From Burkholderiaceae bacterium (GTDB lineage Bacteria > Pseudomonadota > Gammaproteobacteria > Burkholderiales > Burkholderiaceae_C): a stretch of 32,955 nt of DNA. Where the stretch lies: contig JAURWR010000003.1 in the NCBI GenBank assembly GCA_030654805.1, positions 1 through 32,955 of the forward strand, read 5' to 3'. The position numbers were made by a program, and so were the translations under genes. Positions 1 to 32,955 of this stretch are shown one piece after another. Within the stretch, counting starts at the first letter, position 1. Each line of letters starts with the position of its first letter. The notes beneath the pieces are model-generated. The model saw only the letters and a program-made list of their open reading frames with translations. It had not been told where the DNA came from and made no database searches.

Positions 1-1
1 C

Positions 2-577
<576 letters not shown>

Positions 578-598
578 GGGCTTTAGGTCAGCGCATCA

Positions 599-1042
599 GT
601 GAAATTTTCTAACCGTATTGCCCTATCGGTCGTAACTGCATCTTTGTCTTGCGCGGCAAATGCAGGTGCCCCAGATTTCTCCGGTATTTGGGTCATCGAC
701 CTCCGAACACGAACTGAGCGTCAACAAGGTGCTGAATGTGGCACGGCCGAGTTTCGGCTCAAGCAGCAAGGCAGCAGAGTCACTGGAAGCCACAGCATGG
801 CCACGGTTGGCTGTGGGCGCTTGAACGAGGGCGACCAAGAGTCGGTCAAAGGGGTCGTCATCGGTGGCGTCGCTGTCCTTGTTGTTATCAGTGGCCGAAA
901 CGGAGCAGTCGTGCTTGGTAAAGCAACGGTCGAAGGCCAGTCGCTGCACTGGGAAACTCTCGATGGCATACGAGCTGGCGATCCTTCGGGGGACTCTCCG
1001 CTGATCTTGAGCCGAGGGGTGCTTGCAAAGCAGTCAAATTGA
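599..1042 (+). CDS. Small exported protein of unknown function
   Basis: I do not recognise a characterised family. The 147-residue product starts at GTG 599. It has a signal peptide (basic start MKFSNR, a hydrophobic stretch to about residue 19, likely cleavage after ANA at about residue 22), so it is probably periplasmic. The mature part begins DFSGIWVID and is rich in short alternating strands with many Gly, Thr and Val. It resembles small beta-sheet proteins with a DFSGxW opening that are annotated only as hypothetical. Two cysteines (about residues 47 and 72) could pair. It lies at the upstream edge of the accessory stretch between purB and pyrF, and its codon use looks less GC-biased than that of purB. 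The GTG start is chosen because it immediately precedes the signal peptide and no closer ATG exists. Confidence 0.6.
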   Translation: MKFSNRIALSVVTASLSCAANAGAPDFSGIWVIDLRTRTERQQGAECGTAEFRLKQQGSRVTGSHSMATVGCGRLNEGDQESVKGVVIGGVAVLVVISGRNGAVVLGKATVEGQSLHWETLDGIRAGDPSGDSPLILSRGVLAKQSN

Positions 1043-1125
1043 GTAGTCCAATCGAAAGCCAAGTGGCGGGTCAATTGACTTTGACAAGACTCCCCTGTGG
1101 CATCCTTGCGTCACCAATCACTTCT

Positions 1126-1140
1126 AACTCCCTGGGAGTT
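1126..1140 (+). promoter_or_regulatory. Palindrome overlapping the antitoxin ribosome binding site
   Basis: AACTCCC and GGGAGTT form perfect 7-base arms around a single T. The right arm contains the GGGAG Shine-Dalgarno element, and the palindrome ends four bases before the ATG at 1145. It could be an operator for self-repression by the toxin-antitoxin complex, or an element that masks the ribosome binding site. The palindrome is read directly; the function is inferred. Confidence 0.45.
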
Positions 1141-1144
1141 GCGA

Positions 1145-1369
1145 ATGACAACGCCAGTTCATGATCTAGAAGCTGCCGTTCTCGGTCTTCCGGCCCCGGA
1201 TCGCGCGAGGATTCTGGAGCGCTTGATCGAGAGCTTCGATCGCGACACGAAGGTCGGCGACGCTTGGCTGGACGAGGCGCTGCGTCGAGAGGAAGAAGTC
1301 GTCTCGGGCAAGGTTTCAATGGTTCCAGGTCGTGAAGCCGTGGCCCGAATTCGCGCGCAATTGAAGTGA
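1145..1369 (+). CDS. Antitoxin, addiction-module component family (ParD/RelB-like role)
   Basis: This is a 74-residue acidic helical protein. It resembles the short 'putative addiction module component' antitoxins (PF09720/TIGR02574 type), which neutralise a ParE/RelE toxin encoded just downstream. Visible features are the N-terminal helix with LGLPAPDRARILERLIESFD and the later DAWLDEALRREEEVVSGK stretch with a basic end, as in that family. The ATG at 1145 is preferred over an upstream in-frame start at 1097 because GGGAG lies seven bases upstream of it. The stop overlaps the toxin start by four bases (GTGA), which points to translational coupling. The family assignment comes from sequence recall, not a search. 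Confidence 0.75.
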   Translation: MTTPVHDLEAAVLGLPAPDRARILERLIESFDRDTKVGDAWLDEALRREEEVVSGKVSMVPGREAVARIRAQLK

Positions 1370-1659
1370 TTTACGAGCTTCACCCTGACGCTGAGACCGA
1401 ACTGAACAACGCCGCTTTGCATTACGCCAAGGAGGCCAGCAAAGCCATCGCGCTGGCATTCCTGGCCGAGTTCGAGAGGGTTGCCGAGTTGCTTGAATCG
1501 AATCAACAACTGGGCACGAAATCGAAGGGCGGCTTACGCGTGTACCCCTTCCGGCGATTTCCTTATTCCATCGTTTATCGCGAAGTGGCGAGCGGCCCAT
1601 ACCTCTATGCCGTCGCGCATCAGAGACAAGAACCTGGCTATTGGCTGGGGCGCGTTTAG
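1366..1659 (+). CDS. ParE/RelE-family toxin
   Basis: The 97-residue product has the compact fold signature of the ParE/RelE superfamily. It has an N-terminal strand (IYELHPDAETELNNA) with two helices, then the strand series GLRVYPFRRFPYSIVYRE ending in YAVAHQRQEPGYW. The late AVAHQRQ motif, usually AV.H..R.PGYW, is characteristic of this toxin group. ParE members poison gyrase and RelE members cut mRNA; the sequence alone does not separate the two here. The GTG start at 1366 overlaps the antitoxin stop, so antitoxin is made first, the usual order. The pair lies in the accessory stretch between purB and pyrF and may stabilise it. Confidence 0.82.
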   Translation: MIYELHPDAETELNNAALHYAKEASKAIALAFLAEFERVAELLESNQQLGTKSKGGLRVYPFRRFPYSIVYREVASGPYLYAVAHQRQEPGYWLGRV

Positions 1660-1683
1660 CCCGTAGGCTGCTGAAGTTTTGCC

Positions 1684-2047
1684 ATGACATTCACCGCTCA
1701 ACTCGCCACCGCCGAGTCCCTGAACAACTCCCTGCTCTGCATCGGCCTCGACCCCGAGCCGTCGAAGTTTCCGGGGGCCTGGAAGGGCGACGCCAGCCGC
1801 ATCTTCGACTTCTGCGCGGCGATCGTCGATGCGACGAAGGATCTCGCGATCGCGTTCAAGCCGCAGATCGCGTACTTCGCGGCGCACCGCGCCGAGGACC
1901 AACTCGAAGCGCTGATCGCGCACATCCATGCGGTGGCGCCGGCCGTGCCGGTCATCCTGGACGCGAAGCGCGGCGACATCGGCAGCACCGCGCAGCAGTA
2001 CGCCAGCGAGGCCTTCGAGCGCTACCGGGCCGATGCGGTGACGCTGT
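1684..2047 (+). repeat. Direct repeat, left copy (pyrF 5' 364 bp)
   Basis: This is the left arm of a direct repeat whose right arm is 2536-2899, at about 91% identity by hand count. Similarity starts at the ATG (with GCC just before it) and ends abruptly after GCGGTGACGCTGT. Upstream flanks share nothing convincing beyond those few bases. Mismatches concentrate in the first 17 codons (11 of 32). The repeat period is 852 bases. Confidence 0.9.
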
Positions 2048-2049
2048 GA
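1684..2049 (+). pseudogene. pyrF: Truncated orotidine 5'-phosphate decarboxylase (first pyrF copy)
   Basis: This 121-residue frame matches the N-terminal part of the complete pyrF downstream at 113 of 121 positions by hand count. It retains [10 protein letters not shown], the FKPQ lysine and the catalytic [10 protein letters not shown] segment. It then stops at TGA immediately after the shared bases GCGGTGACGCTGT. The phosphate-binding C-terminal half of the TIM barrel is missing, so OMP decarboxylase activity is not expected. Against the intact copy I count 32 base differences in 364; 18 of the 26 changed codons are synonymous. Both versions therefore diverged under selection before this one was cut. 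It reads as a broken allele rather than a recent slippage duplicate. Confidence 0.85.
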
Positions 2050-2056
2050 GAGCCGC

Positions 2057-2539
2057 ATGTCTGACCTTCTCGCGATCGTAGGATCAATCGTCGTCGCCGG
2101 ATTAGTCGCGGTCGCGGCGCTACCAAGCTTGCTTCGGCATTTCGGTTTTCTGCGTTGTGACCTCAGGACGGAACCCGTCATTCAGGGAGCGGGATTCGCA
2201 TTCTTCTGCGTGCTTTGGTTCATGTTTGCGAGTAGCTTTCTCGCCTGGGTATTTCCGATCGCGTTCTTCGTGAGCTACTTCTTGGGCTACGTCCTTGGGG
2301 GTAACACCCCTGCGTTCAACCGTTCCGAAATCGCGCTCTCGCTGATCTGTACCGGTGTCGCCACAGGCGCAAGCGGCTTGATCGCGATGTCGGGGCCCGT
2401 TGACGCTTTAGGGGACGTGATGGCGCGGTTGATGGCTATGAACTATTCGGTGCTTGTCGCTGCGGCCGTCATCCGAATGGCGGTTCGTTCCTTTCGAGCC
2501 TCTCGCAAGACCGCTTCCACAGACAAAAGCTCGCCATGA
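2057..2539 (+). CDS. Orphan integral membrane protein lodged between the two pyrF copies
   Basis: I do not recognise the family of this 160-residue protein. It has a start-proximal hydrophobic segment (about residues 5-25), a strongly aromatic segment containing [18 protein letters not shown] followed closely by [18 protein letters not shown] (about 45-82), and two weaker ones (about 93-110 and 126-145). The basic tail ([14 protein letters not shown]) probably stays in the cytoplasm. The ATG lies seven bases after the truncated pyrF stop, and the stop overlaps the intact pyrF start as ATGA, so translation is coupled. Two 60-base lines counted by hand gave about 50-55% GC, against about 63% in a neighbouring pyrF line, suggesting foreign origin. 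Confidence 0.65.
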
Positions 2540-2899
2540 CCTTCATCGAACAACTGTCGGCCGCCGAGTCGCTCAACAACTCCTTGCTCTGCATCGGCCT
2601 CGACCCCGAGCCGTCGAAGTTTCCGGGGGCCTGGAAAGGCGACGCCGGTCGCATCTTCGATTTCTGCGCGGCGATCGTCGATGCGACGAAGGACCTGGCG
2701 ATCGCGTTCAAGCCGCAGATCGCGTACTTCGCGGCGCACCGCGCCGAGGACCAATTGGAAGCGCTGATCGCGCACATCCACGCGGTCGCGCCGACCGTGC
2801 CGGTGATCCTCGATGCGAAGCGCGGCGACATCGGCAGCACCGCGCAGCAGTACGCCCGCGAGGCGTTCGAGCGATACAAAGCCGACGCGGTGACGCTGT
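2536..2899 (+). repeat. Direct repeat, right copy (5' part of intact pyrF)
   Basis: This is the right arm of the pyrF direct repeat whose left arm is 1684-2047. It continues without interruption into the rest of pyrF, whereas the left arm breaks into unrelated sequence. The 488 bases between the arms are almost entirely the orphan membrane-protein gene. Confidence 0.9.
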
Positions 2900-3378
2900 C
2901 GCCGTTCATGGGTCACGATTCGATCGAGCCTTACCTGGACTACGCTGACAAGGGGCTGATCCTGTTGTGCCGCACCTCGAATGCGGGCGGCTCCGATCTG
3001 CAGGCGCAGCGCATCGTCGGTGCCGACGGCCGGCCGGGCGATCTGCTGTACGAACACATCGCGCGGCTCGCGCAAGGACCTTGGAACCGCACCGGCCAGC
3101 TTGGCCTGGTCGTCGGCGCGACCTTCCCGGCCGAGATCGCGCGCGTGCGCGAACTGGCGCCAACGCTGCCGCTGCTGATCCCCGGCGTCGGGGCGCAGGG
3201 CGGTGATGCGGCGGCGACGGTGCGCGCGGGGTGGCGATCGAAGGACGGCAAAACCACCGGGCCGATCGCCGTCAACTCGTCGCGCGCGGTGCTCTACGCC
3301 AGCTCGGGCGATGACTTTGCCGAAGCCGCGCGGCGTGTCGCGGAGGCGACACGGCTGCAACTGAACAGCGCACGCTGA
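2536..3378 (+). CDS. pyrF: Orotidine 5'-phosphate decarboxylase, intact copy
   Basis: This enzyme decarboxylates OMP to UMP, the last step of de novo pyrimidine synthesis in the cytosol. At 280 residues it fits the longer bacterial type (OMPdecase type 2). Key residues seen are Asp23 in GLDPEP, Lys59 in FKPQ, and the catalytic D-x-K-x-x-D as Asp93, Lys95 and Asp98 in [11 protein letters not shown]. The later CRTSNAGG and [10 protein letters not shown] segments fit the phosphate-binding loops. Its ATG overlaps the stop of the upstream membrane-protein gene (ATGA), which makes its expression depend on that cassette unless an internal promoter exists. The first 364 bases are repeated upstream in truncated form. 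Confidence 0.95.
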
Positions 3379-3390
3379 GCTGCCAAGCTG

Positions 3391-3413
3391 GCGCCGCCCA
3401 CGTGGCCCGGCGC
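3391..3413. terminator. Possible bidirectional terminator hairpin between convergent genes
   Basis: GCGCCG (3391-3396) pairs with CGGCGC (3408-3413) around a core containing the palindrome CCACGTGG. It lies between the stop of pyrF and the stop of the convergent M14 peptidase gene. There is no clear T-run on either side, so its role as an intrinsic terminator is inferred from position and stem strength. Confidence 0.45.
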
Positions 3414-3420
3414 AAAGGGA

Positions 3421-5145
3421 TCAGTCCAGGCGGACCTCGGCCCGCACGATCCCGGCGCGATCCGCCCGCGCGCTCACCGCGAGCCGCGTTCCCTGCGGCG
3501 CCCGCACCACCCATTCGCCCACCGCCCGGTCGGCGGTCGCGGTGTGCGCGCCGTGGTGGCCCAGCAGCGACTGCTTCGGCGCGTGGCCTTCAAGCTGCGG
3601 CCCTTCGTGGCGCAGCTTGCCGCTGACCAGCGAGACGGCCGGGTCCTCGACGCCGTTGAGGCTCGGCAGGTGGATCTCGAACATCACGCCGCGCACCACC
3701 TTGCGTTCGAGTGCCCGCTTGCTGATGTACGACGGCAGCCAGCCGCTGTTGGCGACCGCCAGCCGCACGCGCCAGGTGTCGGGGCCGAGCGCGCGCACCT
3801 CGGTGCGCAGCAGCTCCAGCTTCGGCAGGCTCAGCGCCACCTGCGTCAGCCATGCCGGGAAGCGCGCGGCTTCGCGTTCGCGCAGGTGCGGCGGCGGGTT
3901 GCGCCAGTAGTTCTGGTGGTCCCAGCCGCCGATCTCGATCGCGCCGAGCTGCGGATGGTGGAACGGTCGCCACGGCGCATAGGCCTGACCACCGCACTGC
4001 TCGTCACTCCACTTCAGCAGCTTCAGGTCGTCGGCGGCAGGATGCTCGCGGTACCACTCGATCCACGGGTAGCCGGTGATGCCGGCCTCGGCGTTCGGCG
4101 ACCAGATCTCGACCGTCCAGAACAGCAGGCCCAGGTGCTCGTAGGCCCAGTCCTGCGTGCCGGTGATGACTTCCTTCGGGTGGTACTTGAACTCGTGCCA
4201 CGCACTCACCGCCGGGTAGCCGGTCAGCTTGGCGCCGAGCGCGCTGAAGCGCTTGAACGACCACAGGTCCTCCGGGATCATGTCGTCGTCGCTGTGCGTG
4301 CCCATCGGCCGCAGGATCACGCCGCTGTGCGTGTGGAAGCTGATCACCGCGCCGATGTTCGGGTGGCCGGTGATGAAGTCGACCATCGCGCGCACCTCGG
4401 GCTCGCTGGCCGGGTACGGGCCGGCACCGAGTTGCTCGAACTCCTGCCGCCACTGCGACGGGAAATTGCGGTTCAGGTCCAGCCCTTCGACGTCGGGGTT
4501 CACGTTCACCGTCAGCCCGTCGTAGTGCTGCAGCGTGCCCTCGGGGATCACGCGGTAATAGGTGCCGCCGAACTCGCCGGGCTCGCGCGACACCATCAGG
4601 CGCGGGTCGGCGTCGCAGCATTTGTAGGTGCCGTGCGGATCGGCGATGCGCATCATCAGCACGCGGCCGTCGCCGTCGACGTCCTCGACGGTCAGGCCGT
4701 CGACCGCCTCCTCTTCGTATGGATAGCGTCGCGTCGACGAGCGGATGTGACGCGGCCGGTCGGCCAGCGCCAGTTCGGCGCCGTCGGGGTTCAGCCGCGG
4801 GCACAGGTAGACGACGCGGGTGTCGAGCAGCTGCGTGATCTGGGGGTCGGTGCCATAACCGGTGACCAGCTGGTGCAGGTAGTACAGACACGCGGTGCTG
4901 GCCGTCAACTCGGCCGCGTGGATGTTGCCGTCGGCCCAGAACGCCGGCTTGTCGGTGTCGATGCCGGTGGCCGCCTGCGTCACCACGGCGACCCAGATGT
5001 CGCGGCCTTCATGGCTCCGGCCGATCGAGACCACCGACATCAGCTCCGGGTACGCCGCCGTGTAATCGGCCAGCAGCTGCGTCAGCGCGTCGTGGCGGTA
5101 GAAGGTGTCGAAGTGCGGGACGGGGGTGGTGGCCGTGAGGGTCAT
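3421..5145 (-). CDS. M14-family zinc carboxypeptidase
   Basis: This is a 574-residue metallopeptidase of the carboxypeptidase A-like M14 clan, which removes C-terminal residues from peptides. Zinc ligands are visible as His76 and Glu79 in GNIHAAE and a third His at about 271 in ISFHTHSG. The substrate-binding Asn-Arg pair is in GLDLNRNFP (about 225-226), and the catalytic Glu is about 346 in FWTVEIW. The NPDG motif near residue 119 is also typical. The last ~180 residues form an extra domain, probably beta-rich. No signal peptide is seen, so it is likely cytosolic. It is the last gene of a minus-strand run, 57 bases after the amidotransferase. Its physiological substrate cannot be told from sequence. 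Confidence 0.88.
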   Translation of the reverse strand: MTLTATTPVPHFDTFYRHDALTQLLADYTAAYPELMSVVSIGRSHEGRDIWVAVVTQAATGIDTDKPAFWADGNIHAAELTASTACLYYLHQLVTGYGTDPQITQLLDTRVVYLCPRLNPDGAELALADRPRHIRSSTRRYPYEEEAVDGLTVEDVDGDGRVLMMRIADPHGTYKCCDADPRLMVSREPGEFGGTYYRVIPEGTLQHYDGLTVNVNPDVEGLDLNRNFPSQWRQEFEQLGAGPYPASEPEVRAMVDFITGHPNIGAVISFHTHSGVILRPMGTHSDDDMIPEDLWSFKRFSALGAKLTGYPAVSAWHEFKYHPKEVITGTQDWAYEHLGLLFWTVEIWSPNAEAGITGYPWIEWYREHPAADDLKLLKWSDEQCGGQAYAPWRPFHHPQLGAIEIGGWDHQNYWRNPPPHLREREAARFPAWLTQVALSLPKLELLRTEVRALGPDTWRVRLAVANSGWLPSYISKRALERKVVRGVMFEIHLPSLNGVEDPAVSLVSGKLRHEGPQLEGHAPKQSLLGHHGAHTATADRAVGEWVVRAPQGTRLAVSARADRAGIVRAEVRLD

Positions 5146-5202
5146 GAGGGCGACGGGCTGCGGTGATCCGTCGATCTTAGGGTCAGCACCGAACCGTGCG
5201 CA

Positions 5203-5961
5203 TCACACGGCCAGCGGCTCGCCCCCGACGAACACCTTCAGCTCGCCCGGCTGGAATGCGATCCAGGCTTCGTCGCAGGTCAGCGGCTCCGTGACGACGA
5301 CCGCGACGCGGTCGGTCGGGGTGGTCAGGCGCGCGAAATCGACGCTGATGTCCTTGTCCTGCAGCCGCGCGGCGCGGAACGGTTGCTGGCGCACCAGGTA
5401 CCACAGCTTCGTCGAGCAATGCGCCCACAGCGCCTCGCCCTGGCTGAGCATGAAGTTGAAGCTGCCGTGCGCGGCGATCTGCGGCACCAGTTCGCGCAGC
5501 GTGGCGGTCAGCTCGGCCACCGGCGGCAGGCGGGCGTGCGCCTTGGCGAGTTCCTGCATCAGCCAGCAGAAGGCGCGCTCGCTGTCGGTGTCGCCCACCG
5601 GATGGAACGACGCGTGCAGCCGGGGCGCGTAGTCGGTCAGGTTGCCGTTGTGCGCAAACGCCCAGTAGCGCCCCCACAGCTCGCGCACGAACGGGTGCGT
5701 GTTCTCGAGCGCGGTGCGGCCCTGCGTGGCCTTGCGGATGTGCGCGATGACGTTGCTCGAGTGGATCGGGTAGCGCCGCACCATCTCGGCCACCGGCGAG
5801 TGGCGCGCGCTCTGCGCGTCGACGAACAGGCGCAGTCCGGCGCCCTCGAAGAAGGCGATGCCGAAGCCGTCCTGATGCTCCGCGGCGCGGGTCGAAAAGC
5901 CGGTGAAGCTGAAGACGATGTCGGTCGGCGTGTTGCCGTTCATTCCGAGCAGCTGGCACAT
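5203..5961 (-). CDS. Class II glutamine amidotransferase, YafJ type
   Basis: The 252-residue protein begins Met-Cys-Gln. After Met removal, Cys becomes the N-terminal nucleophile that takes the amide nitrogen from glutamine, as in the Ntn hydrolase-type amidotransferases. Other family landmarks are HIRKATQG, the NTHPF segment, the WAFAHNGNL oxyanion region and DTDSERAF. No synthetase domain is attached, so the acceptor is unknown; YafJ-family members are generally uncharacterised. The ATG at 5961 is chosen because it places the cysteine at position 2; an in-frame extension to 6117 would bury it and overlap the upstream gene. It starts 11 bases after the upstream flavoprotein stop, which suggests co-transcription. 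Confidence 0.88.
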   Translation of the reverse strand: MCQLLGMNGNTPTDIVFSFTGFSTRAAEHQDGFGIAFFEGAGLRLFVDAQSARHSPVAEMVRRYPIHSSNVIAHIRKATQGRTALENTHPFVRELWGRYWAFAHNGNLTDYAPRLHASFHPVGDTDSERAFCWLMQELAKAHARLPPVAELTATLRELVPQIAAHGSFNFMLSQGEALWAHCSTKLWYLVRQQPFRAARLQDKDISVDFARLTTPTDRVAVVVTEPLTCDEAWIAFQPGELKVFVGGEPLAV

Positions 5962-5972
5962 GCGGGCGGCTT

Positions 5973-7268
5973 TCAGGTGTGCACGAACAGCATGCGCATC
6001 CAGCTCTTCACCGTCAGCAGGCTGCTCGGCAGATGCGTTTCCTCGAGCAGTCCGGTCATGCGACGCAACCGGCTCGGGCTGCGCCGGGCGCTCCACACGA
6101 CCAGCTCGACCAGCCACGGGTGGGCGTTGACGATGTTGGCCTTGTCGTACATCTCGTAGCGCGGCTTCAGCGCTCGCACACGCGCTTCGTAGCTGGCGCG
6201 CACCTGCGCTTCGGGCCAGTCGCGATGGCGGCCCTCGATCATCATGTCGGCCGCGGCGAGGCCGGTTTCCAATGCCTTGCCGATGCCTTCGCCGGTGAAG
6301 GCGTAGGTGCTGCCGGCGGCTTCACCGGTCACCAGCAGGCCGGGACGTGACAGTTTGGCGCCGGCCAGCGAACAGCGCAACGGTGCGCCCTTCAGCTCGC
6401 CGACCCAGGTGCCGTCGGCCAGCAGTTCGCGCGCCGGTGCGTGGACCCGTGTGAACTCGTCGAACATCTTGCGCAGGTTGACGTCCTGCATGGTCCGGCC
6501 CGAATCGTGTCCCGCCTTGTGGCTGTGCGCCACACCGACGCCGATGTTGAAGACGCCATCCGGGCACGGAAAGACCCAGCCGTAGCCGCGCTTCATGCGC
6601 GGGTGCCACACCACCTCGAGCTCGGTGATCCGGCCGACCATGGCGGGGTTCTTCACGTAGCCGCGCATCGCCACGCCGGTGGGTGTGCGGCGCTCGCACA
6701 TGCCGGCCGCCAGCAGCGCCTGGGGCGGTGCTCCGCTGGCGATCAGCACCCAGGGCGCGCGCAGTTCGTGCATCGCGTCGCCGCAGCGCAATTGCGCACC
6801 GACGACGCGGGGCGTGCCGGTGGGGTCGTCTTCCAGCACGCCGACGAAGCGCACCGGCGCGAACATCCGTGCGCCGGCTTCGACCGCCGCCGTGCACAGC
6901 AGCAGGTCCAGCTCGCGGCGTGGCAGCACGGCCAGCGTGCCGGGCACGTCGATGCGGCCGCCGCGCGGGCCGATCACGCCGACGTGCTTCACCACGCGCG
7001 CGCGCGCCAGCACCGCATCGAGCAGCCCGAGTCGGCGCAGTGCATGGTGCGCATCGGGGATCAGCCCGTCGCCGCAGACCTTGTCGCGCGGGAACGCCTG
7101 CTGGTCGACCAGCACCACGTCGAATCCGGCGCGCGCCAGAGTGATGGCGGCCGCGCTGCCGGCCGGACCGGCGCCCACCACGATCACGTCGCAGTGCGTC
7201 GGCAGATCGGCCGGCGGGCGGTTCAGCCCCGGCGGGGTCTTCGGCGTGTGATGAGTGGCAAGCGGCAT
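5973..7268 (-). CDS. FAD-dependent oxidoreductase, geranylgeranyl-reductase family
   Basis: This is a 431-residue flavoprotein. The N-terminal dinucleotide-binding motif is VIVVGAGPAGSAAA (about 28-41). It is followed by FPRDKVCGDGL (about 59-69), a hallmark of the geranylgeranyl reductase / p-hydroxybenzoate-hydroxylase-like group, and later GYGWVFPCPDGVFNIGVG and a TGEAAGSTYAFTGEGIG segment that contacts FAD. Family members reduce isoprenoid double bonds or act on lipids and quinones; the substrate here is not evident. The ATG at 7268 is chosen because longer in-frame starts, up to 7436, would run into the divergent epimerase gene. It heads a tight minus-strand group with the amidotransferase and M14 peptidase. 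Confidence 0.85.
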   Translation of the reverse strand: MPLATHHTPKTPPGLNRPPADLPTHCDVIVVGAGPAGSAAAITLARAGFDVVLVDQQAFPRDKVCGDGLIPDAHHALRRLGLLDAVLARARVVKHVGVIGPRGGRIDVPGTLAVLPRRELDLLLCTAAVEAGARMFAPVRFVGVLEDDPTGTPRVVGAQLRCGDAMHELRAPWVLIASGAPPQALLAAGMCERRTPTGVAMRGYVKNPAMVGRITELEVVWHPRMKRGYGWVFPCPDGVFNIGVGVAHSHKAGHDSGRTMQDVNLRKMFDEFTRVHAPARELLADGTWVGELKGAPLRCSLAGAKLSRPGLLVTGEAAGSTYAFTGEGIGKALETGLAAADMMIEGRHRDWPEAQVRASYEARVRALKPRYEMYDKANIVNAHPWLVELVVWSARRSPSRLRRMTGLLEETHLPSSLLTVKSWMRMLFVHT

Positions 7269-7291
7269 GCAAACAACGGGACAATGAGCGG

Positions 7292-7345
7292 ATGAAAAAC
7301 CTCCATCTCGCGCGCCGCATTGTGGCGCCGCCGGGCCTGACATGA
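7292..7345 (+). CDS. Possible 17-codon leader peptide before the epimerase
   Basis: ATG 7292 opens a frame for MKNLHLARRIVAPPGLT. Its TGA overlaps the epimerase ATG as ATGA (7342-7345). A still shorter frame (ATG 7284, three codons) ends in TGA overlapping ATG 7292 in the same manner. The epimerase start lacks a clear Shine-Dalgarno sequence, so re-initiation from this leader is plausible. It may equally be chance; there is no evidence of conservation. Confidence 0.25.
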   Translation: MKNLHLARRIVAPPGLT

Positions 7346-8367
7346 AGGTCCTCGTCACCGGCGTGGCCGGCTTCATCGGCATGTTCGTCGCGCAGCGGTT
7401 GCTGACGCGCGGCGATCGCGTGGTCGGCATCGACAACCTGAACGACTACTACGACCCGGCGCTGAAGACCGACCGGCTCGCACAGTTGGCGCATCAGGCC
7501 GAGGCGCCCGGCTTCGTGTTCGAACGCCTGGACCTGGCCGATCGCGACGGCATGGCCGCGCTGTTCCAGCGCGAGCGCTTCGATCGCGTCGTGCATCTTG
7601 GCGCGCAGGCCGGCGTGCGCTATTCGCTGACGAATCCGATGGCCTACGTCGACAGCAACCTGGTCGGCTTTGCCAACGTGCTGGAGGGCTGCCGCCACGG
7701 CGGCGTTGAGCACCTGGTCTACGCCAGCTCGTCCAGCGTCTACGGCGGCAACGCGAAGCTGCCGTACGGCGAGACCGACGGCGTCGACCACCCGGTCAGC
7801 CTGTATGCGGCAACCAAGCGCGCCAACGAGGCGATGGCGCACAGCTACAGCCACCTGTACCGCCTGCCAACGACCGGCCTGCGCTTCTTCACCGTCTATG
7901 GGCCGTGGGGCCGGCCGGACATGGCGCCGTTCCTGTTCGCCGACGCGATGCTGTCGGGCCGCCCGATCCAGGTCTACAACGAAGGCCGGATGACGCGCGA
8001 CTTCACCTACATCGACGACATCGTCGAGGGCGTGCTGCGCGTGCTCGACAAGCCGGCGACGCCCGACCCGCTGTACGACGCCGCGCGGCCCGATCCGTCG
8101 ACCAGCAACGCGCCGTGGCGCCTCTTCAACATCGGCAACAGCACACCGGTGCCGCTGCTCGAGTTCATCGACACGATGGAGCGGGCGCTGGGCGTGACCG
8201 CAGTGCGCGAAATGCTGCCGCTGCAACCCGGCGACGTGCTGGCCACCCACGCAGATACGGCGGCGCTCGACGCCTGGGTCGGCTTCAGCCCGGCCACCTC
8301 GCTGGCCGACGGTGTGCAGCGTTTCGCTGACTGGTTCCGTCCGCGCTACCACCCCGAGCGCCGCTAG
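7342..8367 (+). CDS. NAD-dependent epimerase, probable UDP-glucuronate 4-epimerase
   Basis: This is a 341-residue extended short-chain dehydrogenase. It has the N-terminal GVAGFIG nucleotide-binding loop (7-13), the active-site pair Tyr155-Lys159 in SLYAATK, and the upstream catalytic Ser in YASSSSVYGG. The segment GDRVVGIDNLNDYYDPALK is the hallmark of UDP-glucuronate 4-epimerases (CapI/LpsL type), which interconvert UDP-GlcA and UDP-GalA. It probably supplies UDP-galacturonate to the neighbouring glycosyltransferases. It is divergent from the flavoprotein gene and convergent with the GT39 gene. The two convergent stop codons share the palindrome CTAG, giving a four-base overlap at 8364-8367. 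Confidence 0.88.
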   Translation: MKVLVTGVAGFIGMFVAQRLLTRGDRVVGIDNLNDYYDPALKTDRLAQLAHQAEAPGFVFERLDLADRDGMAALFQRERFDRVVHLGAQAGVRYSLTNPMAYVDSNLVGFANVLEGCRHGGVEHLVYASSSSVYGGNAKLPYGETDGVDHPVSLYAATKRANEAMAHSYSHLYRLPTTGLRFFTVYGPWGRPDMAPFLFADAMLSGRPIQVYNEGRMTRDFTYIDDIVEGVLRVLDKPATPDPLYDAARPDPSTSNAPWRLFNIGNSTPVPLLEFIDTMERALGVTAVREMLPLQPGDVLATHADTAALDAWVGFSPATSLADGVQRFADWFRPRYHPERR

Positions 8368-9884
8368 CGAGGCGTCGTGCCCTCGGCTTTCGGGCCCACC
8401 AGCGCGTAGGCGAAGCGGATGCCGGGCACGCCGGGCTTGGCGTAGGCGTACGGCACCTCGATCGTCACCGGAACGGCGGTGGCCCATTCCGGGCGCTGCG
8501 CGCGCAGCGCGTCGAAACGCGCTTCGTAGGTCAGCAGCAGCGTCGGACCGGCGGGCAGCGGCGAACCATCCGGCGTCGCATGGACGATGCGCGCGGCCGG
8601 AAACCCCAGCCGCAGCGATCCGGCCAGGTGCTTGGGTTCGACCACCACGACCGCCGGTGCGATGCCGGCCTCGCGGACGGCTTGCGCCAGACCCTGAACC
8701 GGCAGGTTCTGGTCGCCGATGTGGCCGCGCCGGCCGTCGTACCACGGGCGCAGCGACAGCAGCGTCAGCGACAGCAGCGCCATCACCCCGGCCGCCCATC
8801 CCAGCCAGTGCAGGCGCGGGTGGCGCTGCAGCCCGGGCCAGCCGACGAAGAACATCAGCGGCGCGAAGAACAGCAGCGGCTGCAGCCAGCGGTCGTTGAA
8901 GTGCGAGGCGCCGCCGATCACCACGGTGGCCACCAGCAGCGCCAGCAGCAGCATCAGGTAGCGCGCGAACAGGCTGTGCATCACCGGATCGCGGCCATCG
9001 CGGTGCGCCGACAGGCCGCGCCCGAACAGCAGCGCCAGCACGACCCACAGCGGCGCCAGGAACGACGGCCAGATGCCGGCCAGGCTGAGCAGCCCGCGCG
9101 CGATCTGGCCGGCGCCGCGCGCGTGGTCGGACGACAACTTGCCGGCGGTGCTGTTGACGGCTTCGCCCAGGTGATCGACGACCCACAGCGCGTGTGGCGC
9201 GACCAGCAGCAGCACGACCACCACGCTGAGCACGATCCGCCGGTCGATCAACACCCGGCGCGTGCCCGGCGTCCACAGCAGCGCGCCCCCGAAGGCCACG
9301 ATGAACAGCGCGAAGCTGTACTTCGCCAGCAGACCGCAGGCCACCGCCACCCCAAGCAGCAGGTACAGCCCGGTGCGCGGTCGGCGCAGCAACTCGACCA
9401 GCAGCGCCAGCGTGGCCGCGGCCGAGGTGGTGACCAGCACCGAATGCGTCAGGTCGCGCTGCGACTCCCAGACGATCTGCATCAGCAGCAGCAGCGAGGC
9501 CGACGACAGCGCCGCCAGCCGCGGTTCGACCAGCCGGCGCGCGGCCAGCCAGGTGCAGCTGTAGGTGCCCAGCAGCAGCAGGTTCTTCATCAGTGCCAGC
9601 GCGAAGATCGACGCCCCGAAGACCTGGAAGAACCCCCACTGCAGCCAGCTGTAGAGCGGAGGCTGCGGCCCGTAGCCCCAACGCAGGTCCTGCGTCCACA
9701 ACAGCTGCTCGGCCTCGTCGAGCTCGACGCCTTCGGCGGTCAGCACGCGCATCGCCAGCTGCAGCGCGAAGTACAGCAGCAGGCCGCCGAACAGCCAGGC
9801 CGCCGGCGGAACGGCGCCACGCCGGTCCGCCGAGGGGCCCGCATTCGGGGCTGCTGGGTCGGTGGTGAGCGCAAGCGGCTTCAT
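8364..9884 (-). CDS. GT39-family membrane glycosyltransferase (ArnT/RgtA-like)
   Basis: This is a polytopic inner-membrane protein of 506 residues with about ten hydrophobic segments and a soluble C-terminal part. After the first transmembrane helix comes VELDEAEQLLW. Its acidic pair (Asp55-Glu56) at the start of the first periplasmic loop is the expected catalytic site of GT39 enzymes. WGYGPQPPLYSWLQW is also typical of the bacterial branch. Such enzymes move a sugar from a polyprenyl-phosphate carrier to an acceptor in the periplasm, often lipid A or LPS core. ATG 9884 is chosen because the hydrophobic core starts soon after it; an in-frame extension to 9992 would overlap the divergent GT2 start. 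Confidence 0.82.
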   Translation of the reverse strand: MKPLALTTDPAAPNAGPSADRRGAVPPAAWLFGGLLLYFALQLAMRVLTAEGVELDEAEQLLWTQDLRWGYGPQPPLYSWLQWGFFQVFGASIFALALMKNLLLLGTYSCTWLAARRLVEPRLAALSSASLLLLMQIVWESQRDLTHSVLVTTSAAATLALLVELLRRPRTGLYLLLGVAVACGLLAKYSFALFIVAFGGALLWTPGTRRVLIDRRIVLSVVVVLLLVAPHALWVVDHLGEAVNSTAGKLSSDHARGAGQIARGLLSLAGIWPSFLAPLWVVLALLFGRGLSAHRDGRDPVMHSLFARYLMLLLALLVATVVIGGASHFNDRWLQPLLFFAPLMFFVGWPGLQRHPRLHWLGWAAGVMALLSLTLLSLRPWYDGRRGHIGDQNLPVQGLAQAVREAGIAPAVVVVEPKHLAGSLRLGFPAARIVHATPDGSPLPAGPTLLLTYEARFDALRAQRPEWATAVPVTIEVPYAYAKPGVPGIRFAYALVGPKAEGTTPR

Positions 9885-9984
9885 GTGGCGGCGAAGGATA
9901 CACAGGCCGTGTCGGACGGGCTCCCTAGAATCCGGGTCGGCGAGCGTCGCAGCGCCGATGGCCGTTTGCTTCCCGTCCCCACCC

Positions 9985-11007
9985 ATGTCCACACACCTCG
10001 CCGAACCGGTTGCCCTGCACGTTGTCGTGCCGGAGGACGCCGTCGACGTGTCGATCGTGATCCCGCTCTACAACGAGGTCGAGAACCTGCCCGACCTGGT
10101 CGCCCGCGTGCACGCGGCGCTGGCGCCGACCGGCCGCCGCTTCGAGCTGATCTGCATCGACGACGGCTCGCGCGACGGCTCCGATCGGCTGCTCGCGCAG
10201 CTGGCTGCCGAGCGGCCGTGGCTGAAGCCGGTGTACCTGGCTCGCAATTACGGGCAGTCGAGCGCGCTTCAGGCCGGCTTCGACAGCGCGCGCGGGCGCT
10301 ACATCGTCACGCTCGATGGCGACCTGCAGAACGACCCGCTCGACATCCCGGCCCTGCTCGACCGGCTCGACGCCGACCCCGATGTCGACATGATTTCTGG
10401 CTGGCGCCAGCACCGGCAGGACGCGGCGGTGTCGCGCAGGCTGCCGTCGCTGCTGGCTAACCGGCTGATCTCGGCATCGACCGGCGTCCACCTGCACGAC
10501 TACGGCTGTGCGTTGAAGGCGTACCGGCGCGAGATCATCGAACGCATCCGCCTGTACGGCGAACTGCACCGCTTCATCCCGTCGCTGGCGCGCGAGGCCG
10601 GCGCGCGCATCGCCGAGGTGCCGGTGCGTCACCACGCGCGAACCAAGGGCGTGTCGAAATACGGCATCGACCGCACGTTTCGCGTGATCCTCGATCTGGT
10701 GCTGATCGTCTTCTTCATGCGCTACCACCAGCGACCGCTGCACGCGTTCGGCGGGCTCGGGCTGTGGTTGGCGACCCCCGGTGCGGCCATCCTCGGCTAC
10801 CTCGCGGTGATCAAGGCGATGGGCGAATCGATCGGCGGGCGGCCGCTGCTGCTGGCCGGCGTGGTGCTGTTCCTGGTCGGCCTGCAACTGATCGTCGCCG
10901 GATTGATCGGCGAGATGCTGGTGCGCATCTACCACGAGGGCCGCGGCCGGCCCCAGTTCCACACCCGCAGTGCGCCGCGCACATCGAACGCGCCGTCGAC
11001 GCCATGA
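9985..11007 (+). CDS. GT2 polyprenyl-phosphate glycosyltransferase (ArnC/DPM1-like)
   Basis: The 340-residue protein has a GT-A catalytic domain followed by two C-terminal transmembrane helices (about 245-275 and 283-310). Motifs in order are VSIVIPLYNEVENLP, the nucleotide-binding IDDGSRDGS (about 58-66) and the metal-binding DGDLQNDP (about 111-118). This layout fits enzymes that load a sugar from a nucleotide donor onto undecaprenyl phosphate on the cytosolic face (ArnC, GtrB, RgtE). With the epimerase and GT39 enzyme it forms a logical make-carrier, transfer-in-periplasm pair. ATG 9985 fits the domain start; ATG 9958 in the same frame is an alternative. A TAGAAT at 9926-9931 is a candidate -10 element. 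Confidence 0.88.
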   Translation: MSTHLAEPVALHVVVPEDAVDVSIVIPLYNEVENLPDLVARVHAALAPTGRRFELICIDDGSRDGSDRLLAQLAAERPWLKPVYLARNYGQSSALQAGFDSARGRYIVTLDGDLQNDPLDIPALLDRLDADPDVDMISGWRQHRQDAAVSRRLPSLLANRLISASTGVHLHDYGCALKAYRREIIERIRLYGELHRFIPSLAREAGARIAEVPVRHHARTKGVSKYGIDRTFRVILDLVLIVFFMRYHQRPLHAFGGLGLWLATPGAAILGYLAVIKAMGESIGGRPLLLAGVVLFLVGLQLIVAGLIGEMLVRIYHEGRGRPQFHTRSAPRTSNAPSTP

Positions 11008-11050
11008 GCGTCGACGGGCGGCATCCGCGGTCCTGCGCTGAGGCGTCGCG

Positions 11051-12037
11051 GTGACGTCGGTCACGCGCCAGCGAGCGATGCAGGTGCTGCGCCTGGTCGG
11101 TGCGCCGCTGCTGCTCGGTGGCGTGGTGTGGCTGGCCGGACCGCGGGCCATCTGGCAGGCGGTGCAGGGAGCCGATGCAGGGTGGCTGCTCGCGGGCCTG
11201 ATCTTCGCGACGCTGGGCAATGCGTCGGCGGCCTTGCGCTGGGCCGAGTTGTCACGCTGGCTCGGCCACCGGGTGCGCGCCCGCTGGGCGCTGGCGGTGT
11301 ACTTCAAGGCGGTCGCGCTCAATGCCCTGCTGCCCGGTGCGGTGGTCGGCGGCGACATGTTCCGCGCCTGGCAGCTGCACCGCGACGGCTGTGCCCGCAG
11401 CGCGGCCGGCCTGTCGGTGGTGCTAGATCGACTGAGCGGTCTGTGGATCCTGTTCGCCCTCAGCGCGATGGCGCTGTTCGCTGGCGCGGGTACCCTGGAA
11501 ATGAACACCCTGCGCCACCTATTGCATGTTCCCGACGTCTGGCCGACACCCCTGATGGCGTTGCTGGCGCTGATCGTCTTGCTGCTGCTGCCGCTGGCTG
11601 TGCTGATCTCGGTGGCGGCGGTGGCCGGCCACCGCGCGCAGCCCGGCAGCCGGCGTGCCGTTGCCGTCGGACTGTTGCAGCGGCCGCAAGCACTGAGCCA
11701 GTACGTGCGGCAGGCTGCCGCATCGCTGGTGGTGGGTTTCTTTTCCGTGGGTGCGCTGTACTGCGCGGCACGCGCTTTCGGTGTTCACATGCCGGGCTGG
11801 TTGATCGTGGTGACCGCAGCGCCGATCTTCCTGCTGTCTGCCCTGCCGGTCAGCTTCGGTGGCTGGGGGACTCGGGAGGTGGCCACGGCGACGGGCTGGG
11901 CTGTCTTCGGGGTGCCCCCGGCGCTGTCGGTCGGTGCGGCGGCGGCGGTGGGCATCTACGCTTTGCTGCAGGCAGCGCTCGGCCTGCTGCCGATGCCGTT
12001 GGTGCGGCGCCCCGGCGACATCGCCCATGGCGGCTGA
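11051..12037 (+). CDS. Flippase-like integral membrane protein (LPG-synthase TM-region / UPF0104 family)
   Basis: This is a 328-residue membrane protein with about eight hydrophobic segments. Family landmarks are LLPGAVVGGDMFRAW (about 93-107), VVLDRLSGLW (about 123-132) and the late PVSFGGWGTRE motif. Members include the transmembrane half of MprF, which flips lysyl-phosphatidylglycerol, and stand-alone YbhN-like proteins near glycosyltransferases. A role in moving a lipid-linked sugar across the membrane fits the neighbours but is inferred. The GTG start at 11051 lies 43 bases after the GT2 stop, so the two are probably co-transcribed. Confidence 0.8.
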   Translation: MTSVTRQRAMQVLRLVGAPLLLGGVVWLAGPRAIWQAVQGADAGWLLAGLIFATLGNASAALRWAELSRWLGHRVRARWALAVYFKAVALNALLPGAVVGGDMFRAWQLHRDGCARSAAGLSVVLDRLSGLWILFALSAMALFAGAGTLEMNTLRHLLHVPDVWPTPLMALLALIVLLLLPLAVLISVAAVAGHRAQPGSRRAVAVGLLQRPQALSQYVRQAAASLVVGFFSVGALYCAARAFGVHMPGWLIVVTAAPIFLLSALPVSFGGWGTREVATATGWAVFGVPPALSVGAAAAVGIYALLQAALGLLPMPLVRRPGDIAHGG

Positions 12038-12069
12038 GCGTCGCGGCCTGATCAATCGAGGACGACTCT

Positions 12070-13200
12070 TTGGAAACAGAACGGACGAATTCGAACCCGG
12101 CAGCGGCTGACCGGCCGCATGTCGTTCATCTCGAGACTGGGCGCCACGTCTACGGTGGCGCCCAGCAGGTGCTGTACCTGACCGAGCGCCTGCCCGCGCT
12201 GGGTGTGCGCAGCACGCTGGTGTGTGCCGCCGGCGGCGAGATGGCGACGAAGGCGCGCGCCGCCGGGACCGACGTCGTCGAGTTGCCGACGATCGGCGAC
12301 GCCGACCCGTCGATCACCTGGCGTTTCGCCGCTTTGCTGAGGCGCCTGCGCCCCGACCTGGTCCACATTCACAGCCGGCGAGGCGCCGATGTCTGGGGCG
12401 GTCTGGGTGCCCGGCTGGCGGGCATGCCGGCGATCATGTCCCGCCGCAACGACAACCGCGAAGCGTGGCTTGCGCTGAAATTCAAGTACCCGCTGTACCG
12501 ACACATCGTCGCGGTGGCTCAGGGCATCAAGGACGTGCTGGTCGAGCAGGGCCTTGCCGGCAACGACATCACGGTCGTGCACAGCGCGATCGAGCCCAGC
12601 CGGTTCCAGCACCCGCGACCGCGCGCTGAATTGGCGTCGACCTTCGGCCTCGACGCGGCGCAGCCCATCCTGGGCATCGCCGCGCAGCTGATCGACCGAA
12701 AAGGGCACGTGCTGTTGTTCGATGCGCTGCACAAGTTGTCGAGCCGACACCCCACGGCCCAGTTGATCGTGTTCGGTCGCGGCCCGCTGTCCGACAGCCT
12801 GCCGGCGGAAGCGGCTGCGCGCGGGTTGCAGTCGCGCGTGTGTTTCGCCGGCTTCCGGCAGGACCTCGGGCAGTGGATCGGTGCGCTCGACCTGCTGGTG
12901 CATCCGGCCTACACCGAAGGCCTGGCCAATGTGTGCCTGCAGGCCGGTGCTGCGGGCGTGGCGACGATCGGCACGCGCGTCGGCGGCATCCCGGAGGCGA
13001 TCGCCGACGGCCGCACCGGTCTGCTGGTGCCGGTCGGCGATGCCGATGCGCTGGCGGCGGCGATCGATCGCCTGCTGACGGACGTCGACTTGCGGCATCG
13101 CCTCGGCGCCGCAGGCCCCGCGCATGTCGAGTCGGATTTCACCCCGCCGATCATGGCTGCTGGCAACCGCGCGGTGTACCGGCGCGTTATCGGTCGGTGA
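12070..13200 (+). CDS. GT4-family glycosyltransferase, GT-B fold
   Basis: This is a 376-residue cytosolic or peripheral glycosyltransferase using a nucleotide-sugar donor, probably acting on LPS core or a related glycan. The N-terminal acceptor loop is VYGGAQQVL (about 28-35). The donor site is marked by Arg210-Lys211 in IDRKGH and by HPAYTEGLANVCLQAGAAG with TRVGGIPEAI. In most GT4 enzymes two glutamates are spaced E-x7-E in this loop; here the first is Glu283 but the second position is Gln291 (codon CAG). The TTG start at 12070 is supported by GAGGA seven bases upstream and is 32 bases after the previous stop. Confidence 0.85.
   Translation: METERTNSNPAAADRPHVVHLETGRHVYGGAQQVLYLTERLPALGVRSTLVCAAGGEMATKARAAGTDVVELPTIGDADPSITWRFAALLRRLRPDLVHIHSRRGADVWGGLGARLAGMPAIMSRRNDNREAWLALKFKYPLYRHIVAVAQGIKDVLVEQGLAGNDITVVHSAIEPSRFQHPRPRAELASTFGLDAAQPILGIAAQLIDRKGHVLLFDALHKLSSRHPTAQLIVFGRGPLSDSLPAEAAARGLQSRVCFAGFRQDLGQWIGALDLLVHPAYTEGLANVCLQAGAAGVATIGTRVGGIPEAIADGRTGLLVPVGDADALAAAIDRLLTDVDLRHRLGAAGPAHVESDFTPPIMAAGNRAVYRRVIGR
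12137..12165 (+). repeat. Perfect 11-bp inverted repeat inside the GT4 coding start
   Basis: CTGGGCGCCAC (12137-12147) and GTGGCGCCCAG (12155-12165) are exact inverted copies around a seven-base loop. They cover codons 23-32 of the glycosyltransferase, encoding its glycine-rich loop. A GC-rich stem this long so near the start could slow translation or cause pausing. It may also be partly forced by codon bias. Confidence 0.6.
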
Positions 13201-13264
13201 ATCCGCACTGTCCAATCGCCCTGCGCATCGCGCTACAGGGCCAGCTCCAACCGGGACCCACGCC

Positions 13265-14140
13265 ATGACCGACATCATCCGTCTGCCCATCGCGAGCTGG
13301 GATCAGCCCTGTTCGCCGCAAGAACAGTTCGCCGCGACGCAGGCCCTCGAAGACGGGCAGGTGCTGCTGCTGCCGCAACTCGACTTTCCGCTGCTCGATG
13401 CCGAGCGCCCCTTCCTGTCGCCGGATATTGCAGGCGCGGCCAAGAACGTCAGCCTGAACCCGGCGGATGGCAGCGTCAGGGGCAGCAGCGCGGCAGGAAC
13501 CGAGCTCGGCGTGCTGCACGGCATGATGACTCGCTTCGCGGCGTCGAGCCAGACGCTGTTGCGTCAGCTGCTGTCGCCCTATGCGCCGACGTTGCGGGCC
13601 GGGCGCACCAGCTTCCGACCGGTGGAGATCGCCGGGCGCGAGACCTCGTGGCGCAAGGACGACACGCGGCTGCATGTCGACAGCTTTCCGTCGTCGCCGA
13701 CCGGCGGCGAGCGCATCCTGCGGCTGTTCACCAACGTGCACCCGCAAGGCCGCACCCGAAGCTGGCGACTGGGCGAATCGTTCGAGGGAGTGGCCCGCCG
13801 CTACCTGCCGTCGCTGCACCGTCCATTGCCGGGCAGCTGCGAGTTGCTGCATCTGCTGGGCATCACCAAGGGCCGCCGAACCGCCTACGACCACTTCATG
13901 CTGCAGCTGCACGACCGGATGAAGGCAGACACCAAGTACCAGGCCCAGGTCGAGCAGAGCACCCATGAGTTCGCTCCGGGCCAGACCTGGCTGGTCTACA
14001 CCGACCAGGCCTCGCACGCTGCGATGGCTGGTCAGTACGCCTTCGAGCAGACCTTCTACCTGCCGGTCGCCGGCATGGTCGAGTCAGCCAAGTCGCCCCT
14101 GCGCGTGCTGGAGCGGTTGATGCGCCGGGAACTGGTCTGA
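13265..14140 (+). CDS. kdoO: Kdo 3-hydroxylase (Fe(II)/2-oxoglutarate-dependent)
   Basis: The 291-residue protein matches the Kdo-hydroxylase family (PF11004 type) characterised in Burkholderia and Yersinia. That enzyme converts the outer Kdo of the LPS inner core to Ko (D-glycero-D-talo-oct-2-ulosonic acid). The iron-binding His-x-Asp is His137/Asp139 in SRLHVD-like RLHVDSFPS, preceded by the family stretch ETSWRKDD. The distal His is probably His251 in YTDQASHAAM, and the 2-oxoglutarate salt-bridge residue would follow it. ATG 13265 is used; the frame is open upstream only as an overlap of the GT4 gene. It ends the plus-strand glycan cluster, facing the azoreductase gene. Confidence 0.88.
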   Translation: MTDIIRLPIASWDQPCSPQEQFAATQALEDGQVLLLPQLDFPLLDAERPFLSPDIAGAAKNVSLNPADGSVRGSSAAGTELGVLHGMMTRFAASSQTLLRQLLSPYAPTLRAGRTSFRPVEIAGRETSWRKDDTRLHVDSFPSSPTGGERILRLFTNVHPQGRTRSWRLGESFEGVARRYLPSLHRPLPGSCELLHLLGITKGRRTAYDHFMLQLHDRMKADTKYQAQVEQSTHEFAPGQTWLVYTDQASHAAMAGQYAFEQTFYLPVAGMVESAKSPLRVLERLMRRELV

Positions 14141-14165
14141 CGCTTCTCCGGCGGCAAGCAGCGCT

Positions 14166-14804
14166 TCAAGTCCCTTGCGGAAGGGATTCGGCCAGCGCCC
14201 GGGCTTGTGCCTTGGCCTGTGCGCGGGACGCCGTGTCGGCTTCTGGTCCGAACAGCGTCTTTTCCACCGTGATTTGGTGGACATCGGTGATGCCGACCAT
14301 GCGTGCCCACATGGACATGTAGGACGTCTGGTGGTCGTAAATCGCCGCCGGGAAGTCATCCCCGAGCGCCACGCCGCGTGCGGCCACCACCACCATGGTG
14401 CGGCCGCCCAGCAAGCCAAGCAGGCCGCGTTCGTCGAAGGTGAACAGCGTGTCCTTCTGCGTTGCGGCGTCGATCAGGTGCTTCAACCGGTACGGAATAC
14501 CGAAGTTCCACATCGGCACGCTGAAGACGATCACGTCGGCACGGTGAAAGCGTTGGCCCAGCGCCTCGATGTCGGCCCACACCCGCGCTTCATCGGCGCT
14601 GCGCGCGCGGCCTTCGAGCCCGGCGTACTTCGCGTCGAGTGCGGCCCCGTCGAATTCCGGAAGCGCGGCAGACCACACATCAAGCGTGTCCACGGTTCCC
14701 TGCGGATGGCGCTCGCTCCAGGTGTCGATGAACGATCGCGCCACCTCAATGGAGGCGGAGCGCTGCTTGCGCGGAGAACATTCAATGTGCAGGAGGTGGG
14801 GCAT
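14166..14804 (-). CDS. azoR: FMN-dependent NADH-azoreductase / NAD(P)H quinone reductase
   Basis: This is a 212-residue flavodoxin-like reductase that transfers electrons from NAD(P)H to quinones and azo compounds, a cytosolic detoxifying role. The N-terminal SPRKQRSASIEVA is the FMN phosphate loop. PMWNFGIPYRLKHLID is the classic AzoR isoalloxazine-binding segment, followed by FTFDERGLLGLLGGR. Length matches the family (about 200-210). It lies 60 bases downstream of malate synthase in the same direction with no clear terminator between, so read-through is possible; a functional tie is not evident. It converges on the Kdo hydroxylase with a 25-base gap. Confidence 0.88.
   Translation of the reverse strand: MPHLLHIECSPRKQRSASIEVARSFIDTWSERHPQGTVDTLDVWSAALPEFDGAALDAKYAGLEGRARSADEARVWADIEALGQRFHRADVIVFSVPMWNFGIPYRLKHLIDAATQKDTLFTFDERGLLGLLGGRTMVVVAARGVALGDDFPAAIYDHQTSYMSMWARMVGITDVHQITVEKTLFGPEADTASRAQAKAQARALAESLPQGT
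14171..14186. terminator. Weak hairpin at the azoR/kdoO convergent ends
   Basis: TCCCTT (14171-14176) and AAGGGA (14181-14186) form a perfect six-base stem around GCGG. It lies within the last codons of azoR and 30 bases past the kdoO stop. It might act as a terminator for kdoO transcription, but the stem is short and no T-run follows. Confidence 0.3.
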
Positions 14805-14864
14805 GGCGGCATCCAGGAAAAGTTGAAAAAGTGATGGCGAGGCCCGTGTCAGGGGCGCTCTGCT

Positions 14865-16472
14865 TCAAAGCTCTTCGTACAGCGGCAGCGTCAGGAACTC
14901 CGCAAACGCGTCCTGCGTGCTCATCTGCTCGAAGATCTTGGCCGCGCGGTCGAACTTGCCTTCGAAGCCGCCCGCCTTGATCTTGGCCAGCTCCTCGGGA
15001 ACCAGCGAGCGCACGAGATCGGCGGTGACCTTGCGGCCGTCGTCGAGCACACCCTTCGGCGTGCGGATCCATTGCCACACCTGGCTGCGGCTGATCTCGG
15101 CGGTGGCCGCGTCTTCCATCAGGTTGTGGATCGGCACGCAGCCGTTGCCCGCCAGCCAGGCGCCCAGGTAGTGGATGCCGACGTTGATGTTCATGCGCAG
15201 CCCGGCTTCGGTGATTGGCGCTTCGGGCTGGAAACTCAGCAGATCGGCCGCAGTCACGTTGACCTCGGGCTTCTGCTTGTCGAACTGGTTCGGCCGGTTG
15301 CCGAGCACCTCGATGAACTCCTTCATCGACGCCTCGACCAGCCCCGGGTGGGCGACCCAGCCACCGTCGTAGCCGTCGGTGGCGTCCCGCTTCTTGTCGG
15401 CAATGATGCCGCCCATCGCGATGGCGTTCTTCTCCGGGTCGTTCTTGATCGGGATCAGCGCGCTCATGCCGCCGATGGCCGGGGCGCCGCGCTTGTGGCA
15501 GGTCTTCAGCAGCAGCAGCGCGTAGGCGCGCATGAACGGTGCGGTCATCGTGACCTTGGCGCGGTCGGCCAGGCAGAAGTCCTTGTCCAGCTTGAATTTC
15601 TTGATGCAGCTGAAGATGTAGTCCCAGCGGCCGGCGTTCAGTCCCGCGCTGTGCTCGCGCAGTTCGTACAGGATTTCTTCCATCTCGAACGCGGCGAGGA
15701 TGGTCTCGATCAGCACCGTGGCCTTGATCGTGCCTTGCGGCAGGCCGAGCTCGTTCTGCGTCATCACGAACACGTCGTTCCACAGGCGTGCTTCGAGGTG
15801 GCTTTCCATCTTCGGCAGGTAGAAGTACGGGCCGGCGCCGCGTGCCAGCTGTTCCTTCGCGTTGTGGAACATGAACAGCGCGAAGTCGAAGATGCCGCCG
15901 TGCACGCGCTGACCATCGACCAGCACATGCTTTTCGTCGAGGTGCCAGCCGCGCGGACGCACCTGCAGCGTCGCGATCTGGTCGTTCAGCTTGTAGTGCT
16001 TGCCGTTCGCGTCGAGCGTCAGCGTGCGGCGGATCGCCTGGCCCAGGTTGATCTGGCCCTGGATCTGGTTCGTCCACAGCGGCGAGTTGCTGTCCTCGAA
16101 GTCGGTCATGTAGCTGTCGGCACCCGAGTTGAAGGCGTTGATGACCATCTTGGCATCGACCGGGCCGGTGATCTCGACACGGCGGCGGTGCAGTGCGGCC
16201 GGCAGCGGAGCCACCTTCCAGTCGGCTTCGCGGATGTGCTTCGTCTCAGCGAGGAAATCGGGCCGCTCGCCGGCGTCCAGCCGCTGGGCACGCACCGCGC
16301 GGGCCGCCAGCAGCTTCTGGCGCGTCGGCTCGAACGCGCGGTGCAGCTTGGCGACCAGTTCCAGCGCGGGCAGCGTCAGGATGGTTTCGAAGCCGGGCAG
16401 GATCGGCGCGTTGATCTGCATGCCGGCGGGCAGCGGCAGCGTGCCCGCTGCGGAGGTCGTGGTGGTGTTCAT
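14865..16472 (-). CDS. aceB: Malate synthase A
   Basis: This 535-residue enzyme condenses glyoxylate with acetyl-CoA to malate, the second step of the glyoxylate shunt in the cytosol. Length and motifs fit isoform A. They include FEDSNSPLW, the catalytic arginine region VRPRGWHLDEKH (about 172-183), the magnesium-binding VLIETILAAFEMEEILYEL and HSAGLNAGRWDY. The C-terminal helical domain carries the conserved SRSQVWQW and catalytic-Asp region. ATG 16472 has an AAGGAG ribosome binding site nine bases upstream. A decayed dehalogenase frame lies just upstream in the same direction, and a LysR regulator is divergent beyond it. No aceA is in the window. Confidence 0.96.
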   Translation of the reverse strand: MNTTTTSAAGTLPLPAGMQINAPILPGFETILTLPALELVAKLHRAFEPTRQKLLAARAVRAQRLDAGERPDFLAETKHIREADWKVAPLPAALHRRRVEITGPVDAKMVINAFNSGADSYMTDFEDSNSPLWTNQIQGQINLGQAIRRTLTLDANGKHYKLNDQIATLQVRPRGWHLDEKHVLVDGQRVHGGIFDFALFMFHNAKEQLARGAGPYFYLPKMESHLEARLWNDVFVMTQNELGLPQGTIKATVLIETILAAFEMEEILYELREHSAGLNAGRWDYIFSCIKKFKLDKDFCLADRAKVTMTAPFMRAYALLLLKTCHKRGAPAIGGMSALIPIKNDPEKNAIAMGGIIADKKRDATDGYDGGWVAHPGLVEASMKEFIEVLGNRPNQFDKQKPEVNVTAADLLSFQPEAPITEAGLRMNINVGIHYLGAWLAGNGCVPIHNLMEDAATAEISRSQVWQWIRTPKGVLDDGRKVTADLVRSLVPEELAKIKAGGFEGKFDRAAKIFEQMSTQDAFAEFLTLPLYEEL

Positions 16473-16484
16473 GGGGGTTCTCCT

Positions 16485-16809
16485 TCAAGTTTCAAAAAAG
16501 CTCAGCACGTCGCGCAGGCTGCTGCCGGGACTCGTTCATCAAGCGGTCTTCGGCGGGCGCGTCGAGCGCGAGCGCCCGTCTTGCTGCCGCATATTTCAGG
16601 GTCGCCCGCGTCAGCTCCCAGAACGGCCGGTCATGCTTGCCACTCGGGCTGCTCATCAAGGTGAGGCGGGTGTATTCGATCCGCTTGTCGCGCCACAGCG
16701 CCGCCAGTCGCTCGCCGTGTCCGGGGAACAACTGCTCGGCCAGCGTGGCGACGCCGTACACGTCGAACAGCACGGCTTGCGGGCGTGGGCGGGGCGCGTT
16801 TGCAGGCAT
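16485..16809 (-). pseudogene. Remnant of a type II haloacid dehalogenase (HAD)
   Basis: The 105-codon frame starts at ATG 16809 and reads AVLFDVYG then VATLAEQLFPGHGERLAALWRDK, the N-terminus of type II haloacid dehalogenases. Complete relatives read DVYGTLFDVYSVA. Here about seven residues after DVYG are missing, consistent with recombination between the two FDVY repeats, and this removes part of the phosphate-loop region. The body stops near LMNE, whereas the family runs to about 220-240 residues. In the +1 frame the next codons read SLRDVLSFFE before a stop at 16485, which resembles a C-terminal tail, so a large internal deletion is likely. No dehalogenase activity is expected. Confidence 0.65.
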
Positions 16810-16818
16810 TCGGAAACT

Positions 16819-16836
16819 TTATTCCAGACTTATTCC
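16819..16836. promoter_or_regulatory. Helically phased TTATTCC direct repeat in the LysR/aceB intergenic region
   Basis: TTATTCC occurs at 16819-16825 and again at 16830-16836, 11 bases apart, in an AT-rich patch that stands out from the GC-rich surroundings. It lies between the LysR start and the aceB-side genes, where a LysR-type regulator would bind. The repeats are seen directly; the operator role is inferred. Confidence 0.35.
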
Positions 16837-16910
16837 GAGATTAATTGCTGATATGACAATGCATTCATGACTATTTGGTGGGTAATCGAGAGAAACCGGA
16901 GGGGTCGATC

Positions 16911-17831
16911 GTGGACAAGCTGAAGCAGATCGAGTCATTCGCCCAGGCGGCGACCAAGGGCAGCCTGACCGCAGCGGCGATCGCCGAAGGCGTCGCTCCG
17001 GCCGTCATCGGGCGGCGCATCGATGCGCTGGAAAGCCGGTTGGGCGTGAAGCTGATGGTGCGCACCACCCGCCGCATCACGCTGACGCATGAAGGCAGTG
17101 CTTTCCTCGAGGACTGTCAGCGTGTGCTGGCGGACCTGAACAATGCCGAGGCAAGCGTCAGCGCCGGTGGCGTGAAGGCCAGCGGTTACATCCGCATCAC
17201 GGCCCCGGCGGGTTTCGGGCGCCGGCACGTGGCCACACTGGTGCCGAGCTTCATCGGGATGCATCCGGACGTGAACGTGTCGCTGAGCCTCAGCGACCGC
17301 ATCGTCGACATCGCCAACGAAGGTGTCGACTGCGCGGTGCGGGTCGGCGACCTGCCCGACAGCAGCCTGGTCAGCGTGCGATTGGCCGACAACCGGCGGC
17401 TCTGCGTGGCGTCACCGGCCTACCTGCAACGCGCGGGCACACCGACGCGTCCCAGCGAGCTGTACCAGCACGAATGCCTGACTTTCAGCAGCGACGCGAG
17501 CCAGCCGCGTGGGTGGGTCTTCACAATCGACGGAGCGATCACTCACTTGAGACCAGCGGGCCGGGTCGATTGCAGCGATGGCCAGGTGCTGCACGAATGG
17601 TGTCTGGCCGGTCTGGGCATCGCCTGGCGTTCGATGTGGGAGGTCGAGCAGGACGTGGCCGGCGGGCGTCTCGTCAGCGTGCTCGACGAGTTCGCGTCGC
17701 CGCCCAATGGCATCTATGCGGTGTTCCCGCAGCGCAAGCATCTGCCGCTGCGGGTGCGCGTGTGGATCGACTTCCTGAAGCACACCTACGGCGACGCCTC
17801 CTACTGGAGGGCGGCGACTGCGCAGGTGTGA
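16911..17831 (+). CDS. LysR-family transcriptional regulator
   Basis: The 306-residue regulator has an N-terminal winged helix-turn-helix (residues about 3-62: KLKQIESFAQAATKGSLTAAA, IGRRIDALESRLGVKLMVR) and a two-lobed effector-binding domain from about 90. GYIRITAPAGFGRR is typical of the group of LysR proteins whose effectors are often unknown. The GTG start at 16911 is chosen because GGAGGGG lies just upstream and the HTH begins at once. An upstream in-frame start at 16875 would add 12 uncharacteristic residues. Its divergence from aceB suggests control of malate synthase, and such regulators usually also repress themselves. Confidence 0.88.
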   Translation: MDKLKQIESFAQAATKGSLTAAAIAEGVAPAVIGRRIDALESRLGVKLMVRTTRRITLTHEGSAFLEDCQRVLADLNNAEASVSAGGVKASGYIRITAPAGFGRRHVATLVPSFIGMHPDVNVSLSLSDRIVDIANEGVDCAVRVGDLPDSSLVSVRLADNRRLCVASPAYLQRAGTPTRPSELYQHECLTFSSDASQPRGWVFTIDGAITHLRPAGRVDCSDGQVLHEWCLAGLGIAWRSMWEVEQDVAGGRLVSVLDEFASPPNGIYAVFPQRKHLPLRVRVWIDFLKHTYGDASYWRAATAQV

Positions 17832-17855
17832 AGGTCGGCGACCCGCCGGGGCCTG

Positions 17856-18173
17856 TCAGGCGCTCAGGCAGGACTTCATGAACACTTTGCGTTCGTCGCC
17901 CTTCTTGCCTTTGGCATCGGCGTTGCAGGTTTTCATCTTGTCCTGTTGCGTCTGCTTTTTGGTGGACAGGCAGGACTTCATGAAGGTCTTGCGCTCGTCA
18001 CCCTTTTTGTCGCCGGCCTCGGTGTTGCAATTGGCCATCTTGCTCTGCTGCTTGCCCATCGCGGGTGCACTCGCGGCGGCAGCCATGTCGGGAGCTTCCT
18101 TGTGGCTGTTGGCGTAAGCGGTACCGGACAGGGCAGCAGCGCTCAGGGTCAGCACGATCATCAGGTTTTTCAT
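17856..18173 (-). CDS. psiF: PsiF-repeat periplasmic protein
   Basis: The 105-residue protein has a signal peptide (MKNLMIVLTLSAAALSGTAYA, cleavage near residue 21) and two PsiF repeats. They are KMANCNTEAGDKKGDERKTF and KMKTCNADAKGKKGDERKVF, each ending MKSCLS. Each repeat has two cysteines that may form a disulfide. In E. coli PsiF is induced by phosphate starvation; the molecular function is unknown. The start at 18173 is preceded by GAGGA on the minus strand. A much longer open frame upstream in this reading is only an antisense-type shadow of the kinase. No Pho box was identified. Confidence 0.88.
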   Translation of the reverse strand: MKNLMIVLTLSAAALSGTAYANSHKEAPDMAAAASAPAMGKQQSKMANCNTEAGDKKGDERKTFMKSCLSTKKQTQQDKMKTCNADAKGKKGDERKVFMKSCLSA

Positions 18174-18235
18174 GGGGCGTCCTCGTGGGATGGTGGAGTT
18201 GTGAAGCAATGCTGGACCGCTTTGCAACGACACGT

Positions 18236-18251
18236 GGCTGCGGCAGCAGCC
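18236..18251. terminator. Short hairpin between kinase and psiF
   Basis: GGCTGC and GCAGCC pair around GGCA in the 148-base gap after the kinase stop. It is a plausible but weak terminator for the kinase gene; no T-run follows. The rest of this gap shows only the psiF ribosome binding site. Confidence 0.25.
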
Positions 18252-18321
18252 ATCACAACGCGCCAACTCGGCAGTCGGTGCACACGCCAGCGATGCACGC
18301 GCCGACCTGGTCTCCCGTGGA

Positions 18322-19737
18322 TCAGAGAATCCGTCGCGGGTGCGCCAGGGCCTCATGCGCAGCATGCAGCCGACGCACCAGCACGCGGATGAACGCGTCG
18401 TCGAACAGGTGTCGACAGTTTGGGCTGACCTGCGCCAGCGTTTCCGGAACGAACGAGATCGTCGTCGCCTGCTCGCTGACGAGCACGTCGGTGCTGTGGC
18501 GGCGCAGATCGGGGCTGGGCGCGAGGTACGCCATCTCGCCGACCGAGGTGCCAGCACCCAGCACGGCGGCCTTGTTTCCTTCGCGGAAGACCTCGAGTTC
18601 GCCCTGCGCGATGATGTGGAAGGTGCGGCCTTCCTCGCCTTTGCGGTACAGCGCGTGACCCATCGGAAAGCGCTGCCACTTCGCGCGGTGCACCACCTCC
18701 CACAGCTCCACGTCGCCGAAGCTGGCGAAGAACTCCAGCTTGCGCAACATGTTGAAGCGTTCGGAGTCGAGCACGCCCTGCAAGTGACCGCGCGGCACAT
18801 CCTGGTTGGCGATCAGGCCTGACAGCGCCTGCGCGAACGCATCCCAGTCGGGATAGCGATCCTGCGGATGCTTGGCCAGCGCGCGCTGGATCACGGCGTT
18901 CAAGGCAGCGCCGACGCCATCTCGCATCCCGACCAGCGAGGCCGGTGTCGCGTGGTAGATCTGATGCATCATGGCCGACTGCACCTGCGCGTCGAACGGC
19001 GGCCGGCCAGCGATCAGGTGGTAAAGCACCGCGCCCAGCGAGTACATGTCGGCACGGCAGTCGAGCGTGCTGCCATCGAGTTGCTCGGGCGACATGTACG
19101 CCAGTGAACCCACACGGTAGACCTGGGTCACGTCCGAGTCGAGATTCAGCGCGCTGCCGAAGTCCGAGATCTTCACGTCGGTGATCGCGCCGTTGGTCAG
19201 CACGGTCAGCACATTGGCCGGCTTCACATCGCGGTGGATCAGTCCCTGCCGGTAGACGTAACCGAGTGCCATGGCGCACTTGAAGCCGATTTCGACGATC
19301 AACTCCAGCGCCAGCAGCTGGTCGGCGCGGCAGTACGGCCGCAGCGTCGTGCCGGCCACGTATTCCATGACCAGGTACTGACTGGAGGGGTCGGACACCG
19401 CGTCGTAGATCTTGACGACATTGGGATGCTGCAGTCGGCCGACCAGAGCCGCCTCTGCGGCGAAAAAGCGCTCGCTGTAGCGGTTGGCCGCCGCGTCGGA
19501 CGAGGACGCGGCACGCACCCGCTTGATCGCGACATCGCGACCCTGGAATTCGTCGTGGCACAGGTAGACATCGCTGGTGGCCCCTTCGCCGATCTTGCGC
19601 AGCACGGGGTACTTGCCGATCTGCTCAGGCGTCGACTTGGTCAGATCCGACACCACCTGCGGCCGAGTCGGGGCGGAATCGGTCGCGATGTCGACTGTCG
19701 TGTCCGTCGGTCGGCTGGCGGTATTGGTGAGGGCCAT
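18322..19737 (-). CDS. Serine/threonine kinase fused to a cyclic-nucleotide-binding-like domain
   Basis: This 471-residue protein has a Hanks-type kinase domain (about 43-310). It has the glycine loop GEGATSDVYL, Lys72 in VAIKRV, catalytic Asp170 in HRDVKPAN, Asp192 in DFG and Glu218 in SPEQ, all present, so it should be active. Residues about 330-450 resemble a CRP-type beta-barrel: FASFGDVELWEVV, GRTFHIIAQGELEVF, and SVGEMAYL with a following Arg-Arg-His-Ser-Thr where the cNMP phosphate cassette would be. No transmembrane segment is seen, so it is cytosolic. The likely role is a kinase gated by a cyclic nucleotide or another ligand. ATG 19737 is chosen; the frame stays open to 20055 only by running into argS. 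Confidence 0.85.
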   Translation of the reverse strand: MALTNTASRPTDTTVDIATDSAPTRPQVVSDLTKSTPEQIGKYPVLRKIGEGATSDVYLCHDEFQGRDVAIKRVRAASSSDAAANRYSERFFAAEAALVGRLQHPNVVKIYDAVSDPSSQYLVMEYVAGTTLRPYCRADQLLALELIVEIGFKCAMALGYVYRQGLIHRDVKPANVLTVLTNGAITDVKISDFGSALNLDSDVTQVYRVGSLAYMSPEQLDGSTLDCRADMYSLGAVLYHLIAGRPPFDAQVQSAMMHQIYHATPASLVGMRDGVGAALNAVIQRALAKHPQDRYPDWDAFAQALSGLIANQDVPRGHLQGVLDSERFNMLRKLEFFASFGDVELWEVVHRAKWQRFPMGHALYRKGEEGRTFHIIAQGELEVFREGNKAAVLGAGTSVGEMAYLAPSPDLRRHSTDVLVSEQATTISFVPETLAQVSPNCRHLFDDAFIRVLVRRLHAAHEALAHPRRIL

Positions 19738-19906
19738 GGTCGTCGGCTGAAGTGGAAGGCGGCAACGCCGCACCCGCAGTGCCGCGTCGACGGATGCTCT
19801 CCCGCCGACGCCCAGTCGATTGCGGTGAACAAGCGCTGAAACACCCCTCAAACCGCTGCATCGGCGCACCGACGTTCGAAATGGGGCCGAAACGTAGAAT
19901 CGTTTG

Positions 19907-21619
19907 ATGATTGAAGCGAAACAAGACCTGTTGAAGGCGCTCGCCTCAGCGATCGAGGAAGTCAGTCCGGCGAGTCCCCTGAAGGCCGCGTTCGAATCGC
20001 CGAAGCTGGCCGCGCATGGCGACCTGGCCTGCACTGCGGCGATGCAACTGGCCAAGCCGCTGAAGAAGAACCCTCGCGAGGTGGCGCAGGCGCTGATCGC
20101 CGCGCTCGAACGTCAGCCGGCCGTGCAGCGCCATGTCGAATCGTTCGAAATCGCCAGGCCCGGATTCATCAACCTGCGGTTGTGCGCCTCGGCGCGACAG
20201 GCGGTGGTGCGTGAGGTGCTGGCGGCGGGCGCCAGTTTCGGGCGGCAGGCGCCCAACGCTCGGCATGTGCTGGTCGAGTTCGTCTCTGCCAATCCGACGG
20301 GGCCGCTGCACGTCGGTCACGGCCGCCAGGCCGCGCTCGGCGATGCCATCTGCAACCTCTTCGAGACCCAGGGCTGGGACGTCCGGCGCGAGTTCTATTA
20401 CAACGATGCGGGCGTGCAGATCGCCACGCTGGCCGCATCGACCCAGGCGCGGCTGCGCGGCTACCAGCCCGGCGATCCGCAGTGGCCCGAGTCGGCCTAC
20501 AACGGCGACTACATCGCCGACATCGCCGCCGATTTTCTGGCGCGCAAGACGGTGAAGGCCGACGACCGCGAGTTCACCGCGTCGGGTGACGTGAGCGATC
20601 TCGACGGCATCCGCCAGTTTGCGGTGGCCTACCTGCGGCACGAGCAGGACCTGGATCTGCAGGCCTTCGGTGTGCGCTTCGATCACTATTTCCTCGAATC
20701 CAGCCTGTACGCGAACGGGCAGGTCGAGGCCACCGTCGCGCGGCTGGTCGCCGCCGGCAAGACCTACGAGCAGGACGGAGCGCTCTGGCTGCGCAGCACC
20801 GACTACGGCGACGACAAGGACCGCGTGATGCGCAAGTCGCCGGCGCCCGGCGCTTCCGCATCGGGTGAGGCCCAGTACACCTACTTCGTGCCTGATGTGG
20901 CTTACCACATCAGCAAGTTCCAGCGTGGCTACACCAAGGCGATCAACATCCAGGGCGGTGACCACCACGGCACCATCGCGCGGGTGCGCGCCGGGCTGCA
21001 GGCGGCTGGCGTCGGCATCGCCCCCGGGTACCCCGACTATGTGCTGCACAAGATGGTCACGGTGATGAAGGGCGGCGAGGAGGTCAAGATCTCCAAGCGC
21101 GCCGGCTCCTACGTGACCCTGCGCGATCTGATCGACTGGACCAGCCGCGATGCGGTGCGCTTTTTTCTGATCAGTCGCAAGGCCGACACCGAATTCACTT
21201 TCGATGTCGATCTGGCGCTCAAGCAGAACGATGAGAACCCTGTGTTCTATGTCCAGTACGCGCACGCGCGCATCTGCTCGGTGATCCAGCAGTACGTCGA
21301 CAAGGGCGGCGATCGTGCTGCCATCGGCAGTGCCAACCTGGCGTTGCTGACGGCGCCGACCGAGGCCGCGCTGATGCTCAAGCTGGCCGACTATCCGGCG
21401 ATGCTGTCGAGCGCTGCCGACAGCCTGGCGCCGCACGATGTGACCTTCTACCTGCGCGAAGTCGCCAGCGCGTTCCACAGCTACTACGGCGCCGAGCGTT
21501 TCCTCGTCGACGACGATGCCACGCTGACCCAGGCGCGCCTGGCGCTGCTCAGTGCCACCCGCCAGGTGATACGCAATGCCCTGACCGTGCTGGGTGTCAG
21601 CGCACCCGAGAAAATGTGA
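19907..21619 (+). CDS. argS: Arginyl-tRNA synthetase
   Basis: This 570-residue class I aminoacyl-tRNA synthetase charges tRNA-Arg in the cytosol. The N-terminal tRNA-binding domain (about 1-110) is followed by the HIGH-type motif in [13 protein letters not shown] (about 127-139) and a KMSKS-like KISKRAGS (about 393-400). The C-terminal helical anticodon domain runs to the end. ATG 19907 is used rather than the adjacent TTG 19904. TAGAAT at 19895-19900 sits only seven bases upstream; as a -10 element it would give an almost leaderless mRNA. It is divergent from the kinase gene across a 169-base gap that otherwise shows nothing recognisable. Confidence 0.97.
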
Positions 21620-21627
21620 GCCCTGCC

Positions 21628-22263
21628 ATGCGAACCCGTGCGCGCGCCAACCCTTCCTTGTCCCGTCAACGCGGTGGGTTCTTCATCGGCGTGATCATCG
21701 GTCTGCTGATCGGTCTGGCGCTGTCGCTGGGTGTCGCGCTCTATGTGACAAAGGTGCCTGTACCGTTCCTCGACAAGGTGCCCCAGCGCACCGAACAGCA
21801 GGATGCGGCCGAGCGCGAGAAGAACAAGAACTGGGACCCGAATGCGCCGCTGGCTGGCAAGAACCCGGCCAAGCCGGCTTCGGCCGTGGCTGCCGCCTCG
21901 GCGCCGGCCAGCAACGCCACAGCCACCACGCGCGATCCGGCCAGCATCCTGGCCGATCGGCCGGTGTCCGGTGCGGCGTCTTCGAGCAAGCCGTCGACGC
22001 CCGTGTCCACCGGATCGACCGAAGAAGCGTTCAGTTATTTTGTGCAGACGGGCGCGTATGCCAGTGCAGAGGATGCAGAGTCTCAGCGGGGAAAATTGGC
22101 GCTGTTGGGTTACGCGGCCCGCGTGACCGAGCGAGAACAGTCCGGCCGCACGGTGCATCGAGTGCGGCTGGGCCCCTTCGACGAGAAAGTCGAGGCGGAC
22201 AGCACCAAGGAAAAGTTGGTTGCAGCGGGGTTGGAAGCCGTGCTGGTGCGAGCCCCCAAATGA
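21628..22263 (+). CDS. SPOR-domain inner-membrane protein
   Basis: The 211-residue protein has a short basic N-terminus, one transmembrane helix (about 16-38, rich in GLLIGLALSLG) and a long Ala/Pro/Thr-rich linker. The C-terminal SPOR domain (about 135-205) reads YFVQTGAYASAEDAE then VHRVRLGPFDEKVEAD. SPOR domains bind glycan strands stripped of peptide stems at the division septum, so this protein probably localises to the divisome. Its position directly after argS is a conserved arrangement in related bacteria. An in-frame GTG at 21616 overlapping the argS stop (GTGA) is an alternative start that would couple the two genes; ATG 21628 is the conservative choice. Confidence 0.85.
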   Translation: MRTRARANPSLSRQRGGFFIGVIIGLLIGLALSLGVALYVTKVPVPFLDKVPQRTEQQDAAEREKNKNWDPNAPLAGKNPAKPASAVAAASAPASNATATTRDPASILADRPVSGAASSSKPSTPVSTGSTEEAFSYFVQTGAYASAEDAESQRGKLALLGYAARVTEREQSGRTVHRVRLGPFDEKVEADSTKEKLVAAGLEAVLVRAPK

Positions 22264-22285
22264 GCCCCGGCGTTCGCGGCGAGGT

Positions 22286-22335
22286 CTGAGGCGGCCGCAG
22301 CAGGCGCTGAACTTTCAGCTGCGGCCGCCACTCAG
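22286..22335 (+). terminator. Strong GC-rich hairpin after the SPOR gene
   Basis: GGCGGCCGCAGC (22290-22301) pairs perfectly with GCTGCGGCCGCC (22318-22329). The stem extends outward as CTGA/TCAG past a two-base bulge, and a small CTGA/TCAG stem sits inside the loop. It begins 26 bases after the SPOR stop and ends before the dsbA start. It probably ends argS-SPOR transcription, although no T-run follows. Confidence 0.55.
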
Positions 22336-22388
22336 TCCGGGCTGCACACCGACGGTATCGATGGGTTACGACGAAGGAATCGAGAATC

Positions 22389-23042
22389 ATGAAGCGACGC
22401 GAGTTTTCAACGCAAATGCTGGCCGCTGCGGTTGGTGCCACGGCCGGGTCCTCGGCCTTCAATGTGCGGGCGCAGGGTGATTTCGTCGAAGGACAGCACT
22501 ATGTGAAGCTGAGCCAGCCGCACGCGGTGCCGGCGGGCGGCAAGATCGAAGTGGTGGAGTTTTTCTGGTATGGCTGTCCGCACTGCAGCGCTTTCGAGCC
22601 GGCGCTTGACGCATGGCAAAAGAAGCTGCCGGCCGATGTGACGTTCCGCCGCATGCCGGTGGCATTCCGGGAGGAGCCGTTCACCACGCACCAGCGGCTC
22701 TTTTTCGCGATCGAGACGATGGGTCTGGTCGACACCCTGCACCGCAAAGTGTTCAACGCGGTTCACCTGGACCGCGCCCGCCTCGACAAGCTGCCAGAAC
22801 TCGTCGAGTTCATGACGAAGAACGGCGTCGACGGTGCAAAGTTTTCCGAGGTGTACAACTCCTTCTCGGTACAGACCAAGGCGCGTCAGGCGAAGCAGTT
22901 GGCCGAGGCTTATCGCATCGATGGCGTTCCGGCGTTGGGCATTCATGGGCGCTTCTACACGTCGGGTTCGATGGCCGGATCCGGGGAGCGCTCGTTGGCC
23001 GTGGCAGACTACTTGATGCAGCGGGTCCGCAAGAACGCCTGA
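22389..23042 (+). CDS. dsbA: Thiol:disulfide interchange protein DsbA
   Basis: This 217-residue periplasmic oxidase introduces disulfide bonds into exported proteins and is reoxidised by DsbB. The thioredoxin-fold active site is Cys63-Pro-His-Cys66 in FFWYGCPHCSAF, with the cis-proline at Pro181 in DGVPALGI. A helical insertion lies between, as in DsbA. The signal peptide starts MKRREFSTQML, a twin-arginine-like RR-x-F motif, with likely cleavage after VRA (residue 28), so export might use Tat rather than Sec. It is transcribed independently, since hairpins lie on both sides. Confidence 0.93.
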   Translation: MKRREFSTQMLAAAVGATAGSSAFNVRAQGDFVEGQHYVKLSQPHAVPAGGKIEVVEFFWYGCPHCSAFEPALDAWQKKLPADVTFRRMPVAFREEPFTTHQRLFFAIETMGLVDTLHRKVFNAVHLDRARLDKLPELVEFMTKNGVDGAKFSEVYNSFSVQTKARQAKQLAEAYRIDGVPALGIHGRFYTSGSMAGSGERSLAVADYLMQRVRKNA

Positions 23043-23059
23043 ACCGCTGCGTTCAGGCG
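23036..23059 (+). terminator. Hairpin overlapping the dsbA stop codon
   Basis: CGCCTGAAC (23036-23044) and GTTCAGGCG (23051-23059) form a perfect nine-base stem with a six-base loop, followed by GCAATTT. The stem includes the TGA stop. It is a probable intrinsic terminator with a short T-tract. A second stem follows at once, TTTCACC/GGTGAAA at 23064-23085. Confidence 0.6.
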
Positions 23060-23063
23060 GCAA

Positions 23064-23085
23064 TTTCACCTTCATGTTGGTGAAA
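23064..23085. terminator. Second hairpin downstream of dsbA
   Basis: TTTCACC (23064-23070) and GGTGAAA (23079-23085) pair perfectly around an eight-base loop, five bases after the first dsbA terminator stem. It could back up termination or be the base of an lptA leader structure. Confidence 0.4.
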
Positions 23086-23118
23086 GCGCACGAAATAAGT
23101 GGTCGCCTGTCGACGCGA

Positions 23119-23156
23119 CACGATCTTGTGGGATAGAATTTCCTGCAAGAATCGTG
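23119..23156 (+). promoter_or_regulatory. Inverted repeat around a TAGAAT box upstream of lptA
   Basis: CACGATCTTG (23119-23128) pairs with CAAGAATCGTG (23146-23156) with one bulged A. The loop contains TAGAAT (23134-23139), a candidate -10 element. The repeat ends four bases before the lptA ATG, where no Shine-Dalgarno sequence is visible. It could be an operator over the promoter or an mRNA hairpin. Confidence 0.4.
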
Positions 23157-23160
23157 CCCC

Positions 23161-23811
23161 ATGAGCCATCACACATCTGCCTGCTCCTCTCCCCGGCTGA
23201 CCTGCGCCCGACTGCTTGTCGCGTTCGCGGTCTCCGCGTTCGGCCTGCCGCTCGCACATGCCGAGAAGGCGGACAAGTCCAAGCCACTCAACATCGAGGC
23301 AGACAACGGCCGCTACGACGATGCCAAGCAGATGGGCACGTTCACCGGCAATGTCGTGGTCACCAAAGGGACCATGTCGATGCGCGCCGCCAAGATCGAG
23401 GTGCGTCAGACGCCTGATGGTGCGCAGTTCGGCGTTGCCACAGCCGATGCGGACAAGCGAGCCGTGTTCCGGCAAAAGCGGGAAGGTCTCGACGAGTACA
23501 TCGAAGGCGAAGGCGAACGCATCGAATACGACGGCAAGGCCGACACGATCCGCTTTGTCAATCGAGCGGTGATTCGGCGCTTTCGCGGTTCGACTCTGGC
23601 CGATGAAACCAACGGCAGCGTGATCGTCTACGACAACACGGCCGAGGTCTTCAGCGTGGTCGGTGGCGCTGCTGCTGCCACGCCGACCAACCCGAGTGGT
23701 CGGGTTCGCGCCGTGCTCACCCCGCGTGAAGCCCCGGCTGCTGCCGATGCGGCGTCACAGCCAGCGGGCGTCACTCTCAAGCCCAGCACGTCGCTGGGCG
23801 ACAAGCGTTGA
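23161..23811 (+). CDS. lptA: LPS transport periplasmic protein LptA
   Basis: This 216-residue periplasmic protein forms the bridge that carries LPS from the inner-membrane LptBFGC complex to LptD in the outer membrane. A signal peptide (to about residue 34, ending AHA) precedes an OstA/LptA beta-jellyroll: [59 protein letters not shown]. The C-terminal 50 residues are Ala/Pro-rich and probably disordered. The stop overlaps the lptB start as TTGA, so the two are translationally coupled. The usual lptC is not upstream; dsbA is. Confidence 0.92.
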
Positions 23812-24581
23812 ACACTGCGGCGACGGAGACCCGGTCTGCGGTTCACCGCTTGAGTGCGAGCGGGCTGCAAAAAAGTTACGGTGCGCGCAAGGTTGTCAAG
23901 GACGTGCATCTGTCGGTGGACGCTGGCGAAGTCGTGGGTCTGCTCGGACCCAATGGCGCCGGCAAGACGACCAGTTTCTACATGATCGTGGGTCTGGTGC
24001 CCGCCGATGCCGGAGAGATCACCATTGAAGGCCAGCGCGTCGAGCGGCTGCCGATCCACCGGCGCTCACGTCTCGGCTTGTCCTACCTGCCGCAGGAAGC
24101 GTCAATCTTTCGCAAGTTGAACGTCGAGGACAACATCCGCGCGGTGCTCGAACTCCAGCTCGACGCCAATGGCAAGACGCTGCGGCCGGCAGTGATCGAC
24201 GAGTTGCTCGAAGGGCTGCTGCGAGACCTCGGCATCGAGAAGCTGCGCGATTCGCCTGCGCTCGCGCTGTCGGGAGGTGAACGCCGACGCGTCGAGATCG
24301 CGCGCGCCCTGGCCACGCAACCGCGCTTCATCCTGCTGGACGAACCGTTTGCCGGCGTCGACCCGATCGCAGTGATCGAGATCCAGCGGATCATCGGTTT
24401 CCTCAAGACCCGTGGCATCGGTGTGCTGATCACCGACCACAACGTGCGCGAAACGCTGGGCATCTGCGATCGCGCCTACATCATCAGCGAAGGGCGGGTG
24501 CTGGCCGAAGGCACCTCGTCCGAAATCGTCGACAACCCCGACGTGCGCAAGGTCTACCTCGGCGAAAACTTCCGGATGTGA
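23808..24581 (+). CDS. lptB: LPS export ABC transporter ATP-binding protein LptB
   Basis: This 257-residue ATPase powers LPS extraction by LptFG at the inner membrane. Walker A is GPNGAGKTT (47-55), the Q-loop is YLPQEASIF, the ABC signature is LSGGERRR (154-161), Walker B is [13 protein letters not shown] (174-186), and the switch His is in TDHNVRET. The TTG start at 23808 overlaps the lptA stop. The product carries about 14 extra residues before the usual start of the ABC domain, so a slightly later start is possible, but none is better placed. rpoN follows after a repeat-bearing gap of 104 bases. Confidence 0.95.
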
Positions 24582-24585
24582 CTGA

Positions 24586-24660
24586 TGAGCCCCCCAGTCG
24601 CTTCGCTCCTGCCCCCAGGGGGCGCCGCCTGGCAGCCCGGGAGACCCGGGCTGCGGGCGT
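24586..24660. repeat. GC-rich intergenic repeat element with nested hairpins
   Basis: The lptB-rpoN gap holds CCCCCCAGTCGCTTCGCTCC, then the quasi-palindrome GCCCCCAGGGGGC (24611-24623). A perfect ten-base stem follows, GCAGCCCGGG/CCCGGGCTGC (24632-24654) with loop AGA. This wording closely resembles a short intergenic repeat that I recall as common in Burkholderiales genomes. It may act as a terminator, mRNA stabiliser or non-autonomous mobile repeat. Confidence 0.6.
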
Positions 24661-24685
24661 GGCTTGATCCGATGGGCGGCTGCTC

Positions 24686-26227
24686 ATGAAGCCGTCATTA
24701 CAGGTACGGCTGTCGCAGCATCTGGCGCTGACGCCGCAGTTGCAGCAGTCGATTCGGTTGTTGCAGCTGTCGACGCTGGAGCTGCACCAGGAGGTCGAGC
24801 AGATGCTCGATCAGAACCCGTTTCTCGAGACCGAGGACGAAGGCGCGCCCGCATTCGAGCCGATGGTCGACCGGTCGACGCCAACCGAGCGCGTGGCCGA
24901 GCGCGAGACCGAGCGTGCCGATACTCCTTCCGAGTCGAGCGGTGAAGGTGGCGACGACGCCCCGGGCGTTGACGCTGCGGATTTCGGCACCACCGAGCGC
25001 GACGACTGGGAAAACGGCACCGAGCGCGAAGACTTCGACGGCATCCGCGAGACACCCGGCAAGGCCGGCACCACCAACAACGACGGCGAGGAATTTGACC
25101 CTCAGGACCGCAACCCCACGCCCGCCAGCCTGCAAGACCACTTGCGCACCCAGTTGCTCGGCATGCGTCTGTCGCCCGAAGACGCTGCGGCGATCGAGGT
25201 GCTGATCGAATCGCTGGACGGTGACGGCTACCTGGCTGACAGCCTGGAAGACATCGCCGCGTCCCTGGCCGGCGATGACGAAGACCGTCTTGAGGAGGTG
25301 ATGGATCGCCTGAGTTGCGCGCTGAAGTGGCTGCAGAACCTGGATCCGATCGGCGTTGGCGCACGCGATCTGCCCGAATGCCTGACCCTGCAGCTGCGAC
25401 TGCTGCCGCGCAGCGAGGCGCAGATGATCGCGATCATGATCTGCAAGCAGCATCTCGAACTGCTGGCACGACGTGACCTGAAAAAGTTGATGTCCGTGAC
25501 CGGCGCCGACGAGGATCTGGTCAAGCAGGCGCAGGCATTGATCACGGCGCTGGAGCCCAAGCCTGGCCGGCCGTTTGCACGTGCCGAGGCCAACATCATC
25601 ATTCCCGACGTGATCGTGCAGAAGTCGGGCCGCAACTGGAAGGTCGTGCTGAACCCGGACGTGATGCCCAAGTTGCGCATCAACGATCTTTATGCGCAGG
25701 CGATCCGTCAGGGCCGCGGTGCAGCCAATGCCAACGGCAGCCATGCCGGACTCAGCTCGCGGCTGCAAGAGGCGCGCTGGTTCATGAAGAACATCCAGCA
25801 GCGATTCGACACCATCCAGCGCGTCTCGCAGGCCATCGTCGAGCGGCAGAAGAACTTCTTCACCCATGGCGAGATCGCGATGAAGCCGCTGGTGCTGCGC
25901 GAGATCGCCGATGAGCTGGGTCTGCACGAATCGACCATCTCGCGCGTGACCACCGCCAAGTACATGGCCACGGTGTTCGGCACCTTTGAGCTGAAGTACT
26001 TCTTCGGCTCGTCGCTGAACACCGATGCCGGTGGCAACGCGTCCAGCACGGCGGTGCGCGCACTGATCAAGCAGCTGGTTGCGGCCGAGAACCTGCTGAA
26101 GCCCTTGTCCGACAGTCAGCTCAGCAAGATGCTCGAAGAGCAGGGCATCCAGGTCGCGCGTCGCACAGTGGCCAAGTACCGCGAAGCGCTTCGGATCGCT
26201 CCGGCCAATCTGCGCAAGACCATGTGA
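24686..26227 (+). CDS. rpoN: RNA polymerase sigma-54 factor
   Basis: This 513-residue sigma factor directs RNA polymerase to -24/-12 promoters that need enhancer-binding ATPases. Region I (about 1-50) is Gln/Leu-rich, with LTPQLQQSIRLLQLSTLEL. Region II (about 50-145) is acidic and low-complexity. The core-binding domain follows, with the helix-turn-helix in LGLHESTISRVTTAKY near residue 412. The RpoN box ARRTVAKYRE is at about 490-499. ATG 24686 is chosen as the start of region I. The lptB-rpoN adjacency is the common proteobacterial order. Confidence 0.97.
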   Translation: MKPSLQVRLSQHLALTPQLQQSIRLLQLSTLELHQEVEQMLDQNPFLETEDEGAPAFEPMVDRSTPTERVAERETERADTPSESSGEGGDDAPGVDAADFGTTERDDWENGTEREDFDGIRETPGKAGTTNNDGEEFDPQDRNPTPASLQDHLRTQLLGMRLSPEDAAAIEVLIESLDGDGYLADSLEDIAASLAGDDEDRLEEVMDRLSCALKWLQNLDPIGVGARDLPECLTLQLRLLPRSEAQMIAIMICKQHLELLARRDLKKLMSVTGADEDLVKQAQALITALEPKPGRPFARAEANIIIPDVIVQKSGRNWKVVLNPDVMPKLRINDLYAQAIRQGRGAANANGSHAGLSSRLQEARWFMKNIQQRFDTIQRVSQAIVERQKNFFTHGEIAMKPLVLREIADELGLHESTISRVTTAKYMATVFGTFELKYFFGSSLNTDAGGNASSTAVRALIKQLVAAENLLKPLSDSQLSKMLEEQGIQVARRTVAKYREALRIAPANLRKTM

Positions 26228-26231
26228 GCGC

Positions 26232-26256
26232 GCGTGGGCGATCTCTTCGCCCACGC
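26232..26256. terminator. Perfect 10-bp hairpin just after rpoN
   Basis: GCGTGGGCGA (26232-26241) and TCGCCCACGC (26247-26256) pair fully around TCTCT, starting five bases after the rpoN stop. Position and stem strength fit a transcription terminator, though no T-run follows. The methyltransferase ATG is 46 bases farther on. Confidence 0.55.
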
Positions 26257-26302
26257 CGCTCGTGATCGCTGCCTCCACTACGCCCTTACTCGCAGGACCT
26301 GC

Positions 26303-27556
26303 ATGACCGCTCCATTTTTCCTGCCCTGTGCTGCCGGCGTCGAGGCGCTGCTGGCCGCCGAGGTGCAGCGGTTGCTGCCAACGACCGCCGTGCACGCGCA
26401 GCGCGGCGGCGTGGCACTCGACGGCGGGCCGAGCGATGTCATGGTGCTCAACCTCGAATCGCGCCTCGCGCAGCGGGTGCTGGTCGAGGTGGCCGAGGGC
26501 CCCTACCGCGACGAGCAAGCGCTGTACGACCTGGCCGCCAGCGTGGACTGGACGCAGTGGATCACGCCGCAACACACGCTGCGTGTCGATACCACCGCGC
26601 ACCGCAGCCCGCTGCGCAGCCTCAATTTTGCGGCGTTGCGCGTCAAGGATGCGGTGTGCGACCGGCTGCGCGACGCCACCGGCGAGCGGCCCAGCGTCGA
26701 CATCCGCCAGCCCGATCTGGCGCTGGTGCTGCACCTGGGCGAGGAGCGCGCGGCGCTTTATGTCGACAGCTCGGGCGAACCGCTTTTCAAGCGCGGCTGG
26801 CGTGAGGACAAGGGCGATGCGCCGCTGAAGGAAACGCTGGCCGCCGCGATGCTCGCCGCCGCCGGCTGGCAGGGCCGGCCCGATGCCGGCGGTGCCTTGC
26901 ACGACCCGTGCTGCGGTTCGGGGACGATCGCGATCGAAGCCGCGCAGATCGCCTGCGGGATCGCGCCGGGGCTGAAGCGCCGCTTCGCTTTCGAGCGACT
27001 GCTGCCGTTCGCGACGCCCGAGATGCGCGCCGAACTGCAGCGGCTGCGCAGCCATGCGCAGTCGCGCATCCATGCGTCGGCGGTGCCGATCCACGCCAGC
27101 GACGTGTCTTTCCGCATGGTCGATTTCGCCCGCCGCAATGCACAGCGCGCCGGCGTCGAGGCGGCGATCACCTTCAACGGCGGCGATGCGCTGGAGCGTC
27201 CGGCACCGGCGTTGCCCGACGACCTGCCTGGCACGCTGATGCTGAACCCGCCCTACGGCGAACGCATCGAAGTCGCCGGCAAGGCGGCGCGCCCTGCGAT
27301 GCAGGTCGAGGGGCTGGGCAACAAGGAACTACCCGACGACTTCTTCGCGCGCTTGAGTGCGCACTGGAAGCGTGCCTACACCCAGCATCCCGCCGGTTGG
27401 ACCGCCCACGTGCTGAGCCCGGACATGAAGCTCCCCGGCGCAATGCGTCTGAAGGAATCGCGTCGCACCCCGATGTGGAACGGCCCGATCGAATGCCGCC
27501 TGTTCCGCTTCGATCTGGTGGCCGGAACCATGCGCGGGGAGGGTGCAACCCGGTAG
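26303..27556 (+). CDS. rlmL: THUMP-domain 23S rRNA guanine-N2 methyltransferase (RlmL N-terminal-half type)
   Basis: This 417-residue S-adenosylmethionine enzyme resembles the half of E. coli RlmL that makes m2G2445 in 23S rRNA; the RlmK half (m7G2069) is absent, as in YpsC-like proteins. It has an N-terminal ferredoxin-like/THUMP region (about 1-155) with the FKRGWR segment. The Rossmann methyltransferase part has motif I HDPCCGSGTIAIEAA (about 199-213) and the catalytic NPPYGER (about 315-321). ATG 26303 is chosen because the domain begins at once; the frame is open to 26234 across the rpoN terminator hairpin. Site specificity is inferred from the family. Confidence 0.85.
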   Translation: MTAPFFLPCAAGVEALLAAEVQRLLPTTAVHAQRGGVALDGGPSDVMVLNLESRLAQRVLVEVAEGPYRDEQALYDLAASVDWTQWITPQHTLRVDTTAHRSPLRSLNFAALRVKDAVCDRLRDATGERPSVDIRQPDLALVLHLGEERAALYVDSSGEPLFKRGWREDKGDAPLKETLAAAMLAAAGWQGRPDAGGALHDPCCGSGTIAIEAAQIACGIAPGLKRRFAFERLLPFATPEMRAELQRLRSHAQSRIHASAVPIHASDVSFRMVDFARRNAQRAGVEAAITFNGGDALERPAPALPDDLPGTLMLNPPYGERIEVAGKAARPAMQVEGLGNKELPDDFFARLSAHWKRAYTQHPAGWTAHVLSPDMKLPGAMRLKESRRTPMWNGPIECRLFRFDLVAGTMRGEGATR

Positions 27557-27562
27557 ACCGGG
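27549..27562. terminator. Short hairpin at the rlmL stop
   Basis: CCCGGT and ACCGGG form a six-base stem with a two-base loop across the TAG stop of the methyltransferase, in the 25-base convergent gap before the yidB-like gene. It is a weak candidate for a terminator. Confidence 0.25.
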
Positions 27563-27581
27563 CCGGTGCGCAAACTGCGGG

Positions 27582-28043
27582 TCAGGAGAAGCGCCTCAGC
27601 AGGTCGCCCAGCCCTTCAAACCCGGCAAGCTCGTCTGCATTGACGCCGCCTTCGGGCAGTTGCCCACCGGGCGTCATCCGATCCACCACTTGAGGCAACA
27701 GCTCGGACAGGTGCCCGGCCGTTTCACCCTGGGGCAAGCCGATCTGCCGGGCGATCTGGGCAATCAAGTCGGTGCCGAGCGCACCTTCGACCTGATCGGG
27801 CGACACCGGGACGTTCTGGCCGGTGCTGACCCAAGACGATGCGGCCTCGCCGAGACCCGCCTGCTGAAACTTTGCCATCAGGTCTCCGAGGCCACCCAGG
27901 CCACCACCGGCCGCAGCGCCATTCCGGTTGGTGAGCATGCCCAGCACGATGTTGATCAGTGCAGCCTGGCCGCCGCCGGTTCCAGCCGCATTCCCCGAGG
28001 TGCCGCCTGCCAGCGCACCGATGACCGAATCGAGCAAGCCCAT
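27582..28043 (-). CDS. YidB-family (DUF937) protein
   Basis: The 153-residue protein begins MGLLDSVIGALAGG, the typical YidB start, followed by glycine-rich repeats. The conserved C-terminal core reads LGTDLIAQIARQIGLPQGE, then HLSELLPQVVDRMTPGGQLP. The function of YidB/DUF937 proteins is not established; no signal peptide or membrane helix is evident. ATG 28043 is preferred over ATG 28055 because GGAG lies six bases upstream of it. It follows rsmE in the same direction after 65 bases. Confidence 0.8.
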   Translation of the reverse strand: MGLLDSVIGALAGGTSGNAAGTGGGQAALINIVLGMLTNRNGAAAGGGLGGLGDLMAKFQQAGLGEAASSWVSTGQNVPVSPDQVEGALGTDLIAQIARQIGLPQGETAGHLSELLPQVVDRMTPGGQLPEGGVNADELAGFEGLGDLLRRFS

Positions 28044-28108
28044 CGCAATCTCCATGAGTGTTGGCTGGCGATTCTGGCCGTCGTCCCGTGACAAGACAAG
28101 CGCATCGC

Positions 28109-28840
28109 TCAGAGCGTGTTCGGCTGCAAGGCCAGCGCGGCGAGAACGGCAAGCGGTGCGGTGTCCGCGCGCAGCACCCGTGGCCCGAGCGATGCCGGTT
28201 GGAATCCCGCCTGCATCGCCGATTGCTCTTCGGCCTCAGACAGGCCGCCCTCCGGGCCGCTGAGGTACAGCAGGTGCTGTCCCGCTGTCGCGATCGGGTT
28301 CCAACGGCGGTCTTCACGCAGGCTCAGCAGCTGCCGAATCTGGGTTGGGTCCGGTGACAGGCTGGCGAGCCACTGCGCAATCGTGCGCACCGGATGCACC
28401 GTCGGCACCTGCGTGCGCCCGCACTGTTCGCTCGCCGAGGCTGCCACCGCCTGCCAGTGCGCCACCTTCTTGTCGGCGCGGTCGCCCACCAGGCGCAGCA
28501 CCGAGCGCTCGCAGACCAGTGGCTGGATGCCCGCGACGCCGAGCTCGGTGGCCTTTTCGACGACGTTGTCCATCCGGTCGTTGGCCGGCATGCCCATCGC
28601 GAGCGTGACGTCGAAAGGCAGTTCGCAGGTTGTGTCCACATGCTCGATCAGGTGCACGGACACCTCGCTGCGCCCGATGCGATCGATGCAAGCGTGCCAC
28701 TCGCCACCGCCGCCGTCGAACAACGTGATGTCGTCGCCGGGCTGCAGGCGCAACACTTGTACGTGGCGCGCCGGGCCAGGCGGAAGCGTGCGGACGTCAC
28801 CTGCGCGAAGCGGCGGTGGTACGAAGAATCGAGGGGGCAT
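28109..28840 (-). CDS. rsmE: 16S rRNA m3U1498 methyltransferase RsmE
   Basis: This 243-residue SPOUT-class enzyme methylates N3 of U1498 in 16S rRNA. It has an N-terminal PUA-like domain beginning PPRFFVPPPL, with HVQVLRLQPGDDITLFDG. The C-terminal trefoil-knot domain contains EKATELGVAGIQPL, ERSV, the SAM-binding GPEGGLSEAEE and the knot-closing LGPRVLRADTAPLAVLAAL. Length matches the family. ATG 28840 is taken; a TTG two codons upstream is possible. It lies 30 bases after fadD and may be co-transcribed with it. Confidence 0.94.
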   Translation of the reverse strand: MPPRFFVPPPLRAGDVRTLPPGPARHVQVLRLQPGDDITLFDGGGGEWHACIDRIGRSEVSVHLIEHVDTTCELPFDVTLAMGMPANDRMDNVVEKATELGVAGIQPLVCERSVLRLVGDRADKKVAHWQAVAASASEQCGRTQVPTVHPVRTIAQWLASLSPDPTQIRQLLSLREDRRWNPIATAGQHLLYLSGPEGGLSEAEEQSAMQAGFQPASLGPRVLRADTAPLAVLAALALQPNTL

Positions 28841-28870
28841 CAGCAAAGACTTGAGGTGGGCAGCCGGGCA

Positions 28871-30544
28871 TCAACGGCGATCACGCAATTCTCGGCGCAG
28901 GATCTTGCCGACGTTGGTCTTGGGCAACTCGTCGCGGAACTCGATGACCCGTGGCCGCTTGTAGCCGGCAAGAGTGGCCTCGCAATGGCTGCGCACCGCG
29001 CCTTCGGTGAGTTGCGGATCGCTGCGCACGATCACCAGCTTGACGACCTCACCGGCCTTGTCGTCGGCCACACCGACGGCCGCGCATTCGGCGATGCCTG
29101 ACAGTTGCGAGACGACGTCCTCGACTTCGTTTGGGTACACGTTGAAACCATTGACCAGGATCATGTCCTTCTTGCGGTCGATGATCTTGAAGTAACCACG
29201 TTCGTCGACCGTGCCGATGTCACCCGACTTGAAAAAACCATCCGGCGTCATCGCCTTCGCGGTTTCATCGGGGCGCTGCCAGTAACCGGCCATCACCTGG
29301 GGACCGCGGATGGCGATCTCTCCCGGATTGCCCGCAGGCACCTCGTCGCCGGCCTCGTCGAGCAGCTTCATTTCGGTGTTGGGTAGGGGCACACCGATGG
29401 TGCCGTTGAAGCTGGTGTTGTCGATGGGATTGCAGCTGGCCGTGGGCGATGTTTCCGACAAGCCATAGCCCTCGACGATCGGGCAACCGGTTTTTTCCAA
29501 CCACAGCTGCGCCGTTGCGCTTTGCACAGCCATGCCACCACCGATCGAGATGATCAGGTGACTCCAGTCGACCTGGCCGAAGTCGGGGTGGCTGGCCATC
29601 GCCTTGAACAGCGTGCTGACGGCGGGAAAGCTGTGAAAGCGCTCGCGGGCCAGATCCTTGAACATGGCAGGCAGGTCTCGCGGATTGACGATCAGCAGGC
29701 TGCATCCGCCCATGCGCAGACCCAGCATCATGTTCGTGTTGAACCCGAAGATGTGATAGATCGGCAAGGCGCAGACGGTCATGAGCTGCTCGCCCGGAGG
29801 AATCTTCCTGAGCGCCGGGCCGTGCCAGGCCTCGGACTGCAGGACGTTGGCGACCAGGTTGCGATGCAACAGCACCGCGCCCTTGCTGATGCCGGTCGTT
29901 CCGCCGGTGTACTGCAGCACGGCGATGTCGTCGGGGCCGACGGCGACTGCCCGCAACGGGCGGTTCTTTCCTGCGGACAGGGCCGAATTGAAGGTCACCG
30001 CACCGGGCAACTCGAAGGGTGGCACCAGTTTCTTCACGTGGCGGACCACGTGATTGACGATCCAGGATTTCGGGATTCCCAGCAGATCGCCGAGTGCCGT
30101 GACGATGACGCGCCTGATCGGCACCGAGGGCAGCACCTTCTGCAGCGTGGTCGCGAAGTTCTCGATGACCACCACACCGGTCGCCCCCGAGTCCTTCAGT
30201 TGGTGTTCCAGCTCGCGTGGCGTGTACAGCGGGTTGACGTTCACCACCACGCAACCAGCGCGCAGGACCCCGGCGACTGCAACCGGGTATTGCGGAACGT
30301 TGGGCATCATCAGCGCGATGCGGTCGCCCTTCACGAAGCCCTGCGCCTGCAGGTAGGCCGCGAATGACCTCGATGCCTGGTCGACCTCGCCGAACGTGAG
30401 CGTCTTGCCCATGAACCGGTAAGCGGGCCGGTCACGGTACTTGCTGAAGCTGTCTTCGAGCATCGCGATCAACGACGCATAGGCCTCGACGTCGATCAAT
30501 GCAGGCACCCCCGGCGGGTAATGCTTCAGCCAAGGTTTTTCCAT
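28871..30544 (-). CDS. fadD: Long-chain-fatty-acid--CoA ligase
   Basis: This 557-residue acyl-adenylate-forming enzyme activates fatty acids to acyl-CoA at the inner face of the cytoplasmic membrane. The ATP/AMP motif YTGGTTGISKG is at 212-222. The adenylation motif GYGLSETSP follows, and the C-terminal hinge and catalytic lysine segments are KSGDIGTVDERGYFKIIDRKKDMI-like, with the final lysine in LPKTNVGKILR. The start MEKPWLKHYPPGVP is typical of betaproteobacterial FadD, and GGAG lies just upstream of ATG 30544. The 117-base gap to the upstream transporter gene could hold its own promoter; no FadR-type site was identified. Confidence 0.94.
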   Translation of the reverse strand: MEKPWLKHYPPGVPALIDVEAYASLIAMLEDSFSKYRDRPAYRFMGKTLTFGEVDQASRSFAAYLQAQGFVKGDRIALMMPNVPQYPVAVAGVLRAGCVVVNVNPLYTPRELEHQLKDSGATGVVVIENFATTLQKVLPSVPIRRVIVTALGDLLGIPKSWIVNHVVRHVKKLVPPFELPGAVTFNSALSAGKNRPLRAVAVGPDDIAVLQYTGGTTGISKGAVLLHRNLVANVLQSEAWHGPALRKIPPGEQLMTVCALPIYHIFGFNTNMMLGLRMGGCSLLIVNPRDLPAMFKDLARERFHSFPAVSTLFKAMASHPDFGQVDWSHLIISIGGGMAVQSATAQLWLEKTGCPIVEGYGLSETSPTASCNPIDNTSFNGTIGVPLPNTEMKLLDEAGDEVPAGNPGEIAIRGPQVMAGYWQRPDETAKAMTPDGFFKSGDIGTVDERGYFKIIDRKKDMILVNGFNVYPNEVEDVVSQLSGIAECAAVGVADDKAGEVVKLVIVRSDPQLTEGAVRSHCEATLAGYKRPRVIEFRDELPKTNVGKILRRELRDRR

Positions 30545-30661
30545 GATGCTCCGACTCCGGGGAAGACGAACGATTCTGAGCGATCGTCCTCGCCGATCCA
30601 TCAGGGGATTCGACAGGGCTGAACGGGCGCCGTGGCGGCCCGGATCAGCCCCGAGGCCGGC

Positions 30662-31579
30662 TCATGCACCCAGCGGCAGGCTGGCGTCCGACCGCATCTT
30701 GTCTTCCGGCCCAATCACGACGGTGACGCAGGCGTTCTTGAAATGTCGCGTCACGCCGGCGCGGATCGCGGCAATGTCCTGCTCGACATCGCCGATGCGC
30801 CGATCGGCCTCGAACCCGACGTGGATGTCGATGAACACCCGGTTGCCGGCGCGCCGCGACCGCACGGCGTAGAGCATGTCGTAACGATGAAAGTGCAGCA
30901 CCAGCTCACGCATGATGTCGAGCTTGTCCTTCTCCTCGAGCGTGCCGTCGAGCAGGTCGTACACCGAGCTCGAGAACACGCCAATAGCCGACATCAGGAT
31001 GCTGCCCGCGATCACCAGCGAGGCGATCGGGTCGATGTAGACCGACCACGGCTGATCGGCGAGCGCGAGGCTCAGCGACAGGGACAGGAAGATGAAGATG
31101 TTGCCGAACAGCTTGGTGAAGAACAGCTTGGCCTGCGACGCCATCAGCGGCGACTCCTCGGTGCGTGCAGCCTGACGGCTGCGTCGCCAGAGCCAGCCAT
31201 TGATCACGCCATAGACCACCTGAGCCACCAGGCTGATGACCACGCCGATGCCGCCGACATGCGATGGCGAGATCAGGCCGCGCACCGCATTGACGGAGAT
31301 GACGAGGAACACCAGCGTCATCAGCGCGGCGACGAACAGGCTCGACAGGTTTTCGAGTTTGCCGATGCCGTACTCGTAGGTGTTGCCGCCGCCCCGTGCG
31401 AGCCGCCGCATCGCCATCCAGGCCAGCAGCACCGCGACAAACTCGAGGCTGGTCTTCAGGAAATCGGCCAGCAGCACCGACGATTGAGCCGCCAGCAGCG
31501 CGGCCAGCGTGATCAACGTGTCGACCGCACCGGCGATGACGGCGGTGCGGGTGGAGGATTCCTTGTGCCCGCTCAGCAT
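30662..31579 (-). CDS. Cation-diffusion-facilitator-like transporter with altered metal site
   Basis: The 305-residue membrane protein has about six hydrophobic segments (roughly 12-33, 45-56, 75-100, 110-130, 150-175, 178-200) and a cytosolic C-terminal domain of about 90 residues with RVFIDIHVGFEAD. This is the layout of CDF metal exporters. In helix 2, where zinc CDFs carry D-xx-H-xxx-D (LADxxHxxxD), this protein reads LADFLKTSLE: Asp39 is kept, His is replaced by Lys, and the second Asp by Glu46. The helix 5 Asp is present in YIDPIASLV. The substrate is therefore uncertain. ATG 31579 is chosen over longer in-frame starts because it directly precedes the first helix. Confidence 0.75.
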   Translation of the reverse strand: MLSGHKESSTRTAVIAGAVDTLITLAALLAAQSSVLLADFLKTSLEFVAVLLAWMAMRRLARGGGNTYEYGIGKLENLSSLFVAALMTLVFLVISVNAVRGLISPSHVGGIGVVISLVAQVVYGVINGWLWRRSRQAARTEESPLMASQAKLFFTKLFGNIFIFLSLSLSLALADQPWSVYIDPIASLVIAGSILMSAIGVFSSSVYDLLDGTLEEKDKLDIMRELVLHFHRYDMLYAVRSRRAGNRVFIDIHVGFEADRRIGDVEQDIAAIRAGVTRHFKNACVTVVIGPEDKMRSDASLPLGA

Positions 31580-31734
31580 CGCGGGCCCCTCGCTGGCAGG
31601 GTAGACGATCCCGATCGTGGGTCGATGCGTGCGGCACACGCAGCAGGTGCAGGCTCCGGGGGACGGTCAGGCAAAGGACGCATCTCCGGGTTGAGCAATG
31701 TTCATACCGCGTTCGTTGCGACAACGGCAAACCA

Positions 31735-31765
31735 CCTGCGCGACCCGGGAGCCGGGCCGTGCAGG
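31735..31765 (-). terminator. Terminator hairpin downstream of pntB
   Basis: Read on the minus strand, the stem is CCTGC-A-CG-G-CCCGG with loop CTC and CCGGG-T-CG-C-GCAGG: 13 Watson-Crick or wobble pairs and one A-C mismatch. It starts eight bases after the pntB stop and is followed by TGGTTTG. It is a probable terminator. The rest of the 194-base gap (31580-31773) holds no recognised gene. Confidence 0.6.
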
Positions 31766-31773
31766 CCGAACGG

Positions 31774-32955
31774 TCACTCGATCGCCTTCACCATGTCCTC
31801 GACCACCTTCTTCGCGTCGCCGAACACCATCATCGTCTTGTCCATGTAGAACAGCTCGTTGTCGAGGCCGGCATAGCCCGCCGCCATCGAGCGCTTGTTG
31901 ACGATGATGGTCTTGGCCTTGTAGGCCTCGAGGATCGGCATGCCGTAGATCGCGCTGCCCTTGATGTGCGCGGCCGGGTTCACCACGTCGTTGGCGCCGA
32001 GGATGATCGCGACGTCGGCCTGGCCGAACTCGCCGTTGATGTCCTCCATCTCGAACACCTGGTCGGACGGCACCTCGGCTTCGGCCAGCAGCACGTCCAT
32101 GTGGCCCGGCATGCGGCCCGCGACCGGGTGGATCGCGTACTTCACCGTGATGCCTTTCTCCGTCAGCTTGGCCGCGAGCTCCTTCACGGCGTGCTGCGCG
32201 CGCGCCACCGCCAGGCCGTAGCCCGGCACGATCACCACCGTCTCGGCGTTGCCGAGCACGAAGGCCGCGTCGTCGGCGCTGCCGCTCTTGCCAGGACGCG
32301 CTTCAGCTTTGGCGCCGCCAGCCGCCGTCGCCTCGCCACCAAACCCGCCGCCGATCACGTTGAAGAACGAGCGGTTCATGGCCTTGCACATGATGTAGCT
32401 GAGGATCGCGCCCGAGCTGCCGACCAGGCTGCCGGCGATGATCAGCATCGCGTTGTTCAGGCTGAAGCCGATGCCGGCGGCCGCCCAGCCCGAGTAGCTG
32501 TTGAGCATCGACACGACCACCGGCATGTCGGCACCGCCGATCGGGATGATGATCAGCACGCCCATCACGAAGGCCAGCGCCAGCATCGTGAAAAATGCCG
32601 TCCAGCTGCCGGTGAACATGAACACCAGGCCGAGGCCGACGGTGGTCAGCCCGAGGACCAGGTTCAGCTTGTGCTGCCCGGCGAACTGCACCGGCGCGCC
32701 CTGGAACAGCCGGAACTTGTACTTGCCGCTGAGCTTGCCGAACGCGATCACCGAGCCGCTGAAGGTGATCGCGCCGATCGCCGCACCGAGGAACAGCTCG
32801 AGCCGGTTGCCAGCCGGAATCGGTGGGATCAGTCCTTCGGCCGACTTGGCGACGATGCCGAAGGCTTGCGGCTCGGCCACCGCGGCCACCGCGATGAACA
32901 CCGCCGCCAGGCCGATCATGCTGTGCATGAAGGCCACCAGCTCGGGCATCTTCGT
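31774..32955 (-). CDS. pntB: NAD(P) transhydrogenase subunit beta, partial (5' end outside window)
   Basis: This is the membrane subunit of proton-translocating transhydrogenase, which drives NADPH formation from NADH using the proton gradient. The frame runs to the window edge with codons before the first visible Met, so the N-terminus is missing; about 393 of roughly 460 residues are seen. The transmembrane part includes GAITFSGSVIAFGKL and conserved membrane segments with SGWAAAGIGFSL. The C-terminal NADP-binding domain has VIVPGYGLAVARAQ, HPVAGRMPGHMDVLLAEA and EFGQADVAIILGANDVVNPAA. pntA is expected upstream, outside the window. Confidence 0.96.
   Translation of the reverse strand, partial: TKMPELVAFMHSMIGLAAVFIAVAAVAEPQAFGIVAKSAEGLIPPIPAGNRLELFLGAAIGAITFSGSVIAFGKLSGKYKFRLFQGAPVQFAGQHKLNLVLGLTTVGLGLVFMFTGSWTAFFTMLALAFVMGVLIIIPIGGADMPVVVSMLNSYSGWAAAGIGFSLNNAMLIIAGSLVGSSGAILSYIMCKAMNRSFFNVIGGGFGGEATAAGGAKAEARPGKSGSADDAAFVLGNAETVVIVPGYGLAVARAQHAVKELAAKLTEKGITVKYAIHPVAGRMPGHMDVLLAEAEVPSDQVFEMEDINGEFGQADVAIILGANDVVNPAAHIKGSAIYGMPILEAYKAKTIIVNKRSMAAGYAGLDNELFYMDKTMMVFGDAKKVVEDMVKAIE

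Follow-up and report, generated by a model that had tools for sequence, protein, structure and literature searches.

The window, by which we mean the whole stretch of 32,955 nucleotides that was analysed, is contig C125 of a 3.87-Mb Burkholderiaceae draft genome (G000; 131 contigs, 3.87% contamination). Both window and contig start inside purB, which ends at base 577 and whose DNA is 88-96% identical to that of 13 relatives. Between purB and a complete pyrF lie a one-gene left module, a right module of antitoxin and ParE-type toxin genes, a truncated pyrF copy, and a gene for a membrane protein that we call mem160 (Table 1), and all of these genes are co-oriented with purB and pyrF. GC content is 56-60% in the module genes (54-67% at third positions) and 67-70% in purB, pyrF, and the next gene (86-93% at third positions).

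Table 1. Features from purB to the intact pyrF, in window coordinates
Feature	Position	Strand	Remarks
purB, 3' part (adenylosuccinate lyase)	1..577	+	Pfam ASL_C, 5.4e-51 on 86-577; conserved left flank of the variable site
hyp147, left module	599..1042	+	147-aa protein, family-less; GC 56%
Antitoxin (Unstab_antitox), right module	1145..1369	+	Pfam PF09720, 5.6e-11; common to G008 and G001
ParE-type toxin, right module	1366..1659	+	Pfam PF05016, 2.9e-9
Truncated pyrF copy, left arm	1684..2049	+	Codons 1-121; stop created at the joint
Putative illegitimate joint	2047..2056	+	pyrF position 364 joined to TGAGAGCCGC upstream of the next ATG; origin presumptive
mem160	2057..2539	+	160-aa protein with five hydrophobic stretches; GC 57%; its stop and the start of pyrF overlap in ATGA
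Intact pyrF (OMP decarboxylase)	2536..3378	+	280 aa; first 364 bases form the right repeat arm

The original prediction was of a direct repeat of the first 364 bases of pyrF at about 91% identity, and a base-by-base count bears this out: bases 1684-2047 recur at 2536-2899, a spacing of 852, with 332/364 positions identical (91.2%), no gaps, and longest shared exact runs of 57, 52, and 42. Outside the repeat, the similarity ends sharply, with 12/30 positions matching upstream of the start codons (where both copies end in GCC) and 9/30 beyond base 364. The left copy does end where the similarity ends and the right copy is complete, as had been proposed (121 and 280 aa, respectively); of the 221 positions of the Pfam OMPdecase profile, the left copy covers 2-83 and the right copy 2-213. 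The left reading frame is open throughout, with zero frameshifts and zero internal stops, and its TGA stop is made up of T2047 and the first two bases of the insert. That insert, described beforehand as a 488-bp cassette with a membrane-protein gene, occupies 2048-2535, has that length, and contains a single 160-aa reading frame, mem160, with a 4-base overlap into the pyrF start.

Searches of Pfam, NCBIfam, PADLOC, and PHROGs assigned neither mem160 nor hyp147 to a family, and hyp147 was found in 0/14 other genomes of the genus. Among 399 family genomes, mem160 is present in one, that of the window itself, and it has no clear relative in 399 genomes of the order, a set that overlaps the family set; the order-level matches in eight other genomes (E <= 0.01, with 0.0024 the best) resemble chance similarities between membrane segments. 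A phage or plasmid origin of mem160 was set aside, with no match in plasmid, phage, and viral collections. The gene looks like an orphan.

The doubled pyrF start is also rare. The 5' part of pyrF is matched in 388/399 family genomes, and among the matches listed only G000 and one other genome, G163, have two. We do not regard G163 as a second case: its two copies are 74% alike and lie on separate contig ends (G163:C233:1-771 and G163:C126:10-717) in a different arrangement, which may reflect contamination or a true second gene. A whole-genome DNA search revealed no second pyrF copy in the other genomes of the genus, the extra matches being of 28-40 bp in four genomes. We found no published account of insertion at purB-pyrF in Burkholderiales, an absence that on its own does not make the site undescribed.

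Content of the purB-pyrF interval across the genus

The comparison set comprised 14 genomes of the same genus, one genome per species, and the differences reported here are thus differences between species. The site is readable in 13 of them. In the remaining one, G007, it is interrupted by contig ends in pyrF (codon 46; G007:C21:1) and in purB (G007:C118:3), which would fit a site whose content varies or recurs within the sample. A search of relatives for empty sites and for other genes in the same position, which had been suggested from the window, finds both: the interval is near-empty in 8/13 readable relatives (17-27 bp between the final matched codon of purB and the start of pyrF) and filled in 5/13 (G001, 2477 bp; G008, 1417; G009, 1162; G012, 1098; G014, 884). 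The filled intervals hold modules, including toxin-antitoxin genes, in various left and right combinations, and in all five of these relatives pyrF is whole, with the modules located after the purB stop and ahead of the pyrF start. A mobile element that targets pyrF was therefore rejected, and the suggestion that an element inserts in pyrF and restores it is not supported.

The arrangement closest to that of the window is found in G008, where an intact pyrF is preceded by an ORF, a second ORF with weak likeness to MazE (23.8 bits against a cut-off of 24.7), and the same antitoxin-ParE pair, the ParE gene sitting immediately 5' of pyrF. DNA of G008 aligns with window bases 1096-2047 as one block of 86% identity that ends at the truncation point of the window, and the G008 pyrF runs on intact past that point. 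The window antitoxin DNA is 86% identical to that of G008 and 78% to that of G001. In G001, the order is a membrane ORF, a MazE-like antitoxin, the antitoxin of the window without a whole toxin, a 244-aa protein, and a PIN toxin. We also observed in G001 (L112:2443-4060) an apparent short ParE remnant after the shared antitoxin; the 244-aa protein matches a PHROG without an assigned function (1.1e-46), and the first codons of pyrF differ there too.

The other three filled intervals share a HicA-HicB pair, identified by Pfam in G012 and by DNA similarity in G009 and G014; the HicB stop overlaps the pyrF start via ATGA in G012, and the same bases occur in G009 and G014. On the left side, one ORF is common to G009 and G008 (89.9% over 553 bp, of which ~100 lie in purB), and part of another left stretch is common to G012 and G014. 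The start of this second shared left module lies directly after the purB stop in G012 (L115:1685-2080) and in the same stretch of G014 (L116). G014 is without part of the module; its stretch starts with GTTAGGC, which we take to resemble an integron core site, and a partner site was not found.

In G001 and G000, toxin-antitoxin genes stand beside yet other left content. When left content (the G008/G009 ORF or not) is crossed with right content (either HicAB or the antitoxin, whether ParE accompanies it or not), 4/4 combinations occur, and for this the interval must have undergone recombination or repeated gain and loss. The modules have diverged between species to a degree similar to pyrF, so that part of the pattern could stem from ancient vertical inheritance followed by loss. 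A profile scan for recombinase families returned none among the five window genes between purB and the intact pyrF, in agreement with the earlier remark that no recombinase gene was visible, and none among 10 interval proteins of G001, G008, and G012.

Divergence and affinity of the two repeat arms

The arms differ in 26 codons, of which 18 are synonymously and eight nonsynonymously changed, exactly as many changed and synonymous codons as had been counted from the sequence. They have a dS of 0.307, a dN of 0.037, and a dN/dS of 0.121, which becomes 0.080 without the first 10 codons, start regions being variable among species; across 91 pairs of relatives, dN/dS has a mean of 0.092 (sd 0.046). 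Within each arm, 27/32 differing bases are also present in some of the 14 relatives and five are private. Because dN/dS is near the mean of the relatives and most of the differences recur in them, the arms diverged as working genes under purifying selection, and the left copy is without decay. The expectation that two separately evolved, selected alleles had been joined is upheld by these ratios.

Trees built separately for the arms, another of the proposed checks, gave a divided answer. The right arm groups with G001 at a support of 91/96 (not starred), a grouping that the left arm does not share, which fits the expected separate origins; sister arms, which would not fit them, are not rejected, since forcing the arms together costs 8.1 log units with an AU p of 0.24 (0.208 when the first 30 bases are omitted). 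Downstream of pyrF, too, no genome is closer than G001 (93%), and the same holds across all 577 purB bases (94.8%). The right arm follows G001 as the flanks do and the left arm does not, and no crossover point was located. A pairing of the left arm with G008, expected if the toxin-antitoxin genes and pyrF travelled together, was neither recovered nor rejected (AU p 0.31), and the tree of the pyrF 3' part does not fix a position for G000. Overall, the tree leans toward separate origins of the arms without proving them, and neither sequence identities nor the trees settle which arm is native and which is the newcomer.

Candidate histories of the truncated copy

The explanation we favour, with confidence only a little better than even, is that a truncated pyrF came to lie beside a whole one when two versions of the site were linked, through homology at one end and by an illegitimate joint at the other. 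The purB-pyrF interval would then be an exchange site in the genus at which homology in the two flanking housekeeping genes helps small modules to be swapped, gained, and lost, with DNA presumably taken up by natural transformation. One parent would have carried purB-hyp147-antitoxin-ParE-pyrF, an order of the kind seen in G008, and the other purB-mem160-pyrF. With mem160 as the donor's contribution, the homologous side would lie in pyrF; with the toxin-antitoxin side as that contribution, it would lie in purB or further left. On the illegitimate side, pyrF position 364 of one version would have been linked to the bases directly beyond the other version's purB stop, and the outcome would be a nonfunctional 5' fragment of pyrF, followed by mem160 and by an entire pyrF that keeps its normal start.

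The joining event, its one-sidedness, and the second haplotype are what we infer from this anatomy. The second parent is proposed because the end of mem160 overlaps pyrF through ATGA and because the joint reads TGAGAGCCGC before the mem160 start; its ATGA overlap, being like that of HicB, makes it probable that mem160 acquired its place between the two genes elsewhere. In support, the joint TGAGAGCCGC-ATG resembles the bases that follow purB, where TGAG is found in 10/13 readable relatives; the varied module combinations of the relatives, the lower GC content of the module genes, and the mostly synonymous differences between the arms also speak for it. Microhomology at the joint amounts to 1 bp with the GTTTGAG end of purB in the window and to 3 bp (TGT) with GTGTGAG of G001. 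Genes for ComEC and DprA were each matched in 15/15 genomes of the genus and also in 10 and 11, respectively, of 14 control genomes; as prerequisites they permit transformation, and they do not prove competence. Against our explanation, a genome with purB-mem160-pyrF was not found in the genus, family, and order genome sets, and no net loss is visible relative to the G008-like order. The single base of microhomology with the purB end of the window, the sister arms that the AU test does not reject, and a left arm that does not group with G008 despite the shared toxin-antitoxin genes count against it as well.

One-sided exchanges might also work as a ratchet, in which each misjoined swap stacks a module before a fresh pyrF start and the old 5' end remains. 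We consider this extension decidedly unlikely; were it true, arrays of toxin-antitoxin and membrane-protein genes would grow without a recombinase, and the 364-bp repeat would keep the newest module excisable.

Four other histories were weighed. The one put forward from the window itself is a Campbell-type integration by one crossover in pyrF of a circle of ~852 bp carrying a pyrF 5' piece and mem160, to which we add the variant of a larger non-replicating circle since reduced. Such an integration would yield the observed form exactly (truncated left copy, insert, whole right copy, no loss), and single crossovers of circularised linear DNA are known in E. coli (PMC3240628). It is nevertheless unlikely in our judgement: the 488-bp insert has only a family-less gene with no replication or mobility genes, no plasmid or phage record matches that gene, and a circle leaves unexplained both the abutment on pyrF through ATGA, as in the chromosomal HicB, and the purB-like bases of the joint. 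The 852-bp circle goes unsupported: in the relatives, modules lie between purB and pyrF, and G008 has the toxin-antitoxin genes next to a whole pyrF. Joining of two versions would explain the truncation, and a circle is not needed. A duplication within the lineage, in which pyrF was copied locally, one copy was truncated, mem160 was inserted, and the copies diverged, would fit the finding that over bases 31-364 the left arm has its nearest sequence in the right arm (92.8%), ahead of every relative, as well as the sister arms that the AU test does not reject and an arm dS of 0.28-0.31 that lies below the mean of 0.46 among relatives. That dS is still of interspecies size, however (the right arm and G001 differ by 0.27), and a dead copy would not hold a dN/dS of 0.08-0.12, while the left arm is free of frameshifts and internal stops; the grouping of the right arm with G001 and the lack of a second pyrF in the other genomes of the genus, with only G000 and G163 doubled among the family matches listed, also speak against a duplication, which we hold to be very unlikely.

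An assembly chimera, in which two strain haplotypes of one sample were stitched together, might be suspected from the fragmented and partly contaminated draft, from the start of the contig in purB, and from the G007 contigs that likewise break on both sides of the site. We find it very doubtful, since a misjoin based on overlap needs shared sequence and the joint would offer only 1-3 bp, in contrast to the exact runs of up to 57 bp in the arms, where a switch leaves no scar. Finally, the modules could be integron cassettes that the integron integrase of the genome inserted at a secondary site. Toxin-antitoxin cassettes are common in integrons, and the genome does encode a full integrase (G000:C23:44091-45032, 469 bits) with adjoining attC-like sites. 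A relaxed attC scan, however, returned zero sites in the six filled intervals (0.2 in shuffles), and mem160 and HicB overlap the pyrF start with no space for an attC; a cassette origin is extremely improbable. That relaxed scan detected one site of the genome's own integron, missed a second that is recognisable by eye, and gave one probable chance hit inside an ORF, so that it is not proof on its own. A strict scan returned nothing even at this integron, because the R' core there, GTTAGCC, departs from the consensus.

The integron itself, at G000:C23 ~39600-45057 (L136:5600-11057), combines the complete integrase (TIGR02249) with a short cassette row of a 435-aa ORF, a 161-aa ORF, an insertion that is presumably IS110-like, and a gene pair that we take to resemble BrnT/BrnA. 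The first two ORFs are followed by attC-like sites, one recognised by scan and one by eye. Rfam searches of six integron and interval loci returned only 5S rRNA.

Relation to known systems of gene exchange

Judged from gene content alone, the purB-pyrF site would be akin to a minimal mobile element (MME). Such elements were reportedly described in Neisseria by Saunders and Snyder in 2002 and by Snyder et al. in 2007. An MME has different gene cassettes between conserved genes, and homologous exchange in the flanks has been proposed for it (PMC3082526). The likeness lies in two conserved genes, differing whole-gene cassettes between them, and no mobility genes in those scanned; the difference is that the variation here is between species of one Burkholderiales genus and that the window copy has what appears to be a misjoined scar.

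For the proposed joint, the nearest counterpart is homology-facilitated illegitimate recombination (HFIR), described in Acinetobacter baylyi, Pseudomonas stutzeri, and Streptococcus pneumoniae. It occurs far less often than normal exchange, usually uses 3-10 bp of microhomology, and inserts ~1 kb, with a deletion that is generally of similar size (PMC3240628). Our locus would resemble HFIR in having one presumably homologous side, another with little or no homology, and ~1 kb added. It differs in that the event is deduced from anatomy only, with a predicted microhomology of 1-3 bp, and in that no coupled deletion is seen, an absence that counts against the HFIR reading. The same mechanism has been proposed for displaced T6SS immunity genes in Vibrio cholerae (PMC5361080), where, similarly, an incoming module is anchored by a conserved flank and older pieces are left as orphans; there, effector and immunity genes are concerned, whereas here the piece left behind is from a housekeeping gene that is intact downstream.

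Empty sites, the parent-like G008, and the candidate misjoined product all occur in one genus, and the route by which modules enter can thus be reconstructed and tested. For annotation, a truncated pyrF beside a complete one is not necessarily a mobile element or a decaying paralogue; the scar is most likely a product of ordinary DNA exchange rather than of a new kind of mobile element. On a broader scale, Oliveira et al. (2017) reported that integrase-free hotspots are over-represented in naturally transformable bacteria (PMC5635113). The purB-pyrF site shares with these hotspots a turnover of genes between core genes without recognisable mobile elements, and it differs in the kind of evidence, theirs being statistics over 80 species and ours a single site read base by base.
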